From contig SVLB01000008.1 in the NCBI GenBank assembly GCA_015068135.1, positions 1-64,000 on the forward strand: a DNA stretch of 64,000 nt, written 5' to 3'. The first letter of the stretch is position 1. The number at the start of each line of letters is the position of its first letter. The notes under the pieces are model-generated. The model was not told where the DNA came from. It was given only the letters and a program-made list of their open reading frames with translations, and made no database searches. Shown in pieces: positions 1 through 64,000 of the stretch. This stretch comes from Oscillospiraceae bacterium (GTDB taxonomy: Bacteria; Bacillota; Clostridia; Oscillospirales; Oscillospiraceae). A program made the position numbers and the translations under genes.

Positions 1-4
1 GCAT
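1..4 (-). CDS. 5' end of an unidentified gene leaving the window
   Basis: On the minus strand an AAGGAGG ribosome site (plus positions 10-16) sits 5 nt before an ATG at 4-2, so a gene starts here and runs off the left edge. Only the start codon is visible and no function can be given. Confidence 0.6.
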
Positions 5-83
5 AGAGACCTCCTTTTGATGTGGTAGGGGTACTTTCATTTTAAGGCTTTTTGTCTCTATGCTCAACTTTTATTTATGACAA

Positions 84-110
84 TGGGGTCAGGCTCATCG
101 CCTGACCCCA
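84..110. repeat. Short perfect hairpin
   Basis: TGGGGTCAGG and CCTGACCCCA form a perfect 10-bp stem around a 7-nt loop. It lies between the leftward gene at position 4 and the deacylase terminator. It resembles the small palindromic repeats scattered in this window more than a terminator, because no T run follows on either strand. Confidence 0.5.
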
Positions 111-133
111 ACATTTATTATAGAACCAAACAT

Positions 134-191
134 AAAAAGCTGTCATTCCGGGCAGAGCAGATCCTGCTCCGCCCGGAATGACAGCTTTTTC
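134..191 (-). terminator. Terminator of the deacylase operon
   Basis: A long inverted repeat, AAGCTGTCATTCCGGGC pairing with GCCCGGAATGACAGCTT, carries T runs on both sides. It is placed 20 nt after the stop of the deacylase gene and could also work in the other direction. Confidence 0.8.
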
Positions 192-210
192 TTCCGTTCT
201 ACATGGCACC

Positions 211-1695
211 TTATTCCGGTTTTACGCCAAAGGCTCCTGTTGCGATCGCATTTTCGGATGCGACTTGTCCGTTCACCAAAACCCAGCGTAAGCCCTCAGC
301 TTTTTCATGGCAGTTTATAAAGCCTGCCCGGTCGCATACGGTTTCGGGGTCAAATACGCAAATGTCCCCGTCATAACCGGGCCTCAGCAGTCCTTTTCCG
401 GTCAGACCGTAGACCTGCGCCGGAAGCATGGTCATTTTCCGGATCATCTCCGGCAGACTGACCACTCCCCTTTCCCGTACATAGCGCAAGGCTCTGGAAA
501 AGGAACCCCGAAGCCGGGGGTGGTACACATTGGCAGTTCCCTGAAGTCCTCCGTCGCTGCCCACCATGGTGCGCTCCCATGCCAGGACCTGCAGCATCTG
601 CTCCTCCCCAATGGAGAAGAAGCACGCTTTGCAGGAGTCCTTTGTGTCCCGGATCAGATCCATAGCGGTATCAAAGGGATCTTTTCCATGCAGCTGTGCA
701 ATTTCCGGCAAACGCAGACCCTCATACTGGGGATAACCGGGGCAGACCGTTACCTGCACCCAGCTAAGGTCCTCCTCCTCTGTCTCAAAATAGCTCCGCT
801 TGTTTTCCCGGCACAGATCGGGGTCTGCCAGGTTGCGCAGTAAGCCTTCCACTCCCTCTGCCCGCCAGCTTTTGGGGACGAAGGCCTGGGAGAAGGTGGT
901 AGAAGATGCGCAATAGGGGTATACATCGCAATAGATGTCCAATCCCTCGGCTACCGCCTGCTGTAAAAGCGCCAGGGTCTTTTGGATCTTGGGCCAGTTT
1001 CTCCTGCGGACTGCCTTATGATGGGAGAGGATCCCCCGGGCACCGGACATGCGGATCACCCGGATAAATTCCCCCACGGCCTCCACCACCTGATCTCCTT
1101 CGTTTCGGATATGGGCAGATACGGGAGCGCCATGGGCCGCAGCCACCTTCGCCAGAGCAACCAGCTCCGCTTCCCGGGCAAAACAGCCCGGAGCGTAGAA
1201 AAGGCCAAAGGACAGTCCCCCGGCACCATGCTCCAAGGCCTCTGCAAGGATGGCTTTCATCGCTTCCAGTTCCCTATCCGTAGGAGCGCGGTCCTGCTCC
1301 GGCATCACCGCCTTGCGCAAAGTGCCGTGACCCACAAAGCATACCAGGTTCGCTCCTAACGGGGTCTTTTTCAGCTGATCCATAAACTGCGGAAAGGTCA
1401 TTTTCGCCACCGGAGCCGCAGAATTTCCGCACTGTCCGGCAATGGATGTGGTAACTCCCTGCTCGGTTTTTTCCGCCTGGAGTGGGTGCTCCAAAACCTT
1501 GGCATCCGCATGGCTGTGAGAATCGATAAAACCCGGTGTGACGGTCAGACCCGTGGCATCCAAAATCTGTTCCGCTGAGCCAAGATCCTTACCGACAGCC
1601 GCGATCCGTCCATCCCGGATGGCAACATCTCCATAATAGCCGGGATTTCCCGTTCCATCTAAAAGGAATCCGTTTTTTACGATCAATTGGTACAT
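211..1695 (-). CDS. N-acyl-D-amino-acid deacylase (D-aminoacylase family amidohydrolase)
   Basis: Family members hydrolyse N-acyl-D-amino acids, or related D-peptidic substrates, to the free D-amino acid. The 494-aa length fits the family. The N-terminal small beta domain leads into the amidohydrolase barrel with the metal pair DSHSHAD near residue 59. The family cysteine lies in GQCGNS, further barrel histidines in SAHIRNEG and LSHHKA, and the catalytic aspartate in VGSDGG. HPRLRGSFSRAL is typical of this branch. The ATG has AAAAGGAG 8 nt upstream. It lies 12 nt after the ZIP transporter gene and was probably co-transcribed from the promoter at 2489. A link between a metalloenzyme and metal uptake is possible but unproven. 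The exact substrate cannot be read from sequence. Confidence 0.88.
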   Translation of the reverse strand: MYQLIVKNGFLLDGTGNPGYYGDVAIRDGRIAAVGKDLGSAEQILDATGLTVTPGFIDSHSHADAKVLEHPLQAEKTEQGVTTSIAGQCGNSAAPVAKMTFPQFMDQLKKTPLGANLVCFVGHGTLRKAVMPEQDRAPTDRELEAMKAILAEALEHGAGGLSFGLFYAPGCFAREAELVALAKVAAAHGAPVSAHIRNEGDQVVEAVGEFIRVIRMSGARGILSHHKAVRRRNWPKIQKTLALLQQAVAEGLDIYCDVYPYCASSTTFSQAFVPKSWRAEGVEGLLRNLADPDLCRENKRSYFETEEEDLSWVQVTVCPGYPQYEGLRLPEIAQLHGKDPFDTAMDLIRDTKDSCKACFFSIGEEQMLQVLAWERTMVGSDGGLQGTANVYHPRLRGSFSRALRYVRERGVVSLPEMIRKMTMLPAQVYGLTGKGLLRPGYDGDICVFDPETVCDRAGFINCHEKAEGLRWVLVNGQVASENAIATGAFGVKPE

Positions 1696-1707
1696 ACGCT
1701 TCTCCTT

Positions 1708-2466
1708 TTATCCCAAGAAAAAGTCTGTGATCAGCATCACGCAAAAGCCTACCAAAAGCGCATAGGTCGCGCCACGCTCACTGCCATGGGCATGGGTCTC
1801 GGGGATCATTTCATCGCTGATCACATACAGCATGGTGCCGCCGGCAAAGGCCAGGGCAAAGGGCAGGATCGCCGCAGAAAGGCTGACGGCAAAATAGCCC
1901 AACAGAGTACCTAAAATCTCCACAACACCGGTCATAGCGGCGCAGAGCATGGTCCTGCGGGGGCTGATACCGGAAGCCAGCATAGGTCCGATGATCACCA
2001 TGCCCTCGGGAATGTTCTGCAGGGCGATGCCGCCTGCCACAGTCAGTGCCTCGGTGGTATTTCCGGAACCGAAGCCCACACCGGCGGCAATGCCCTCCGG
2101 CAGATTATGGATGGCAATAGCGGTGACAAAAAGCAAAACCTTGTTCAGCTTGGCAGTGCCTTCCGGGTGAGCCTCCTGATCCACACCGCTGAGCTTATGC
2201 AAATGGGGTACCAATCTGTCAAACAGATTCAGGCACAGCGCACCGGCAAAAATGCCGGTCACCGCATAGAGGATCCCCCATTCTCCGCCGTATTCCAAAG
2301 AGGGCAGGATCAGGCCGATCACAGCCGCCGCCAGCATGACACCTGCGGCAAAGGACAAAACAATATCACTGAATTTATGAGAAATATGCTTAAACAGAAA
2401 GCCCAAAAGGGAGCCAAACAAAGTGGCACCGCCCACGCCCAGGGCTGTCAACAAAACGATCTGCAT
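1708..2466 (-). CDS. ZIP family divalent metal transporter
   Basis: Predicted inner-membrane transporter for zinc or other divalent metals, 252 aa. The two ZIP signature motifs are present on consecutive helices, HNLPEGIAAG and LQNIPEGM. Hydrophobic segments alternate through the whole length, and a His-containing loop (PHLHKLSGVDQEAH) precedes the first motif. The ORF track starts earlier, but the ATG at 2466 has AAGGAGG 7 nt upstream and the upstream extension lies within the promoter, so the shorter start was chosen. It is first in a two-gene unit with the deacylase. The closest described relatives would be the GufA/ZupT-like proteins of Firmicutes. Confidence 0.88.
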   Translation of the reverse strand: MQIVLLTALGVGGATLFGSLLGFLFKHISHKFSDIVLSFAAGVMLAAAVIGLILPSLEYGGEWGILYAVTGIFAGALCLNLFDRLVPHLHKLSGVDQEAHPEGTAKLNKVLLFVTAIAIHNLPEGIAAGVGFGSGNTTEALTVAGGIALQNIPEGMVIIGPMLASGISPRRTMLCAAMTGVVEILGTLLGYFAVSLSAAILPFALAFAGGTMLYVISDEMIPETHAHGSERGATYALLVGFCVMLITDFFLG

Positions 2467-2488
2467 AACAAAACCTCCTTCTATCCAT

Positions 2489-2516
2489 AGTATACAGGAT
2501 CCCAAAAGAATGTCAA
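2489..2516 (-). promoter_or_regulatory. Sigma-A type promoter for the ZIP/deacylase unit
   Basis: On the minus strand TTGACA, a 16-nt spacer and TATACT precede the ZIP gene. The +1 would fall about 15 nt before its ribosome site. Confidence 0.75.
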
Positions 2517-2544
2517 TCCGAACTGCCCCCAAATAAGCAGAAAG

Positions 2545-2605
2545 AAAATTCCAATTTATCGCTCCGTTTGGTAAATGTCATTTCGGTGCGATAAATTGGA
2601 ATTTT
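2545..2605 (-). terminator. CCAATTTATCG inverted repeat acting as trpB terminator
   Basis: AAAATTCCAATTTATCGC at 2545 is repeated as its perfect 18-bp reverse complement ending at 2605, with a 25-nt loop. It lies just after the trpB-like stop codon and ends in a T run on the minus strand. The same arms bound a longer element at 30483-30615 and occur singly near 37202, so it is also a dispersed repeat. Confidence 0.65.
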
Positions 2606-2619
2606 TTAAATTTACTCTA

Positions 2620-3996
2620 TTATGCGTCAATAACAGGGGTTTTGGCAATGCTTGCGGCGATCTCCTCGTCGGTGGGGATATAGTCGCCCATTTTGCCGTC
2701 GTTGAAGCGCTGGTAGGCCACCATATCGAAATAGCCGGTACCGGTCAGGCCAAAGACGATGGTCTTTTCCTCTCCGGTTTCCTTACACTTCATGGCCTCG
2801 TCGATGGCGACCCGGATGGCGTGGCTGCTCTCCGGTGCAGGCAGAATGCCCTCCACCTTGGCAAAAAGCTGGGCTGCAGAGAAGACAGCAGTCTGCTCCA
2901 CAGAGGTAGCCTCCATCAGGCCGTCATGGTACAGCTGGGATACCACACTGCTCATGCCGTGATAGCGCAGACCGCCGGCATGGCTGGAGGAGGGAATGAA
3001 GCCACTACCCAGGGTATACATCTTCTGCAGAGGACATACTCTGCCCGTGTCGCAGTAGTCGTACACATAGCTGCCTCTGGTCAGGCTGGGGCAGGATGCC
3101 GGTTCTACAGCAATGATCCGCATATCTGCTTCACCCCGAAGCTTTTGCCCCACAAAGGGAGAGATCAGGCCGCCCAGGTTGGAGCCGCCGCCGGCGCAGC
3201 CGATGATGATATCAGGCTTGATGTTGTACTTATCCAATGCCGCTTTGGTTTCCAGGCCAATAATGGACTGGTGCAAAAGCACCTGATTGAGGACACTGCC
3301 CAGTACATACCGATAGCCCTCCCGGGTGGAAGCGGCTTCCACCGCCTCGGAAATGGCACAGCCCAAAGAGCCGGTGGTGCCGGGGAATTCCTGAAGGATC
3401 TGACGGCCCACAGCAGTCGTATCCGAGGGAGAGGGGGTCACCGTTGCGCCATAGGTGCGCATGACCTCCCGGCGGTGGGGCTTCTGTTCATAGGAGACCT
3501 TGACCATATATACCTGGCATTCCAGGTCCAGGTATGCGCAGGCCATGGAAAGGGCCGTACCCCACTGACCGGCGCCGGTCTCGGTGGTCACACCCTTAAG
3601 GCCCTGCTTTTTGGCATAATAGGCCTGGGCAATGGCAGAATTCAGCTTATGGGAGCCGGAGGTGTTGTTGCCCTCGAATTTATAATAGATCTTGGCAGGC
3701 GTTTCCAGCTTCTTTTCCAGGCAGTAAGCCCGGACCAGGGGTGCGGGACGGTACATCTTATAAAAGTCCAGGATCTCCTGGGGAATGGGAATATAGGCGG
3801 TGGTATCGTCCAGTTCCTGCTTTGCCAGCTCCTCACAGAACACCTGAGAAAGGGCCTCCAGGGTAATGGGCTTCCTGGTCCTGGCATCCAAAAGCGGTGC
3901 CGGCTTGTTGATCATATCCGCCCGGACATTATACCAAGCCTTAGGCATTTCGCTTTCTTCCAGATAGATTTTGTAGGGGATCTGCTGATTATCCAT
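2620..3996 (-). CDS. trpB: TrpB-like tryptophan synthase beta chain (TrpB2 type)
   Basis: PLP-dependent beta-replacement enzyme that makes tryptophan from indole and serine, 458 aa. The PLP lysine lies in NTSGSHKLNSA, followed by the TETGAGQWGTAL stretch and the phosphate-binding CAGGGSNLGG loop typical of the longer TrpB2 branch. There is no trpA or other trp gene beside it, as is common for stand-alone TrpB2 enzymes that salvage indole. The ORF track runs upstream into the T-box; the ATG at 3996 preceding DNQQIPYK was chosen because the leader terminator ends just before it, though the ribosome site (GGAGGAAACAGA) is slightly distant. The Trp T-box leader indicates induction when charged tRNA-Trp is scarce. 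Confidence 0.92.
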   Translation of the reverse strand: MDNQQIPYKIYLEESEMPKAWYNVRADMINKPAPLLDARTRKPITLEALSQVFCEELAKQELDDTTAYIPIPQEILDFYKMYRPAPLVRAYCLEKKLETPAKIYYKFEGNNTSGSHKLNSAIAQAYYAKKQGLKGVTTETGAGQWGTALSMACAYLDLECQVYMVKVSYEQKPHRREVMRTYGATVTPSPSDTTAVGRQILQEFPGTTGSLGCAISEAVEAASTREGYRYVLGSVLNQVLLHQSIIGLETKAALDKYNIKPDIIIGCAGGGSNLGGLISPFVGQKLRGEADMRIIAVEPASCPSLTRGSYVYDYCDTGRVCPLQKMYTLGSGFIPSSSHAGGLRYHGMSSVVSQLYHDGLMEATSVEQTAVFSAAQLFAKVEGILPAPESSHAIRVAIDEAMKCKETGEEKTIVFGLTGTGYFDMVAYQRFNDGKMGDYIPTDEEIAASIAKTPVIDA

Positions 3997-4022
3997 TTCT
4001 GTTTCCTCCGTTTCGGGACAAT

Positions 4023-4290
4023 AAAAAACGCTCTTGTCCCACATAAAATCATGCTGGGACAGGAGCGGTAAGGTTCCTGCGGTGCCACCCGGCTTGACGC
4101 AACGCGTCCACTTATGCGTACTGACATACGCCGGTATTTGATCACGGAGTACCAACTCCGGCTCCCCTACTGAATTTCAGGTCGCCCTCAGGTGCCCATT
4201 GGGCCTTCCCCGTCACATTGCCTCGCACCAACCGGCAATTCTCTGTGCTGCCCAGAAAAGGCTTACTTACTCACCCTCATCGGTTTCCAC
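4023..4290 (-). promoter_or_regulatory. T-box riboswitch, Trp-specific (tRNA-sensing leader)
   Basis: The minus strand carries the full plan of a T-box leader. AGAGAA and GGTTGGTGCGAG stem I signatures come first. A specifier region AATGGGCACCTGAGG follows, with TGG (Trp) in the codon position at plus 4198-4196. The T-box sequence GGGTGGCACCGC lies at plus 4079-4090. A strong terminator hairpin, CGCTCCTGTCCC pairing with GGGACAAGAGCG followed by six T, covers 4023-4067. Uncharged tRNA-Trp would favour the antiterminator and allow read-through into the TrpB-like gene. Confidence 0.93.
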
Positions 4291-4291
4291 C

Positions 4292-4320
4292 ATTAAAGCA
4301 CATTTGTGCGCCCGTGTCAA
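4292..4320 (-). promoter_or_regulatory. Promoter of the T-box/trpB transcript
   Basis: TTGACA, a 17-nt spacer and TTTAAT on the minus strand, placed a few bases before stem I of the T-box. Confidence 0.8.
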
Positions 4321-4334
4321 GATGTAAGTGAAAA

Positions 4335-4916
4335 TTAATGGTATTCGCAGGGTTTAATTGCGTTTGCGATCTTTTCCCGGGTGATGCGGTTGTTTTCTTC
4401 CTTGATGGCAGAAAGGATCGGGCTAAAGGCCACCTCCTTTTCGCCGTAGGTCAGCTGCAGATCGTACTCCAAAGGCAGCCAGGTGGAGATATCCGATTCA
4501 TTGTGCTGGATCACAGCCTCCAGCCGGTCCAACGCCTTATAGATCTTGGCTTCGAGAGTCTGCCGTTCCTCCATTTCCCCATAGAGGGCAGAAAACTCCC
4601 GTTGTTGGGCTTCCGGAAGGGTGTTGACCCAGGCATTCAGCCGGGATTCCTCCTCTTTTTCATGTGCCTGGGTCTTTTCAAAGGTGGGGATGTCCCCGGT
4701 GAAGGCCTCGCCCAGGTCATGGATCAGGCACATACGGATCACCTTATTCATGTCCGCCTCCGGAAATGCTTCCGTCAGAAGCATGGCCATCAGGGCCGTA
4801 CGCCAGCTATGCTCTGCAACGCTTTCGTGCCGACCGGAGGAGGTATAGCAATGCCGGGTATTGCATTTGAGTTTTTCTGCCACTGCCAATATTTCCAAAA
4901 GGTCTTTCGGGCTCAT
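4335..4916 (-). CDS. HD-domain hydrolase, 5'-deoxynucleotidase-like (YfbR/HDDC2 family)
   Basis: A 193-aa soluble HD-superfamily phosphohydrolase. The metal ligands are visible as ESVAEHSWR near residue 35 and LIHDLGEAFTGDIP near residue 72, the spacing and wording of the HDDC2/YfbR-type nucleotidases that dephosphorylate deoxynucleoside 5'-monophosphates. A later conserved Asp falls in YKALDRLEAV. The ATG at 4916 has AAAGGAG 8 nt upstream; the ORF-track extension lacks a ribosome site. It stands alone between the T-box transcript and metK and is preceded by a GTAGGG palindrome. Substrate is inferred from family only. Confidence 0.8.
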   Translation of the reverse strand: MSPKDLLEILAVAEKLKCNTRHCYTSSGRHESVAEHSWRTALMAMLLTEAFPEADMNKVIRMCLIHDLGEAFTGDIPTFEKTQAHEKEEESRLNAWVNTLPEAQQREFSALYGEMEERQTLEAKIYKALDRLEAVIQHNESDISTWLPLEYDLQLTYGEKEVAFSPILSAIKEENNRITREKIANAIKPCEYH

Positions 4917-4946
4917 GGGTTCGCTCCTTTCTGAAAAACAACGATT

Positions 4947-5000
4947 GTAGGGGCGGATGACCACATCCGCCCAAGGGCCGATGTAGGCATCGGCCCCTAC
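4947..5000. repeat. GTAGGG...CCCTAC palindromic repeat (copy A1)
   Basis: GTAGGGGCGGATG starts and CATCGGCCCCTAC ends a 54-bp unit containing two hairpins, GGCGGATG/CATCCGCC and GGGCCGATG/CATCGGCCC. It occupies the gap between metK and the HD-domain gene. Five further relatives with other cores are listed below. Confidence 0.75.
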
Positions 5001-5012
5001 ATAAGCAACATT

Positions 5013-6158
5013 TTAGATATTCGCCAGTTTTTTCAGGGTTTCGGCAAGGTCGGTAGCCTCCCAGGGGAGCTCGTCCACACCGAAGTGGCCTTCCATTGCA
5101 GTCTTGCCGTAGATGGGACGGCGCAGGTCCAGCTTGCGGATAATACCGCCGGGAGTCAGATCGCAGGTCTTGCGGAGCAGAGCGGTCATTTCCTCATCGG
5201 CGATCTTGCCGGTGCCGTAGGAATCCACACGGACGGAGACAGGCTCAGCAACGCCGATAGCATAGGCAAGCTGTACCTGGACCTGGGTCGCCAAACCGGC
5301 GGCGACCAGGTTCTTTGCCATATAGCGGGCCATATAAGCACCGCTGCGGTCCACCTTGGTGGGGTCCTTACCGGAGAAGGCACCGCCGCCATGGGAGAAG
5401 TAGCCGCCGTAGGTATCCACGATGATCTTACGACCGGTCAGGCCGGTGTCGCCGTTGGGGCCGCCAATGACAAAGTTGCCGGTGGGGTTGATATGGATAT
5501 TGGGTACATTGGCAATGTCGAAGCCATACTTGGCAAGCACGGGAGCGATCACGCCCTCACGGATGTAACGGCGCAGCTCACTCATCTCAAAATCCGCGCT
5601 GTGCATCACAGATACCACCACAGTATCGATACCGGCCACATTGCCCTGCTCGTCAAACTCCACGGAGACCTGGGTCTTGCCGTCGGGACGGAGCAGATCG
5701 TTGCTGGCAATGCACTCGGTCAACCGGTTGGACAAAGCACGGGCCAGAGCAACGGGCAGGGGCATCAGCTCGGGAGTCTGGGTGCAGGCACCGCCGAACA
5801 TCATACCCTGGTCACCGGCACCGCCCACTTCGTCGTTGGTACCCAGGGCGATATCCGCGGACTGGGTGTGGATCTTGCAGAGGATCTCCACGGAATCGGC
5901 ATTGAAGCCGTTGCCGGGATAGGTGTAGCCGATCTTACGGATCACCTGACGGGCAATGGTCTCGTAATCCACCACAGCCTTGGTGGTGATCTCACCGCAA
6001 ATCAGGCAGAAATCGGTGGTCACAGTGGTCTCACAGGCCACACGGGAGCCGGCGTCCTGGGCAAGGCAGGCGTCCAGGATAGCGTCGGAGATGGAGTCCG
6101 CAACCTTGTCGGGATGGCCGCAGGTCACACATTCAGAGGTAAACAGTCTTTTTTCCAT
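5013..6158 (-). CDS. metK: S-adenosylmethionine synthetase
   Basis: Makes S-adenosylmethionine from methionine and ATP in the cytoplasm. The 381-aa length is normal. GHPDKVADSISDAILD near the N terminus, GAGDQGMMFG in the central domain and GGGAFSGKDPTKVDRSGAY in the C-terminal half are the family signatures for ATP, phosphate and metal binding. The ORF-track start lies within the riboswitch; the ATG at 6158 preceded by GGAAAG was chosen. It is transcribed alone behind a SAM-I riboswitch, so its own product shuts it off by premature termination. Confidence 0.97.
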   Translation of the reverse strand: MEKRLFTSECVTCGHPDKVADSISDAILDACLAQDAGSRVACETTVTTDFCLICGEITTKAVVDYETIARQVIRKIGYTYPGNGFNADSVEILCKIHTQSADIALGTNDEVGGAGDQGMMFGGACTQTPELMPLPVALARALSNRLTECIASNDLLRPDGKTQVSVEFDEQGNVAGIDTVVVSVMHSADFEMSELRRYIREGVIAPVLAKYGFDIANVPNIHINPTGNFVIGGPNGDTGLTGRKIIVDTYGGYFSHGGGAFSGKDPTKVDRSGAYMARYMAKNLVAAGLATQVQVQLAYAIGVAEPVSVRVDSYGTGKIADEEMTALLRKTCDLTPGGIIRKLDLRRPIYGKTAMEGHFGVDELPWEATDLAETLKKLANI

Positions 6159-6184
6159 AATTTTCTTTCCTTTCCTCGCACAAT

Positions 6185-6312
6185 AAAAAACCGCACATCG
6201 GACTCGATGTGCGTCTATCGAATCCTCATCTGTCGTTGCCGCCGGATTTGGCACCTTGCTTCCGCAGGTTGCCGGGTTTCATCGGGCCGTTCCCTCCACC
6301 ACTCTTGATAAG
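6185..6312 (-). promoter_or_regulatory. SAM-I (S-box) riboswitch with terminator
   Basis: Reading the minus strand, CTTATCAAGAGTGGTGGAGG begins a classic S-box aptamer, followed by GGCCCGATGAAACCCGGCAA and GGTGCCAAATCC. The expression platform is the hairpin CGCACATCGAGTCCGATGTGCG followed by six T (plus 6185-6213). High SAM should stabilise the terminator and reduce metK expression. Confidence 0.97.
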
Positions 6313-6333
6313 GCTTATATGCAGTTCGACTAT

Positions 6334-6361
6334 ATTATACGGACTTTTCCCAAAATGTCAA
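6334..6361 (-). promoter_or_regulatory. metK promoter
   Basis: TTGACA, 16-nt spacer and TATAAT on the minus strand, about 20 nt before the riboswitch. Confidence 0.85.
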
Positions 6362-6472
6362 GTATTTTTTCCGAAAGGGTTTAGGTTTTTTCAAATATGT
6401 TCATAATTCTGCTATGGACTTTTATGGAAAAAACTGCTATCATAGATACATTGCTTTTAGGAGTTGATCAAA

Positions 6473-7402
6473 TTGTTCGGTTTGCGAAATCGCTTTGAAC
6501 GCTTTTGCTTCAAGCACAGATCTAAAGGCATCCCCAATCTGATGCTGTATATCACCGTGGGTTCTGCCTTTGTGTACATTTTGAGTCTGTTTAATCAGAA
6601 CTTTATGCTCTATGAATGGCTGTGCTTTGATAAAGCCAGGATCCTGGAGGGGCAGGTCTGGCGTCTGTTTTCCTATGTATTTGCCTACGCACCGGGATCG
6701 AATCCTGTCCTGATCCTGGTTTCCTTCTACTTCTTCTACAATCTAAGCCGGGCAACAGAAACGGCCATGGGAACCTTCCGGTTTAATATTTACTATTTCT
6801 GCGGTGTCCTTCTGATGGATCTGTTTGCCATGATCTTCTGCCCTACCGGTCGTATCTATGGCGACGGGTTTTATGCCGATCCCGCTGATCTATACAGTTC
6901 AATGGGCTATTACCTGCATTTGAGCATGATTTTAAGCTTTACTGTGGTCCACCCGGATGCACAGTTTTTGATGTTCTTCGTGCTTCCCATCAAGGCCTGG
7001 GTCATTGCCCTGATCGACCTGCTGCTGATCCTTTTGGAGGTCTACCAGCTCACCGACGCCGGGTTCTTCCCCCACAGTCTGTTCCCCCTGGTGGGTATTG
7101 CCAATTTCCTGCTGTTTGCGGGAAAGGATGTGCTGAATCTTCTTCCGGAGTCCATCCGACCCAATGTAAACCGGATGCGCAAGCCTGCACGAAAGAAAAA
7201 CGGCGATGCCATTCCCTTTACCCCGGCTGACCGGACTGCCCGTCCCGCCCCTCCCAAAAAGGTTCCCTATATCCATCGCTGCACCGTTTGCGGCAAGACC
7301 GATGTGTCGGATCCTGATCTGGAGTTTCGGTACTGCTCCCGTTGTAACGGGTACTTCTGCTATTGCCAGGACCATATTTCCAACCACACCCATGTAGAAT
7401 AG
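6473..7402 (+). CDS. Rhomboid/derlin-like membrane protein with C-terminal zinc ribbon, probably non-catalytic
   Basis: A 309-aa membrane protein with about six hydrophobic segments in residues 20-215. The N-terminal amphipathic region, the WRLFSYVFAY stretch and the FFYNLSRATETAMGTFRF segment recall rhomboid and derlin folds. No GxSG serine motif or later catalytic histidine is visible, so a protease function is unlikely. A basic, proline-rich linker (about 220-260) leads to a metal-binding tail with CTVCGK, CSRCNGYFCYC and a final His pair. The track starts at TTG 6464, which abuts AGGAG; TTG 6473 is 9 nt from it and is preferred. It is a single-gene unit ending in a terminator. The role is not known. 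Confidence 0.72.
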   Translation: MFGLRNRFERFCFKHRSKGIPNLMLYITVGSAFVYILSLFNQNFMLYEWLCFDKARILEGQVWRLFSYVFAYAPGSNPVLILVSFYFFYNLSRATETAMGTFRFNIYYFCGVLLMDLFAMIFCPTGRIYGDGFYADPADLYSSMGYYLHLSMILSFTVVHPDAQFLMFFVLPIKAWVIALIDLLLILLEVYQLTDAGFFPHSLFPLVGIANFLLFAGKDVLNLLPESIRPNVNRMRKPARKKNGDAIPFTPADRTARPAPPKKVPYIHRCTVCGKTDVSDPDLEFRYCSRCNGYFCYCQDHISNHTHVE

Positions 7403-7440
7403 ATATTAAGATCATGCGATAATAAGATATTGAGATAGAA

Positions 7441-7485
7441 AGACCAGGTTGTCCTTCCAAATCGGAACGGCGACCTGGTCTTTTT
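7441..7485 (+). terminator. Terminator of the rhomboid-like gene
   Basis: AGACCAGGT pairs with ACCTGGTCT, followed by TTTTT, 40 nt after the stop codon. Confidence 0.8.
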
Positions 7486-7515
7486 GGGTAACTGACTACG
7501 AAAAGCTACCGACAA

Positions 7516-7690
7516 AGGCTTCTCCTTGGGGAGAAGCTGGCAAAAATCGGCTCTTCGGAACCGATTTTTGACTGATGTGGGGTGTTATGGGCGGTATCGC
7601 TCCAATAGGACCGCTCAGAAACAGTTAGACCCCACATCCGCCCCAGTTTGCGAACTGGGGCACCTTCTCCCCAGGGAGAAGGCTTTTCGG
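7516..7690. repeat. Stem-loop repeat of the TTCTCC...GGAGAAGG family (copy B1)
   Basis: The unit starts with GGCTTCTCCTTGGGGAGAAG and ends with CCTTCTCCCCAGGGAGAAGG. In between it holds AATCGG/CCGATT hairpins and the paired segments GATGTGGGGTGTTA and GACCCCACATCCGCCCC. Copy B2 at 14594 has the same order with different small hairpins. With the flanking terminators it fills the 424-bp gap between genes. No coding potential was recognised. Confidence 0.75.
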
Positions 7691-7782
7691 TGGGGGCAAG
7701 CCCCCACCCTACGGATGCCTTTCAAGCACATTTTCATAACAATCCACGATATCTCATATCTAACATCTTGTATCTGATATCT

Positions 7783-7813
7783 AAAAAAGGCGGCTGCCGA
7801 AGCAGCCGCCTTT
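7783..7813 (-). terminator. Terminator of the 1667-aa exoprotein gene
   Basis: AAAGGCGGCTGC pairs with GCAGCCGCCTTT with T runs on the minus strand, 13 nt after the stop codon. Confidence 0.85.
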
Positions 7814-7825
7814 GGGGGTTAGGGA

Positions 7826-10800
7826 TTATACAGTGGTGTCAGTGCCGTCGGTGGTGGGCTCGCTGGTTTCGGGAACCTCGGGCTCCTCAACAACAGGTGC
7901 CCAGGTGGCAATGTTGTTGGTAGCGGTACCGAACCAAGTGTCCATCACAGCCTTGTACTGCTCGTACAGACCGTAGACAGCCTCCTTCTGGGTGTCGGTC
8001 AGGGTGGTCAGCTTGTTGACAGCCAGAATGGTCTGCTTCATGCTGGTGGTGTAAGTGTCGCCGTTGGCAACGCCTTCACCGAAGCAAACGAAGGGCTCGC
8101 CCATGATTTCCATCTCGCCGCCGCCGGCAGCCATGATACCATTCAGTCGGAGGGTAAAGGTGCCATCGGTGGGATTACCCTGGGTCTGGTAGGTCTTGAC
8201 ATAGTTGTTCTTCAGGTTCAGGTTGAAGCCGTAGCCGGTGATGTTTGCCAGAACAACGCTGTCACCGTGGACCTCAGCTCTGTAGCCCAGGGCATCGGCA
8301 TTGGCCTTCAGGCTCACGTGGGTCAGAACAACCTCCACTCTGTGGGCTCTGTACAGACCCTCTGCATCAGCTGCAACGAAGTAGTGGTACTCGTTGTTAA
8401 TACGCTCCAGGGAATTGGTGTGGAAGGAAACGATGTTGGTAGCTTCGCCGTAGAAGCCGCCCAGCACATCCTCCTGGAAGTCGTTACCTGCCATATCGAT
8501 CAGGTAGAGGTTGCCGTTGACCGTCAGGCTGTACAGCTCATTGCCGCACAGATCCAGGTACAGGTCGCCCATGTACACTTCGTCAGTGCTGAAGCCGTCG
8601 ATGACCAGGCGAACGAAGGTAGCGCCCTCAATAGCCATAGCCTCAGCGATGGTATTGGCAGAACCCAGGGCAACGTTCTTCTCATTGTATGCGTAGTAAG
8701 GCACGGAGCTGACCAAAATCAGGTTGTAGCCGGTCTCAGTCTGCGCGGCCTGGATGGTGGTGTTGGCCTCGGTGCCGTGGAAGTAAGCGGAGTAATCCTG
8801 GGCAACCTCGGGAGCGAAGATACCGGAGACCGCGAACCGCTCCACACCGATGGAAGCGCCATCCTGGAAGCCGTCCTCGTCGATGGTGATCATACGGCCA
8901 GTGCCCAGACGGATCTGGTCGATGACAGCCGTGCCGCCCAGGGTGGTGACCACGTTCTCACCGGCGCTGCCAATGTGGACAGAGGATACACCTTCCACGC
9001 AGCCCTCGCCGAAGCCGCCGATCTCACCGCCGGTAACGGTCAGGTAAATAGTCTTGCCCTCCTGTGCCGCATTCATGGAGATATTGGCACCGTACATCTC
9101 GCCGGGCAGCTTGTCGTCCACGCCGTCTTCATCCTCATCCACATTGTAGAGGATACCGTTGTAGATCTTACCGCCGGTAACGGTGATGTTGCCGGAGTTT
9201 GCAAAGGTGGAGATATTACCGCCGCGCCGTGCAGAACCGCCAACGATCTCACCGCCGGAGACGTTCAGCTTGTTGAAGGCAACGATGTTGCCGCCGTGGT
9301 TTCTTGCGTAGCCGTTGCTGACGGTACCGCCCTGGATGTTCAGAGTAGCTCCGCCACGGACGGAAATGTTGCCGCCTTCATAGGCAGAACCGCCGGTAAC
9401 GGTGCCGCCCGTAATGGTGGCGGTAGCCTGGTAAACACTGATATTACCGCCGCTGTTGCTCTGGGCCACGCCGTTTTCAACAATACCGGCGCGCATCTCA
9501 AAGGGACCCTGGACGAAGATATTGCCGCCGTACTCAGTGGCCGTACCGCCGGTGACCTTACCGCCTCTGATATACAGCTTCGTAGTGTAGCCGGATCTCT
9601 TCTGCATGTAGATAGCGCCGCCCTGTGTGGCCTTAGCGCCCTGGACAACACCGTCCCACAGGCTGACATTGCCGTTATCGTTGATCGCCATGGCGCCACC
9701 GGACGCGGTGGTGTCCACACCGGTGATCTGACCGTTGCAGATGTGGAAGGTGCCACTGACATTCACAGGACCGGAAGTCGTGATCTTCTCTGCAGCGCAG
9801 GCAAACTCACCGCCATAGAGGAAGGTGGCATTGGAAGAGGAGCACACGTACATGGCAGAGCCGCCGACGGTGCCCTGACCCAGGACCTTGCCCCACTGGG
9901 CATTGGGATCCGCAGGATCGTAATTGCTGTCGGAAATGTTGAACTTACCGCGAACGAGCATGCCGTACTTGGCAGAGCCGGTATCGAAGGTAAAGGTATT
10001 GCCGTTCAGGTCCAGGTTTACGACCTTGGTATCGTTATCTGCCACGACCATGGGAATGGTGCTGGTCACATTCTCGGTGAGCATATAGTTGCCCACAGGC
10101 AGGACCCAGGAATCGGCCTTGGCCAATCCGTCGGTAACATGGGTGCCGCCGGAGATCTGGGCATCCACCCAGGCCTGATCAATGAGCGTCCACTTGATGT
10201 CAGAGCAGGCGTGTTGGATCCCGCTTGTCACAGAGTCGCTAAGATTGCCGCCGCACTTACAGTGGTACTCGGCGCCGATTTCACGAATAATGGCATCCTG
10301 ACCCTCTGCATCATAGTAGAGGAACTCGGTTGCATCCGCAGTTACGAAGTAAGCCAGAAGCGCTTCTTCGATGTTCTTGATGGCCACGCCCTCGTTCTTG
10401 GAGGAGATGGGGATGGGCTGCTCAGTGGCAAAGTTCTCGCCAACAGCGAAGGCATAGCCCTCGCCGGGCTGACCGTTGACGCCCAGCTCACCAATGGTGA
10501 CAGCGCCGTTCAGGGTGACCTTGGGACCCTTGCTGTCCGCGCCCAGAGCCAGGTCAAGACCGTAATTATCGGCTGCAGTGCCGGTCAGGCTGCCGCCGGT
10601 GATGGCGCCGCCGTTCATGGTGAAGGTGCCCATCAGGACATACACGTTACCGCCGCGGGTGGCTGCGGTACCGCCGGTGATGGCGCCGTCTTCCATAATA
10701 AACTTACAGCCGTCAGCGCCCAGGTATACGTTACCGCCGATCTTGGCAGCAGTACCGCCGGTGATGGTGCCGTTCTCCATAGTGAACTGCGCAGTATCCA

Positions 10801-12829
10801 GCATGTAAATACTGCCGCCATTGCCGGCAGCATTACCGCCGGAGATGGTGCCATTGTGGAGGTAGAACTTGCCATTGCCGCTCACCAGGATATTGCCGCC
10901 ATTGACACTTGCCTTACCGCCGGTGATGGTACCACCGTACATATGAAGGGTGGAATTGTTGATCACCTGCATCACGCCGCCGCAGCCGGCATTGGTAGCC
11001 GTGCTGGTGCCCTTATTGGCTTCGCCGCCGGAAATCAGGCCGTCATAGATATTGACGTTACTACCCTGAACATACATCGCGCCGGCGCGGATGGTCTTGG
11101 CGCCGTAAATGGCACCGCCGTAGATGTTCAAAGTGGCGGGGGTAGCAGCCGCATCGGAGTTGTTACCCACATGGATGACACCACCCTTGCCGGCAGTGGT
11201 TCTGGTGGTATCGCTGGAAGACTTCTGGTTATAGGCAGTAATGCTGCCGCCGTAGATCTCCATAACAGGAGAGGCATAGCCGGAGGGCTTGTTGAGCAGG
11301 TAGATGGGGCCCTCGCCAGTGCCTGTGCGGCGTGCGATCAGTCTGCCGGAGCCGGCATCGCTGGAATCACAGACCGTAAAGGTGCCGATCACACGGAAGG
11401 CAGAAGTATTCAGGCTGGAAGCGCTTCCGGTCAGCCAGAAGCCGTTCAGGTCGATATGCAGGGTCTTGCCAGCCGCGATCTCAATGGGATAGGACAGGGT
11501 GTACTCAGCCGTCAGGTACAGGTACAGCTCGTCAACATCGTCCTTGAGATAGTACTTGGAGCCGGAGACCTTGAAGTAGTTACCGATATTGGTGGAGGTC
11601 AGGGGCTGCCAGGTGGTTACGGGGGTGCAAACATGGCCGCTGGCCTGCTGGGCCGCAGCGGAGATATTGCCGCCGCAGATACAGACATCCTCATGGACGG
11701 GATTCTGCGTAGCCTGCGCAGCTTCGCCGCCGGTCAGAGAACCGGCTACATAGGTAAAGGCAGTGGAAACGCCACCCTCACCAATGTACAGGGGCAGGTT
11801 GTTGCCGATGTAGAAATCGCTGCCCTCGTTATCCGTAAATACAGGTGCACCGGAAACGGTAACAGGCGCGCCGGAGGAAATGGCGTGAATGGCGCCCAAA
11901 GGATCCCGGGAGCCGCTGAAGGTACCGCCCATGATGTTCAGCTGGCCTGCGTTGTAGATCACGCCGCCGCCCTGCTTACCGCCGTTTGCATAGGGAACGG
12001 TAGCACCGCCAACGAGCTCGCCGCCATAGACGTTCAGGGTACAGTCGGAGTGCATGACCATACCGCAGCCGCCACGACCGGCACCGGTGGGAGTCTTGGT
12101 CCAGTCGGTATTGGAGGCTCTCAGATCGGAGCCGATAAGCTTGCCGCCATAAATGTTCATAACAGAGGCAGGCTTTGTTGCCTTGACACCGTCACCGTCG
12201 GGATCGTAGTCAAAACGACCGGCATCGGTAGCTACGGTGAAGCAGCCGGCGTAGGTACGGCCGGTGCCGGGAGCGGCGGAGGAAAAGGTACCGCCGTAGA
12301 TATTGACCTCAGAGCCTGCGTAAGTATAGAACAGAGGGCTCTGGGCAGTATTGCCGGTGTAGACCTGACCGGTGCTCTCTTCCGAGCAATCACAAATGGT
12401 CAGCTTGCCGTTGGGCTTGAAGGTCTGCACCTTGCTGCTACTGAGCTTGAAGCCGTTCAGGCACAGGTTGACCGTATCACCATAGGGGATATAAATGGTC
12501 TTGGTAATCGTGGTATCGCCGTCGAGAATGTAGTTGCCGGAGCGGATCACATTCTCAGTCTTTACAGTCAGGGAGCTATCCTTGTAGGAATAGGTCTCAA
12601 AGGATGCATCGGAGAGAACCTTGTCGTAGACAATCTCCTCACAGGTATGGCCATGCTGGCCCTCAAACTTGCCACCGCAGGCGCAGTGGGTGTGGGTCGT
12701 CTGTTCGGGCTCGGATGTGGGCACAAGAATCTCTGTGTCATCCGTTGCCATTGCACTGGGCGTCACAGCAAATGCTGCCACGACCACAAGGGCAAGTGCC
12801 AGAAGCAGGCAAAATACATTGCGTTTCAT
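7826..12829 (-). CDS. Giant secreted beta-helix repeat protein (1667 aa)
   Basis: A 1667-aa exported protein with an N-terminal signal peptide of about 29 residues ending near PSAMA. Three modules each open with a Cys header, CACGGKFEGQHGHTC (about 48-63), CICGGNISAAAQQASGHVC (about 383-401) and CKCGGNLSDSVTSGIQHAC (about 860). Each header is followed by an LDLNG-type strand and long runs of short repeats such as NIYGGTI, GGNI and TITGGTA, the pattern of right-handed parallel beta-helices. After about residue 1370 a non-repetitive domain follows, and the tail is Glu/Pro/Thr-rich. No LPXTG, SLH or lipobox anchor is seen. AAGGAGG precedes the ATG. The second giant gene at 16208 has the same CxCGG plus helix modules, so both may bind or display on the cell surface; ligand unknown. 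Confidence 0.82.
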   Translation of the reverse strand: MKRNVFCLLLALALVVVAAFAVTPSAMATDDTEILVPTSEPEQTTHTHCACGGKFEGQHGHTCEEIVYDKVLSDASFETYSYKDSSLTVKTENVIRSGNYILDGDTTITKTIYIPYGDTVNLCLNGFKLSSSKVQTFKPNGKLTICDCSEESTGQVYTGNTAQSPLFYTYAGSEVNIYGGTFSSAAPGTGRTYAGCFTVATDAGRFDYDPDGDGVKATKPASVMNIYGGKLIGSDLRASNTDWTKTPTGAGRGGCGMVMHSDCTLNVYGGELVGGATVPYANGGKQGGGVIYNAGQLNIMGGTFSGSRDPLGAIHAISSGAPVTVSGAPVFTDNEGSDFYIGNNLPLYIGEGGVSTAFTYVAGSLTGGEAAQATQNPVHEDVCICGGNISAAAQQASGHVCTPVTTWQPLTSTNIGNYFKVSGSKYYLKDDVDELYLYLTAEYTLSYPIEIAAGKTLHIDLNGFWLTGSASSLNTSAFRVIGTFTVCDSSDAGSGRLIARRTGTGEGPIYLLNKPSGYASPVMEIYGGSITAYNQKSSSDTTRTTAGKGGVIHVGNNSDAAATPATLNIYGGAIYGAKTIRAGAMYVQGSNVNIYDGLISGGEANKGTSTATNAGCGGVMQVINNSTLHMYGGTITGGKASVNGGNILVSGNGKFYLHNGTISGGNAAGNGGSIYMLDTAQFTMENGTITGGTAAKIGGNVYLGADGCKFIMEDGAITGGTAATRGGNVYVLMGTFTMNGGAITGGSLTGTAADNYGLDLALGADSKGPKVTLNGAVTIGELGVNGQPGEGYAFAVGENFATEQPIPISSKNEGVAIKNIEEALLAYFVTADATEFLYYDAEGQDAIIREIGAEYHCKCGGNLSDSVTSGIQHACSDIKWTLIDQAWVDAQISGGTHVTDGLAKADSWVLPVGNYMLTENVTSTIPMVVADNDTKVVNLDLNGNTFTFDTGSAKYGMLVRGKFNISDSNYDPADPNAQWGKVLGQGTVGGSAMYVCSSSNATFLYGGEFACAAEKITTSGPVNVSGTFHICNGQITGVDTTASGGAMAINDNGNVSLWDGVVQGAKATQGGAIYMQKRSGYTTKLYIRGGKVTGGTATEYGGNIFVQGPFEMRAGIVENGVAQSNSGGNISVYQATATITGGTVTGGSAYEGGNISVRGGATLNIQGGTVSNGYARNHGGNIVAFNKLNVSGGEIVGGSARRGGNISTFANSGNITVTGGKIYNGILYNVDEDEDGVDDKLPGEMYGANISMNAAQEGKTIYLTVTGGEIGGFGEGCVEGVSSVHIGSAGENVVTTLGGTAVIDQIRLGTGRMITIDEDGFQDGASIGVERFAVSGIFAPEVAQDYSAYFHGTEANTTIQAAQTETGYNLILVSSVPYYAYNEKNVALGSANTIAEAMAIEGATFVRLVIDGFSTDEVYMGDLYLDLCGNELYSLTVNGNLYLIDMAGNDFQEDVLGGFYGEATNIVSFHTNSLERINNEYHYFVAADAEGLYRAHRVEVVLTHVSLKANADALGYRAEVHGDSVVLANITGYGFNLNLKNNYVKTYQTQGNPTDGTFTLRLNGIMAAGGGEMEIMGEPFVCFGEGVANGDTYTTSMKQTILAVNKLTTLTDTQKEAVYGLYEQYKAVMDTWFGTATNNIATWAPVVEEPEVPETSEPTTDGTDTTV

Positions 12830-12906
12830 GTTGTTTCCTCCTTGTTTTTGAAAAATTACGCGGAAGTCAGGAAAAAATTGTTCCTTTGTACAATTTCCTA
12901 TCTATC

Positions 12907-12935
12907 ATTATAACGAACAAGCCTCTTTCTGTCCA
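12907..12935 (-). promoter_or_regulatory. Promoter of the 1667-aa exoprotein gene
   Basis: TGGACA, 17-nt spacer and TATAAT on the minus strand, about 80 nt before the start codon. Beyond the two divergent promoters, the remaining 12935-13090 sequence is AT-rich with no recognised gene. Confidence 0.75.
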
Positions 12936-13089
12936 TTCCCAAGTGGAAAACTAATTGCATAAAGTTTTGCAGAATATTTTGGCAACATTGCACAATTGAC
13001 AATTTCAAAGCTTGTAATCCCATAATTTCGTTTCCAAAAAGTTGTATCCGCCCAATGTTATGAAACTGTCATTTCAGAGCGCAATGGAC

Positions 13090-13119
13090 TTGCAATCCCC
13101 TATTGGGTTCTGCTATAAT
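13090..13119 (+). promoter_or_regulatory. uxaC promoter
   Basis: TTGCAA, 18-nt spacer and TATAAT, about 33 nt before the uxaC ATG. Confidence 0.65.
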
Positions 13120-13151
13120 TTACCATATTAATTCGTGTAAGGAGCTTATCG

Positions 13152-14585
13152 ATGAAAGGCTTTATGGATGAAAACTTCCTTCTGGAGACACAGACCGCCC
13201 GGAAGCTGTTTCACAGCTACGCCAAGGACCTTCCCCTTATCGACTACCACTGCCATTTGAATCCCCGGGAGATCTGGGAGGACAAGCGGTTTGCCGATCT
13301 GAGCGAGGTCTGGCTGGGCGGCATTCAGCCGGACGGCAGTTTTGCCGGAGATCACTACAAATGGCGTATGATGCGCTGGGCAGGGATCGAAGAGGCCTCT
13401 GTCACCGGAACCAAGCCCGGCTATGCGCGTTTCCTGAAATTTACCGAGGCGCTGACCCTCGCTATCGGCAATCCCATGTATCACTGGTGTCATTTGGAGC
13501 TGCAGCGGTTTTTTGGCATTACCGAGCCTTTGACTCCGGAAAGCGCACCCCGGATCTGGGAGCAGTGTAATGATCTACTGCAAAATGACCCGGATATGAC
13601 CGCCCGCGGTCTGATCCGCAAGGCAAATGTAGCTTTCATCGGCACTACAGACGATCCCATCGACGATCTTTGCTGGCATGAGAAGCTGGCGGCGGATCCC
13701 ACCTTTTCCACCACGGTTGCCCCCTCCTTCCGTCCCGACAGGGCCGTGAATATCCACAAGGCCGGTTGGCTGGAATACATGGGCAAGCTTGCCCAATGCG
13801 TGGGCAAGACCCGTCTTTCCAATATGGAGGAGGTTTTGGCGGCACTGGAATCCCGGGTGATCTATTTCCACGGGCATGGCTGTCGGGCCAGCGACCACGG
13901 CCTTGATTATGTCCCCTGGCAGGCTTACACCGAAGCCGATGCAGAAGCCGTCTATCAAAAGGCCCTCCGGGGCGAGGCGCTCACCACCGGGGAAGTGGAA
14001 GGATATCAGACCGTGATCCTGCTGCACCTGGGCAAGCTTTATGCTAAGCTGGGAATCGCTATGCAGATCCACTATTCCTGTCTGCGGAATAACAATCAGC
14101 GGATCTTCAAACTCCAGGGCGGCGACACCGGCGTGGATGCCATCGCCCAAAACACCTGCGGCGGCAATGTAAGCAAGCTGCTCAGTGCTTTGGATGAAGC
14201 CGGTGCTTGTCCCAAGGTGATCCTTTATTCCCTGAACCCCGGAGACAACGCCCAGCTGGGAAGTCTGGCAGGATGTTTTCAGGAGGGGTCGCTCCCCGGC
14301 AAGATCCAGCACGGCTCCGCCTGGTGGTTCAATGACAACAAAACCGGCATGCTCGATCAGATGACCACCCTTGCCAATGTGGGCCTTTTGGGTACCTTTA
14401 TCGGCATGCTCACCGACTCCCGGTCGTTTTTGAGCTATCCCCGGCACGAGTATTTCCGCCGGATCCTCTGCAACCTCATTGGCTCCTGGGTGGAAAACGG
14501 GGAATACCCCAATGACGAAGCCGCTCTGCGCCGGATCGTGGAGGGCATCAGCTACTATAACGCCAAGCGTTACTTTGGGCTGTAA
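13152..14585 (+). CDS. uxaC: Glucuronate (uronate) isomerase
   Basis: Interconverts D-glucuronate with D-fructuronate and D-galacturonate with D-tagaturonate, the first step of hexuronate catabolism. The 477-aa length is typical. The metal site at the start of the barrel is DYHCHLNP near residue 32. Further family stretches are HYKWRMMRW, VGTTDDP-like FIGTTDDPIDDL, MQIHYSCLRNNNQRIF and SRSFLSYPRHEYFRR. GGAG lies 7 nt before the ATG. No other uronate genes (uxaB, uxuA, kdgK) are beside it, so the rest of the pathway must be elsewhere. It is flanked on both sides by giant beta-helix protein genes. Confidence 0.96.
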   Translation: MKGFMDENFLLETQTARKLFHSYAKDLPLIDYHCHLNPREIWEDKRFADLSEVWLGGIQPDGSFAGDHYKWRMMRWAGIEEASVTGTKPGYARFLKFTEALTLAIGNPMYHWCHLELQRFFGITEPLTPESAPRIWEQCNDLLQNDPDMTARGLIRKANVAFIGTTDDPIDDLCWHEKLAADPTFSTTVAPSFRPDRAVNIHKAGWLEYMGKLAQCVGKTRLSNMEEVLAALESRVIYFHGHGCRASDHGLDYVPWQAYTEADAEAVYQKALRGEALTTGEVEGYQTVILLHLGKLYAKLGIAMQIHYSCLRNNNQRIFKLQGGDTGVDAIAQNTCGGNVSKLLSALDEAGACPKVILYSLNPGDNAQLGSLAGCFQEGSLPGKIQHGSAWWFNDNKTGMLDQMTTLANVGLLGTFIGMLTDSRSFLSYPRHEYFRRILCNLIGSWVENGEYPNDEAALRRIVEGISYYNAKRYFGL

Positions 14586-14593
14586 GCCTCTAT

Positions 14594-14742
14594 CTGCCTT
14601 CTCCCTCCGGGAGAAGGTGGCACGGCGTTAGCCGTGACGGATGTGGGGTGTTACGGGCGAGAGCACCCCGAAAAAACTGCTCAGTAACCTTCAGACCCCA
14701 CATCCGCCCCTTCGGGGCACCTTCTCCCCAGGGAGAAGGCTT
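14594..14742. repeat. Stem-loop repeat of the TTCTCC...GGAGAAGG family (copy B2)
   Basis: CCTTCTCCCTCCGGGAGAAGG begins and CCTTCTCCCCAGGGAGAAGG ends the unit. Inner parts GGATGTGGGGTGTTA and GACCCCACATCCGCCCC match copy B1 closely, while the small hairpins (CACGGCGTTAGCCGTG, CCCCTTCGGGG) differ. The following 170 nt up to the rodA-like gene hold no recognised gene. Confidence 0.75.
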
Positions 14743-14912
14743 TGCCGCTTCGCGGTCGGAACGCCGGCGTTCCCTACTGCCCAATTTCGGCATTGGGCAT
14801 TTGGCATTTTCATAACAAAAACGGCGGGGTTTCTCCCGTCGTTTGTTTTTGGTCCTTTACATTTGCTCCGAAGAATGTTAAAATAAGTTATTATGATAGG
14901 AGGTGGGGCTTT

Positions 14913-16082
14913 TTGGGCCGATATGTCCGCAAAATTTGGTCGTCCTTTTTGAAGGGCGATATGATCCTATTGATCCTGTGCCTGATGGCCACTGCCTTTG
15001 GCTGCCTGATGGTTTCCAGCACCACAGCGTACATGGGTACCGCCCGACTGCTCACGGTGCAGTTGGTAGCTGCCGGATTGGGTCTTCTGGTATATGCCGT
15101 CATGTCCACGGTGGACTTTGAATTCTTCTCTGAGCATCGGTCCATACTGGTGTTCATCAACCTGGGGCTTTTGATCCTTCTGATCCCCTTCGGCACCGAT
15201 AACGGCAGCGGTAACCGAAGCTGGCTGAACTTCCCCTTCCTGCCCGTTGATATCCAGCCGGCAGAGATCTGCAAGATCCTGTTTATTCTGATCTGCGCCT
15301 CCGTTATGGCCTCTCACCAAAACCGCAGGTCCGCTCCCACTTCCGTACTTCACCTGGCCTTTCATATGATCCTGCTGGTGGGACTGAACATCGTTCTTTC
15401 CAAGGACGTGGGCGTTTCCTTGATCTTTGTGTTCATTTTCATCGGTATGGCCCTGGCCGGCGGTATCAGTGTGATCTGGTTTTTGCTGGCTGGCGGTGCA
15501 ATTGGTGCATTGGCACCTATTATTTACTACCGCTTTTTGGACGAGTACCAGCGCCTGCGTATCCAGGTCCTGTTCGACCCCTCTTTGGACCCCTACGGTC
15601 AAGGTCCCCGTTATCACACTATGCAGGCTCTGAAATCCCTCACCGGCGGTGCTATGACCGGTCAGGGACTGGGCGAGGGCTACCGCACCCAGCAGGGTGC
15701 CCTGGTTGCCCAGCATACGGACTTTATTTACTCTGCCATTGGTGAGGAACTGGGCTTTGTGGGCTGTGTTTTGGTGCTGATCCTGCTGGTGCTGATCATT
15801 GCCCGGATCATTTGGATCGGCAATCGCAGCTCCGACTACGGTCGGCGGCTGATCTGCTACGGTGTTGCCTCCGCTCTGATCTTCCAGGTAATGAGTAATG
15901 TGGGTATGTGCATCGGAATCACCCCCATCATCGGTCTGACTCTCCCCTTCATCAGCTACGGTGGATCCTCCCTGGTTACCCTGTACGCCATGATCGGCTT
16001 GGTGGCCGGTGTCTACGCCCGCCCCGCCGCGCCCAGCCACGAGCGGTATATCCGCCCCCCGCTGAAAGCGCACCTTTCCTGA
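14913..16082 (+). CDS. rodA: SEDS-family peptidoglycan glycosyltransferase (RodA/FtsW type)
   Basis: Integral membrane glycan-strand polymerase that works with a class B penicillin-binding protein in elongation or division. The 389-aa protein has about ten hydrophobic segments. Family motifs are IQPAEICKI, GQGLGEGYRTQQGALV followed by HTDFIYSAIGEELGFVG, and PFISYGGSSLV near the C terminus. SNVGMCIGITPI resembles RodA more than FtsW, but SpoVE/FtsW cannot be excluded. The ORF track starts far upstream inside repeat B2; TTG at 14913 has AGGAGG 9 nt before it and is preferred. The gene stands alone, without mre or pbp neighbours. Confidence 0.88.
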   Translation: MGRYVRKIWSSFLKGDMILLILCLMATAFGCLMVSSTTAYMGTARLLTVQLVAAGLGLLVYAVMSTVDFEFFSEHRSILVFINLGLLILLIPFGTDNGSGNRSWLNFPFLPVDIQPAEICKILFILICASVMASHQNRRSAPTSVLHLAFHMILLVGLNIVLSKDVGVSLIFVFIFIGMALAGGISVIWFLLAGGAIGALAPIIYYRFLDEYQRLRIQVLFDPSLDPYGQGPRYHTMQALKSLTGGAMTGQGLGEGYRTQQGALVAQHTDFIYSAIGEELGFVGCVLVLILLVLIIARIIWIGNRSSDYGRRLICYGVASALIFQVMSNVGMCIGITPIIGLTLPFISYGGSSLVTLYAMIGLVAGVYARPAAPSHERYIRPPLKAHLS

Positions 16083-16093
16083 CAAACGCATTT

Positions 16094-16123
16094 CGGCCGC
16101 GCTGCCCTTTGGCAGTGCGGCCG
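16094..16123 (+). terminator. Hairpin after the rodA-like gene
   Basis: CGGCCGCGCTGCC pairs with GGCAGTGCGGCCG 11 nt after the stop codon. The following sequence has no long T run, so termination may be weak. Confidence 0.5.
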
Positions 16124-16163
16124 TCAAACTGTCGAAAAACTATGTTTCTTGTAAACTCTGAAA

Positions 16164-16191
16164 TCGGGCTGCCTCCATGGAGGCAGCCCGA
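16164..16191 (-). terminator. Terminator of the 1773-aa exoprotein gene
   Basis: TCGGGCTGCCTCC pairs perfectly with GGAGGCAGCCCGA, followed by ATTTCAG on the minus strand, 16 nt after the stop codon. Confidence 0.65.
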
Positions 16192-16207
16192 TCTTATGCT
16201 ATCTTGC

Positions 16208-19200
16208 TCAGCCGCTGATCAGGGAGAGCTCGCCGTCGGCATTGACGATCTGCAGTGCCGTATTCACCGGCAGGAAGCAGTCTTCGTCATTGGGATCTGT
16301 AATGGTCGTAAATGCACCGATCACATCCATATCCACACCGATGGAGGAGGTATCCTCCAAGCCGTCGGCAGACACAGTGATCCGGGCATTGGCGCACAGC
16401 TCGATCTCCGTCAAAGCAACCGTACCGCCCACAGTAACAGAGACATTCTTGGACTGAACGTCGATCTTGTCCTCTACCGTGGTATTGGCGATAGAGAATT
16501 TGACTGTACCGCTGTTGGCACCCAGACGGATATCGCCGCCCTGGATGACCGCGCCGTCAATGGTGATCTCAGCCTTGGCAGAAGCTGCATTGGCAAAAGC
16601 GGAGATGTTGCCGCCCGTACCGCCCGTAGTGCCGTTCTTCAGAGTGCCGCCGGTCATGGTCAGCTTACCGAATACCGCCAGATTGCCGCCACTGGACTTG
16701 GCATAGCCGTTTTCAATGACAGTGTTGCCGCTGATAATCAGGTTGCCGCTGCCACCGATGCGGATATTGCCGCCCTCGGAATCCGTACTGCCGCCGCTGA
16801 TCTTACCGGACTGGAACTGAACCGAGCCGCCGTCCAGGTTCACAGAACCGCCGGAGCCCTTGGCATGACCATTCAGGATCTGGGTACCACTCAGCTCGAA
16901 GACATTGACGGAGCTGTTCGCCACATTCACGTTGGCACCGCTGCCGGTTCTGGCAGTGCCTTCAGACACCGTGCCGCCGTAGAGATAGAGCTTACCGGAG
17001 GAGAGCATGATGTTACCGCCGGAGGTCGCATTGCCGCCGGTGACCGTGCCGCCGTACATATACACCTCAGAATTATTGGTAATGTTGATATTACCGCCGC
17101 TGGAGGTCGTGTATCCGTCATGGATGTTGCCTGCATAGATATTCAAGGTGGCAACACCGGCCGCGGCATCATTCTTATTACCCATATAGAAGATAGCGCC
17201 ATTGCAAATCGTACCCTTGGAGGTAAAGTTACCGCCGTAGATGTTGATCACAGGGTTATTGCCGTTCTCGTTGTAAGCATAGGCTACACCGCCGTAGACC
17301 TTTCCGCCGCTTGCAGAGCTGTTGTCGTAATGGGTCTCGATGCCGCCCTTGAAGTTGCCGTCAGCATCCTTCTGGCAATCGGTGATATTCAGGGTGCCTT
17401 TGAGCACACGGAATACGCGGACCGACTCAGAGGTGGTAATGGTATGACCGTTGAGGCAGATACTCAGGGTATTGCCCTTTTCCACATTCACATTGGCCGT
17501 CAGATGCACATCCTCAGTCAGAACGATCCGTCCGGAAGCGGGCAGCTTGTCAGTCTCGCCCCAGGGGGTCCATCTGACAGTATCGCAGGAGGTGTGCCCG
17601 CCCAGATTCTCCGCATTACCGCCGCAGAGGCAGTGCTCATGGAGGAACTTGGGAGTCAGGTACAGGTCGCCGTTTTTGTTCTCGACCTTATAGTTTTCCG
17701 TATCGGCAGGGACGAAGCATGCCTCATCGTTGGCATCGGTGATGGTGGCAAACGCCAGGGTATCATCGACCACAGATACGATGATGCTGGAATCGTCTTC
17801 CAGGCCTTCCTCGTGGATGCCGATTCCCTGACCGGCAGCCAGAACCACATTCAGATCGGTGACCTTGCCGCCAACATACAGGCTGTTGTTGCCGTCCTGG
17901 ACATTCACAGTGCCGTCAATATTGGTACCCAGCAGAGTCAGCTTAGTGGTACCGCTGTTGGAGCCCATGCGGATATTGCCCTCAATGGTGCCACCGGAAA
18001 TCACAATTTCGGGGTTTACATCTGCCAGGTTGGCAAAGGTCAGGATGTTATTGCCTGCGCCGGTGCCCACGCAGTTGCCCAGGAAGCCGCCGGAAATCTC
18101 CATCTTACCCATGCAGGTGATGTTACCGCCCTGTCCCTGCTCGATGATTGCATCCTTAGAGATAGAGGCATGGCCGTTCTTGCCCACACGCAGGTTGCCG
18201 CCTTCCACGGCCTTGTTTCCGGTAAGCTTGCCGCCTTCCATGTTGAAATAACCCACATCCGCATTCACTGCACCGCCGTTACCGGAGGCGGTACAGCCGG
18301 TAATAACACCGCCGTACATATTCAGAACAGAGTCGTTACCGATATACAGACCGGCACCACTGCTGTAGCTGGAAGCACCCTGAATCGTACCATCGTAAAT
18401 ATTCATGGTTGCCACGCCGGCCTTGTCATTGGAGGAATTACCCAAGTAGCCGATACCGCCGTTGGTGACCTTACCGGTATGCTCCAGGGTACCGCCGTAG
18501 ATGTTCAGAACGGGGTTTCTGCCGTCGGAGTTGTACATGTAGAACAGACCGCCATAGGTAGCAACGTTCTTACCGTTGGCATCCACCGGGCAGGTGAGGC
18601 TGCCGGAGATCTTGCCCTGGTACTCACCGTCCACCTTGTGGTCGCAGATGTTCAGGGTTCCGTGAATGTTGAAGAAGCGATCCTCGCTGGTGATGGTATG
18701 ACCGTTGAGGCAGATGGTAAGCTCATCGCCGGCATTGATCTCGATTCTGCCGTCGGCATAAACCGCATCGGCACTCAGATAGTAATAGCCGGGAAGCTGG
18801 ATCTGGGAAACACCGTCCCATTCGTACCAGGTCACGTCCTCTGTCACATGCTCGCAGGTATGCTCGCCCTCGGGCATCACATTGATGCGGCTCATCACGT
18901 AGACATAGTTGGTTTTGCCGTCAGCACCCTTCAGGCAGTGAATAAAGTCACCCAGCTGCAGCTTGGTGCGCTCACCCTGGTTATTCTCAAACTTATTGGT
19001 GGTAACGTTAAATACGTTCGGATCATCGGAGATGGTCCAGGTGGAAATGCTTCCGTCCTTATTGGTGGTCACCTGGTTGCCTTCGATCTTGGTAACGGTG
19101 GCATAGCTGATGCCGATGCCGCCCTTGCATTCCTTTGTAGACTTGGCGTGGAGGGCATGGATCGCAAAGCCCTCGTCGTCAAAGTCGATGCCTACGACCT

Positions 19201-21529
19201 TGGCAATTTCCAGGTCAATGGCATTGGCAACCTCCTTGTCCTTGGTCTTGACGGTAACTTCCTGGCCGTCATGAGCCATGCGGAAGGTATACACGCCGTC
19301 GGCATCGGGGACACGGGTGGTTTCGCCCAGGGTCGCATCGTACTTGCGGTCCAGGTTGTAGTATATACCGTAGTCCACATAGCGTTCCATCACGAACGCA
19401 TAGGAAACCTGCTTATCGCCATTTGCCAGGCAGTGGACAAGGTCACCCACCTGCAGTTCAGTCTCCTCGCCTCTGTTCTTGATGAAGTTGGTACTCACAT
19501 TGTAGATCTTGCAGTTCCAGGCCTTGGTCTCATAATAGGTCTTGGTAACCACACCGTTTTCGATCTTCTCCGTGGTAAAACCGTACTTGGAAACATCGGT
19601 GACATAGGCCCAGCTGGAGGTACCGCCGCCCTTGGTGACAACACAGTTGGAGGGGTGGATGGCGCGGTAAACGATACCGTCATAAACCTCCATAGCCAGG
19701 GTCTTTGCCGCCTGGGAATCGATATCGGTGGCGATCTTCTGGCTCTTGGTCTTTACCGTAACAGACTCGCCGTTGTGTGCCATCTCAAAGACATAGTAGC
19801 CCTCGGCATCGGGCACACGGGTGGTCAGCTTGGTAGTAGAATTATATTTTCTGGAGTAGTTCCAATAAAGCGGCAGATTTTCATAGCGGTTGACGATGAA
19901 GATCACACTGACCTCACCGTTCAGGTTCTGCAGAGTATGTACCCGGTCACCCACACGGACCTTGTCTACCTGGCCCACCAGTGCCGCATTGGAGGACACG
20001 TTATAGGTCTCGCAGTCCTCTGCAATGGTTCCCTGAAGCAGATCGCCGGTGCTGTCCTTCAAGACGGTAATGCTGTTGCCATCCAGGGCAGTCACGTCAT
20101 ACCAGCTGGCCCAGGTACCGCCAATGGTTACCTGATCGGGGGTATAGAACTTTTCGATCACGTCACCGTTCAGCTTCAGACCGAAGCACTTGGCCGCACG
20201 GGCATCGATCTTCTGCACGATGTCAGGATCCTGGGTCTTCACGATCTTTTGCTCACCCAGTACCGCTACCTTGATCCGGTACCAGCCGTCATAGTCAGGC
20301 GTGCGGGTGGTGAGCTTGGTCTTGGAGTCGTACTTCCGCTCCACATTCCAGTAGATCTCGGATTCCACAGGATTGCTGACCACGAACACAACACAAACCT
20401 GTCCACGGGAGTCACGCAAGCAGTGGCACTGCTGACCGACCTTCAGCTCCACAGGCTGACCAAACCACTCTCCGGTGCCGCTGACATCGTAGACCTTATA
20501 CTCTCTTGCCAGCCTGCCGGTATAGACAGTGCCCTTACCGCTGCCGGAAACACGGCGGAAGCTCACCTCGTTGCCGTCCACAGCAGTCAGGTGATACCAG
20601 GAGGCCGCACTGCCGCCACCGGTATAGGTACCGGCATGGTAAACGGCAGAGATATTGCCATCCTCGTCCACATCTGCACCGAAGCAGCGGGCAGCCTGGG
20701 AATCTATCTGGCTGGCGATCTCAATATCCCGGACCTTCAGGGTGATCTCCTCACCGTTCAAAGCCGCCTTGTATACAAAATTACCGGTAACATCACGTTC
20801 ACGGGTGGTCCGCTTGATGGCAGCATCATACTTGCGGTCGGAAATGAAGTACACATCGCCGGGAACCTTGTAGGGCTTCACGAACACATGGGTGATCTTG
20901 CCGTCTGCATCCTTAACCGCTATGACCTCGGCGTCGATACCGACAGTGCCGGGCAGACCCACCATCAGGCCTTCACCGCCCACATCCCAGATCTGGGTGT
21001 CCTCCTCCAGGATGAACTGACCGTTAAAGCCGTCCAGACCCACAGCGGAGTTAAACTTGATCACGTTACCCTCAACCGCTGTGACATAGTAGCCGTTGGC
21101 AGCCAGGCCGCCGGTAAAGGTCTCTACACGCACAGCATCCACAACCACGCCATCGCTATTAAACACAAGACCCATGATCTCCATCATATCGATCTTGTTG
21201 GCAACGGTGCGGTCTGCTACAGGCAGACGTACCTGCTCACCGTCAACGGCGAACTGGATGTAGATAAAGCCATCCTCACTGTCCACGGGGCGGACCATCA
21301 GGCTGCTTCCCCGATAGGTGGCACCGTCCACGTTCCAGTAGATCTTGCCGTCCAGGCCCTCGGTATGCGCGGGAGCCTCGGTGGTTTCGGTGGGCTGGGT
21401 CGCCTGGGTCTGCTTATCGGAATCACCGCCAAAGACAGTGAGCATAAGCGCAGCCGCAACAGCCAAAACCACAACCAAACAAGCCAAAATGACCCATTTG
21501 GTATTCTTTTTCTGACTCTGCTTCTTCAT
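16208..21529 (-). CDS. Giant membrane-anchored repeat protein: five ~155-aa repeats plus beta-helix modules (1773 aa)
   Basis: A 1773-aa protein with a lysine-rich N terminus and one transmembrane segment (about 12-33), so it is probably anchored with the rest outside. Residues about 61-860 hold five copies of a ~155-aa unit. Copies share IYWN..RKYD...TTR, a VKT/IDSQAAK helix, a GG..SWY..TA strand and GDxVHCL before a hydrophobic end. From about 870 the protein changes to beta-helix repeats (NIYGGT, GGNI) in two modules. One opens with CEHVTEDVTWYEW and one with CLCGGNAENLGGHTSC, each followed by LCLNGHTI. These modules match those of the 1667-aa protein. No sortase or S-layer motif is seen. 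GGAAGGAG precedes the ATG. Function unknown; an adhesin or glycan-binding surface protein is the likeliest reading. Confidence 0.82.
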   Translation of the reverse strand: MKKQSQKKNTKWVILACLVVVLAVAAALMLTVFGGDSDKQTQATQPTETTEAPAHTEGLDGKIYWNVDGATYRGSSLMVRPVDSEDGFIYIQFAVDGEQVRLPVADRTVANKIDMMEIMGLVFNSDGVVVDAVRVETFTGGLAANGYYVTAVEGNVIKFNSAVGLDGFNGQFILEEDTQIWDVGGEGLMVGLPGTVGIDAEVIAVKDADGKITHVFVKPYKVPGDVYFISDRKYDAAIKRTTRERDVTGNFVYKAALNGEEITLKVRDIEIASQIDSQAARCFGADVDEDGNISAVYHAGTYTGGGSAASWYHLTAVDGNEVSFRRVSGSGKGTVYTGRLAREYKVYDVSGTGEWFGQPVELKVGQQCHCLRDSRGQVCVVFVVSNPVESEIYWNVERKYDSKTKLTTRTPDYDGWYRIKVAVLGEQKIVKTQDPDIVQKIDARAAKCFGLKLNGDVIEKFYTPDQVTIGGTWASWYDVTALDGNSITVLKDSTGDLLQGTIAEDCETYNVSSNAALVGQVDKVRVGDRVHTLQNLNGEVSVIFIVNRYENLPLYWNYSRKYNSTTKLTTRVPDAEGYYVFEMAHNGESVTVKTKSQKIATDIDSQAAKTLAMEVYDGIVYRAIHPSNCVVTKGGGTSSWAYVTDVSKYGFTTEKIENGVVTKTYYETKAWNCKIYNVSTNFIKNRGEETELQVGDLVHCLANGDKQVSYAFVMERYVDYGIYYNLDRKYDATLGETTRVPDADGVYTFRMAHDGQEVTVKTKDKEVANAIDLEIAKVVGIDFDDEGFAIHALHAKSTKECKGGIGISYATVTKIEGNQVTTNKDGSISTWTISDDPNVFNVTTNKFENNQGERTKLQLGDFIHCLKGADGKTNYVYVMSRINVMPEGEHTCEHVTEDVTWYEWDGVSQIQLPGYYYLSADAVYADGRIEINAGDELTICLNGHTITSEDRFFNIHGTLNICDHKVDGEYQGKISGSLTCPVDANGKNVATYGGLFYMYNSDGRNPVLNIYGGTLEHTGKVTNGGIGYLGNSSNDKAGVATMNIYDGTIQGASSYSSGAGLYIGNDSVLNMYGGVITGCTASGNGGAVNADVGYFNMEGGKLTGNKAVEGGNLRVGKNGHASISKDAIIEQGQGGNITCMGKMEISGGFLGNCVGTGAGNNILTFANLADVNPEIVISGGTIEGNIRMGSNSGTTKLTLLGTNIDGTVNVQDGNNSLYVGGKVTDLNVVLAAGQGIGIHEEGLEDDSSIIVSVVDDTLAFATITDANDEACFVPADTENYKVENKNGDLYLTPKFLHEHCLCGGNAENLGGHTSCDTVRWTPWGETDKLPASGRIVLTEDVHLTANVNVEKGNTLSICLNGHTITTSESVRVFRVLKGTLNITDCQKDADGNFKGGIETHYDNSSASGGKVYGGVAYAYNENGNNPVINIYGGNFTSKGTICNGAIFYMGNKNDAAAGVATLNIYAGNIHDGYTTSSGGNINITNNSEVYMYGGTVTGGNATSGGNIMLSSGKLYLYGGTVSEGTARTGSGANVNVANSSVNVFELSGTQILNGHAKGSGGSVNLDGGSVQFQSGKISGGSTDSEGGNIRIGGSGNLIISGNTVIENGYAKSSGGNLAVFGKLTMTGGTLKNGTTGGTGGNISAFANAASAKAEITIDGAVIQGGDIRLGANSGTVKFSIANTTVEDKIDVQSKNVSVTVGGTVALTEIELCANARITVSADGLEDTSSIGVDMDVIGAFTTITDPNDEDCFLPVNTALQIVNADGELSLISG

Positions 21530-21577
21530 TGAAATACTCCTTCCCCTTTATAAAAACGGATATTTTCAGGTGTATTC

Positions 21578-21605
21578 ATTCTATCATAAATTTCGATTTT
21601 TGCAA
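21578..21605 (-). promoter_or_regulatory. Promoter of the 1773-aa exoprotein gene
   Basis: TTGCAA, 16-nt spacer and TAGAAT on the minus strand, about 50 nt before the start codon. Confidence 0.65.
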
Positions 21606-21723
21606 GAAAAACAGGCATTTATAACCCCGCTTCCCAGTTGTAGTTTTCTTTTTCTACACCTTGCACAAATTACACATATTTCTTTTGTGCATTTTTCCAT
21701 CTAACGTTGTAATAAGCCGCGCC

Positions 21724-21773
21724 ATCTTCTCCCCAGGGAGAAGGTGACAATTGACAATTGTCAATTGTCAATT
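21724..21773. repeat. Fragment of family B repeat plus CAATTGACAATT run
   Basis: TTCTCCCCAGGGAGAAGG is the right end of family B. It is fused to GACAATTGACAATTGTCAATTGTCAATTC, a self-complementary run also found at 24294-24418. Confidence 0.6.
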
Positions 21774-21774
21774 C

Positions 21775-21807
21775 AAAAAAAGCCGCCGGCCCGGGTGGGT
21801 CGGCGGC
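21775..21807 (-). terminator. Terminator of the glutamate mutase operon
   Basis: GCCGCCGACCCACCCGGGCC pairs with itself as GCCGCCG/CGGCGGC and is followed by seven T on the minus strand, 15 nt after the ldh-family stop codon. Confidence 0.85.
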
Positions 21808-21821
21808 AGTATCGCAATGGA

Positions 21822-22955
21822 TTATTTGATGATCTCAGGGGACTTGAAGCCTGCGGAGGCCTCGGGGATATAGCTGCCAAAGTACTTGCTAAAGTCCATA
21901 TTCAGGTACTGGCACATCTCGTAGACCTCCACCATGGTGTTGTCATTGACAGGGATGCCGTTTTCCATGAGCTTGCGCTCGGCCTCCACTTCCTTCTCAC
22001 CGTGGGTGTAGATCCGGGTCTGACCGTCAGCCTTGGGGGCATTGCGCAGGTCCTGCAGGTAAGCACTCAGGTGGGCCTTGATGCCCTCGGCATCGCCGAA
22101 GATCTTGGGATCGATGACCATAAAGCCATGGCAGATGCCGCCCTTGCCGCCCACACCGGTCTTGTCGGAGGTGGTACCCATGGCCATAATGGAGCTAAAC
22201 AGCTCGCAGACCATAGCCCAGCCGTAGCCCTTATGGCTGCCGGTGTCCTCGGTGGAGCCGCCCAAAGGCATAATGCCGCCGCCGTTCTTGGCGGCAATGT
22301 TATCCAAAACATCAGCCGCATCGTTGGAGGGGTGACCGTTCTTATCCAGCGCCCAGCCGTCGTGCAGAGGCTCGCCCTTCTTGTTATAGACCTCCAGCTT
22401 GCCACGGGTGACAACGGTGGTGGAAGCATCGAACCAGAAGGGGTAGGGCTCAGCGGGCATGGAGATGGCAATGGGGTTGGTGCCCAGCATAGCGGTACGG
22501 CCGTAGGTGGGGACCATGATAGCATTGGTGTTGGTGCAGGAAAGGCCGATCAGGCCCTGGTCGCAGGCCAGCTTTGCATAGTAGCCGGCAATGCCGTAGT
22601 GGTTGGAATTGCGAACCACCACCATACCGATGCCGGACTTCTTTGCCTTTTCGATAGCCATGGACATGGCCTTGTGACCGACTACCTGGCCCATGCCGTC
22701 TTCGGCGTCCAGCACAGCGGATACGGGGGTCTCAAAGACCACCTTGCCCTTGCTCTCCACCTTGATCATACCCTTTTGAATGAACTTGTAGTAGCGGTAC
22801 ATTCTCTGCATACCGTGGCTCTCGATGCCGATCCGGTCGGACATCAGCAGCACATCGGAGATGATCTTTGCTTCCTCGGCATTGAAGCCAAACTTCTGGA
22901 AGGCATCGTTGCACAGTGCCTCCAGCTTATCGTATTTCCAGTATTGATAACCCAT
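21822..22955 (-). CDS. Ldh-family NAD(P)-dependent 2-hydroxyacid dehydrogenase (malate/lactate/sulfolactate type)
   Basis: A 377-aa member of the malate/L-lactate/ureidoglycolate dehydrogenase family, which differs from the Rossmann-type lactate dehydrogenases. Family stretches are SHGMQRMYRYY near residue 45, VVVRNSNHYGIAGYYA near residue 115 and GTNPIAISMPA near residue 155. The ATG has GAGGAGG upstream. It is last in the glm operon, 55 nt after the methylaspartate ammonia-lyase gene, with a small GGGCCGATG hairpin between them. No mesaconate hydratase or citramalate lyase gene is present, so this enzyme may handle a product of the pathway or pyruvate. The substrate cannot be told from sequence. 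Confidence 0.85.
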   Translation of the reverse strand: MGYQYWKYDKLEALCNDAFQKFGFNAEEAKIISDVLLMSDRIGIESHGMQRMYRYYKFIQKGMIKVESKGKVVFETPVSAVLDAEDGMGQVVGHKAMSMAIEKAKKSGIGMVVVRNSNHYGIAGYYAKLACDQGLIGLSCTNTNAIMVPTYGRTAMLGTNPIAISMPAEPYPFWFDASTTVVTRGKLEVYNKKGEPLHDGWALDKNGHPSNDAADVLDNIAAKNGGGIMPLGGSTEDTGSHKGYGWAMVCELFSSIMAMGTTSDKTGVGGKGGICHGFMVIDPKIFGDAEGIKAHLSAYLQDLRNAPKADGQTRIYTHGEKEVEAERKLMENGIPVNDNTMVEVYEMCQYLNMDFSKYFGSYIPEASAGFKSPEIIK

Positions 22956-23010
22956 AGGGAATTCCTCCTCTTTAAGAAAGGGCCGATGGATCATCGGCCC
23001 TTATACTTTC

Positions 23011-24270
23011 TTACTTGCCGGCGGCCTTCTTAGCCTTCCGCATAGCAATGATACGGTTCATCTCATTGTAGACAATCATGTAGCCCTCGTCCACGCCCAT
23101 GCCGGGCTTGGCCAGGATCTGCACGGGCTTGGTAGCCATAGCGCAGTGGACACAGACCTGAGCGCTGCGGTCGGTCTCGTTGCAGGTACCGCCCTGGTAA
23201 GCGCCGATGCCCTTCTCCTGGCAGTACAGAACTGCCTCGATGGTGTTGTTCACGCCACCCAGGTCGGGAGTCTTGATCTGGACCATGTGACCGGCCTTGC
23301 GGTCAGCAAACTCCTTGATGTCCTCCAGGGTGTTGCACCACTCGTCAGCAACCAGCTCCACATCACAGCCACGGGCATCCAGCTCAGCGGTCAGACCGGC
23401 CAGGGCAACCACCTGGGTCTCACGGTCACAGTCGCAGTCCATGGGGCCCTCGATACGCAGATGGAAGGGCTTAGCGATCTTGCCCAGCTCCTCGATGTAG
23501 TCAGCCATGGCCTTGTAGTTGTTGTTGCCGAAGGCAGCGCCGATGGTGCCGTACACGTCAATGTGGAACACAGGCAGGTAGCTGTCGTCCAGGCGGGTCT
23601 GCAGGATACGGTCACGGAGCCATGCCACATACTCAGCCAGCTTCTCGCCCTTGGTGCCCAGCTTCTCCTCCACGTTGTTGATCAGAGCGTGGGGCAGGAC
23701 CTGAGCGCCCTTGATGATCATCTTGTCGGAGTTCATGTAGCGGTCATCACCGGACTGGGTGAAGATGTCGATGGGAGTCTCGGACACAGTGCAGCCGTAC
23801 TCATCGGCAACGACTTCGCACATCATACGGCCGGTTGCCTTGGCAACCGCATCCAGGATGGCCTGGGACATGCCGTAACGGATGGCGGTGTGCAGACGCT
23901 TGCCCTCAACCTCGATGGCTTCCATCATGGCACACAGGCCGCGGAAGTCGTTGGCTTCCTTGCCAACCAGCTGGGGCTTGATGTACTGATCGATCACGGG
24001 GATGAAGTCCTTAGCCAAAAACAGAGGATCCCGTCCGCCGGCGCCGGAGTACTGCACAGCGGCGCAGTCACCGAAGGCGACCTGGCCGTCCTCCAGAACG
24101 ATCATCACAGAGATGGACTCACCGGCCTGACGCACAGCGCGGAAGCCCTCGGTCACAGGCTCGCCGATGTAGAACATACCGTCATGACCGGCACCCTGCT
24201 TAATGGCACGCTGATCGTCGAAGTAGAAACCGGTACGACCGGCGGAACAAACAATATCAACAATTTTCAT
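23011..24270 (-). CDS. mal: Methylaspartate ammonia-lyase
   Basis: Removes ammonia from (2S,3S)-3-methylaspartate to give mesaconate, step two of glutamate fermentation by the methylaspartate route. The 419-aa length fits. The family's catalytic histidine lies in LPHALINNVEEKLG and the catalytic lysine in QIKTPDLGG, on an enolase-type barrel. Metal-ligand candidates are FHIDVYG, RIEGPMD and LVADEW. The ATG at 24270 has AAAGGAG upstream; the ORF-track extension runs into repeat sequence. It lies between glmE and the ldh-family gene and is separated from glmE by a 177-nt stretch of CAATTGACAATT repeats. Confidence 0.96.
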   Translation of the reverse strand: MKIVDIVCSAGRTGFYFDDQRAIKQGAGHDGMFYIGEPVTEGFRAVRQAGESISVMIVLEDGQVAFGDCAAVQYSGAGGRDPLFLAKDFIPVIDQYIKPQLVGKEANDFRGLCAMMEAIEVEGKRLHTAIRYGMSQAILDAVAKATGRMMCEVVADEYGCTVSETPIDIFTQSGDDRYMNSDKMIIKGAQVLPHALINNVEEKLGTKGEKLAEYVAWLRDRILQTRLDDSYLPVFHIDVYGTIGAAFGNNNYKAMADYIEELGKIAKPFHLRIEGPMDCDCDRETQVVALAGLTAELDARGCDVELVADEWCNTLEDIKEFADRKAGHMVQIKTPDLGGVNNTIEAVLYCQEKGIGAYQGGTCNETDRSAQVCVHCAMATKPVQILAKPGMGVDEGYMIVYNEMNRIIAMRKAKKAAGK

Positions 24271-24293
24271 AGTAATTACTCCTTTTCCAAAAA

Positions 24294-24418
24294 TACGAAT
24301 GGACAATTGACAATGGGCAATGGACAATTAAGGTATTTCCTTCGGAAATGCTTGAAAATCCATGGCCGAAGGCCATACGATAATTGTCAATTATCAATTT
24401 TCCATTGTCAATTCCGAT
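24294..24418. repeat. CAATTGACAAT / ATTGTCAATT repeat pair
   Basis: GGACAATTGACAATGGGCAA and the inverted ATAATTGTCAATTATCAATT with CCATTGTCAATTCC surround a core that holds TTTCCTTCGGAAA and ATGGCCGAAGGCCAT hairpins. The whole can fold as one long stem. It sits inside the glm operon between glmE and mal and may affect mRNA processing there. Confidence 0.6.
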
Positions 24419-24447
24419 TATCAAAGCTGTAAGCCCGTTGCTGAATC

Positions 24448-25899
24448 TCAATATCTGGGTCTGCCAACCAAGCGGCCCTTGCCGATGGCGTAGACATCGT
24501 CGATGACCATCTGGAAGGAAGCCTTGCGGTTTTCGAACTTGGCGCGCTCCTCGATCTTGGAGGCATGGAAGTCCTTCAGGTCCTTGGTGAAGGGCAGGTT
24601 GCCGGGGTTGAGGATACGGATCGCGCCCTCGTTGTCACGGCAGGGCAGCATCAGACCGGCATTGTAGCGGCAGGGAGCGAAGGGAACGTCCAGAACACCG
24701 GCTTCCACAGCGCGGCAAACGCCCACAGCGATGTCGCCGTTACCCAGCTCGAAGCACTTGTCCACGATGCAGCGGGTCTCCTGACGGATGATCTCCTTCT
24801 CCAGCTCCACCTTGTCGGAAGCCAGGACCTGGTCGGAGAGCATATTGACCACCTGCTTGGTGCAGCGCAGACCCTCGGCATTGGCCTCCATGGTGGGGAT
24901 ACCCACAGCCTCGTGAGGCGTCTTGACGATGACCTTGGTCGCCTTGGACAGAGCAGCGATCAGAGAGCCCATGGAGATAACGCCAAAGGCCTTGGCCTCG
25001 TCAGCGGGGAAGCCGCCCATCCACTGGTGCAGAACGGTGGTGACCTCCACGTCGTTGTAGCCGTACTTCTTCAGGTACTCATCGGTCAGCTCCTCCAGAG
25101 TGCGGATGGCAGCCACGTCCTGACGGAGGTTGCCGCACTGGCCATAGCCAACGGTGATGTTCTTAACGCCCTGCTCAGCAGCCAGCAATGCCTCGATAAT
25201 GGCAGCAGCGTGGGAAATGCAGGGGGGCACCAAAGTGCCGGTCAGGGGGCCGTAGGGCTCACGGTTGATGGAAACGCCCATCTCCTCGTACAGGCCGGTG
25301 AGGCGGTCAACATACTGCCAGTCACGGATGGTGCGCTCCATGGGAACGTTCTTGCAGTAGGGCAGGTTGTAGGAGATACCGCCGCCCTCGTAGGAGGTGA
25401 AGCCACCGGCAAAGGTGATCTCCGTGAGCAATCTGGCATCGGGAGTACCGTGACGGACCTGCATAGGTACGTTGACGGACTCGATGACCTGACGGCACTT
25501 GGCAACACCGTGGTTGACTGCGGGGAAGCCGTTCATCATGGCGCGGCCCAGACGGATGGACTCAGCGATGCCGTTTTCGGCTTCCTCATAGCGGTTCTGA
25601 CGGGTGTAGGAGTCGATGGTGGAGGGCAGCAGATCGGCCTCACCGTACTCCTCCAGGTACTTCATCAGCTTAATATGCTCTTCCACAACAGGAACACCGG
25701 CACGGGGCTGGATCAGGGTACGGCCCTCACGCTTGGCGGCCAGCAGCTTCTTGGCGAAGCTGCGGCTCTCGGGCATGGCCTTGTGGTAGGCGATGGCTTC
25801 TTCCAGGTTGACATCCTTACCGGTGGGCCACTGGGCCAGGACTTCCTGCCGCAGGGCTTCAAACTCGGCCTGGGGAATTCTCTTATTCTGAATTTCCAT
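24448..25899 (-). CDS. glmE: Glutamate mutase epsilon subunit
   Basis: Catalytic barrel subunit of coenzyme-B12-dependent glutamate mutase, which rearranges L-glutamate to (2S,3S)-3-methylaspartate together with GlmS. The 483-aa length is normal. Family stretches include [55 protein letters not shown] and [14 protein letters not shown]. The substrate-binding arginines of the family are matched by R residues in these segments. The ATG at 25899 is 10 nt from GGAG and is preferred over the TTG that abuts it. It overlaps the end of glmL by 17 nt, which points to translational coupling. Confidence 0.96.
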
Positions 25900-27274
25900 G
25901 GTATTCAAGCTCCTTTTTCATAATTCGAAGTGCCGTCTGGGGGTAATGGGTGGATAGCAGTCCCATGGCGGCCATAATATACTTTCTGTCCACCCACACA
26001 TCTGCCTGCTTGGGCCGCAGGGAGGTGGGCTGTGCGGGGCTGTAAAGGGCATGGGCGGCGATCCGCTCGGTATTTTTCGTGTGGATCAGACTGCCGCCGG
26101 TGACCACGATCTGCCCGACCTTGGTCAGATTCTTGCCCTCCTGGACAAAGGTCTGTCCCATCATGGTATAGGTCTCCTCGATGGTTCCCGCATGGCGGCG
26201 TACCGCTTCTTCAATGGCCATGGAGGCCAGGGCAAAATCCAGCTGTTCCAGCTCAGGATCTCCGTTGGGTACCACGTCGGTGTGTTCCTTCAGATAATCC
26301 ACCAACTGCTGTACCCGATCCTTGCTCAGGCCGGAAAGCTTCGCTACCCGTTCTGCTCCCACAGCATCCACAATGCCCTGGATGGAGTAGCGCATACCGA
26401 TATCGCCCTCAACCGTCCGCTTGGAGTAGGGCTCGGGAAGGCCCTTGAACACAGTCGTCATGTGCTCTGGCATTCCGTCGGCGATGGAGTAGATATCCGT
26501 GGTGGCGCCGCCGACATCCACAGCCACCAGTTCACCGATACCGCTCTCCCCTTCGCAGCCCTGGGCCAACAGGTCCATAGCCTGCAATACCGCAGAGGGA
26601 GTGGGCATCATAATATCATCCAACAGCTCTGCCGCCACGCTCAGGCCCTTAGCCTGGACGATGCGGTTGAGGAAAATCTGCCGGATCTGCTTTTGGGTCT
26701 CCTCGATCTTGAGGACACCGAATTTGGGCATCACATTGGGGCAGACATAGACCTCACAGCCCTCCAAAATCCGCTGACATTCCCGGCTTGCTGTGCGGTT
26801 GCCCGCCACCACAATGGGAAATTCCGGCTTCAAGGAAGCCAGCATTTTGGCGTTGTGGAGGATACATTCGGTATTACCGCCGTCGGTACCGCCCACCAAA
26901 AGGAAGATATCCGGCTTTAACCGGGCGATCTCCTCCAGGTCGTCCTCCGTCAGCTGGAAGGCATAAATGCCCACCACCTTGGCACCGGCACCCAGGCTTG
27001 CCATCTTTGCGGCCTCACCGGTAAGCTCCGGCACCAGGCCGCTGGTGACCATCCGCAGGCCACCGGCTGCTGAGGAGCAGGCATACGTCTCCGCAAAGGA
27101 GAGCTTGCCGGTCTTTTCCTCTAAAATCGCCAGGGCGTTGTGAAGGCCCTCGTTAATATCTGTCTGAATGGTGGTGAAGGACTGGGCAGTGCCTAACACG
27201 GACTCCCCTTCCACGTCCACCGCAGTTACTTTCGTATATGTACTTCCGAAATCGATCAGTAAGACGGGCTTCAA
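25883..27274 (-). CDS. glmL: GlmL/MutL: ASKHA-fold protein of the glutamate mutase operon
   Basis: A 463-aa MutL-type protein found in glutamate mutase operons, thought to reactivate or chaperone the B12 enzyme. It opens with the ATPase phosphate loop [15 protein letters not shown] and has a second actin-like motif, [14 protein letters not shown], near residue 245. [11 protein letters not shown] near residue 405 is a third. This is unrelated to the DNA-mismatch protein of the same name. The start codon is TTG, overlapping the glmS stop as TTGA, so it depends on glmS translation. Confidence 0.93.
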
Positions 27275-27705
27275 GCGGTCTCACCGTCCATGTGCAGCAG
27301 CTCACGCAGGGCTGCAATGGTGGTCTCGGGGGCAGTTCCGGGAGGGAAGGCACGGTCATAGCCCATATCCAGGAAACGCTTTTCAACTTCCTCAAACTTC
27401 TGTTTGCCGATAACGATGTTACCGCCAACCACCAGGGGAATGCCCTTCAGGCCGGCCTCATCGCACTTTTCCCGCATGCCACGGCAGTCCAGCTCGCCCT
27501 GACCGTACAGGGAGGAGATGACGATGGCATCGGCATTGGATTCAATAGCGGCAGCGATGTACTCTTCCTGGGAGACCATAACGCCCAGGTTCACGACCTC
27601 AAATCCCGCCTCGGTAAAGGCATGGTAGAGGATCTTGTTGCCCACGGCATGGACGTCAGCACCGATGACGCCAATGACCAGGACTTTCTTTTCGCGATTG
27701 TCCAT
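27271..27705 (-). CDS. glmS: Glutamate mutase sigma subunit (B12-binding)
   Basis: The small coenzyme-B12-binding subunit of glutamate mutase, 144 aa. The cobalt-coordinating histidine lies in the DxHxxG motif, seen here as [11 protein letters not shown] near residue 15. The dimethylbenzimidazole pocket motifs SSLYGQGE and LVVGGNIV follow at about 60 and 95. The ATG at 27705 has AAGAGGTG upstream; the track start at 27741 lacks a site. First gene of the operon, behind a strong promoter, with no riboswitch in its short leader. Confidence 0.95.
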
Positions 27706-27755
27706 GATTACACCTCTTAATTTTAATATTTGGGTACGCATTTTTCTACCACTAT

Positions 27756-27784
27756 ATCTTATAATGTTCTAGTTCATTTGTCAA
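27756..27784 (-). promoter_or_regulatory. Promoter of the glmS-glmL-glmE-mal-ldh operon
   Basis: TTGACA, 17-nt spacer and TAAGAT on the minus strand, about 50 nt before the glmS start. Confidence 0.8.
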
Positions 27785-27823
27785 GAAAGAATTATACAAA
27801 TTTCGGCAATTGATACAATCCCT

Positions 27824-28465
27824 TTACAGATATTTCAGGTCGCCCTTTTTGCGGGTGGGTGTTATGGTCTCGTCATCGATCTGCAGAACATAGCGCTCGC
27901 ACACATTGATGACCTTGGTTTGCTTATACTCCCGTTCCCGGACGGGGGTCTGTCCGTAGCGCAAATGGGTATGCCCGTGGAGGAGGTAGCGGGGCTTATA
28001 CTTGTCCATAAGCTTCAAAAATGCCCCAAAGCCCCGATGGGCAGGGTCTGTATCGTCCCCCACGCCTTCCGGAGGCGCATGGGTCACCACAATATCCACG
28101 CCCCCATGCCACCACAGCTTCCAGCGAAGCTTGCGGATCCGCTTGCGCATCTGCCGGTCCGTATACTGGTGCTTTCCCGGATGATACTTCCGGCAGCCAC
28201 CCAGGCCCAGGATCCGCAGACCCTTATACACCACCAAAAGATCTTCAATGCAGTCGCACCCCTCCGGGGGGCGCTGATCGTAGCCGGTATCGTGGTTTCC
28301 GTGGACATACAAAACCGGCACATGGGCAACCGTCACAATAAAGGACAGATACGAAGCCCTCAGATCACCGCTGGAGAGGATCAGATCATAGCCCTTCAGC
28401 TTGTCCGGGGTATAGTAGTCATAATAGCCGGGGTATTCTTCATCGGAAAGGGCAAGAATCTTCAT
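27824..28465 (-). CDS. Calcineurin-like metallophosphoesterase with altered first motif
   Basis: A 213-aa metallophosphoesterase. Motifs SSGDL near residue 31, GNHD near 57, THAPP near 127 and HGHTH near 163 are those of the calcineurin-like fold with two metals. The first motif, normally DxH at the N terminus, reads LSDEEYPGYY here, so the usual first histidine ligand is missing. Activity may depend on one metal or on another residue. Its ATG overlaps the stop of the preceding BMP-fusion gene by 4 nt (ATGA), so the two are coupled. Substrate unknown. Confidence 0.8.
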   Translation of the reverse strand: MKILALSDEEYPGYYDYYTPDKLKGYDLILSSGDLRASYLSFIVTVAHVPVLYVHGNHDTGYDQRPPEGCDCIEDLLVVYKGLRILGLGGCRKYHPGKHQYTDRQMRKRIRKLRWKLWWHGGVDIVVTHAPPEGVGDDTDPAHRGFGAFLKLMDKYKPRYLLHGHTHLRYGQTPVREREYKQTKVINVCERYVLQIDDETITPTRKKGDLKYL

Positions 28466-30420
28466 AGCTGTCCCTCCTTTTCCATGGGGATGGCATCCCG
28501 GTAGATGCCCAGTTCCCGGACCATGGCCTGGGCAAAGGGCTGGACCTCCTCAAAGGTCGGGATATGCCCCTCCACGTTTTCCACCAGCCAGTCCATGTGG
28601 AGCAGCTCCTCCGGGGTAAAGCCCCGGTGTCCGGGATTTTTCACCGTTCCGTCCTGGGCAATGATCCGCCGGTTAAAGGGATCCACTGCACCCTTGCGCA
28701 AGCCCTGGCGGAGCATTCTTGCCATATAGAACACGCCCTCAGGCAGACTGTCCGGCAGACTTACATCAATGACACCGCTGTCCATGCCCCACCAATAGTT
28801 CACCGCCTGGACAGAGTCCCGTCCGTAATCCAGGCCGTTTTTCAAAAGGGCGCGGATCACACGCTCATAGAATTTGCCCCACATCCAGCAAGGGGATCCC
28901 AGGGGCTTCAGACTGCCATCCTCACAGACCATGTAGGTGCCGTAATCGCAGTAGTCCAAATACATTTTATTGGGGGTGGGCACATCCCGGTTGGAAATGA
29001 CCTTGATCCCTTTTTCCATAAACTCCTTCACCGGCTGACCGGCCATGCAGGACCAGCGCAGATCGATCCTGGCTCTGGGGTTGGTCAGCTGGGCGCCCAG
29101 GGCAAAGGCGTTGATGGAGGCAGGTACACCGAAAATGGGATAAGAGCCCACATAGCCGATGCAGTTATTATCGGACATAGCACCGGCAATGGCACCGGTA
29201 ATGAATTTTCCCTCAAAGACCCGGCTGTAATAGGCCCGGACACTGGAATAGGGGGCATCCACAGAGCAGTTGAAAAACCGCACCTTGGGGTGGTCCACCG
29301 CTGCCTTCAGCGTCGCCCGACTCAGCTGAGGGGTGGTGGTAAAAACCACCTGGGCGCCGTCTGCCACCGCTTCTTCCAGGATCTGCTCTGCCTGCTCCCG
29401 GGTATCCGCATGGAAATAGCTGCGTACAACCACCCGTTCTCCCAAAACCCGCTGCAGATGGGCCGCGCCCTCCTCATGACCGGTGACCCAGGGACTGGTG
29501 GACAGATCCCGGGGATGGACAAAGGCCACATGGATATGATCCAGTCCCACAGGCAAAAGCTTACTGAGAATACCGCCCTTTTCCTCCGGCTCCGGCTGGG
29601 TAAGCACCTGCACCGGCTCATCCTGAGCCGCCGCCACCAGGTTTTCCCACAGGGCAGACATGGTCTTTTTCAGTTCCATGGAGCTGAGCTGGCCCAAATC
29701 ATGGAAAGGATGGACCCGAAGCCAGATCAAAAGTCCCTCCTCAGGCAGCAGATCCAGCCGGTAGCCCTGTAGGCTGTCGAAGGCCTCCTTGAAATAGGTA
29801 TAATAGGCACGGAAGGTCTTTTGCTCCCGTTCGTCCCACTCCTGGGCCGGGTCCTTTCCCAAATAAGAGAGAAGCTTGGCATAGTCCCCGGGCTTGCGGA
29901 ACTGCACATCATAGATCCGGGAGACCTGGTAAAACTCCAAAAATTCAAAATAGGTTACGATCCTGGGGTCCTCACTGGGCTCCGGCATCAGCCGGGTGAC
30001 CATGCAGGGGATCCTGGGGGCACCAAAATATCTGAGAACACTGACCCGCTTATTGCCCTCCTGGACATAGAAATTCCCCAGGTATTCAAAGCAGACCACC
30101 GGGTCCCGGATCCCCTCGTCGGACAGATGGGCGGCACACAGATTGATCCATTTAATGGCAAATTCCGAATCCGCCCCCAAAATAGGTAAAAATCCTGCTG
30201 TAAAGGCACCGGTACGCCCGGCAGACTTGGTGCCAACGATCCGCCCCGCTGGCACATCCACCAATCCCACATTCACCGCCGACAGCATGGGACTGTCCTT
30301 CAGGATCTCGTCCAGCACCGCCGGCTCCGGGTCCAGTCCCCGGGAAAGGCGTTCTTTATGCTCCTTCAGGCCCATTTTCTGCGCCCGAAGGTACTCCTCC
30401 CTGGCTTCATACACATTCAT
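28462..30420 (-). CDS. Cytoplasmic fusion: ParB/Srx-like domain + BMP/PnrA-type binding domain
   Basis: A 652-aa protein. The N-terminal part (about 1-260) contains GRIVGTKSAGRT and FYVQEGNKRVSVLRYFGA, the latter like the GxxR nucleotide-handling motif of ParB/sulfiredoxin-like domains. The C-terminal part (about 285-500) reads as a basic-membrane-protein/PnrA-type periplasmic binding fold, with HVAFVHPRDLSTSPW, GAQVVFTTTPQ and GAIAGAMSDNNCIGYVGSYP. There is no signal peptide or lipobox, so the binding fold should be cytoplasmic and may sense a nucleoside-like ligand. ATG 30420 is 8 nt from AAGGAG; the GTG in the track overlaps that site. Similar fusions are known in Firmicutes but their role is not established. 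Confidence 0.78.
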   Translation of the reverse strand: MNVYEAREEYLRAQKMGLKEHKERLSRGLDPEPAVLDEILKDSPMLSAVNVGLVDVPAGRIVGTKSAGRTGAFTAGFLPILGADSEFAIKWINLCAAHLSDEGIRDPVVCFEYLGNFYVQEGNKRVSVLRYFGAPRIPCMVTRLMPEPSEDPRIVTYFEFLEFYQVSRIYDVQFRKPGDYAKLLSYLGKDPAQEWDEREQKTFRAYYTYFKEAFDSLQGYRLDLLPEEGLLIWLRVHPFHDLGQLSSMELKKTMSALWENLVAAAQDEPVQVLTQPEPEEKGGILSKLLPVGLDHIHVAFVHPRDLSTSPWVTGHEEGAAHLQRVLGERVVVRSYFHADTREQAEQILEEAVADGAQVVFTTTPQLSRATLKAAVDHPKVRFFNCSVDAPYSSVRAYYSRVFEGKFITGAIAGAMSDNNCIGYVGSYPIFGVPASINAFALGAQLTNPRARIDLRWSCMAGQPVKEFMEKGIKVISNRDVPTPNKMYLDYCDYGTYMVCEDGSLKPLGSPCWMWGKFYERVIRALLKNGLDYGRDSVQAVNYWWGMDSGVIDVSLPDSLPEGVFYMARMLRQGLRKGAVDPFNRRIIAQDGTVKNPGHRGFTPEELLHMDWLVENVEGHIPTFEEVQPFAQAMVRELGIYRDAIPMEKEGQL

Positions 30421-30450
30421 TGTCCTCACTCCTTGGGTTCTATTGATCCT

Positions 30451-30479
30451 ATCATACCGAATATACCCGCTTTTTGCAA
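30451..30479 (-). promoter_or_regulatory. Promoter of the BMP-fusion/phosphoesterase unit
   Basis: TTGCAA, 17-nt spacer and TATGAT on the minus strand, about 25 nt before the ribosome site. Confidence 0.75.
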
Positions 30480-30482
30480 CAT

Positions 30483-30615
30483 AAATTCCAATTTATCGAA
30501 TACCCTGTCGTAGGGGCCGATGCCCACATCGGCCCTAATTACCGCAGTGCGTGTGGGCCGATGTGGGCATCGGCCCACACGAGTGCAGTGCAAACAGTGC
30601 GATAAATCGGAATTT
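30483..30615. repeat. CCAATTTATCG inverted-repeat element carrying GTAGGG-type hairpins
   Basis: AAATTCCAATTTATCG and CGATAAATCGGAATTT form 16-bp ends with one mismatch. Inside are GTAGGGGCCGATGCCCACAT and a second hairpin, GTGTGGGCCGATG/CATCGGCCCACAC. The arrangement looks like one repeat type inserted within another. It has no coding capacity. Confidence 0.7.
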
Positions 30616-30623
30616 GCCCTAAC

Positions 30624-30659
30624 AAAAAACCACGCAGCATTTCTGCTGCGTGGTTTTTT
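30624..30659. terminator. Bidirectional terminator after rqcP
   Basis: CCACGCAGCA pairs with TGCTGCGTGG, with A and T runs on both sides; it abuts the rqcP stop codon. Confidence 0.85.
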
Positions 30660-30898
30660 CAGATCTCTTTATACATCATTCCCGCATCGTCCTTGCGAAC
30701 ATTGTCGGCAACCTGGACCACCTCAACAGCCACGGTTCTCGGGCCCATGGTGATCTCCAATTTGTCTCCAACCTTCACCTCGTAGCTGGCCTTGACCACA
30801 CGGCCATTGACACTGATACGACCGTTGTCGCAGGCTTCGTTGGCTACGGTACGACGCTTGATCAGCCTTGAGACCTTCAGGTACTTATCCAGTCGCAT
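30659..30898 (-). CDS. rqcP: S4-domain RNA-binding protein RqcP (YabO)
   Basis: A 79-aa S4 domain protein. RLDKYLKVSRLIKRRTVANE at the N terminus and GRISVNGRVVKASYEVKVGD are characteristic of RqcP/YabO, which helps RqcH add C-terminal alanine tails on stalled 50S subunits. It follows hup with a 1-nt TAATG overlap, the same hup-yabO order as in many Firmicutes, which supports the assignment over other S4 proteins such as HslR. Confidence 0.9.
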   Translation of the reverse strand: MRLDKYLKVSRLIKRRTVANEACDNGRISVNGRVVKASYEVKVGDKLEITMGPRTVAVEVVQVADNVRKDDAGMMYKEI

Positions 30899-31173
30899 TA
30901 CTTGGCGACGGTGTCCTTCAGAGTCTTGCTGGCCTTGAAAGCGGGCAGACGGGTAGCGGGGATCTCGATGGTCTCCTTGGTGCGGGGGTTACGGCCGGTA
31001 CGGGCCTCGCGAGCCTTTACCTCGAAAATGCCAAAGCCGGAAACAGAAACCTTCTCGCCCTTGACCAGGGTCTCGGTGATGGTCTCGGTGGTGGCATTGA
31101 TCACGCGCTCAGCGTCCTTCTTGGTCAGGCCGGTCTTCTCAGCAACGGCTGCGATCAGTTCAGTCTTGTTCAT
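30898..31173 (-). CDS. hup: HU-type DNA-binding protein
   Basis: A 91-aa histone-like protein that bends and compacts DNA as a dimer. MNKTELIAAVAEKTGLTKKD and VSGFGIFEVKAREARTGRNP, with the arm proline in the RNPRTKETIEIPA segment, are unmistakable. It has its own promoter at 31220 and is coupled to rqcP by a TAATG overlap. Confidence 0.96.
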   Translation of the reverse strand: MNKTELIAAVAEKTGLTKKDAERVINATTETITETLVKGEKVSVSGFGIFEVKAREARTGRNPRTKETIEIPATRLPAFKASKTLKDTVAK

Positions 31174-31219
31174 AGTGAATATAACCTCTTTTCAATATAT
31201 GTTTTTTACATGCGTTCTA

Positions 31220-31248
31220 AGATTATCACACATTTTCCCAAATTGCAA
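31220..31248 (-). promoter_or_regulatory. hup promoter
   Basis: TTGCAA, 17-nt spacer and TAATCT on the minus strand, about 45 nt before hup. Confidence 0.7.
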
Positions 31249-31288
31249 GTGGTTTTCCCAACTTTTTTCAAGAGAAATAAAAGATTTT

Positions 31289-32980
31289 TTACATATGCAG
31301 CAGCTTTGCCAGCTTCTCTCCCTTAGGGATCAGCTGCAGATCTTCTTTCCGGATAGCACGAAGGACAACGATGCACACCAGGTACACCAGCACGCCTACC
31401 ATAACGGGTACGCCACACAGAAGCAAAGCTCCCACGCTGGTGGACATTTGGATGCCCATCCAGGTCTGCATGGCATAATACGTGGCAAATACCGCAGCAC
31501 CCATGAGCGCGGCACTGAGGGCAGGCCGCAGAAGATTTCGCACCAGCTTGGGCTTTTGGGGGACCACACGGGAAATGGCGAACAGATTCAGCGCCGCAAT
31601 GGCGGTATTGCAGACCAGGGTACACACAGGAGCCGCCAGAATGCCCAAATAGGGATTGCCCGCCAAAATGTACACCATCACCAGCTTCGCCACACCGCAG
31701 CCCAGCATATTGATCACCGGAAGATGGGCCTTGCCATGGGCCTGAAGCACCGCATTGGTATAAAGGATAATGCCATAGGGCAGCACCGTGGTGCCGAGCA
31801 GCATCAGGATCTGGGTTGCCAGGTCATTGCGCTCGCCTCTGTAGCCCCCCAGCACGGACATAATGGGGCTTGCCAGCAGCGCAAGGCCTACTGCGCAGGG
31901 CCAGCACATCAGCCCCGTGATCCGGGCAGCGGATTCCTCCACATTCTGGACCTCCTTGGGGTTGTGCATGGTCAGCTGGGCGGTAATGGCCGGGATAATG
32001 CTCACCGTAATGGGAACGATGAAAGCACCGGGCATATTAAATAGGGTCTGTCCGAAGCTGTAAATGCCGTTGAGGTTGGAAACCACCTTGGAGGCCAGCT
32101 TTTCCGCGGCAACGCCGTCAGCCAGCAGCTCCTGCTTTAAGGTATCTACCAAAGGCAGGGTATAGCGGTTGGCTTCCACCAGGTCCACCACCCGGTTGGT
32201 ATACACGCCGGTTTCCAAAAGGGTCAGAAGATTCAGACCCACAGAACCGATGGTAATGGGTACTGCGATCTTCAACAGCTCCTTGGTCGTCTGTCCCGCA
32301 CTCCAAACCTGCTCCCGGGACTGGGGCAGACGCTGGTAGGCAGGCCGGAACTTTCCCATCAGGTACAAAACCGATACCAGACAGCTTACGGTCACGCCCA
32401 AAATGGCACCACCGGCAGCCATGGACTGACTGTCCGTGAACTTCAGCACCAAAAACGCCGCCGCAAGGCCGATCACCAGCTTCACCACAGCCTCCAGCAT
32501 CTGGGAATTGGAGGTGGGCCGCATATCCTCCTGCCCCTGGAAGAAGCCCCGGTAATAGGACATGATGCACATTAAAAGGGCGCAGGGACCCAGGCACAAA
32601 ATGGCAAACCAGGCATCGGGATAGCCCATTACATTAGCAAGGGGCTTGCACAAAAGGCACATCATAGCGCTTCCGGCAATGCCCAGCCACCAGAAGATCC
32701 GCCTCGACACCCGGAAGACCTGGCGCACCTGGCCGTACTGGCCCTGGGCATCGGCCTGGCTGATCATCCGGCTCATGGCAATGGGAAGACCCGCAGTGGA
32801 GATCATCAGAAGTACGGAGTAGATCTGATAGGCAACCGAGAAATCACTGAAGCCGCTGTCGCCAATGATCATCTTCAGCGGGATCTTATAGAGGGCGCCA
32901 ATGACCTTGACCACAGCGGTAGCCATGGCAAGGAGCGCCGCACCGTGTAAAAAGTTTTGCTTCTTGGAAGAATCTGACAT
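31289..32980 (-). CDS. Polysaccharide/lipid flippase of the MOP superfamily (SpoVB/MurJ-like)
   Basis: A 563-aa polytopic membrane protein with about fourteen hydrophobic segments. The opening ALLAMATAVVKVIGALYKIP, followed by SDFSVAYQIYSVLLMISTAG, matches SpoVB-type members that flip lipid-linked sugars during spore cortex formation. A MurJ-like role in vegetative peptidoglycan synthesis is an alternative. SYYRGFFQGQEDMRPT is another family stretch. AAAGGAG precedes the ATG. It starts 3 nt after the stop of the amidohydrolase gene and lies before hup, as SpoVB-like genes often do in clostridia. Confidence 0.87.
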   Translation of the reverse strand: MSDSSKKQNFLHGAALLAMATAVVKVIGALYKIPLKMIIGDSGFSDFSVAYQIYSVLLMISTAGLPIAMSRMISQADAQGQYGQVRQVFRVSRRIFWWLGIAGSAMMCLLCKPLANVMGYPDAWFAILCLGPCALLMCIMSYYRGFFQGQEDMRPTSNSQMLEAVVKLVIGLAAAFLVLKFTDSQSMAAGGAILGVTVSCLVSVLYLMGKFRPAYQRLPQSREQVWSAGQTTKELLKIAVPITIGSVGLNLLTLLETGVYTNRVVDLVEANRYTLPLVDTLKQELLADGVAAEKLASKVVSNLNGIYSFGQTLFNMPGAFIVPITVSIIPAITAQLTMHNPKEVQNVEESAARITGLMCWPCAVGLALLASPIMSVLGGYRGERNDLATQILMLLGTTVLPYGIILYTNAVLQAHGKAHLPVINMLGCGVAKLVMVYILAGNPYLGILAAPVCTLVCNTAIAALNLFAISRVVPQKPKLVRNLLRPALSAALMGAAVFATYYAMQTWMGIQMSTSVGALLLCGVPVMVGVLVYLVCIVVLRAIRKEDLQLIPKGEKLAKLLHM

Positions 32981-32983
32981 AGC

Positions 32984-34294
32984 TTACTCCTTTTCCAGGA
33001 TCCTGGGGATGGCATATTCCGTCAGCTCGGAAACCACCGCCTGCAGGTCAATGGTGGGGAACCGTCCGTTTTGATAGAGGATCTTTCCGTCCACCATGGT
33101 CATGGCTACATCTCCACCCTTGGCAGAGAACACCAGACCGTTCATCACATTATGGCAGGGCATCAGATGGGGAGCTGTAAAATCCACCAAAATCAGATCC
33201 GCCGCCATGCCCTCTTTCAGCATACCGCATTGTGCGGCTCTTCCCTGGGCTCTGGCACCGCAGACCGTCGCCATCATCAGCACCGCCGCCGCAGGCATGG
33301 CAGAGGGATCGTCCGCTGTCTTTCTTGCCTCCATAGCGGTATACCGCATAGCTTCAAACAGGTCTGCATTGCCGCACTGGGCAACACTTCCCGTACCCAA
33401 TGCCACATTGATGCCCGCTTTTACAGCAGCGCGCACATCCAGGGATTTCAGGCCATTTTTCCCGTCAGCCATGGGAACCGTGACCGCAGAGGCCTTTTTC
33501 CGGCCCAATACCGCCAGATCCTCTGCCGGCAGACTGCCGCAGCCCACGCAGGAAGCGGGAATATCAAATACGCCATGGCAGTTCATAAGCTCCGCAGGAC
33601 CCAAGCCGTTGCGGTCCAGGCAGGATTCCACCTCACCGGGGGTCTCTGCCAAATGGAGCTGGATCCCCAGGCCCTTTTCCCGGGCATAGGCGCTCATACC
33701 CTCCCAAAGGCGGTAATTGCTGGTGTATTCTCCGTAAATGCCCGCATCCACCCGGATGCGGTCTTCGTAGCCGTTCCATTTCTCTGCTACCCGGCAAAGC
33801 TCCCGGCACTGCTCATCAGTCTCAAAATCAAACTCTTCATTTTGATCAATAAAGCGGTAGGCAGCCAGTGCCACATTGCCCCGGATGCCGCTTTCTGCCA
33901 TGGCCTGGGCTGTGGCCTCCGGGTAGTAATACAGATCCGACACCGAGGTGATGCCAAAGCGCAAGCACTCGGCAATGCCCATAAGGGCCGAGGCCTTGGC
34001 ACTGCGGCTGTCCAGCTTAGCCTCCATTTTCAGTGTCTGCTCCAAAGCCTCTGTGCGGTTCGTATCGTCCAGCAGATTGCGCATGGCTGTCGCCGCCAGC
34101 TGGGTATGGGCATTCACAAGGCCGGGCATCGCCACCATGCCCGTACCGTCAACGATGGTTTGGGGCTGTTCTTCCGGCACCTGCCTGCCAATATAGGATA
34201 TTTTGCCCTTCTCAATGCCGATACAGGCACCGAACAAAACATCCAGCTTTTCATTCATGGTCACCACTGTGACATTGGAAATGAGTGTATCCAA
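32984..34294 (-). CDS. Amidohydrolase of the SAH/MTA-deaminase family with a degenerate metal site
   Basis: A 436-aa protein with the overall wording of S-adenosylhomocysteine/methylthioadenosine deaminases and related amidohydrolases: VDGTGMVAMPGLVNAHTQLA, IQLHLAETPGEVESC and ALGTGSVAQCGNADLFE. Two metal-site positions are changed. The HxH pair reads HTQ instead of HTH, and the usual GTD aspartate reads GTG. Catalysis by the standard mechanism is therefore doubtful; it may be a pseudo-enzyme or bind metal differently. Start TTG 34294 follows AAAGGAAGG and is preferred over the longer track ORF. It lies 25 nt after hemZ and 3 nt before the SpoVB-like gene, so it is co-transcribed with them. 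Confidence 0.75.
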   Translation of the reverse strand: MDTLISNVTVVTMNEKLDVLFGACIGIEKGKISYIGRQVPEEQPQTIVDGTGMVAMPGLVNAHTQLAATAMRNLLDDTNRTEALEQTLKMEAKLDSRSAKASALMGIAECLRFGITSVSDLYYYPEATAQAMAESGIRGNVALAAYRFIDQNEEFDFETDEQCRELCRVAEKWNGYEDRIRVDAGIYGEYTSNYRLWEGMSAYAREKGLGIQLHLAETPGEVESCLDRNGLGPAELMNCHGVFDIPASCVGCGSLPAEDLAVLGRKKASAVTVPMADGKNGLKSLDVRAAVKAGINVALGTGSVAQCGNADLFEAMRYTAMEARKTADDPSAMPAAAVLMMATVCGARAQGRAAQCGMLKEGMAADLILVDFTAPHLMPCHNVMNGLVFSAKGGDVAMTMVDGKILYQNGRFPTIDLQAVVSELTEYAIPRILEKE

Positions 34295-34319
34295 AGGTTT
34301 CCTTCCTTTCAGATTTCTG

Positions 34320-35738
34320 TTAAAGCAGTTCAAACAGTTTTTCTTTTTGCGCCAAAACGCTGTCCAGCTGGGCGATGTATTCCTCCGGGAATTTGGGGTT
34401 ATGGAACCGCTGCAGGGTCCCGTCGGGGAGGTTGACCTTATTCATACCGCCACCGCCCAGGGACAAAATGGTATGCAGCTCCTCCATCATGTAGATATTG
34501 TACAGGCAATCCTTCCCATCCCGGCTCCAGCCCACATTTTCAAAGCTGCCGGACATATATTTCTGCCGGTACAGATAATAGGGGCGATAACCGAGGCCGC
34601 GGAGGGTCTGATTGGCGTACTCCACCATTTGGGCCACTTCCGCACCGCTGGGCAGGACCGGCCGCTTTTCAAACAAATCTGCGCCCTTTTTCAGAGCCAG
34701 GGTATGTACTGTAATATTGGCAGGGTGCAAAGCCGCCACCTGATCCAGCGACCGGCAGAAGCCCTCATAGGAATCTGTGGGCAGACCGGCGATCAGATCC
34801 ATATTGATGGCATCGAACCCGGCTCTGCAGGCATCCTCATAGGAACGGATCACATCAGCGCCCGTATGGGGGCGTCCGCAGGCCCGTAGCACAGCATCCT
34901 CCATGGTCTGAGGATTGATGCTCATACGGTCAGCCCCGGAGGCCCGGATGATGGCAAGCTTTTGCGCTGTCAGGGTGTCGGGTCTTCCCCCCTCCACCGT
35001 AAACTCCAGGCACCGGGATAGGTCCACCGTGTCATGGATGATAGCAAGCAGCTTTCCCATCTGTTCTTCCGACAGGGTGGTAGGCGTACCGCCGCCTATA
35101 TACACAGTACGCACAGTCTTTCCGGATCTTGCCAGCAGCTTTCCCGTGTGGGCAAGCTCCCGGTACAGAGCCTGCAGATAAGGCTCCAAAAGCTCCGTTT
35201 TCCTGCCTACCGTGCGGCTGACAAAGCTACAGTAGGCACAGCGGGTAGGACAAAAGGGAATGCCCACATATAAAGAGATATCATTGGCATCCAAAAGACC
35301 GGCGGCCTTCACAGTGGACACGGAACAGTCCACCGCCAATTCTCTGCGCGGGGGCGTCACATAATAGACCTGCTCCAGGAGCCTTCCTGCAGAGGCAGGT
35401 GTTCCACCCTCCAGAATATGCTTGGTAGAAAGCTTGGTGGGGCGCACCCCCGCCAACGCACCCCATGCAGGAATCTGTTCCAAATGGGGCAGGGCTGCCT
35501 GGTAAAAGCTCTGCTGAAGGAGTCTGCGGCGCAGACGCACCGTCTCCTCCCCTGTCCGCAGCCGCTTCACCGCCCGGGTGGTCTTCCCCCGGCAGGTAAT
35601 GGTGGTCACCGCAGTGAGCCAGGTGTTCCCCCGATGGAGCCGGGAGATGGCCTCCCCTTCTCCCTCCACGGAAAACAGCGACATCTGCAGCTGCTCCACC
35701 GCATATAGGTCCTCGTGGCCCTGAAGTTTTAGTATCAT
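34320..35738 (-). CDS. hemZ: Radical SAM coproporphyrinogen III oxidase-like protein HemZ
   Basis: A 472-aa radical SAM protein of the HemN/HemZ group. The cluster motif is CPTRCAYCSF near residue 155, followed by VYIGGGTPTTL and SINPQTMEDAVLRACGR, which are typical of the oxygen-independent coproporphyrinogen oxidase branch. An N-terminal domain of about 140 residues containing WGALAGVRPTKLSTK marks the HemZ subgroup. ATG 35738 has GAAAGGAAA upstream. It belongs to the relA-dtd-MBL-hemZ series common in clostridia. Since no other haem genes are nearby, the real substrate may differ from coproporphyrinogen. Confidence 0.9.
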   Translation of the reverse strand: MILKLQGHEDLYAVEQLQMSLFSVEGEGEAISRLHRGNTWLTAVTTITCRGKTTRAVKRLRTGEETVRLRRRLLQQSFYQAALPHLEQIPAWGALAGVRPTKLSTKHILEGGTPASAGRLLEQVYYVTPPRRELAVDCSVSTVKAAGLLDANDISLYVGIPFCPTRCAYCSFVSRTVGRKTELLEPYLQALYRELAHTGKLLARSGKTVRTVYIGGGTPTTLSEEQMGKLLAIIHDTVDLSRCLEFTVEGGRPDTLTAQKLAIIRASGADRMSINPQTMEDAVLRACGRPHTGADVIRSYEDACRAGFDAINMDLIAGLPTDSYEGFCRSLDQVAALHPANITVHTLALKKGADLFEKRPVLPSGAEVAQMVEYANQTLRGLGYRPYYLYRQKYMSGSFENVGWSRDGKDCLYNIYMMEELHTILSLGGGGMNKVNLPDGTLQRFHNPKFPEEYIAQLDSVLAQKEKLFELL

Positions 35739-35798
35739 ATCGTTTCCTTTCGGATCCTGCGAAGCTTCGCTGTCATTTCTATGAAAACCTAACATTTT

Positions 35799-35871
35799 CG
35801 TAGGGCGGGGTCATGACCCCGCCGGATGTACCGAGTGCGAATCTGCGGCGGGGTCATGACCCCGCCCTACG
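35799..35871. repeat. GTAGGG...CCCTAC palindromic repeat (copy A3)
   Basis: CGTAGGGCGGGGTCATGACC begins and GGTCATGACCCCGCCCTACG ends the unit. Each half holds its own GGGGTCATGACCCC palindrome, and the two ends are complementary to each other. It fills the gap between the MBL-fold gene and hemZ. Confidence 0.8.
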
Positions 35872-35919
35872 CAATGTATTTTCATTTATAGTAGTGTGTT
35901 TCCACCTGTGGATCGCTTT

Positions 35920-36510
35920 TTACTGCATATACGGATTCAACCGTCTTTCCTCTGCCAGGGTGGTAGAAGGCCCGTGGCCGGGGTAGACCCGATAGTCCCC
36001 CTCCAAAGCCGCCAAAGTCTTCAGGGAGGCCACGATCTCCGTCCAGCTGCCTCCGGGCAGATCCGTCCTGCCGCAGGTACCGGCAAAGAGGGTATCTCCG
36101 CTGAAAATGCAGTCCTGACATTTCAGACATACAGACCCCACAGAATGTCCCGGGGTGTGCATGACCTGCAGCTCCAGGCCCGCCACCTGAAGCACATCCC
36201 CCTGACCGTAGGTATGGGTATGGTAAATGGGGCCGGCACTGAGCCGGGCAGGAATGGTCAGCTCCCGGTCACAGACATAAACATCACAGTCGGTGCTTTC
36301 GGCAATCTCCCGGATGGCACCCACATGGTCAAAATGCCCGTGGGTCAGGGCAATGGCCTCCACGGTCTTTTGCAGCCGCTGGACCTCCAATAAGATCTGC
36401 TGGGCCTCATAGCCGGGATCGATCACCAGGCAGGTGTCACTTCCCTCCTCCCAAACCAAATAGCAGTTGGTCTGATAAGAGCCCAAAGGCATGGTATGTA
36501 TCTGGATCAT
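35920..36510 (-). CDS. MBL-fold metallo-hydrolase (glyoxalase II-like)
   Basis: A 196-aa metallo-beta-lactamase-fold hydrolase. The zinc motif is THGHFDHVG near residue 56, followed by HTPGHSVGSV near 117, SGDTLFAGTCGR near 137 and YPGHGPSTTLAEE near 177, the order of glyoxalase II-type thioesterases. The glyoxalase substrate-binding helix domain is absent, as in the short YcbL-like members. It starts 3 nt after dtd and precedes hemZ. The substrate is not defined. Confidence 0.9.
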   Translation of the reverse strand: MIQIHTMPLGSYQTNCYLVWEEGSDTCLVIDPGYEAQQILLEVQRLQKTVEAIALTHGHFDHVGAIREIAESTDCDVYVCDRELTIPARLSAGPIYHTHTYGQGDVLQVAGLELQVMHTPGHSVGSVCLKCQDCIFSGDTLFAGTCGRTDLPGGSWTEIVASLKTLAALEGDYRVYPGHGPSTTLAEERRLNPYMQ

Positions 36511-36513
36511 ATG

Positions 36514-36978
36514 CTACCTCCTGGGGGTATCCATCAACTGGTCCGTATCCAAAATCAGGGTCACAGGACCGTCATTCACCGACTCCACCTTCATATCCGC
36601 ACCGAAAATACCGTGCTGGGGCGGATATCCCAGCTCAGCGCAGATCTCCAAAAACCGCTCATACATGGCATTGCCCAGCTCCGGCGGCGCGGCATCGGTA
36701 AAGCTGGGGCGGCGGCCCTTCCGGCAATTGCCGTAGAGGGTAAACTGGCTGACCACCAGCACCTGTCCGTTTACATCGGAAAGGCCCAGGTTCATTTTCC
36801 CGTTTTCGTCTTCGAACACCCGCAGTCCCAGGGCCTTTTCCGCCAGGTACCGGCATTCCTTTTCCGTATCATTGGGACCCACACCCAGCAGGATCAAAAA
36901 CCCCTGCCCAATGGCCCCGTTCACTGCCCCGTCAATGGTGACGGAGGCAGACTTCACTCTCGTTAATACCGCACGCAT
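36514..36978 (-). CDS. dtd: D-aminoacyl-tRNA deacylase
   Basis: A 154-aa Dtd protein that removes D-amino acids (and glycine from tRNA-Ala) from mischarged tRNAs. MRAVLTRVKSASVTIDG at the start, the catalytic-site segment VVSQFTLYGNCRKGRRPSF and VNDGPVTLIL near the C terminus (the family's NxGPVT motif) are all present. It lies between relA and the MBL-fold gene, a conserved order in Firmicutes. Confidence 0.96.
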   Translation of the reverse strand: MRAVLTRVKSASVTIDGAVNGAIGQGFLILLGVGPNDTEKECRYLAEKALGLRVFEDENGKMNLGLSDVNGQVLVVSQFTLYGNCRKGRRPSFTDAAPPELGNAMYERFLEICAELGYPPQHGIFGADMKVESVNDGPVTLILDTDQLMDTPRR

Positions 36979-37021
36979 AGTATGTTCCTTTCAAATTCCC
37001 GTTTACCGGGCTGTTGTAGAA

Positions 37022-37177
37022 AGCCTCCCTCTGACGAGGGAGGTGGCCCGAAGGGCCGGAGGGAGAGAAAACCTTACGTTTTCAAAAGAACGAAAATGAT
37101 TGTATTCTCTACACTTTCTCTCCCTCAGGCAATTGCCTAAAATCGGCAATTGCCAGCTCCCTCATCAGAGGGAGCCG
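37022..37177. repeat. CCTCCCTCTGACGAGGGAGG stem-loop repeat (copy C1)
   Basis: The unit has CCTCCCTCTGACGAGGGAGG at one end and CTCCCTCATCAGAGGGAG at the other. In between are GGCCCGAAGGGCC, GGAGGGAGAGAAA with its partner TTTCTCTCCCTC, and GGCAATTGCC hairpins. It fills the relA-dtd gap. Copies C2 (48420) and C3 (58750) share the frame with different inner hairpins. Confidence 0.8.
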
Positions 37178-37216
37178 TTTTGGTGCATCCCTTCAAACAG
37201 CACGATAAACCGGAAT

Positions 37217-39409
37217 TTAGTTTTGTCCTCTCCGGGAGCCGATCACATCCCGGATGTTCAGCAGCTTATTGCGGATGGATTCCAGCTCCTCCACATTGCG
37301 CACCTCGAAGCGCACTGTAAAAATGCTGTGTCCGTCGGGCAGATCCTTGCCGTTGATCTCCTTGACCCTTACACGGGAGGTGGTCATAGTGGTAGCCAGA
37401 TCCAGCAAAAGACCTTCTCTTGTAATGCAATCGAGCTCCAGTGTCGTCTCAAAGGGCTGATCATCCTGGTTGGCCCAGCGAACCCGAACCCAACGGGCCG
37501 CAAATCTGGGATTCTCCTTGTCTGAAGTGTTGGGGCAATCGAACCGGTGTACCGACACGCCGAAACCCTTGGTAATAAAGCCCACAATGGCATCTCCCGG
37601 CACGGGGGTGCAGCATTTGGCGAACTTGATCATGCACGAGTCGATGTCCTCCACGATCACGCCGTTGACGGAATGGCGGTTGATCCGTTTTCCGCTCTCC
37701 GGCTCGGTCTTCAGGGTCGTACCCTGCACCAGCTTGTCATTGGCCTGAAGCTTCATGGCCCGGTTGATATCGTCCCGGATCCGCCCCACTGCCTTCACAG
37801 CCGTCAGACCGCCGTAGCCGATCGCCGCGTACATATCTTCCCAGGAGTCAAAGCACAGCTTTTTCAATAGCTGAGGCCCCACCTCCGGGTCGATGGTAAT
37901 GGACAGGGGAAGTCCGATGCGCCGCATCTCAGACTCAAAGGAGGACCGTCCGTGGGCCACATTTTCTTCCCGCTTTTCCTTCTTGAACCACTGCTTGATC
38001 TTGGTTCTTGCCTGGTTGGATTTACAGATATTCAGCCAGTCACGGCTGGGTCCCTTGGCGGTTTTGGAGGTGATGATCTCCACGATATCGCCATTTTTCA
38101 GGGGCATATCAATATTGATGATCCGGTTATTGACCTTGGCACCTACCAGGGAGTTGCCAACACCGGAGTGGATGGCATAGGCAAAGTCGATGGGCGTAGA
38201 GCCTGCGGGCAGAGATACGATCTTACCCTTGGGGGTAAACACAAACACCTCATCGTCAAACATATCGATCTTGAGGGAGTTTACATAATCTTCCGCATCC
38301 GTATCCTGCTGGCTTTCCAGCAGACGGCGCACCCATTCAAAATCCTTCTCGTTGCCCTCACCTGCACCCTGCTTATACTTCCAGTGGGCGGCAATGCCGT
38401 ATTCCGCTGTCTGATGCATTTCCCAGGTACGGATCTGCACCTCAAAGGGAATGCCCTGGGTGCCGATGACCGTGGTATGCAGGCTCTGATACATATTGGG
38501 CTTGGGGGTGGAGATGTAGTCCTTAAACCGCCCGGGAACCAGGTTAAACAGATCGTGAATATGTCCCAAAACATTGTAGCAATCGGGAATAGAGTCCACG
38601 ATCACCCGGAACGCGTAGATATCGTACAGCTCCTCCAGGGTCTTATCCTGGGCATTCATCTTCCGGTAAATGGAGTAAACGTGCTTGATCCGACCATAGG
38701 TCTTGTTATGGATGCCCATATCCAGCAGGCGGTTTTTGATCCGCTCCTGGATAGTGTGCATAAAGGCCTCATCCTGCTCCTTATGGGCACTCAAGGTTGA
38801 CATAATATTCTCATAGCCGGCAGGATCCAAATACCGCAGGGCGATATCCTCCAGCTCCCATTTGATCCTCTGCATACCAAGGCGGTGGGCCAAGGGCGCA
38901 TAGATATCCATGGTCTCCCGGCACTTTTTGACCTGTTTTTCCGGGCTTTGGTACTGCATGGTACGCATATTGTGGAGGCGGTCGGCGATCTTGATGAGCA
39001 CCACCCGGATATCCTTGGACATTGCCATGAACATCTTCCGCAGATTCTCCATCTGGGCTTCCTCTGTGCTGGAAAAATCCGCACGGGTCAGCTTGGTAAC
39101 GCCCTCCACCAGCTCCGCCGCAGTATCTCCGAATCGCTTGGCGATATCGTCGTGAGAGGCGTCGGTGTCTTCAATGCAGTCGTGAAGAAGCGCACCCAAA
39201 ATAGCATCCATATCCAGGCCCATTTCCACCACAATCTGCGCCACCGCCAGGGGGTGAATGATGTAGGGAGAGCCGTCCTTCCGCTTTTGGAATTTGTGCT
39301 TTTCCTCGGCATAGTGGATGGCCTTATCGATCAGCACCAGATCCGCACCGGGCATCTGCCGATACAGGGTGTTAAATAACGATTCGTAATGTTCTTCAAA
39401 AGTTTCCAT
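37217..39409 (-). CDS. relA: Bifunctional (p)ppGpp synthetase/hydrolase
   Basis: Makes and degrades the stringent alarmone (p)ppGpp. The 730-aa length and domain order are standard: HD hydrolase (about 45-190) with the catalytic HDCIEDT near residue 75; synthetase (about 230-345) with PKPNMYQSLHT and EVQIRTWEMHQTAEYGIAAH; TGS (about 395-455); a conserved-cysteine region with KFAKCCTPVPGD near 570; and an ACT domain at the C terminus. Both catalytic halves look intact. The ATG overlaps the recJ stop by 1 nt (TAATG), so expression is tied to recJ. Confidence 0.96.
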   Translation of the reverse strand: METFEEHYESLFNTLYRQMPGADLVLIDKAIHYAEEKHKFQKRKDGSPYIIHPLAVAQIVVEMGLDMDAILGALLHDCIEDTDASHDDIAKRFGDTAAELVEGVTKLTRADFSSTEEAQMENLRKMFMAMSKDIRVVLIKIADRLHNMRTMQYQSPEKQVKKCRETMDIYAPLAHRLGMQRIKWELEDIALRYLDPAGYENIMSTLSAHKEQDEAFMHTIQERIKNRLLDMGIHNKTYGRIKHVYSIYRKMNAQDKTLEELYDIYAFRVIVDSIPDCYNVLGHIHDLFNLVPGRFKDYISTPKPNMYQSLHTTVIGTQGIPFEVQIRTWEMHQTAEYGIAAHWKYKQGAGEGNEKDFEWVRRLLESQQDTDAEDYVNSLKIDMFDDEVFVFTPKGKIVSLPAGSTPIDFAYAIHSGVGNSLVGAKVNNRIINIDMPLKNGDIVEIITSKTAKGPSRDWLNICKSNQARTKIKQWFKKEKREENVAHGRSSFESEMRRIGLPLSITIDPEVGPQLLKKLCFDSWEDMYAAIGYGGLTAVKAVGRIRDDINRAMKLQANDKLVQGTTLKTEPESGKRINRHSVNGVIVEDIDSCMIKFAKCCTPVPGDAIVGFITKGFGVSVHRFDCPNTSDKENPRFAARWVRVRWANQDDQPFETTLELDCITREGLLLDLATTMTTSRVRVKEINGKDLPDGHSIFTVRFEVRNVEELESIRNKLLNIRDVIGSRRGQN

Positions 39410-41463
39410 TATACTTCGCTCTCTTTCGCAGCCTGCAATCGCTGCATAGTGGCACTGGCCATCAGATCCGCCTTATCCTGACGGGGCAGCAGTGTAACGG
39501 TTATGTACTTAGGGGTGCGTTTGGTCTGCACCAGCTGTACATCCTCAAAAATATCCAAACAAGTCATGAGCATTCCCAGGTCCATCCCCTGACCGGACCA
39601 GCGAACCAGTTTCCTGCAAAGGCAGGCAGGAACCTCCCGAAGCTGGGGTCGGGCATTGGCAGCCAGGTACCGCCACACCATTCCCAGCTGGCTGCGGTCG
39701 GGCAGCAGTCTCCCGGCGATCTGCGGATTCAAAGTATCGGCACACAGAGCCCGGTAATCCTCCATTTTCGCAGAACAGGGAGCATTGCAGGAGGGGCGAA
39801 TATCCATGATATTCATCTGTACAGAACGCTCGCCCCGGTAGTCATTGACCTGGGGAGTAAAGGCCACATCCACCAGATCCCCCTGCATAATGCTGGCGTT
39901 TTCCGCATTGGTGGAGAAATAAATGGCATTGAAGCCATACTGCCCACTGCGCAGGCGCAGACGCATATGTCTGCCGCCGCCCACCTGACCCAAACGCTCC
40001 ACCCGAAGCTTCTCCATCACCAAAACCGGCTTGGGGCAGCCGTTTCCGCAGGGCTCCAGGGTCTGCAGGGATTCCACATTGGGCAGTGTCAGCAGCTCCG
40101 GAGGCACCTGACAGTCCGCATCCAAAACCGATCCGGAGATCTCGCCCCGGTAATACTCTGCCGCAAGGGCGCAGATCGCTTTCCGGAATTCCGGGATCCG
40201 GGAGCGGGAAATGGTAAAGCCTGCCGCCAATTCATGTCCGCCATAGCTTTCCAGCAGATCGGACAGGGTGGTCAGGGCGCCGAACAGATTAAAGCCGCCA
40301 TAGCTGCGGGAGCTGGCCTTTCCATGCTCTCCGTCCAGGCAGATCAAAAAGGCAGGACAGCAGAATTCCTCGGCAATGCGGCTGGCGACAATGCCCACCA
40401 CACCCTGATGCCAGGTCTCGTCTGCCAAAACCACCGCCTCGGGCAGTTCTCCCTCCGGGAGCATTTCCATGGCCTGCCGGTAAATATCCGACTCCACTGC
40501 CTGCCGCTGCCGGTTCAGCTCACACAAGCTGTGGGCCACCTCGGCAGCCCTTTGCAGATCCCGGGTCAAAAACAGATCCTCCGCCAGTTCGATCCGTCCC
40601 ATACGCCCGGCAGCATTGATCCGGGGTGAGAGCACATAGCCCACCGTAGCCGCGGAAAGGTTGACCGGATCACAGCCGCTTTCCCGCATAAGGGCCGCAA
40701 GACCGGGACGGGTGGTATGACGCAGTGCCTTCAGACCCCGGTCCACAAATACCCGGTTTTCTCCCTGCAAAAGCATCACATCCGCCACAGTACCCAGGCA
40801 GACCAGGTCCGCATAGGCATCCAGCACCGTCTGCTGGTCTCCCGCCAGGGCAGCCGCCAGCTTAAAGGCCACGCCCACACCGGACAGGTTCTTATGGGGA
40901 TAGCCCCCATCCAGGCGGTGCGGATCTACCACAGCCACAGCCTGGGGCAGCTCATCTTTACACTCGTGGTGATCGGTGATCACCAGGTCGATCCCCAGCT
41001 TTTTGCAATACTCCGCTTCTTCCACGGCTGTAATGCCGCAGTCCACCGTAACGATCAGGGACACGCCCTCTTTTTGCAGCTGCTCGATGGCAATGGGATT
41101 CAGGCCGTAGCCCTCCTCCAGTCTGCCGGGGATGTAGGGGACACAGTCTGCCCCCAAACTCCGCAAATACTCCGTCAGCAGGCAGGTTGCGGTAATGCCG
41201 TCCACGTCATAGTCGCCGAAAACCGCGATCTTCTCCCCTTTTTCCAGGGCGTGGGCCACACGGCCCACAGCCAGCCCCATATCCGTCATCAGAAAGGGGT
41301 CGTGCAGAGGGGCATTGCAGTCCAGGTAGGCTTTGGCCTGGCGGCCATCTGACATTCCTCTTGCCGCCAACACCATAGAGGCCAGGGGGGCATAGCCGTG
41401 ACTTACCAACGTATTGACCGCTTCCATCCTAGGTTCCGTTACATTCCAAACTCCGTATTTCAA
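39409..41463 (-). CDS. recJ: Single-stranded-DNA exonuclease RecJ
   Basis: A 5'-3' ssDNA exonuclease used in recombination and base repair, 684 aa. DHH-superfamily motifs are FGDYDVDGITATCLL, TVDCGITAVEEAE and VITDHHE, with the later DHHA1 signature SYGGFNLFGALTTLSDLLESY-GGHELAAGF. The ORF track starts at 41568, but that lies upstream of a good promoter at 41498. TTG 41463 has GGAAG 9 nt before it and gives a protein beginning KYGVWNV, close to normal RecJ starts. Leads the recJ-relA pair. Confidence 0.92.
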   Translation of the reverse strand: MKYGVWNVTEPRMEAVNTLVSHGYAPLASMVLAARGMSDGRQAKAYLDCNAPLHDPFLMTDMGLAVGRVAHALEKGEKIAVFGDYDVDGITATCLLTEYLRSLGADCVPYIPGRLEEGYGLNPIAIEQLQKEGVSLIVTVDCGITAVEEAEYCKKLGIDLVITDHHECKDELPQAVAVVDPHRLDGGYPHKNLSGVGVAFKLAAALAGDQQTVLDAYADLVCLGTVADVMLLQGENRVFVDRGLKALRHTTRPGLAALMRESGCDPVNLSAATVGYVLSPRINAAGRMGRIELAEDLFLTRDLQRAAEVAHSLCELNRQRQAVESDIYRQAMEMLPEGELPEAVVLADETWHQGVVGIVASRIAEEFCCPAFLICLDGEHGKASSRSYGGFNLFGALTTLSDLLESYGGHELAAGFTISRSRIPEFRKAICALAAEYYRGEISGSVLDADCQVPPELLTLPNVESLQTLEPCGNGCPKPVLVMEKLRVERLGQVGGGRHMRLRLRSGQYGFNAIYFSTNAENASIMQGDLVDVAFTPQVNDYRGERSVQMNIMDIRPSCNAPCSAKMEDYRALCADTLNPQIAGRLLPDRSQLGMVWRYLAANARPQLREVPACLCRKLVRWSGQGMDLGMLMTCLDIFEDVQLVQTKRTPKYITVTLLPRQDKADLMASATMQRLQAAKESEV

Positions 41464-41497
41464 GGCATAACACTTCCATAATAATCTTTTTCTGAGT

Positions 41498-41526
41498 ATT
41501 ATACCAAAAAACCCGTGAATACACAA
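41498..41526 (-). promoter_or_regulatory. recJ-relA promoter
   Basis: TTGTGT, 17-nt spacer and TATAAT on the minus strand. The predicted +1 lies about 25 nt before the TTG start of recJ. Confidence 0.7.
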
Positions 41527-41554
41527 TAGGAAACCGAGAAAAAAGTTCCCAATT

Positions 41555-42592
41555 CTATTTTTTTCCAATCACTGCACCGGTAGCCGCTGCCAAAACCGGT
41601 GCCAGCACCATGCCCAAAAAGCCAAAAAGGGAGAACCCCACATAAAAGGCCGCCAGGGTAATGAGAGGATCCAGTCCCAATTGTTTTCCCACCAAACGGG
41701 GCTCCAAAACGGTTCTTGTGATCAATGCCGCCCCATAAATGCACAAAAGCCACACACCCTGCATGGTCTGTCCCTGCAAAAAGCACACCAGCGCCCAGGG
41801 CACCAGCACGGTTCCGGTGCCCAAAACCGGCACCGCATCCACCAGGGCGATCAGCCCCGCCCAAAGAATGCCATAGGGGATCTTCAGAAGCCACAGTCCC
41901 AAAGACAGGATCCCCCAGGTAATGAGCGCCAGCTTTCCCTGGGCTTTGACCCAGCCCCCCAAAGCCGTTTTGGTCTGGCGCAAAGCGGGCAGATACCGGT
42001 CATACCAGCTGGGGGGCATCTTCTCCCGGAAGTACAGCCGGAATTTATCCAGCCGGGCAGAAATGAGAAAGCCGGAAAGCACAAAGGTAAACAGACCCAC
42101 TGCTCCCTTGGGGATCCAGGTGAGGATCCCGGTAACGGCACCGGGAACCTGGGCCGCCATCCGGTCAAACACCGCATTTCCCCCGGCAAAGCTCTGCTCC
42201 ACAGTCTTGGTCAGCAGGGGTCGCACCCCCTTGGGGGCTCCGGCAGCCAGGTCTGTGAGCCATCCTTCCAGACGGCCCATCCCCTCCTTTGCGGTATTTT
42301 GGATATCCGGCAGATCCTCCGCCAGGTCGATCAGCTCCCGCACTGCCAATGCCCCCAAAAAGGACAGCACTGTCAAAAACAGGATCAGGGTCACCGTGAC
42401 CCCCACACCGGCCGCCACAGCCCGGGGCAGCTTCCACCGGACTCCCAAATTCACCAGCGGCTCCGCCGCCAGGGCAACCGCCGCCCCCAGTAAAAAGGGA
42501 ATCGCCACGGGCAGGGCGTATTTCACGCCAAACCACAGCCCCAAAGCCAGCAAAGCACCTGTTATCCACTTCCGTCCCGAGGGTAAGCGCAT
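41555..42592 (-). CDS. AI-2E family permease-like protein (YtvI type)
   Basis: A 345-aa polytopic membrane protein of the AI-2E transporter superfamily. It has paired N-terminal segments, a soluble central region (about 90-150) and C-terminal motifs VDAVPVLGTGTVLVPWAL and ALITRTVLEPRLVGKQLGLDPL, which are the best-conserved parts of the family. In sporulating Firmicutes this branch includes YtvI, a protein made during sporulation. AAGGAGG precedes the ATG. It is divergent from pheB. Transported solute unknown. Confidence 0.85.
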   Translation of the reverse strand: MRLPSGRKWITGALLALGLWFGVKYALPVAIPFLLGAAVALAAEPLVNLGVRWKLPRAVAAGVGVTVTLILFLTVLSFLGALAVRELIDLAEDLPDIQNTAKEGMGRLEGWLTDLAAGAPKGVRPLLTKTVEQSFAGGNAVFDRMAAQVPGAVTGILTWIPKGAVGLFTFVLSGFLISARLDKFRLYFREKMPPSWYDRYLPALRQTKTALGGWVKAQGKLALITWGILSLGLWLLKIPYGILWAGLIALVDAVPVLGTGTVLVPWALVCFLQGQTMQGVWLLCIYGAALITRTVLEPRLVGKQLGLDPLITLAAFYVGFSLFGFLGMVLAPVLAAATGAVIGKK

Positions 42593-42631
42593 ACGGATCC
42601 TCCTTAATTCTTTATTTTAATAAAGTTACAC

Positions 42632-42659
42632 TTGCTTTTTTTGAAATATATGCTACAAT
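42632..42659 (+). promoter_or_regulatory. pheB promoter
   Basis: TTGCTT, 16-nt spacer and TACAAT, about 62 nt before the pheB start. Confidence 0.6.
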
Positions 42660-42721
42660 TGGTCATGGAAATCCCCCCGGATTTCTGTTGAAATTAACTA
42701 TAATTTCATAGGAGGACGATT

Positions 42722-43162
42722 ATGGCCACCAATCCGAAATATTATATTGTTGAGGCCTCTGCACTGCCTTCTGTTTTTCTGAAGGTTGCCGAAGCCAAAC
42801 GTTTGCTGTCCACCGGCGAAGCCGCCACGGTGAATGAGGCCACCCAAAAGACCGATATCAGCCGCAGCGCTTTCTATAAATATCGGGACTGCGTTCTCCC
42901 GTTCCAAAACATGATGACCGGACGGATCATCACCTTCCAGCTTCTTTTGCAGGATGAAAAGGGTATGCTCAGCAATATTCTGAACATTTTCTCCGAGCTG
43001 AAGGCCAATATCATTACCATCAATTCCATTGTTCCCACCAATGGCTGTGCCATTGTCACCATTTCTGCCGAGACCATGGAGCTGACAGTTCCTGTGGAGG
43101 AGCTCCTGCGCCGGATCCGCGTGACCGGCGGCGTGATCAAAGCCGAGATCCTGGCAGGCTGA
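42722..43162 (+). CDS. pheB: ACT domain-containing protein PheB
   Basis: A 146-aa cytoplasmic protein. The N-terminal half (about 1-65) is helical with an HTH-like stretch, NEATQKTDISRSAFYKY. The C-terminal ACT domain (about 68-145) includes FQLLLQDEKGMLSNILNIFS. PheB proteins are found beside homoserine dehydrogenase or chorismate mutase/prephenate dehydratase genes and are thought to be regulatory. Here the next gene is an aspartate kinase without its own ACT domains, which makes a partnership attractive but unproven. AGGAGG lies 8 nt before the ATG. Confidence 0.88.
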   Translation: MATNPKYYIVEASALPSVFLKVAEAKRLLSTGEAATVNEATQKTDISRSAFYKYRDCVLPFQNMMTGRIITFQLLLQDEKGMLSNILNIFSELKANIITINSIVPTNGCAIVTISAETMELTVPVEELLRRIRVTGGVIKAEILAG

Positions 43163-43176
43163 CACGATCCTACCCC

Positions 43177-43212
43177 GGCGCTGTCTCATTTTTTGAGACA
43201 GCGCCCTTTTTA
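43177..43212 (+). terminator. Terminator after pheB
   Basis: GGCGCTGTCTCA pairs with TGAGACAGCGCC, followed by CTTTTTAT. It separates pheB from the aspartate kinase gene. Confidence 0.85.
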
Positions 43213-43326
43213 TGCAAGTTCCAATTTCAGGTATTCGGAGTCTCCCTTTTGGACTTTCTCATGCTTCTGTGTCGATTCTGCACGAATCCCTGATCCTCTG
43301 CATAGGATATTGCGGAGGTGATCAGG

Positions 43327-44052
43327 ATGCTGATCGTGCAAAAATACGGCGGCACCTCATTACAGGATGCGGAAAGGATCCAGGCCGCCGCCAAACGCGT
43401 TGCCGGGCTTGCCCAGCAAGGTGCCCGTGTGATCGTAGTGGTATCCGCCCAAGGGGACCACACCGACCGTCTGATCCAGTCCGCCCGTCAAATCAATCCC
43501 CGGGGAAGCCGCCGGGAAATGGATGCCTGCCTTGCCACCGGAGAACAGCTCTCTGCCGCTTTCATGGCCATGGCCATCGGGGCTTTGGGGTACCCGGCAG
43601 TGAGTCTCACCGGCTGGCAGGCGGGACTTAAAACTGACAACAACTTCGGCAATGCCAGGATCCTGTCCCTGGATCCTGCCCGGATCAACCGGGAGCTGGA
43701 TGCCGGAAACGTGGTGGTGGTCACCGGTTTTCAGGGCATTGATGCCGGCGGTAATATCACCACCCTGGGCCGGGGTGGCTCCGACACCACCGCCGTTGCC
43801 CTCGCGGCCTTTTTGAAAGCAGATGTGTGTCAGATCTTCACGGATGTAGACGGGGTATACGACCGGGATCCCAGAAAGTACCCGGATGCCACCCGGTTTG
43901 GGAGGATCTCCTACGATAAAATGCTCCAGTTGGTGGAAAACGGCGCCCAGGTCCTCCATCTGCCCTGCGTGGAGCTGGCAAAAGCCCACAAATTAACGGT
44001 AGAGGTACTCTCCGCCTTTACCGGAGAACCGGGAACCCTGGTTGGTCCTTAG
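43327..44052 (+). CDS. Aspartate kinase, catalytic domain only
   Basis: Phosphorylates aspartate at the head of lysine, threonine and methionine synthesis. The 241-aa protein contains the complete amino-acid-kinase fold: KYGGTSL at the start, VVVVSAQGDHTDRL, GFQGIDAGGNITTLGRGGSD, FTDVDGVYDRDPR and ENGAQVLHLPCVELA. The usual pair of C-terminal ACT domains (about 160 residues) is missing, and no remnant is seen after the stop. This could be a natural mono-domain, feedback-insensitive enzyme or a truncated gene. ATG 43327 is 8 nt from GGAGG; the GTG in the track overlaps it. Confidence 0.85.
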   Translation: MLIVQKYGGTSLQDAERIQAAAKRVAGLAQQGARVIVVVSAQGDHTDRLIQSARQINPRGSRREMDACLATGEQLSAAFMAMAIGALGYPAVSLTGWQAGLKTDNNFGNARILSLDPARINRELDAGNVVVVTGFQGIDAGGNITTLGRGGSDTTAVALAAFLKADVCQIFTDVDGVYDRDPRKYPDATRFGRISYDKMLQLVENGAQVLHLPCVELAKAHKLTVEVLSAFTGEPGTLVGP

Positions 44053-44112
44053 ATAAGTTTACCCGCCCCATGGGGGTATTATTCACCCCAACCTATTTTC
44101 AACAGAAAGCTA

Positions 44113-44292
44113 AGGGTTGTCTCATTGGGGCGAAACCGATTGTGTATATTGTAGGGACACCCGTCCTCGGGTGTCCGGGATGTAAAAATAGCGCCAAATC
44201 TGCAAGAAACATGCAGATTTGGCGCTATTGGTCGTTTTGGTTGCGGTCACCTCAGGAGAGGTGACCCTACAAAAAGCATTTTGAGACAGCCC
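44113..44292. repeat. Nested repeat: GTAGGG palindrome inside a GGGTTGTCTCA/TGAGACAGCCC hairpin (copy A4)
   Basis: Outer arms GGGTTGTCTCA and TGAGACAGCCC enclose a GTAGGG...CCCTAC unit at 44151-44270. Within that are three hairpins: GACACCCGTCCTCGGGTGTC, AATAGCGCCAAATCTGC with its complement, and GGTCACCTCAGGAGAGGTGACC. It lies between the convergent ends of the kinase gene and the first ceramidase-like gene. No gene was seen in it. Confidence 0.75.
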
Positions 44293-44298
44293 ATTTTA

Positions 44299-45666
44299 TT
44301 ATCTTTCTGTGCCCTTCAGATCCTGAAGCATCTGCAAAAACATCCGGCCGTATTGCTCCCCGGTACCTCGGAACATCCGGGAGCATAGCGACTCATAGCT
44401 GCCGTAATCATAAGCCTGTCGGCAGGGAACGTAAAAATAGTGTCCGTTGGCATAGCCGCAGGTCAGGGTCATGGAATACGGTGACAGATTCTCCACACCC
44501 AGGGCATTGCGATGGAACAGCTCATTGGGGGCCGTGACCATTGCCAGTTCTTCCCCCAGGGAAATGACATTCAGCTCCATATCGTAGTATTCCGGCTGCC
44601 GCATATGGATCAGAATGAAGGCCGCCTTCCGATAGCTTTCAATGCCGTAGGGTTCACCGGCCCGCTTGCAGGCCTCCATATCCTTGGTGGTATCGTATAC
44701 CGCCATCACCTCTCTGGCCGCATCGGCAAGATGGTCCAGGGAGTGATCGATCATCCCCCGGAACACCGTCTGATGGGTCTTCAGGGTGGTATCCTCCGCC
44801 GTCTTCATATATTTTTCCAGACAGCGCACCCCATAGTAGGCCAGCTTCGCACCATGGACCCGGTGGTCCACGGTATAATTTTCCCGTGCCAGACGGCTCT
44901 TGGGATTGATGTTGCCGCAGGCACCCTGAAGGAAATGGACATGGCAATCCAGCTGTGCCCCCAAAACCTCCCGGAAAACGCCGGGATAGTCTGCCGACAG
45001 GTTCTTTTTATTGGCACCGCCGGTAAGCTGAGGATGGGCCTGGAAGTTTGCGATCACCACATCCTTGCCGCCTTCTCTGTGAAACTGCACCAGCCGCAGT
45101 GTGGGATCCGCAGGATCCACATGCTCCGTGGTCTCGTCATACACCGGTGTGCCGAAGCCATCACCGAAATACTTTACCGTACCGTCGGGCAAGGTGTGCT
45201 GATAGTGCTTCACAAAGTTCAGCCCCGGAGCCAGGATCTTGCCGTAGCGCATGGTCGCGGGCTTTCTGTCCTCCCAGGCGGCCACACCTGCGGCAACCAG
45301 CTTCTCGATCAGCCACGGCTCATACCGCTGGATAGACGGCTCCTTCCCGTTGATAAGATCCGGTGCAGAGTGGGTATGGGTGCAGGTGACCATGATCCGG
45401 TCCTGACCCAGCCCCAGCTTTTCGCTGAGCTGTTCCTTCACCGCCTTCACCACGCCATTGTAGGCCCGCACCAGGTCCATAGTCACAAACAGGATGGAAT
45501 TGCCCTGGGCATCGGTAATGGCTGTGGCAATGCCGTGGATGTCTTCAAAGATATTTTCAAAGAATCGGGTGGAGCTGTCAAAGCTGCAGCCGCCCAGGGG
45601 CACCGGCTCCTCCGGGGTAATAACCATATCCCCAAATCCAACCAAAAGCTTATTTCCCATACTCAT
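44299..45666 (-). CDS. Neutral-ceramidase superfamily hydrolase, paralogue 1
   Basis: A 455-aa protein of the neutral/alkaline non-lysosomal ceramidase superfamily. It shows the zinc-site segment TCTHTHSAPD near residue 96, FQAHPQLTGG near 210 and LQGACGNINP near 250. In characterised ceramidases the last segment carries the nucleophilic serine (AGNLSPN); here that position is Asn. There is no signal peptide, unlike secreted ceramidases, so a cytoplasmic substrate is likely. The ATG overlaps the stop of paralogue 2 (ATGA), and all three paralogues form one unit. Function beyond the superfamily is unknown. Confidence 0.75.
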   Translation of the reverse strand: MSMGNKLLVGFGDMVITPEEPVPLGGCSFDSSTRFFENIFEDIHGIATAITDAQGNSILFVTMDLVRAYNGVVKAVKEQLSEKLGLGQDRIMVTCTHTHSAPDLINGKEPSIQRYEPWLIEKLVAAGVAAWEDRKPATMRYGKILAPGLNFVKHYQHTLPDGTVKYFGDGFGTPVYDETTEHVDPADPTLRLVQFHREGGKDVVIANFQAHPQLTGGANKKNLSADYPGVFREVLGAQLDCHVHFLQGACGNINPKSRLARENYTVDHRVHGAKLAYYGVRCLEKYMKTAEDTTLKTHQTVFRGMIDHSLDHLADAAREVMAVYDTTKDMEACKRAGEPYGIESYRKAAFILIHMRQPEYYDMELNVISLGEELAMVTAPNELFHRNALGVENLSPYSMTLTCGYANGHYFYVPCRQAYDYGSYESLCSRMFRGTGEQYGRMFLQMLQDLKGTER

Positions 45667-47012
45667 TGTCCTTTCAGTTCTGCCAGCATTTTCAGGAATT
45701 GCTCCGAGATCTCCTCGCCGGTGCCGGGGGCAAACCGGGAAACATGGGACTCGTAGCAGCTGTAATCGTAGCCGTACTGGGAGGGGATGTAGAACCAGTG
45801 CCCGTTTGCATAGCCGCAGGTAAAGGTCATATCAAAGGGAGAATGCTCCTCGGTGTACACAGAATTGGTATCAAACAGCTCATTGGGAGCCGTCACAAAG
45901 GCCAAATGGTCACCCACCGCAATGGCATTCAGGTCCAGGCTGATGGTCTCCGGGCTGGCTGCCTTGGCAGACACGGAGCCGGCATGGTACACACTGGCAA
46001 AGCCGTGCTCTTTGCAAAGGGCCGCCGTACCCTCCCGGTCACCGGTGGTGGCGAAATGCCGCCATACCATTGCAGCCTCCTGCCGCTTGTGGTCCATGGA
46101 GTGATTGACCTTACCGGCAAAATCCACATGGCGCGTGCGGATCAAGCCCGCAGGAACGGTTTTCATGTGTTCTTCCAGGCATTTTACCGCAAAATAGGCA
46201 AGTCTTGCGCCGAATACCCGGTGATCCAGGGAATACTGTTCTCCGGGGATCCGGCTCTTTGGGTTAATATTGCCGGCAGCACCCTGCAGGAAATGGACAT
46301 GGCAATCCATCTGCGCTCCCAAGATCTCACGGAAAGGCGCCGGGAAGTCCGCGGACAGATTCTTGATCTTACTGCCGCCGGTCAGCTGAGGATGGGCTCG
46401 CCAGTTAGCCAAAACCACATCCTTGCCCCCCTCCCGGGCAAACCGCACCAAATGGAGGGTCGGATCTGCCTCGGTGGTATGCCGGGTGGTCTCGTCCATC
46501 ACATGACGTCCGAAATTATCGCCAAAGAATTTCTTCTCTCCGTTTTCCACATTGTAATAGTGCTTTACAAAGTTCAGACCCGTTGCCTCAATATCACCAA
46601 CAGAAACGGTGGCTGGCTTCCGGTCCTCCAAAGCCGCCTGGGCGCACTCTACAAGCCAGGCCTGGACCTTGGGAATATAGCGCTGGATCGCCTCTTCTTC
46701 CGTATTGGTCATATCCGGGCCGGAGTGGGTATGGGTACAGGTGATCATAACAGACTCCACGGGCAGGCCCGTGGCCTGACTGACCATTTTCCGCGCCTCG
46801 GGAACCACCTCAAAATAGGCGCGGGTGGTATCCAGGGTCATAAATACCACTGTTTTGCCGGTCTCGTCGGTCATAGCCGTACCAATGGCATGGATATCCT
46901 CCAGTACCTTTTCGTGCTTTCTCCAGGACGAGGCACCGTAACCGCCTAAAGGCATGGGCTCATCCGGGGTGATGATAATATCCGCAAATCCAACAGAAAA
47001 TGTATTTTCCAT
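45663..47012 (-). CDS. Neutral-ceramidase superfamily hydrolase, paralogue 2
   Basis: A 449-aa paralogue of the two neighbouring genes, with DIIITPDEPMPLGGYGASSW at the start, TCTHTHSGPDMTN near residue 96, WRAHPQLTGGSK near 210 and LQGAAGNINPKSR near 250. The serine of the ceramidase active-site loop is again Asn. The segment LNFVKHYYNVENGEKKFFGD is nearly identical in paralogues 2 and 3. ATG 47012 is 6 nt from AAAGGA; the upstream ATG in the track is part of that site. No signal peptide is seen. It lies 22 nt after paralogue 3. Confidence 0.75.
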   Translation of the reverse strand: MENTFSVGFADIIITPDEPMPLGGYGASSWRKHEKVLEDIHAIGTAMTDETGKTVVFMTLDTTRAYFEVVPEARKMVSQATGLPVESVMITCTHTHSGPDMTNTEEEAIQRYIPKVQAWLVECAQAALEDRKPATVSVGDIEATGLNFVKHYYNVENGEKKFFGDNFGRHVMDETTRHTTEADPTLHLVRFAREGGKDVVLANWRAHPQLTGGSKIKNLSADFPAPFREILGAQMDCHVHFLQGAAGNINPKSRIPGEQYSLDHRVFGARLAYFAVKCLEEHMKTVPAGLIRTRHVDFAGKVNHSMDHKRQEAAMVWRHFATTGDREGTAALCKEHGFASVYHAGSVSAKAASPETISLDLNAIAVGDHLAFVTAPNELFDTNSVYTEEHSPFDMTFTCGYANGHWFYIPSQYGYDYSCYESHVSRFAPGTGEEISEQFLKMLAELKGQ

Positions 47013-47034
47013 AATAAATCCTTTCATAACAATG

Positions 47035-48378
47035 TCACTGTTTGAACTCCTTCAGCATCTGAAGGTAGGTTTCTACTACAAGCTCTGCAGTACCCGGGGC
47101 AAACCAGGCAACATCGGATTCATAGCAGGTATATTCAAAACCGTACAGGCTGGGCAGATATCCCCGATAGGCATTGCAATAGCCCATGGTCAAGGTCATA
47201 GCAAAGGGAGAATCCGCTTCTGTTGCGGTAGAAACGGTATCGAACATCTCCGTTCCGGTGACGATGGCTACATCCGGGCCAATGGCAATGGCATTGATCT
47301 CCATCTCCATGGATGCGGGTCTGCCGGCTTTGGCTACCACCGCATTGGCATGGTAAGGACTGCGGATGCCCCAGGGCTTTCCCAATTCTACCGCCGCCTG
47401 CAGATCGTAGGTTTCGTGCCACAGCTTCTGCACCTTCTTTGCCTCCTGCAGCAAATGATCAGAACGGTGATCCAGAGGCGCCGTAAGGAATTGCTGACGG
47501 TGCTTCAACAAACCCGGCTGCGCCTGGGTCATATGCTTTTCCAGGCACTCCACTGCCTTTGCTGCCAGGTTCATGCCATAGCTGTCACAGGTGGTGTACT
47601 GCCGTTCCTTTTTAAGACGTGTAGAGCTGTTCAGGTTTCCGGCACAGCCCTGGAAAAACATAGCCCTGCAGGGGCGCATAGCCTCCAGCGCTTTTCGGTA
47701 AGAGCCAATATAGTCAGCAGAAAGGTCATATTTCTTTGCACCGCCGGTAAAGTGGGGATGGGCACGCCAATTGACCAAGACGATCTCAGGCTTTTCTGCC
47801 CTGACGATCTGCACAACATGCATATTCGGGTTGGCAGCAGTGGTGTGATCCGTGGTGTCATCGTACACGGGGGTTCCAAAATTGTCGCCAAAGAATTTCT
47901 TCTCCCCATTTTCCACGTTATAGTAATGCTTGACAAAGTTCATATTGGGGACAGCCACTGTTCCGTAGTAAACCGTGGCTGCAGACCTGTCTTCCAGGGC
48001 CTGGGTGGCAGCAGCGACCAGCCGCTCCTGCAAAAGGGTATGATAGCGCAGGATAGACGGCTCTCCCCGGTTCCAAATATCCGGTGCGGAATGGCTGTGA
48101 CTGGCGCAGATCATCACGCACTCCTCGGCGATGCCCAGTGTATTATGGATCTGCTTACGAACCGCGCCAAGAAACGGTTCGTCGATCACCAATGCATCCA
48201 ATTCCAGCAACATCACCGTGTTTTCCTGCGCATCTGTTACCGCCAGACAACTGGCCCGGAGTCTGTCCCGGATGGATTGGAAGAAGCGAAAGGACGTGTT
48301 GCCATACCCACCCAGAGGAACGGATTCCTCCGGTGTAATATCGGCACACCCGTAGCCAATTCGAAAACAATCATTCAT
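47035..48378 (-). CDS. Neutral-ceramidase superfamily hydrolase, paralogue 3
   Basis: A 447-aa first gene of the three-paralogue unit. It begins RIGYGCADITPEESVPLGGY, and its zinc segment reads CASHSHSAPD, keeping both histidines. HPHFTGGAKK and FFQGCAGNLNSSTR follow; the last loop again has Asn where ceramidases carry the catalytic Ser, and its next residues differ from the other two copies. ATG 48378 is 10 nt from AAGGAG. It is separated from the upstream ABC transporter genes by a terminator and repeats, so it probably has its own promoter, not clearly seen. Confidence 0.75.
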   Translation of the reverse strand: MNDCFRIGYGCADITPEESVPLGGYGNTSFRFFQSIRDRLRASCLAVTDAQENTVMLLELDALVIDEPFLGAVRKQIHNTLGIAEECVMICASHSHSAPDIWNRGEPSILRYHTLLQERLVAAATQALEDRSAATVYYGTVAVPNMNFVKHYYNVENGEKKFFGDNFGTPVYDDTTDHTTAANPNMHVVQIVRAEKPEIVLVNWRAHPHFTGGAKKYDLSADYIGSYRKALEAMRPCRAMFFQGCAGNLNSSTRLKKERQYTTCDSYGMNLAAKAVECLEKHMTQAQPGLLKHRQQFLTAPLDHRSDHLLQEAKKVQKLWHETYDLQAAVELGKPWGIRSPYHANAVVAKAGRPASMEMEINAIAIGPDVAIVTGTEMFDTVSTATEADSPFAMTLTMGYCNAYRGYLPSLYGFEYTCYESDVAWFAPGTAELVVETYLQMLKEFKQ

Positions 48379-48419
48379 GGTTTTCAATCTCCTTTTCATG
48401 GCAGCCAGCATGGCTAAGT

Positions 48420-48623
48420 GTAGGGTAAGGGCTTGCGCGCCTTTGCCTCCCTCTGACGAGGGAGGTGGCCCGAAGGGCCGGAGGGAGAGAATATGCGTAA
48501 ATCACGGAAATGCCAAAAATGTGGTATTCCCAAGTTTTCTCTCCCTCAGTCAATTGCCTCGAATCGGCAATTGCCAGCTCCCTCATCAGAGGGAGCCGTG
48601 TTTACGGTGGGACCCCACCCTAC
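48420..48623. repeat. Stem-loop repeat (copy C2) bounded by GTAGGG and CCCTAC
   Basis: Inside GTAGGG (48420) and CCCTAC (48623) lies the family C frame: CCTCCCTCTGACGAGGGAGG, GGCCCGAAGGGCCGGAGGGA, TTTTCTCTCCCTCAGTCAAT and CTCCCTCATCAGAGGGAG. It is one of several repeats filling the 526-bp gap between the hydrolase and transporter units. Confidence 0.75.
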
Positions 48624-48686
48624 ACGCGAAATGACATTTTCATAGCAATCCACACGTGTAAACACACCGCTATGAACGAAAGCACT

Positions 48687-48740
48687 GTAGGGGCCGGTGC
48701 CTACACCGGCCCGTGGGCCGAAGTGGTCTTCGGCCACTAC
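48687..48740. repeat. GTAGGG-type palindromic repeat (copy A5)
   Basis: GTAGGGGCCGGTGCCTACACC is followed by a second hairpin, GGCCGAAGTGGTCTTCGGCC, ending in ACTAC. Between it and the terminator at 48831 is a TTGCACTTTGCGCTTTGC run like one near 53206. Confidence 0.65.
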
Positions 48741-48830
48741 AAGGGTGGTACTTTCATAGCAATGACGCTGCGTATCGAAATCTGTACCATCATTTTGCAC
48801 TTTGCGCTTTGCATTTCGCATTTATAAAAA

Positions 48831-48862
48831 CACCGGAGTGTTGCCGCGGCAACACTCCGGTG
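48831..48862 (-). terminator. Terminator of the ABC importer operon
   Basis: CACCGGAGTGTTGCC pairs perfectly with GGCAACACTCCGGTG and is followed by TTTTTAT on the minus strand, 42 nt after the permease stop. Confidence 0.85.
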
Positions 48863-48904
48863 TGCTTATTGGTTACGCGATCAGCAACGGACCCACTTAT
48901 CCAA

Positions 48905-49912
48905 TTAGCCCTTAACAGAGCCGACCATTACGCCGCCCTTGAAGTACTTCTGAACAATGCCGTAGGCAAGCAGAACGGGGGCAGTGGAAACGACGATCAA
49001 AGAGTAACGGATCTGCTCCAGACCCTCGGTACCGGACTGCTGGGAGGAGGTACCGGTATTGCCGGTTTGTGCAGCTCCGGGATCATTACCGGAGGAGATA
49101 GCCGTGGCAATGAGCAGCAGGTTACGCAGGAACAGCTGCAGGGGGTGCAGGTCGTACCGGGTGGGCAGGTAGATCATTGCGGTGAAGTACTCGTTCCAGC
49201 AGCCAACGATGGCGTACAGGGTAACCACGGAGATGGTTGCCTTGGCCAGAGGAATACCGATCTTCCACAGCTGCTGGAAATCGTTGGCGCCGTCGATCGA
49301 AGCAGCGTCAAACAGCTCGCCGGGGATGGAGCTGCGGAAGGAGGTGCGGAGAATGAACACATTGGATGCGCCCAAAATGCCGGAGAACAGAATTGCCCAA
49401 ATGTTGTCGTACAGACCCAGGCTCTTTTTCACCAGGTACAGCGGGATCATACCGGCGTTGACCAGCATGGTGACCACGATGATCCGGGTGTAAGCCTTAC
49501 GGCCCTGGAAGTTCATCTTGGACAGAGGATAGGCGCAGGTGATCTGCATAAACATCTTAATGAGAACACCGAAGAAGGTGTAGAAGATGGTATTGCGGTA
49601 GCCCAGGAGGATATCGTCCATCTTAAACACGATAGAATAGCCGTCAAAGTTAAAGCCTACCGGCCACAGAACCACCTTACCGGCAACGATCGCACTGTTG
49701 GAGGAGAAGGAGGAAGAAATAACATAGATAACAGGGTAGGCAACGATGATCAGCAGAATGATCAGCACGATGGTGGTGAACAGCTCCAGCATACGGTCGC
49801 CGAAGGTATCGCGAATCTTTCCGTTCTTTTTGCGCTTGACGACAGGTGCAGGGGCAGCGGGGGCGGTCTGCATTCCTTCAGGAGTCAGAACTGTGGTTTC
49901 CTTATTTTCCAT
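48905..49912 (-). CDS. ABC importer permease, YtcP/LplC type
   Basis: A 335-aa inner-membrane permease with six hydrophobic segments. It has the LplC/YtcP-type opening (TIVLIILLIIVAYPVIYVISSSFS) and the EAA loop as GELFDAASIDGANDFQQLWKIGIPL. Transporters of this class import oligosaccharides and share an ATPase encoded elsewhere; none is in this window. A low-complexity insert, GAAQTGNTGTSSQQSGTEG, lies in the last periplasmic/cytoplasmic loop near residue 285 and is unusual. It lies 18 nt after the other permease gene. Confidence 0.92.
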   Translation of the reverse strand: MENKETTVLTPEGMQTAPAAPAPVVKRKKNGKIRDTFGDRMLELFTTIVLIILLIIVAYPVIYVISSSFSSNSAIVAGKVVLWPVGFNFDGYSIVFKMDDILLGYRNTIFYTFFGVLIKMFMQITCAYPLSKMNFQGRKAYTRIIVVTMLVNAGMIPLYLVKKSLGLYDNIWAILFSGILGASNVFILRTSFRSSIPGELFDAASIDGANDFQQLWKIGIPLAKATISVVTLYAIVGCWNEYFTAMIYLPTRYDLHPLQLFLRNLLLIATAISSGNDPGAAQTGNTGTSSQQSGTEGLEQIRYSLIVVSTAPVLLAYGIVQKYFKGGVMVGSVKG

Positions 49913-49930
49913 AATTCACTGCCTCCTTCC

Positions 49931-50899
49931 TTAGAACAGACCGGCTTCGCCGTCGGACAACCAGCCGGCGATCAGGTTCACCAAAATAACCATACCGGAG
50001 TTAATGACAGAGTTCATCAGACCGATGGCAGTACCGTAGGACTGACGACCTGCAGAGATACCTCTTTTGTAAACGTATGTAGAAATGACTTCGGATACGT
50101 CAATGTTCATGCTGTGCTGCATCAGGTAGACCTTCTCGTAGCCCACGGACATGATGGAGCCAAAACGCATGATCAGCATAATGGACACAGTGGGCAAAAT
50201 AGCCGGAAGGTCCACGCTCAGGACCCGTCTGAAGCGGCTTGCGCCGTCGATCTTTGCCGCCTCATGAAGCTCCTGGGAGACACCGGACAGAGCGGCCACG
50301 TAAACAATGGTGCTCCAGCCCATGTTCTGCCAAACACCGGACCACACGAAAATGTGACGGAAGGAGCTCTTCAGGTAGAACAGGTCAGGGGGAGAATTAT
50401 AGTTGCCGAAGAGTCTGTAAATGGCAGCCAGGACACCGTACTGGGTGTGGAACAGCTGCTGCAGAAGACCGACCATAACGACGGTGGAAATGAAGTGGGG
50501 AATGTAGGAAACGTTCTGAGTCAGCTTCTTGAGGACCTTCTTCTGGTTGACGTGGATAAACAGAGCCAAAAGAACAGGAATGGGGAAGCCGGCAAGAATA
50601 GAATACAGGGAAATGGAAACGGTGTTAACAACGATATTCGACCATTCCCAGTCGGAGAAGAAATCGATATAATGCTTCAGGCCGATCCAGGCAGAATCCA
50701 TAATGCCGTCAGCAGGGCTGTAGTCACGGAACGCGATCTGCAGACCGTACAGAGGCAGGGCCTCAAAGAGTACATAGTAAAGCATGGGGAGCACCATCAG
50801 CAGATGGAGTCTCCAGCTTTTCTTAAAGTTGATCCACGTCTTTTGACCCTTTGTCAGGCGGTTAGCAGACACAGGCAACGCAGTTGAAGAAGCAGACAT
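49931..50899 (-). CDS. ABC importer permease, LplB/YteP type
   Basis: A 322-aa permease partner of the downstream gene. GLQIAFRDYSPADGIMDSAW near residue 55, six membrane segments and the EAA loop SQELHEAAKIDGASRFRRVL are typical of LplB/YteP. ATG 50899 is 9 nt from AAAGGG; the earlier ATG in the track abuts that site. A 204-nt gap with hairpins separates it from the binding-protein gene, which would allow the binding protein to be made in excess. Confidence 0.92.
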   Translation of the reverse strand: MSASSTALPVSANRLTKGQKTWINFKKSWRLHLLMVLPMLYYVLFEALPLYGLQIAFRDYSPADGIMDSAWIGLKHYIDFFSDWEWSNIVVNTVSISLYSILAGFPIPVLLALFIHVNQKKVLKKLTQNVSYIPHFISTVVMVGLLQQLFHTQYGVLAAIYRLFGNYNSPPDLFYLKSSFRHIFVWSGVWQNMGWSTIVYVAALSGVSQELHEAAKIDGASRFRRVLSVDLPAILPTVSIMLIMRFGSIMSVGYEKVYLMQHSMNIDVSEVISTYVYKRGISAGRQSYGTAIGLMNSVINSGMVILVNLIAGWLSDGEAGLF

Positions 50900-50971
50900 G
50901 CACTTCATCCCTTTCTAATTGGTATAAAACACTCCCAAAAGGAGCAAGCAGAGGCCTACCCAAGCCTCCCC

Positions 50972-51090
50972 TTGCCTGAATATCGGACAGCTCCCGGTAC
51001 TCAGGCAAAGGGAAACTGTGGGGAAAACTCTCCGGTTCACCGGAGAGCGGCTTTGGGCTATCCCGGGAGTCGGGGTTGCCCCCGACTCCC
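50972..51090 (-). promoter_or_regulatory. Three hairpins between the binding-protein and permease genes
   Basis: Three stems follow one another on the minus strand: GGGAGTCGGG/CCCGACTCCC (51065-51090), CTCTCCGGT/ACCGGAGAG (51028-51047) and TTGCCTGA/TCAGGCAA (50972-51008). None has a strong T run. They probably protect the upstream mRNA or attenuate transcription into the permease genes. Confidence 0.6.
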
Positions 51091-51103
51091 AAGGAATGCG
51101 TTT

Positions 51104-52837
51104 TTAGTTAACCAGGTCAGAGAACCAGCGACCGGCGACGGTCTCCTCGTAAATGTACTGAGAGTACTCAGTCCACTTGCTCAGACCCAGGGTCTCCAGC
51201 TGAGCCAGGTACTTGTCCCAGTCAGCATCGGAGTTGATGTCCATAGCGCCGGTAATGAAGTCGGAACGAGCCTTGGAAATGTAGGACTTGCAGTCGTCGC
51301 GCTCGTAGGGAACTTCGTCAATGAGCTCCTGAGACCAGATCAGCAGGGGGCAGATCTGCTCTTCGGGAGGATTGAAGTTGTCTCTCTGATAGTAGTAGCT
51401 GTCCAGCATATCGTTAAACAGCTTATACTTGTGCAGGTTGACCTCGGTCTCTTCCTCAGGAACAGACTGGTTGCCTTCGCCTTCGGCGTTCAGCAGGATG
51501 GTAGCGTCAACGTTTCTCCAGTTGTTGTTACCCATGGCGCCCCAGGTATCCTGGTACAGACGGATCTCAGCAGCGCGGTGCTCGCCAATAACGGACACAG
51601 AGCCCTCGGGAGCCCAATCCCAGTCCTTACCCTCTTCGCCGTAGCGCTGGATGATGGAGGACTCGCGGCTACTCATAACCATCAGCAGGTTCCAGACAGC
51701 ATCCATGTTACCACGCTCCACAGCGGACTTGGTAACGAAGGTGCAACGGGTGTTCTGGTCCTCGTTGATGATGGCATTGCCCCACAGAGGCAGAGCCTCG
51801 TAGGACAGCAGGCCCTCGTGAGCCTGGGTAAAGACCAGGGTGATGTGGCCGACGACCACACCGGCCAGCTGGACACCGCCCTCATCGGGGCAGACCATCT
51901 GGGTCAGGTCCTTGGAGTTAGCGGTCAGGGTCAGGGGGCTCATCAGGCCCTCGGAATACAGCTTGCGGATGTACTTCAGAGCCTCACGGTACTGATCGGT
52001 GGTGTGAGGCAGATACAGCTTGCCGTTTTCGTCAACATTGAAGTAAGCGGCAGTATCGCAGTAGATGAACATGTTGATCAGCCAGGACATGGTATCACCG
52101 GACAGGTTGCCGTTGGTACCGACCAGGGGCATCTCATCGGGCAGACCGTTGCCATTGGGGTCCTGCTCCTTGAAAGCCTTCAGTACGTTGTACAAAGACT
52201 CGGGGGAGTTGGGCATCTCCAAAGACAGAGCGTCCAGCCACTCACGGTTGATCCAAACCTGAGAGTCCATGATATCGATCAAAGACTCCTGGATCTCGGG
52301 GAAGGCGTAGATTCTGCCGGAGCCGTCGTTGGACAGCATACGGCGCCAGTTGTTATCCTGAGCCTCCTGGGGCAGAGCCTCGAAGCGCTCCCACCAGGGT
52401 GCAGCCTTGCCCTCTTTGTCGTCAAAGTAGGGACGCAGGTCGACCAGAACGCCGTCACGGCCGTAACGCTCGTAGACAGACTCGCCCAGGTTCATAGAGT
52501 ACAGCAGGTCGGGCAGGTCAATGTTACCGGCGACCATGGTGGACATCTGGGACTTGTAGTCGGTTGCAGAAGCTGCAAAGAACTGGAACTCCAGGTTGTA
52601 ACCGGTCTGCTCCTCCAGCCACTTGGTGTACACATTGTCGTAGTAATCGGTAACCAGAGCGCTCTTGGGCAGACCGATGGTGATGGTTACATCACTGGGG
52701 TCCTTGCTGGGGGTAGTCGCGCCGCCGGTAGCCTCAGTGGCGGCAGGCTTGTCAGTCTTCTTGTCGTCTCCGCCGCAGGCTGCGAACATGGAAGCGATCA
52801 TAGCCAGGCAAAGCAACAGTGCGAAAAGCTTTTTCAT
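51104..52837 (-). CDS. Extracellular solute-binding lipoprotein of the sugar ABC importer
   Basis: A 577-aa family 1-type binding protein, as large as LplA-type proteins that work with LplB/LplC permeases. A lipoprotein signal, FALLLCLAMIASMFAAC with cysteine near residue 20, anchors it outside the membrane, followed by a Gly/Thr/Lys linker. A D-rich segment DPNGNGLPDEMPLVG near residue 225 is the usual calcium-like loop of this family. AGGAGG precedes ATG 52837; the longer track start was rejected. Sugar specificity cannot be read, but the next unit encodes three ceramidase-like hydrolases. Confidence 0.93.
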   Translation of the reverse strand: MKKLFALLLCLAMIASMFAACGGDDKKTDKPAATEATGGATTPSKDPSDVTITIGLPKSALVTDYYDNVYTKWLEEQTGYNLEFQFFAASATDYKSQMSTMVAGNIDLPDLLYSMNLGESVYERYGRDGVLVDLRPYFDDKEGKAAPWWERFEALPQEAQDNNWRRMLSNDGSGRIYAFPEIQESLIDIMDSQVWINREWLDALSLEMPNSPESLYNVLKAFKEQDPNGNGLPDEMPLVGTNGNLSGDTMSWLINMFIYCDTAAYFNVDENGKLYLPHTTDQYREALKYIRKLYSEGLMSPLTLTANSKDLTQMVCPDEGGVQLAGVVVGHITLVFTQAHEGLLSYEALPLWGNAIINEDQNTRCTFVTKSAVERGNMDAVWNLLMVMSSRESSIIQRYGEEGKDWDWAPEGSVSVIGEHRAAEIRLYQDTWGAMGNNNWRNVDATILLNAEGEGNQSVPEEETEVNLHKYKLFNDMLDSYYYQRDNFNPPEEQICPLLIWSQELIDEVPYERDDCKSYISKARSDFITGAMDINSDADWDKYLAQLETLGLSKWTEYSQYIYEETVAGRWFSDLVN

Positions 52838-52968
52838 TTTTTTCCTCCTCAATAATTTTCCTATGTTTTGAGGTGATAGCACCTCTTACATACACATCCG
52901 AAGGTCTTCTCCGGGGGCAACTTCCGTCAAAAGGGTGCAGTGACCCCAGGTACTTTTGTTGCGAGTCT

Positions 52969-52997
52969 ATTTTACAATGTTTTCACTCGAAATACAA
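52969..52997 (-). promoter_or_regulatory. Promoter of the ABC importer operon
   Basis: TTGTAT, 17-nt spacer and TAAAAT on the minus strand, about 130 nt before the start codon. The remaining 52998-53170 stretch is AT-rich with no gene recognised. Confidence 0.55.
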
Positions 52998-53170
52998 CTC
53001 AGCAATAAACACAAAATCGCACTACCATTTTTTCGCAAATTGCACAAACACCGAGGGTGCATTTTATGGTCATTAAACAAATTACATTTTCGAAATGTGT
53101 AAATAATTACTTTTGGAATATTTTTTCTTCTGTTTTTAAATCCCACGGTAAAAAAAGCAAACAATACGGC

Positions 53171-53205
53171 AAAAACGCTGCCCGATTTCAGGCAGCGTTT
53201 TTTAA
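53171..53205 (-). terminator. Terminator of the MATE exporter gene
   Basis: AAAACGCTGCC pairs with GGCAGCGTTTT with T runs on both sides, 75 nt after the MATE stop codon. It may act in both directions. Confidence 0.8.
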
Positions 53206-53279
53206 GTGCAAAAGGCAAAGTGCTAAGTGCAAAGTGAGCGGTTAAAACACGTCGCGTCATTCATAGCGATATGTTTATC

Positions 53280-54677
53280 TCAAACCGGCCGCGGCAATCC
53301 GCATCCGGCTTCCTCTGTCTGCCGGAGCTTGCGGTTATCCTTTCGGCGGCAATAGAAGAAGTACCAGGACTGGACCGACAGACTCACCACCCAGGAAATG
53401 GGGTAGCAGACAAACAGGAAGTTAAAGGTCCGGTTCAGGGGGAAGATAAAGGCCACCCACATAAGCCGTGGGACACAAATACTCAGAAGATTAAACAGGG
53501 TCGGCAGCGACGAACGGCCCATGCCCCGCAAGCAGCCCAGGAAGATCTCCGAGGCGCCGTAAAGGATATAGCCCCAGGCGATCATGATCATCTTGACCCG
53601 TCCGGCATCGATCACCGCCGGGTTGTCGGTATACAGCGCCATGATCGGTCTGTGGAATACCGTGACCAATGCGGCCATCGCGCTGACCAGTCCCGCGCTG
53701 AGCAGAACCGACCGCACCACCAGCTTATCGATGCGCTTATAGAGTCTTGCGCCGTAGCACTGGCCGGTAAAGCTGATGCAGGCGGTATAAAAGGCTACCA
53801 GCACCTGATATACCAGAGTAGTAAGGTCCGCCGCCACGGTACTGCCCGACATGATGATCGGATCATTAAAGGAATTCACCGCCGACTGTACCGTCACATT
53901 GGAAATATTGAAGACGATGCCGTTAATGCCGCAGGGAACGCCAATGGAGACCATCTTCTTCACCTGGGCCTTGTGCAGCTTCAGCTCCTTAAAGGTAAGC
54001 TTATACTCATCGTTCTTGCGGAACAGGATGATCAGTGCCGTTGTCGCGGAAATATACTGGGCAGTAATGGTGGCAATGGCCACACCGGCTACATCCAGGT
54101 GGAACACCATCACCAGCACCAGGTTCAGGCTCACATTGACAAGTCCCGAAGCCGCCAGGATGTACATGGGTCTGCGGGTATCTCCATGGGCCCGTAAAAT
54201 GGCGGAGCTGAAATTGTACAGCAAGGATGCCGGAACGCCCAAAAAGTAAATGCGCATATACAGGGCAGAATCCCGGAGCACGCTTTCCGGGGTGTTCATC
54301 ATCCGCAGAACAGGCTTTGCGATGCATACACCCAAAATCATCAAAAACACGCCAAAGATCCCTGCCAGGATCAGAGAGCTATGCATCGCCTCCCGGAGCT
54401 CCTTCCCCTTCCGGGCGCCCCGCAGATTGGAGCAGACCACATTGGCACCGATGGCAACACCCACAAACAGATTCAGGATCAACGCAGTCGCCTGACCGGT
54501 GGAGCCTACCGCAGCCAAAGCGATCTCTCCGTTTTCAGCGAAGCGGCCTACCACGATCCGGTCCGTCATGGTATAAAAGTGCTGCAGCAGGTTGCTCAGG
54601 ATAATGGGTATGGTGAATACAATGAGTTTTTTCAGGATGGACCCCTTGGTGAAGTCCAGGGTACGTTTGGGTTTCAA
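53280..54677 (-). CDS. MATE family efflux transporter
   Basis: A 465-aa exporter with twelve hydrophobic segments in two homologous halves. Family stretches are IPIILSNLLQHFYTMTDRIVVG near residue 20, AAVGSTGQATALI, and INGIVFNISNVTVQSAVNSF at the start of the second half. MATE proteins export cationic drugs or metabolites using Na+ or H+ gradients. TTG 54677 lies 7 nt after AGGAG; the ATG in the track overlaps the ribosome site. A structured leader with its own terminator precedes it, so expression is probably ligand- or translation-controlled. The transported compound may be the ligand. Confidence 0.9.
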   Translation of the reverse strand: MKPKRTLDFTKGSILKKLIVFTIPIILSNLLQHFYTMTDRIVVGRFAENGEIALAAVGSTGQATALILNLFVGVAIGANVVCSNLRGARKGKELREAMHSSLILAGIFGVFLMILGVCIAKPVLRMMNTPESVLRDSALYMRIYFLGVPASLLYNFSSAILRAHGDTRRPMYILAASGLVNVSLNLVLVMVFHLDVAGVAIATITAQYISATTALIILFRKNDEYKLTFKELKLHKAQVKKMVSIGVPCGINGIVFNISNVTVQSAVNSFNDPIIMSGSTVAADLTTLVYQVLVAFYTACISFTGQCYGARLYKRIDKLVVRSVLLSAGLVSAMAALVTVFHRPIMALYTDNPAVIDAGRVKMIMIAWGYILYGASEIFLGCLRGMGRSSLPTLFNLLSICVPRLMWVAFIFPLNRTFNFLFVCYPISWVVSLSVQSWYFFYCRRKDNRKLRQTEEAGCGLPRPV

Positions 54678-54699
54678 AACGAATCTCCTTTCATGCATT

Positions 54700-54845
54700 A
54701 AAAAATCGCACGGAATCCTCCGCACTCAGGCAGCGGGTCCGATTCTTTCGGCTTCCCTTGCCTGCCGAACGACCCGTGGTATCAGGGAGCGTTTCCCGAC
54801 CACGGCTCTCGTCCGTATCTTAATGACACTACTTTCCCTCTTCCC
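54700..54845 (-). promoter_or_regulatory. Structured leader with terminator upstream of the MATE gene (candidate riboswitch)
   Basis: The ~145-nt leader folds into CCGTGGT...ACCACGG enclosing GGGA/TCCC (plus 54774-54805), then a TTCGGC/GCCGAA hairpin. It ends in a terminator, GTGCGGA/TCCGTGC followed by GATTTTTT (54700-54725), just before the ribosome site. CAGGCA and TGCCTG segments could form an alternative stem. I could not match it to a known class (not TPP, FMN, SAM, purine, c-di-GMP-I, guanidine-I or T-box by eye). Confidence 0.65.
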
Positions 54846-54850
54846 GACCC

Positions 54851-54878
54851 ATTATACCCACCTGTCCCAAAAAAGCAA
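54851..54878 (-). promoter_or_regulatory. Promoter of the MATE leader
   Basis: TTGCTT, 16-nt spacer and TATAAT on the minus strand; +1 would be near 54844. Confidence 0.75.
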
Positions 54879-54901
54879 GCCTTTTCGGTACATTTATATT
54901 T

Positions 54902-55573
54902 TTATTCCAGTTCAGACCGCAGTTTTTCAAGAGCCCGCTTCTCGATCCGGGACACATAGCTTCTGCTGATGCCCGTAGCCTTTGCCACCTCCCGCTGGCG
55001 GCAGGGCTTGCAGCCCCGCAGGCCGTAGCGCATACAGATCACCTGCCGTTCCTGCTCCGTAAGGACCGTATCCAAAGACCGGGCGATCTTTTGGAGCATC
55101 TGCCGATTGCTGACCTGCTCCAAAAGATCATCGTCGGAGCTGACCACATCCATCAGTTCCAGCGCGCTGCCGTCCCCACCGGTTTCGATGTAATCGGACA
55201 ACGATACATCCTGACTGGATTTCCGCTGAGCCCGAAAGTGCATCAGGATCTCATTTTCCACGCAACGGGCTGCATAGGTGGCAAGTCTTGCGCCTTTCGA
55301 GGCATCAAAGGTGGAGATCCCCTTGATCAGTCCGATGGTGCCGATGGAGATCAGATCCTCCTGGTCGGCACCGGTGGCATAGTACTTTTTCATAATGTGC
55401 GATACCAGCCGCAGATTGCGCTCGATGAGAATGTTCCTGGCCGCCAGGTCCCCCTGGGCCGCCAGTTGCAGATAGTGCTGTTCCTCTTCGGGACTCAAAG
55501 GCTGAGGAAAGCTTCCCGGAGACAGCTGCAGTGCGTACATAAGACCACCGAGCATCAGCCAAGTGGCGATCAT
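54902..55573 (-). CDS. sigK: Sporulation sigma factor SigK
   Basis: Late mother-cell sigma factor that directs coat and lysis genes, 223 aa. A short hydrophobic pro-region (IATWLMLGGLMYAL) is followed by region 2 (RNLRLVSHIMKKYY, EDLISIGTIGLIKGISTFD, KGARLATYAARCVENEIL) and region 4 (LTEQERQVICMRYGL, ISRSYVSRIEKRALEKL). The gene is continuous: there is no skin-type element splitting it as in Bacillus subtilis. ATG 55573 is 7 nt from GGGAGGTGA. It confirms that the host lineage can form endospores or recently could. Confidence 0.94.
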   Translation of the reverse strand: MIATWLMLGGLMYALQLSPGSFPQPLSPEEEQHYLQLAAQGDLAARNILIERNLRLVSHIMKKYYATGADQEDLISIGTIGLIKGISTFDASKGARLATYAARCVENEILMHFRAQRKSSQDVSLSDYIETGGDGSALELMDVVSSDDDLLEQVSNRQMLQKIARSLDTVLTEQERQVICMRYGLRGCKPCRQREVAKATGISRSYVSRIEKRALEKLRSELE

Positions 55574-55626
55574 ACGCGTCACCTCCCAAAAAAGCCTATT
55601 CTCCACAGCAAGTCCAGATTCCGAAA

Positions 55627-55657
55627 ATAAAAAACCAGGTGCAGCGCACCTGGTTTC
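55627..55657 (-). terminator. Terminator of the small lipoprotein gene
   Basis: AAACCAGGTGC pairs with GCACCTGGTTT, followed by TTTATTTT on the minus strand, 18 nt after the stop codon. Confidence 0.8.
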
Positions 55658-55674
55658 TCATATATTATATTATA

Positions 55675-55848
55675 TTAGCCGAAAGCGCCGAAGGCCTCGC
55701 TCCAGCAGTCGTCGCAGATCTCCTGACCCAGCAGCTCGTGCTTCTCACCGCTGGACTTCTCGCCGCAAGCGCTGCAGGTAAAGCCGCAGCCGGTAAACAG
55801 GGTCGCAACCAAGGTCAGCAAAGTGATCGCCGCAATAATCTTCTTCAT
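55675..55848 (-). CDS. Small Cys-rich lipoprotein (57 aa), not in the ORF track
   Basis: An ATG at 55848, 8 nt after AAGGAG, opens a 57-codon frame ending in TAA at 55675. The product starts MKKIIAAITLLTLVATLFTGC, a lipoprotein signal with lipobox LFTGC. The remaining ~36 residues hold two CxxC pairs, CSAC and CDDC, spaced like a small zinc ribbon. A strong terminator follows immediately, which supports a real gene. I recognise no family; the likely product is a surface-exposed, metal-binding peptide. Confidence 0.72.
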   Translation of the reverse strand: MKKIIAAITLLTLVATLFTGCGFTCSACGEKSSGEKHELLGQEICDDCWSEAFGAFG

Positions 55849-56137
55849 AATATCGAACTCCTTACATATGTAATATACTTGGCAACCTTTTCATACCTAT
55901 AAAAATATGTCTAAATTGTTACCAAACTATCTTCATGATAACTGTATTGATGTTAAAAGTCAAGCACAATTTACTGCTGGGCAGAGAATACGCCGTGCTC
56001 CTTGCCCCATTGCTATGAATCTTTCCTGAAAGTTTCGTACATAACAGGGTGTTTACACATGCCGATAGCAAGGATCCTTTCTTCCAAAGGCTGCTTCCAT
56101 CCGCCGCGGTGCTTACTATGTTTCTGCGTTGCATGGT
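55849..56137. other. Intergenic stretch without recognised gene
   Basis: 289 bp between the small lipoprotein and the M20 gene. The 71-aa ORF on the minus strand at 55919 has low-complexity composition and no ribosome site, and I do not accept it. A promoter for the lipoprotein is probable (TATATT before the ribosome site) but its -35 is weak. Confidence 0.5.
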
Positions 56138-57289
56138 TTATATCTCCTTTTGGAAACTCATAACATAGGCGCAAAATGCCTGTATGGCTGCTTTCATACC
56201 TTCCTCATCCATACAAAAATCATTTCTGTGGGCAAGTGCTGTACAGCCGAGCTTCTCGTTTCTTGTGCCAAAGCGGAAGATCATACCGGAAGCCTTTGTC
56301 AGATACCAGCCAAAGTCCTCCGAACTCATTCTCTGGGGCATAGGCTGCAGGTTTAGGCCCGCGTTTTTTGCGGTTTGCACAAAGGCATCCACGATCGCAG
56401 GATCGTTATAAACCGCCCCCGTACTCATATTCCATACAATTTCTACACTGCCGCCGTACCTGGCGGCGATTTCATTACAGATGGAACGAACATTTTTTTC
56501 TATTCGTTTTGCAAAGGCAGTATCATAAAAGCGGAAAGAAATATCCATCTCACATAGATCCGCGATCACATTATGGACATGCCCGCCCTGAAAACGGCCC
56601 ACCGACCAAATGTACTTGGTCTGTCCGGCTTCCTGGTGGAGCATGGCCTTCATGTTTTCATAAGCCTCTACTGCCATCGCAACAGCATCGATGCCCAGTG
56701 CCGGCATTGCGGCATGGGAGGTACGCCCCTTAAAGCGTATGGTGGCAGGAATACACGCTGCCATATAATCGCCACAGCAGATCCCTATGTTACCGGTTTG
56801 CATTGCATTCTCACAATGGGTGCAGATGATATGGTCAACGCCATCCATAACGCCCTTATCGACCATCATTTTTGCGCCGCTGACGGCCCCCTCCTCGCTG
56901 GGCTGGAAAATCAGCCTTACTCTGCAGGTAAGCGCCTTTTCTCTTTCTTTTAAGTATTTTGCAACTGCCAATAATACTGCGATATGGGAATCGTGTCCGC
57001 AAGCATGCATTTGACCGGGGATCTTTGACTTGTAAGGCAGGTCTGTTTTTTCCTCCACCGGGAGGGCATCCATATCCGCTCGGAGCGCGATGAGCTTTTC
57101 GCCCTGTCCCAGCTCCGCAACCACACTGCCTTTGCCATAGGCATAGGTGTATTCGATGCCCAGCTTGCAAAGCTCGTCTGATACCAGCTTCACAGTACGC
57201 ACCAGATCGAATCCCACCTCCGGATATTGATGCAGTTCTCGCCGCAGTCCAACAGCATATTCATACAGTTCGCCGATCATGTCCTTCAT
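56138..57289 (-). CDS. M20 family amidohydrolase/peptidase
   Basis: A 383-aa cytoplasmic M20D-type amidohydrolase, a group that removes acyl groups from amino acids or splits small amides. The metal-binding motif is MHACGHDSHIA near residue 94, with the general base in IFQPSEEGAVSGA near 130. THCENAM and RTSHAAMPALGIDAV follow, the latter at the lid domain junction, and MSSEDFGWYL near 325 supplies a C-terminal ligand. Its ATG overlaps the stop of the Lrp remnant (ATGA), so it was once the second gene of a regulator-enzyme pair. It looks intact. Confidence 0.92.
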   Translation of the reverse strand: MKDMIGELYEYAVGLRRELHQYPEVGFDLVRTVKLVSDELCKLGIEYTYAYGKGSVVAELGQGEKLIALRADMDALPVEEKTDLPYKSKIPGQMHACGHDSHIAVLLAVAKYLKEREKALTCRVRLIFQPSEEGAVSGAKMMVDKGVMDGVDHIICTHCENAMQTGNIGICCGDYMAACIPATIRFKGRTSHAAMPALGIDAVAMAVEAYENMKAMLHQEAGQTKYIWSVGRFQGGHVHNVIADLCEMDISFRFYDTAFAKRIEKNVRSICNEIAARYGGSVEIVWNMSTGAVYNDPAIVDAFVQTAKNAGLNLQPMPQRMSSEDFGWYLTKASGMIFRFGTRNEKLGCTALAHRNDFCMDEEGMKAAIQAFCAYVMSFQKEI

Positions 57290-57606
57290 ACCTCCTCGGT
57301 CATATCCGGTAATACCGTAGGCAGAAACTTATGCTCCATCAAAGAAATCATCGTATGGCTTTTCATGACCCCTTTGTTGTTTTTAATACACAGGATCTTC
57401 TCCTCCAGGGATTCGATATCCTTCGCACAGATTTTCAGTATATAATCGTACTCTCCCGTGATCGCGTAACACTCCAGCACATCCGGCTCTTTTTGGGCAT
57501 ATTCCAGCAGTGAAGCAATGCTGTCGCCATACTGCATAACAACAAAAACGAAGGCGGTGACTGTTTTATTCAGTTTCTTTGCATTGGTTACAACAGCCCG
57601 CAGATT
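57286..57606 (-). pseudogene. Lrp/AsnC regulator remnant: ligand-binding (RAM) domain only
   Basis: The track gives 83 aa from ATG 57537, but the frame is open to 57606 and reads NLRAVV...KTVTAFVFVVMQYGD, the normal junction into an Lrp ligand-binding domain. CYAITGEYDYILKICAKDIESLEE is typical of the domain. The N-terminal helix-turn-helix is missing, and the open frame starts right after the stop of a MATE remnant without ATG, GTG or TTG before 57537. A deletion that removed the Lrp 5' end and the MATE 3'-flank is the simplest explanation. Confidence 0.65.
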
Positions 57607-57779
57607 TTAGGATCCGCCTTTCAGGTATTTTTTTCGGTAGTAAAAATAGGGCAAAAATACACACAGCATCGCACCCAGCCAGGAGGCAGGCTCCGCGATA
57701 AACAGCGCATCGGTCCCGATCCAGCGGATCACAAGCTGGGACATCAAGACCCTTGCGGCAAATATTGTCAAACATACCC
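57607..57779 (-). pseudogene. C-terminal remnant of a second MATE-type transporter
   Basis: About 55 codons ending RKKYLKGGS and a TAA stop read like a MATE C terminus: VIRWIGTDALFIAEPASWLG followed by CVFLPYFYYRKK. The 5' part is gone: the frame meets the GTAGGG palindrome A6 at 57780 and no MATE-like sequence is seen beyond it. The apparent ATG of the track ORF lies inside the palindrome. Confidence 0.6.
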
Positions 57780-57853
57780 GTAGGGACACCCCTCCCGGGG
57801 TGTCCGCAAATACCGCAATATGACAACGGACACCCGGGGACGGGTGTCCCTAC
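57780..57853. repeat. GTAGGG...CCCTAC palindromic repeat (copy A6)
   Basis: GTAGGGACACCCCTCCCGGG and ACACCCGGGGACGGGTGTCC sit at the ends, which are complementary to each other, and each half folds by itself. It borders the MATE remnant, so this copy is closely tied to a gene break. The 135 nt from here to the ParE gene hold only a short open frame with no recognisable product. Confidence 0.75.
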
Positions 57854-57988
57854 GCTTATGCTGCGCCGACCCGGTTCCCTGTTGCGGTGCCCGATAAAAT
57901 CTTCGGGCCTACGCCTGTCCTCTTTTCCGCAATCAAACCGTATTCTGCTTGCCCAACAGGGCGATATAATCTCACAATGCAAAACCGC

Positions 57989-58294
57989 TTATTTCAACAG
58001 CCACTGATAGTCCTGCCTGCAATCCACGATCCAGTCAACATAGACGGTATCGTCCTTGATCTGATACAGAACAAGATACCAATTCTCCACATACAGCTTG
58101 TGGTACTTGTTTGCGGGGATATAGTTTTCGTGAAAGAAAGGATACCGCTGCGGCATATCCTGCAAAGAACGCATTTCTTCTACCAATCTGCTCTTCAGTT
58201 TCGTGGCAGCCGGTTTATTGACTTGTGCCAAAAAGCGGATATGCATACCGAGCATTTCCTTGGCTCGGTCAGAGATAATAACCTTATATTGCAT
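57989..58294 (-). CDS. ParE/RelE-type toxin
   Basis: A 101-aa toxin of the type II ParE/RelE superfamily. IISDRAKEMLGMHIRFLAQ at the start, RLVEEMRSLQDMPQRYPFF in the middle and VDWIVDCRQDYQWLL at the end match the fold's helix-strand order. Members inhibit DNA gyrase (ParE) or cleave mRNA on the ribosome (RelE); the ending suggests ParE-like, but this is not certain. The ATG follows GAGGG by 6 nt and lies 3 nt after the antitoxin gene. Confidence 0.85.
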   Translation of the reverse strand: MQYKVIISDRAKEMLGMHIRFLAQVNKPAATKLKSRLVEEMRSLQDMPQRYPFFHENYIPANKYHKLYVENWYLVLYQIKDDTVYVDWIVDCRQDYQWLLK

Positions 58295-58297
58295 CTA

Positions 58298-58564
58298 TTA
58301 TCCCTCGTTCAAAATACCGTCAAGAAAGCTATCCAGTTCGTCAACGGTGCAACCCTTGCGGCCCATAGCGCGGTCTTCTTCCACAGCAAGGAGATTTTCC
58401 CGCAACTGGAGCATCTTCTCCCGGCGGGTGAAGCTTTCGATATCCATGATCACCAAATCACCCTCGCCATTTTTGGTGAGATAGACCGGGCTTTGGGTTT
58501 TACGGCACAGTTCTGCAATTTCATTATAATTCTGTCGAATGGCAGCAGAGGGGCGAATGTTCAT
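58298..58564 (-). CDS. Phd/YefM-type antitoxin
   Basis: An 88-aa antitoxin with the Phd/YefM N-terminal DNA-binding fold: RPSAAIRQNYNEIAELCRKT followed by PVYLTKNGEGDLVIMDIESF. Its acidic, helical C-terminal half (about 50-88) should wrap the toxin. It is the first gene of the two-gene module and is expected to repress the promoter at its 5' end, where an inverted repeat is present. GGAGG lies 8 nt before the ATG. Confidence 0.9.
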   Translation of the reverse strand: MNIRPSAAIRQNYNEIAELCRKTQSPVYLTKNGEGDLVIMDIESFTRREKMLQLRENLLAVEEDRAMGRKGCTVDELDSFLDGILNEG

Positions 58565-58579
58565 AGCATTTCCTCCAGA

Positions 58580-58626
58580 TAGTCAAATTCTAATCTTATT
58601 ATATGCAAATTTGACTACTGTGTCAA
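58580..58626 (-). promoter_or_regulatory. Promoter and inverted-repeat operator of the toxin-antitoxin module
   Basis: TTGACA, 17-nt spacer and TATAAT on the minus strand. TAGTCAAATT (spacer) and AATTTGACTA (after the -10 box) are perfect inverted repeats 18 nt apart that bracket the -10, as expected for an autoregulatory antitoxin site. Confidence 0.8.
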
Positions 58627-58654
58627 TACGAAAATGGACGGATTTCTCCGTCCA

Positions 58655-58744
58655 TTATGCTGCAGCATCCAGCATGTTTTCAATGAAGATTCCGTAACCC
58701 GTTGTGGGATCGTTGACCAGGACATGGGTGTACAGATGATGCCC
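58655..58744 (-). pseudogene. C-terminal gene tail, copy 1 (GYGIFIENMLDAA)
   Basis: A frame closing HVLVNDPTTGYGIFIENMLD-AAA and stop. It matches tail 3 at 59844 almost exactly in protein but differs in DNA at many third positions, so the copies are old. Upstream of it lies repeat C3, and no body of the gene is present. I do not recognise the full protein. Confidence 0.55.
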
Positions 58745-58749
58745 ACCCA

Positions 58750-58869
58750 AGGCCCCCTCTGACGAGGGGGCTGTCAGCCGAACAGGCTGACTGGGGGAGA
58801 GAAATTCTATCCCATTTTCTCTCCCTCCGTCTGCCCTTCGGGCAGCCACCTCCCTCATCAGAGGGAGGC
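58750..58869. repeat. CCTCCCTCTGACGAGGGAGG-type stem-loop repeat (copy C3)
   Basis: CCCCCTCTGACGAGGGGG at one end and CCTCCCTCATCAGAGGGAGG at the other, with TCAGCCGAACAGGCTGA, GGGGGAGAGAAA/TTTCTCTCCC and GCCCTTCGGGC inside. It sits between gene tails 1 and 2. Confidence 0.75.
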
Positions 58870-58870
58870 T

Positions 58871-58921
58871 TTAGCCAGCAGCTTCCAACATGTTCTCAAT
58901 GAATATTCCGTATCCAGTTTT
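58871..58921 (-). pseudogene. C-terminal gene tail, copy 2 (TGYGIFIENMLEAA)
   Basis: A 16-residue tail, KTGYGIFIENMLEAAG, followed by TAA. It begins only a few bases after the stop of the immunity-like gene, so the gene body was lost or replaced. It is the shortest and most diverged of three copies. Confidence 0.5.
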
Positions 58922-58924
58922 TGG

Positions 58925-59179
58925 TTAGGATTTCGTTTCAAACTGTTTGCGAATCTGTTCGTTGATCTGTACATTCAATGCGGCAATCTTTACCATGTCT
59001 GACTCATGCACACTAATGGTTGCGATATCCGGTTTGTCACCGTACTGTGGAAAGTTGACCAACCAATAGCCATCCACGCATTTATTATAGCAGATCCAAC
59101 CGGTCATGCCTTTATGAACACCGTCCTCGGTGTATTTTTTCTTTTCAACAATTACTTCAATGCAATCTAATTCTTTCAT
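58925..59179 (-). CDS. Small immunity-like protein
   Basis: An 84-aa acidic protein. KELDCIEVIVEKKKYTEDGV, HKGMTGWICYNKCVDGYWLV and ATISVHESDMVKI suggest a small SH3-like beta barrel, the pattern of DUF4926-like proteins found as immunity proteins beside contact-dependent toxins in gut Clostridia. This match is from memory and needs a profile search. ATG 59179 is 9 nt from GGAG. It follows the toxin-like gene on the same strand. Confidence 0.5.
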   Translation of the reverse strand: MKELDCIEVIVEKKKYTEDGVHKGMTGWICYNKCVDGYWLVNFPQYGDKPDIATISVHESDMVKIAALNVQINEQIRKQFETKS

Positions 59180-59333
59180 ATCATTTATCTCCATAAGGGG
59201 TTGCCAATCGAATCTTTCCCTTCGGTTCTACCATCCAGCCGCTGGTAAATGTGACTGTGCCGGATTGATCCTTTCTGGGAATTTCGATTGTGATGTTAAT
59301 TCTCTGTCCGTTATGATTCAGCTTGTTTAGAGT

Positions 59334-59729
59334 TTACTCTCCGCATAGATATTTTGCAAGGCCTTGCTGTTCTATTTCATTTTGCAGCCATTTTGCATCT
59401 TCTACGCTATATCCCCAACTCTGAAACAGCTTGTCCTTGCCGTGGGGATGGATACCCCATGTGTTAAATAAGTACGGATCAAACTTGCTATATGCACTGG
59501 TGGCTTCCGCATTGTTTTTAACCTGAGTAGTTGGTATCGCAACCGTTGTGCAATGACATTTTTCGTGCAACGGTGCTATCGGCGCATTCTCAAAAACAAA
59601 CCAGCATTCGTGCAAAGATAAACAAGAACCGCAATGTAGCAGCCCCATTACCTCATGCCGCCATTCAACCCATCTTTGCTGCGAGATTTTGACTTTTTCC
59701 CTAACAGCATTGTAAAAATCTTGATTCAT
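59334..59729 (-). CDS. Small protein with CxxC/CHC motif, toxin-domain-like
   Basis: A 131-aa protein. The first half has HCGSCLSLHECWF and HEKCHCTTVAIP, a cysteine/histidine set resembling the metal motif near the end of phage-head or polymorphic-toxin proteins. The second half, YLFNTWGIHPHGKDKLFQSW, GYSVEDAKWLQNEIEQQGLA, resembles small C-terminal toxin domains of polymorphic toxins. GAGGTG precedes ATG 59729. With the immunity-like gene downstream it could be a toxin fragment, but the large delivery part is absent. Confidence 0.45.
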   Translation of the reverse strand: MNQDFYNAVREKVKISQQRWVEWRHEVMGLLHCGSCLSLHECWFVFENAPIAPLHEKCHCTTVAIPTTQVKNNAEATSAYSKFDPYLFNTWGIHPHGKDKLFQSWGYSVEDAKWLQNEIEQQGLAKYLCGE

Positions 59730-59797
59730 AGTAAAACACCTCACTTTATATTAGAACCTATGTTCGATAATGATTATACTGTGTTTAGGAGAAATTG

Positions 59798-59837
59798 TCA
59801 AGTCCTTGCCAATGGTAACCTATTGACAAGGACTTGA
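59798..59837. repeat. Inverted repeat after tail 3
   Basis: TCAAGTCCTTG and CAAGGACTTGA form an 11-bp stem around an 18-nt loop directly after the tail 3 stop; terminator-like in position but without T run. Confidence 0.5.
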
Positions 59838-59843
59838 CGATAT

Positions 59844-59933
59844 TTATGCTGCGGCATCTAACATATTCTCTATAAAAATTCCATAACCCGTTGTGGGGTC
59901 GTTCACCAGCACATGAGTGTATTGATGATGCCT
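59844..59933 (-). pseudogene. C-terminal gene tail, copy 3 (GYGIFIENMLDAA)
   Basis: HQYTHVLVNDPTTGYGIFIE continues to NMLDAAA and stop. Just upstream a 24-bp segment, TGAGTGTATTGATGATGCCT, is imperfectly repeated in tandem at 59914 and 59953, indicating local slippage. No longer coding body is seen before 60000. Confidence 0.55.
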
Positions 59934-60028
59934 ACAGCATCCGACCTCCCTGTGAGTGTACGGGTGATGCCTACAGACCATCCAGTGTTTCTTCCAAATA
60001 GTGCTGAAAATCAAGTGAATTACGAAGA

Positions 60029-60065
60029 AATAGGGCGTATTTGCTGTCTGCGAATACGCCCTATT
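60029..60065 (+). terminator. Perfect hairpin upstream of parA
   Basis: AATAGGGCGTATT and AATACGCCCTATT form a perfect 13-bp stem with an 11-nt loop, followed by ACTTT. It could insulate parA from the tail region. A CATAAT box near 60107 is a weak parA promoter candidate. Confidence 0.55.
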
Positions 60066-60127
60066 ACTTTATCACAAACAGCACCGCAGAAGAAAGACTA
60101 TGGGCATAATATGAAAGGAGAAGCATC

Positions 60128-60949
60128 TTGAACGCACAAATCACCGCAATTACCAACCAAAAGGGCGGCGTAGGCAAAACAACCTCCACCGTCAACTTGG
60201 GAGTTGGCCTTGCAAGGGAAGGAAAGAAAGTGCTGCTGGTGGACGGAGATCCACAGGGCAGTCTGACGATCAGCATGGGTATTCAGGACCCGGATGAGCT
60301 GACAGAAACCCTTTCAACCTTAATGCTTGCAGAAATGGAGGACAAGCCAATTCCCCCGGATTACGGCATCCTCCATCATTCAGAGGGTATCGATCTTCTC
60401 CCCGGCAATATTGAACTGTCCGGTGTGGAACTCAGCTTGGTCAACACCATGAGCCGGGAACTTGTTTTGCGGAATGTTCTTAACCGGCTCCGCAGCAACT
60501 ACGATTACATTTTCATTGACTGTATGCCTTCCCTTGGCCTTATGAACATTAACGCTCTGGCTGCAGCAGACAGTGTAATCATCCCTCTGCAACCTCAGTT
60601 CCTTTCTACGAAAGGTCTGAACCTACTGCTGCGATCTATCGCAAGAGTCCGCAAGCAAATAAATCCCAAACTCCGTATTGACGGAATACTGTTCACCATG
60701 GTGGACAGTCGCACAAACAATGCCCGTGACATTATTTCCTCTCTGCGCTCTGCGGTGGGAGATAACATCCGGGTATTCAAGACGGAAATCCCCCGGTCTG
60801 TCCGTGCAGCGGAAGCCGCTGAAAATGGCAAGAGCATTTTCAAGCATGATCGCCGGGGCAAAGTCGCAGAAGCCTACACAGCACTATCGAAGGAGGTGAA
60901 CAGAATTGGGCGAGAAGCGTATAGATCTAGGTCTGACGGCGCTAGATGA
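60128..60949 (+). CDS. parA: ParA family partition ATPase
   Basis: A 273-aa ParA/Soj-type ATPase. The deviant Walker A is TNQKGGVGKTTSTVNLGVGL, switch motifs are VDGDPQGSLT and FIDCMPSLGLM, and no N-terminal DNA-binding extension is present. TTG start, 7 nt from AAAGGAG. It overlaps parB by 44 nt. Pairs of this kind are common on integrative and conjugative elements of Clostridia, where they help maintain or activate the element. Its neighbours here (secreted proteins downstream) fit that setting better than chromosome segregation, since no oriC genes are near. Confidence 0.93.
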   Translation: MNAQITAITNQKGGVGKTTSTVNLGVGLAREGKKVLLVDGDPQGSLTISMGIQDPDELTETLSTLMLAEMEDKPIPPDYGILHHSEGIDLLPGNIELSGVELSLVNTMSRELVLRNVLNRLRSNYDYIFIDCMPSLGLMNINALAAADSVIIPLQPQFLSTKGLNLLLRSIARVRKQINPKLRIDGILFTMVDSRTNNARDIISSLRSAVGDNIRVFKTEIPRSVRAAEAAENGKSIFKHDRRGKVAEAYTALSKEVNRIGREAYRSRSDGAR

Positions 60950-61835
60950 ACTCTTTATGACAGAGGAAGGGCGGCAAGAAAACCGTCTACCCCGCATACG
61001 GCAAATCCCTCTGGATATGATCGACGATATGCCCGACCATCCTTTCAAAGTACGGAGGGATGATGACATGGAATTGCTGATTGAGAGTGTCCGGGAACAT
61101 GGCGTAATTACCCCCATCATCGTCCGTCAAAAGGAAGATGGGCGGTATGAAACTGCGGCAGGCCATCGCCGCCGCATGGCTTCCAAGATCAACGGATTAA
61201 CCGAGATCCCGGCAGAAGTCAGAGATATAACCAGGGATGAAGCAATCATTATCATGTGCGAATCCAACTTGCAACGCACGAAAATCCTCCCCAGCGAAAA
61301 GGCTTTTTCGTATAAGATGAGATTGGATGCTATGAATCGGCAAGGTAAGCGCACATTGACTTCTGCCCCAGTGGGGCAGAAGTTATCAAGAGAGGCATTA
61401 GCCGAGCAAACAGGAGATAGTCATTCTCAAATCCACCGATTTATCCGCTTGACTTATCTCATACCGGAATTGTTGACGATGGTGGACGAAGAAAACATCG
61501 CTTTCCGTCCTGCTGTGGAACTTTCTTACCTTACTGAACAGGAACAGCGGGACTTGTTGGAAACCATTGGATACGAAGATGCCACCCCATCGCTGGCACA
61601 GGCGATCAAGATGAAGGAAATGTCCAAGGCGGGCACTCTCAGCATGGATGCCATCCTTAATATCATGTGCCAGAAGAAACCCAACCAAAAAGAAAAAATC
61701 AGCTTTCATACCGAGAAGCTGAAACCGTATCTCCCCAAGAACATTACACCCAAGCAGACCGAAGAGTATATTTTGAAAGCGCTTGAATACTACCAGCGGT
61801 ATAGGGAACGCATGAAGGAGCGAGGTGACAGATAA
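60906..61835 (+). CDS. parB: ParB/Spo0J-like partition protein
   Basis: A 309-aa ParB protein. The N-terminal ParB/Srx domain has IPLDMIDDMPDHPFKVR and the motif TAAGHRRRMASKI, followed by NLQRTKILPSEKAFSYKMRL; the HTH lies in LAEQTGDSHSQIHRFIRLTY. This wording, including LTALDELF at the start, is typical of mobile-element ParB proteins. TTG 60906 lies 8 nt after AAGGAGG. The following 200 nt contain a GGGGGTAGTCTACCC palindrome and no gene. Confidence 0.93.
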   Translation: MGEKRIDLGLTALDELFMTEEGRQENRLPRIRQIPLDMIDDMPDHPFKVRRDDDMELLIESVREHGVITPIIVRQKEDGRYETAAGHRRRMASKINGLTEIPAEVRDITRDEAIIIMCESNLQRTKILPSEKAFSYKMRLDAMNRQGKRTLTSAPVGQKLSREALAEQTGDSHSQIHRFIRLTYLIPELLTMVDEENIAFRPAVELSYLTEQEQRDLLETIGYEDATPSLAQAIKMKEMSKAGTLSMDAILNIMCQKKPNQKEKISFHTEKLKPYLPKNITPKQTEEYILKALEYYQRYRERMKERGDR

Positions 61836-62037
61836 TTGATCCGTGCCAGAATCACCATGGGGGTAGTCTACCCTTTTGGCAGTGGCAACGGTCATTGCTG
61901 CCGTTCTCCCCCTCTCACACTCTCCCCCTCAGTTAACCTACTGGACTTACTGAAAAGGAAGAATTACCGGTGAAAATTTGCAGATTTGGAGAATGATACC
62001 AAATGCGGTAAAATCGGCAATAAGGAGGTGCCTGAAT

Positions 62038-62778
62038 ATGAAAAAAGTATTTGCAGTCATTCTTTTGCTTGCCTTGCTACTTGCAGGGTGTGCTAATCAA
62101 GATTTTGCAGAACCACCCGGTACAGAAGCCTTTCAGATCAACTCCCGTCCAACCCTTTCTACGGAAGTCACGGATGTGACGGAAGGACTGGACGATAAAG
62201 AAATGGAAGATAAGCTGATTCCCAACGGAACAGAAGCCATATCCGGCAAGGATAATTCTTCAGAAACAACTGATCCGGTTGAGAAGCCAGCTGATTCTTC
62301 TACATCTAAACCCGATCCAACCAAACCGCAAGATGATGAAGATCCGCAACAAACTGATCCGCCGCAGGAAACGGGTACAACTCCCACTACACCTGCAACG
62401 ACAACCCCGGTTCCCCCCACACAAGCTGAAACTGTTCCAACACAGCCAGAATCTTCAAATCCAGAAACGGAGCCAACGGAACCGGAAACCACTCCAACAG
62501 TGCCACCTACTGAACCCACAGGCTGCACTCATGAATGGAAGTGCATCTCCCATGCTGAAGAAGGTCATTGGAGGGCAGGTATCATTTGCGACTGCGGCTG
62601 GACTGTGTACGGTGATCCGAGTGAACTTAACGCCCTTTGGAACGCCCATTCTGCCTCCTTCCCACCGGCTGAATCCCTTTTCGAGCATGGTGGGTTTGGC
62701 AGCATGGATGAATGGATCGTGGACAAGCCTGCCTATGACGAATGGGTATGTCGTCATTGCGGCAATCAAAAAGAATAA
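62038..62778 (+). CDS. Thr/Pro-rich lipoprotein with Cys/His C-terminal domain
   Basis: A 246-aa secreted lipoprotein. The signal VFAVILLLALLLAGC ends at a lipobox cysteine near residue 18. Residues about 60-170 are a Thr/Pro/Glu-rich stalk. The C-terminal ~75 residues carry CTHEW, ICDCGWTV and CRHCGNQKE, four to five paired cysteines and histidines that may bind metal. ATG 62038 is preceded by AAGGAGG; the longer track start was rejected. It belongs to the parAB-led element. Function unknown. Confidence 0.75.
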   Translation: MKKVFAVILLLALLLAGCANQDFAEPPGTEAFQINSRPTLSTEVTDVTEGLDDKEMEDKLIPNGTEAISGKDNSSETTDPVEKPADSSTSKPDPTKPQDDEDPQQTDPPQETGTTPTTPATTTPVPPTQAETVPTQPESSNPETEPTEPETTPTVPPTEPTGCTHEWKCISHAEEGHWRAGIICDCGWTVYGDPSELNALWNAHSASFPPAESLFEHGGFGSMDEWIVDKPAYDEWVCRHCGNQKE

Positions 62779-62792
62779 TCCCTATACCCCTA

Positions 62793-62832
62793 AAGCCTCT
62801 TGGTGTTTCCGTACATCAAGAGGCTTTTTTTA
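62793..62832 (+). terminator. Terminator between the two secreted-protein genes
   Basis: AAGCCTCTTGGTG pairs with CATCAAGAGGCTT with seven T following. Confidence 0.85.
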
Positions 62833-62856
62833 TTTTCCGAAGAAGGAGGAAACCCA

Positions 62857-64000
62857 ATGAACGCAATGAAGAAAATCATGGCGCTTCTGCTGGTGTTTGC
62901 ACTGGCAGTTTCATGCGTTCCCCTTGGTGCAGTAACGGCATTTGCGGCAGAAATTGACGAGGGCGAAGTACCCTCGACAGATGCAACTGACCCCGCTGTA
63001 CCGGAGGAAACCACGGAAACACAACCACCGGCAGAATCAGCGGAAGCGCCGACAGACGAAACGGAAGCCTCCACTGAGCCTGTAATCGAGGAAGCAGGCA
63101 CAGACGAAGAAGCGGTGCAGGAAGCAGAAGAACCCTCAGAAGCTCCCCCGGAGATTATGATGTTCGCTGCCAGTCCTGCCAGCGATGATGGCGGCAGTTC
63201 CGGTTCTGAAACCGGTGACGGTGGCGATGGCGGTGGCAACTCCGCAGGTGACGGTTCCAGCAATATGATTGCTGTGGGTGTTACCATGCAGATCGTCTAC
63301 TACCGTTATGACCAGTGCTACAATCGGTACAATTCCCACGGCAGTGTTATCAACTCCGTGCAGACCGGTAAAGCAATCCCCTGGAATGATACCGGCAAAG
63401 ACCAAGGTGCAACTGCTACAACAGTCTATGATACCTACACAATCACTCCGCACACCTTTATTGCCAAGGCTCGCTGGCCTTCCTATCCCTATGTGTATCA
63501 CTTCCCTTATGAGAACTTGAAGGATGATAAATGCACATTCTCCTGGACCGGCTTTACAAACTTCTGGTTCAACTACAACAATCCCGGCGGCAGCGCATCT
63601 ACCTACCCCCGAATTGTTCGTAACGAAGAAGGCGGCAGTCTCGCTATCGAGAACTTCCTTGCCCGTATCATTCTTGGCAATGATTACGGTGCATGGGACA
63701 AGCTGGATGTGGCAGCCGGTGAAACTGTGGCAACCGATACCTCTCTGTTCGCAGAGGTGCTGAAGTATCTGGGTGCCAGCGATCTTGCAATTCAGAATTA
63801 CCTGGACTCCTACTATGGTAAGCTGAGTGTTACCCAAGATGGCGATGTGCTGATTCCGACCATCATTTGGTCTTATGTCGCTGCGGAAAACCTTGGAGGA
63901 ACAAGCCGCATCTATACCATCGGTGATGTTGCTGCCAATGGTAGCGCAAACAAAAGTTGGCTGAGCACCGCCTATACTTCCGGTGCAAACTGCAACAGCG
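62857..64000 (+). CDS. Secreted surface protein, 3' end beyond the window
   Basis: The frame opens at ATG 62857, 8 nt after AAGGAGG, and stays open to the window edge (381 codons so far), so it is missing from the track. A signal peptide of about 31 residues ends near VTAFAAE. Residues about 33-105 are Glu/Thr/Pro-rich, then a Gly/Ser-rich stretch (GSETGDGGDGGGNSAGDG) leads to a folded domain with VGVTMQIVYYRYDQCYNRYN. This is likely the large surface protein often found early in Clostridial conjugative elements. The C-terminal anchor lies outside the window. Confidence 0.7.
   Translation, partial: MNAMKKIMALLLVFALAVSCVPLGAVTAFAAEIDEGEVPSTDATDPAVPEETTETQPPAESAEAPTDETEASTEPVIEEAGTDEEAVQEAEEPSEAPPEIMMFAASPASDDGGSSGSETGDGGDGGGNSAGDGSSNMIAVGVTMQIVYYRYDQCYNRYNSHGSVINSVQTGKAIPWNDTGKDQGATATTVYDTYTITPHTFIAKARWPSYPYVYHFPYENLKDDKCTFSWTGFTNFWFNYNNPGGSASTYPRIVRNEEGGSLAIENFLARIILGNDYGAWDKLDVAAGETVATDTSLFAEVLKYLGASDLAIQNYLDSYYGKLSVTQDGDVLIPTIIWSYVAAENLGGTSRIYTIGDVAANGSANKSWLSTAYTSGANCNS

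Follow-up and report, generated by a model that had tools for sequence, protein, structure and literature searches.

A 64,000-nucleotide stretch of contig SVLB01000008.1 of an Oscillospiraceae bacterium (assembly GCA_015068135.1), here called the window, carries three tandem genes, A, B and C, whose products resemble neutral ceramidases. An earlier note on this DNA described them as ceramidase-superfamily paralogues that keep the zinc histidines and have lost the known ceramidase nucleophile by a change from Ser to Asn. It also suggested a cytoplasmic pathway for an imported amide- or ester-linked glycoconjugate. The locus thus raises two questions: what does the exchanged residue mean for the enzymes, and on which compounds might they act? 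All features discussed are located in Table 1.

Table 1. Position of the triplet, the importer and the elements between them in the window.
Feature	Position	Strand	Remarks
Solute-binding lipoprotein (SBP), oligosaccharide-type	51104..52882	minus	PDB relatives AlgQ1/AlgQ2 and other family-1 SBPs
ABC importer permease 1	49931..50908	minus	BPD_transp_1
ABC importer permease 2	48905..49912	minus	BPD_transp_1
Intrinsic terminator, between permease 2 and gene A	48830..48863	minus	15-bp stem, U tract, z -5.8
MITE-like element, between importer and gene A	48447..48595	no strand	23-nt inverted repeats
Gene A	47035..48378	minus	447 aa; neutral-ceramidase-like zinc hydrolase (predicted); no signal peptide
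GNLN loop of gene A	47629-47640
Gene B	45663..47012	minus	449 aa; neutral-ceramidase-like zinc hydrolase (predicted); no signal peptide
His94 codon of gene B	46731-46733
GNIN loop of gene B	46263-46274
Gene C	44299..45666	minus	455 aa; neutral-ceramidase-like zinc hydrolase (predicted); no signal peptide
GNIN loop of gene C	44905-44916

The triplet consists of three complete paralogous genes

The open reading frames of A, B and C are all complete and lie on the minus strand. The frame of A is open to 48411 and that of B to 47027, and ATG codons preceded by a ribosome binding site (RBS) are found at 48378 and 47012, respectively. Genes B and C overlap by four nucleotides (ATGA) and the 22-nt gap between A and B contains an RBS, in agreement with the translational linkage assumed for the triplet. 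Pairwise identity among the three proteins is 43-53%; in a tree calculated with FastTree only, B and C are sisters and A stands on a separate branch. The HxH motif reads CASHSHSAPD in A, TCTHTHSGPD in B and TCTHTHSAPD in C, and the loop under study reads AGNLNS, AGNINP and CGNINP, where the ceramidases compared here have GDVSP. Heuristic prediction detected no signal peptide in any of the three proteins, as the earlier note had stated.

Predicted fold and zinc site are those of neutral ceramidases

Scores against the Pfam family PF04734 were 39.7 bits for A, 20.7 for C and 14.6 for B, so that only A exceeds the gathering cut-off of 32.1. A profile of the paralogue family matched the ceramidase structures 2zws (E 5.8e-18) and 4wgk (E 2.1e-14). 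For B, AlphaFold returned a model from a 20-sequence alignment (pLDDT 94, pTM 0.92). Searching the PDB with this model using Foldseek yielded neutral ceramidases only (E 1e-25 to 5e-24, TM 0.70-0.73, 14-15% identity), with 2zws at E 1e-25 and TM 0.70; normalised by target length, the TM value is about 0.5.

In the family-profile alignment, His97, His99, His204, Glu411, Tyr448 and Tyr460 of the Pseudomonas aeruginosa enzyme (PaCD) correspond to His94, His96, His207, Glu378, Tyr408 and Tyr420 of B. We take His97, His204, Glu411 and Tyr448 to be the zinc ligands of PaCD and His99, Arg160 and Tyr460 to be further catalytic residues. The zinc ligands and the catalytic His and Tyr are intact in all three proteins. 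Arg160 is replaced by Lys150 in B and is Arg in most relatives. Two features set the proteins apart: they lack the C-terminal Ig-like domain found in ceramidases, and a family-specific loop, HY..DG..FGDNFG, which follows the catalytic Lys/Arg, is predicted to form a hairpin in the model of B. Judged from the predicted fold, the zinc ligands and the second His of the HxH motif, A, B and C belong to the neutral/alkaline ceramidase superfamily, and the description of the triplet as tandem paralogues with preserved zinc histidines was borne out.

The serine column varies freely in the family

The Asn of all three proteins aligns exactly with the ceramidase Ser (Ser250 of PaCD, Ser274 in precursor numbering, Asn250 in B), confirming the substitution itself. 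Its reading as loss of a nucleophile would make A, B and C catalytically altered or dead enzymes. This reading draws on older work, cited in PMC6952831, in which the same Ser was named an active-site residue within an amidase motif. In the crystal-structure view of human neutral ceramidase, Ser354 lies behind an Arg: from the base of the pocket it holds Arg257 in position, and the critical residues are His196, Arg257, Tyr579 and Tyr591 (PMC6952831). Catalysis by the human enzyme is zinc-dependent (PMC5915598).

A residue census of 174 relatives points in the same direction. His97 and His99 are present in 172 of 172 sequences, Glu411 and Tyr448 in 171 of 171 and Tyr460 in 169 of 171, with His204 in 148 of 172 and Arg (138) or Lys (16) in the Arg160 column. 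The Ser column contains Asn in 103 relatives, Ser in 19, Val in 15, Thr in 11 and Ala in 7, besides others; in a wider Bacillota sample it contains Ser 14 times, Asn nine times, Arg twice and Asp and Val once each. At least 25 changes between Asn, Ser and other residues are needed at this column on the tree. Since the column is free to vary and the zinc site is invariant (His97, Glu411, Tyr448), it appears to be a tunable pocket position and not a nucleophile. The triplet is nothing special here, because Asn is the commonest residue (103/174), and from the alignments Asn seems normal for the family. On the structural literature and the census together we rejected the loss of a nucleophile, and we consider altered or dead enzymes very improbable.

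The importer is conserved with the family

The importer genes (48905-52882), which encode an SBP and two permeases, are located upstream of gene A; the earlier note had placed the importer beside the triplet. The SBP is homologous to AlgQ1/AlgQ2 (E 5e-22) and to other family-1 sugar-binding proteins. Genomes rich in neutral-ceramidase-like (CER) genes hold five further full-length homologues (G084:C38, G084:C20, G000:C5, G113:C53 and G000:C39; E < 1e-78), and each of the five has a CER gene no more than about 9 kb away. In six CER-poor congeners the search gave only weak or partial SBP matches, none of this full-length quality. At one further locus, L098, the order SBP-permease-permease-terminator-CER is repeated with the terminator at the same place as in the window, and the CER protein there is a lipoprotein. 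The link between importer and CER family is thus real and conserved. A single operon of importer and triplet was rejected, since a strong terminator and the MITE-like insert lie between them; the translational linkage that holds within A-B-C does not extend to the importer. Co-transcription is therefore doubtful, while the linkage is conserved.

CER genes are multiplied in some herbivore-gut bacteria

The triplet accounts for three of 29 CER genes in this genome (2.4 Mb, 83% complete; 30 matches, one gene being split in two), which are spread over many contigs. One of them adjoins dnaA/dnaN (locus L014; identified by eye). Among 24 congeners, 18 have no CER gene and the maximum is five, and of 101 genomes of the genus searched with Pfam, 23 have any match. 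Expanded sets were found in three relatives, G113 (about 56 genes), G285 (about 62 genes; both counted by hand from listings) and G084 (16 matches), and other genera have 19-47 matches. In G285, 18 consecutive CER genes occupy 28 kb; nearly all encode predicted lipoproteins, the catalytic residues are intact in 18 of 18, and pairwise identity is 38-71%. In a Bacillota sample, PF04734 was matched in only 30 of 399 genomes, each with a low copy number (at most three candidates scored per genome).

In the tree (FastTree only), CER sequences from this genome and from G084 intermingle, so that part of the expansion is older than the split of the two or was exchanged. As with the triplet, some CER proteins of this genome are cytoplasmic; there are also lipoproteins, and eight large proteins in which long repeats adjoin the domain. 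Membrane-anchored neighbour proteins of 1,600-2,500 aa contain, by inspection, glycine-rich MYGGT repeats typical of beta-helices. Taken together, CER genes form a scarcely described family whose copy number has risen to about 30-60 in some bacteria of the herbivore gut. The surprise lies in this expansion and not in the exchange of Ser for Asn.

Genomic neighbourhoods and candidate substrates

CER genes have as neighbours Gfo/Idh/MocA oxidoreductases, GH2, GH20, GH28, GH39 and GH43/BNR proteins, FGGY kinases, NagA-like and NagB-like proteins, APH-type kinases and many AraC-type regulators. Among the 25 commonest families listed for 107 operonic neighbours were Gfo/Idh/MocA (6), GH20 (3), GH28 (3), GH39 (2) and FGGY (2); in the corresponding list for 109 distant control genes, no GH family occurred more than once and Gfo/Idh/MocA occurred twice. 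This enrichment rests on small counts. A 663-aa protein directly adjoining one CER gene gave a weak GH5 signal only and has no PDB relative.

With this sugar-gene context, true ceramidases or sphingolipid amidases can be weighed. Fold and zinc site are the same, but the Ig-like domain and a signal peptide are lacking, the extra loop lies beside the catalytic Lys/Arg, and the triplet reads GNIN, GNIN and GNLN for the GDVSP/GNLSP motif. L152, a full-length ceramidase-like protein of the same phylum (203 bits, on a very long tree branch), keeps GDVSP. No lipid genes were seen nearby, and with the domain architecture also wrong a sphingolipid pathway was rejected; ceramide cleavage by the triplet is highly unlikely.

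Peptide- or amino-acid-type amides, such as muropeptides or N-acyl amino acids, would retain ceramidase-like amide cleavage on a cell-wall or peptide substrate. Some CER loci do encode M20 and M81 (MlrC) peptidases, alanine racemase, NagA/NagB-like proteins and LarA, a set compatible with muramic acid and D-lactate. However, operonic neighbours are more often GH28, GH39, GH20 and Gfo/Idh/MocA proteins, and the SBP of the window is of the sugar type, so that we regard such amidases as improbable.

The context is mixed, comprising hexosamine, pectin/xylan, glycyl-radical enzyme and peptidase loci, and does not favour a single substrate. One locus, L045, with CER, NagA-like, NagB-like, LarA, SBP, permease and GH20-like genes, looks like a hexosamine operon from its gene content. 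There the NagA-like gene directly follows the CER gene; with such a deacetylase in place, the CER protein would be redundant as a plain GlcNAc-6-P deacetylase. Glycyl-radical enzymes near some CER genes gave no substrate clue. They are remote from hydroxyproline dehydratase and choline lyase, among others, and L040, the one that was tested, falls short of all equivalog cut-offs.

Proposed role of the triplet

Our best explanation, to which we give an even chance, is that A, B and C are cytoplasmic single-domain zinc deacylases of the neutral ceramidase superfamily which cleave amide or ester bonds of imported sugars or oligosaccharides. These substrates would enter through the ABC importer of AlgQ type next to the triplet. 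In B, a zinc ion bound by His94, His207, Glu378 and Tyr408 would activate water, with His96, Tyr420 and Lys150 (an Arg in the majority of relatives) as putative general base and oxyanion/leaving-group residues. Asn250, replacing the Arg-positioning Ser of ceramidases, would tune the pocket and would not act as nucleophile. A, B and C would remove acyl groups after import, and lipoprotein and fused copies may act extracellularly. The triplet would then be a small part of a lineage-specific expansion, the copies of which diversify by location (in the cytoplasm, as lipoproteins, or in fusions with surface beta-helix-like proteins) and presumably also in their substrates. The mixed context speaks against this explanation, as does the terminator between importer and triplet, owing to which the two may be transcribed separately. 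Of the pathway suggested in the earlier note, the intact zinc site, the cytoplasmic location and the conserved link to an oligosaccharide-type importer thus stand, and the Ser-to-Asn change as a nucleophile loss falls.

A narrower form of this explanation would make the proteins zinc-dependent O-acyl esterases (acetyl, feruloyl or lactone) that act on fragments of plant polysaccharides, and not amidases. GH28, GH39 and GH43/BNR neighbours, relatives from herbivore hindgut and the fusion of CER domains with large repeat proteins of the surface fit such esterases, but the characterised superfamily members cut amides and the family is also carried by hexosamine-type operons; we see this restriction as rather unlikely.

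To our knowledge, the neutral ceramidase fold is known only from lipid amidases. Expansions of such scale are usual for sulfatases or SusC/D proteins. We tentatively propose, at somewhat less than even confidence, that CER proteins form a new carbohydrate-active enzyme class of neutral-ceramidase-fold zinc deacylases of glycans, with tens of copies per genome (29, about 56 and about 62, and the 18-gene surface-lipoprotein array) in several herbivore-gut Oscillospirales-type lineages and with matched importers. A lipid-amidase fold has apparently been turned to sugar metabolism and makes up roughly 1-3% of genes in some herbivore-gut bacteria. Should acylated plant or amino-sugar glycans prove to be the substrates, the family would be an enzyme candidate for an unassigned step of fibre or mucin digestion. 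PF04734 matches in gut genomes should not be taken as ceramide metabolism.

Comparison with known systems

A search of the open literature for work linking ceramidase-like proteins to glycan utilisation yielded no relevant result. P. aeruginosa neutral ceramidase (PDB 2zws, 2zxc) shares with B the predicted fold and the positions of the zinc ligands, His99 and Tyr460. B is only about 15% identical to it, is not secreted, lacks the Ig-like domain, has Asn for Ser250 and Lys for Arg160, and contains the additional predicted hairpin. Human ASAH2 (PDB 4wgk) likewise has the fold and the catalytic set in common with B; unlike A, B and C it is a membrane-anchored lipid amidase with an Ig-like domain and a hydrophobic pocket, in which Ser354 positions Arg257. 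The importer of the window corresponds to AlgQ1/AlgQ2-type oligosaccharide importers in SBP homology and in its two permeases, but the locus is without a dedicated ATPase. Carbohydrate de-N-/O-acylases such as NagA (CE9) share the predicted reaction type and, at L045, the operon company of CER proteins, whereas NagA has an unrelated fold, the amidohydrolase TIM barrel.

Ceramidase-like arrays and their neighbours

In the related genome G285, 28 kb (loci L185/L186) are occupied by 18 ceramidase-like genes in an unbroken row. Their identity to one another is 38-71%, the catalytic residues are intact in 18/18, and nearly all are predicted lipoproteins. At seven of seven loci (L143 and six others), a 663-aa protein is encoded directly beside a ceramidase-like gene on the same strand. 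In two genomes, a glycyl-radical enzyme and its activase share a cluster with a ceramidase-like gene and a solute-binding protein gene; the one such enzyme tested scores under every known equivalog cut-off. The 1,773-aa repeat protein of the window belongs to a family shared with giant proteins directly adjoining ceramidase-like genes at other loci. The window also holds three copies of a short MITE-like element with inverted repeats CTCCCTCATCAGAGGGAG.

Coordinates of the features
Feature	Position	Strand	Remark
Membrane-anchored repeat protein	window 16208-21529	minus	1,773 aa
MITE-like element copy 1	window 37024-37175		inverted repeats
MITE-like element copy 2	window 48446-48596		inverted repeats
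MITE-like element copy 3	window 58752-58868		inverted repeats
663-aa protein	L143:11308-13299		weak GH5 signal
Short glycyl-radical enzyme	L040:1359-3431		690-710 aa
Short glycyl-radical enzyme	L099:11415-13547		690-710 aa
18-gene array	G285:C19:137061-165019		
Two ceramidase-like relatives	L013:8204-11229		His204 zinc ligand replaced (NVPCPSQ)

Relatives with an altered His204 site

Proline occupies the His204 position (P. aeruginosa neutral ceramidase numbering) in 21 of the 172 relatives. The pair at locus L013 has the loop GDLSP/GDLAP, and the genes alongside encode a kinase of the APH type and a NagA-like protein. Relatives of this type possibly form a second subfamily, in which the metal site is altered.
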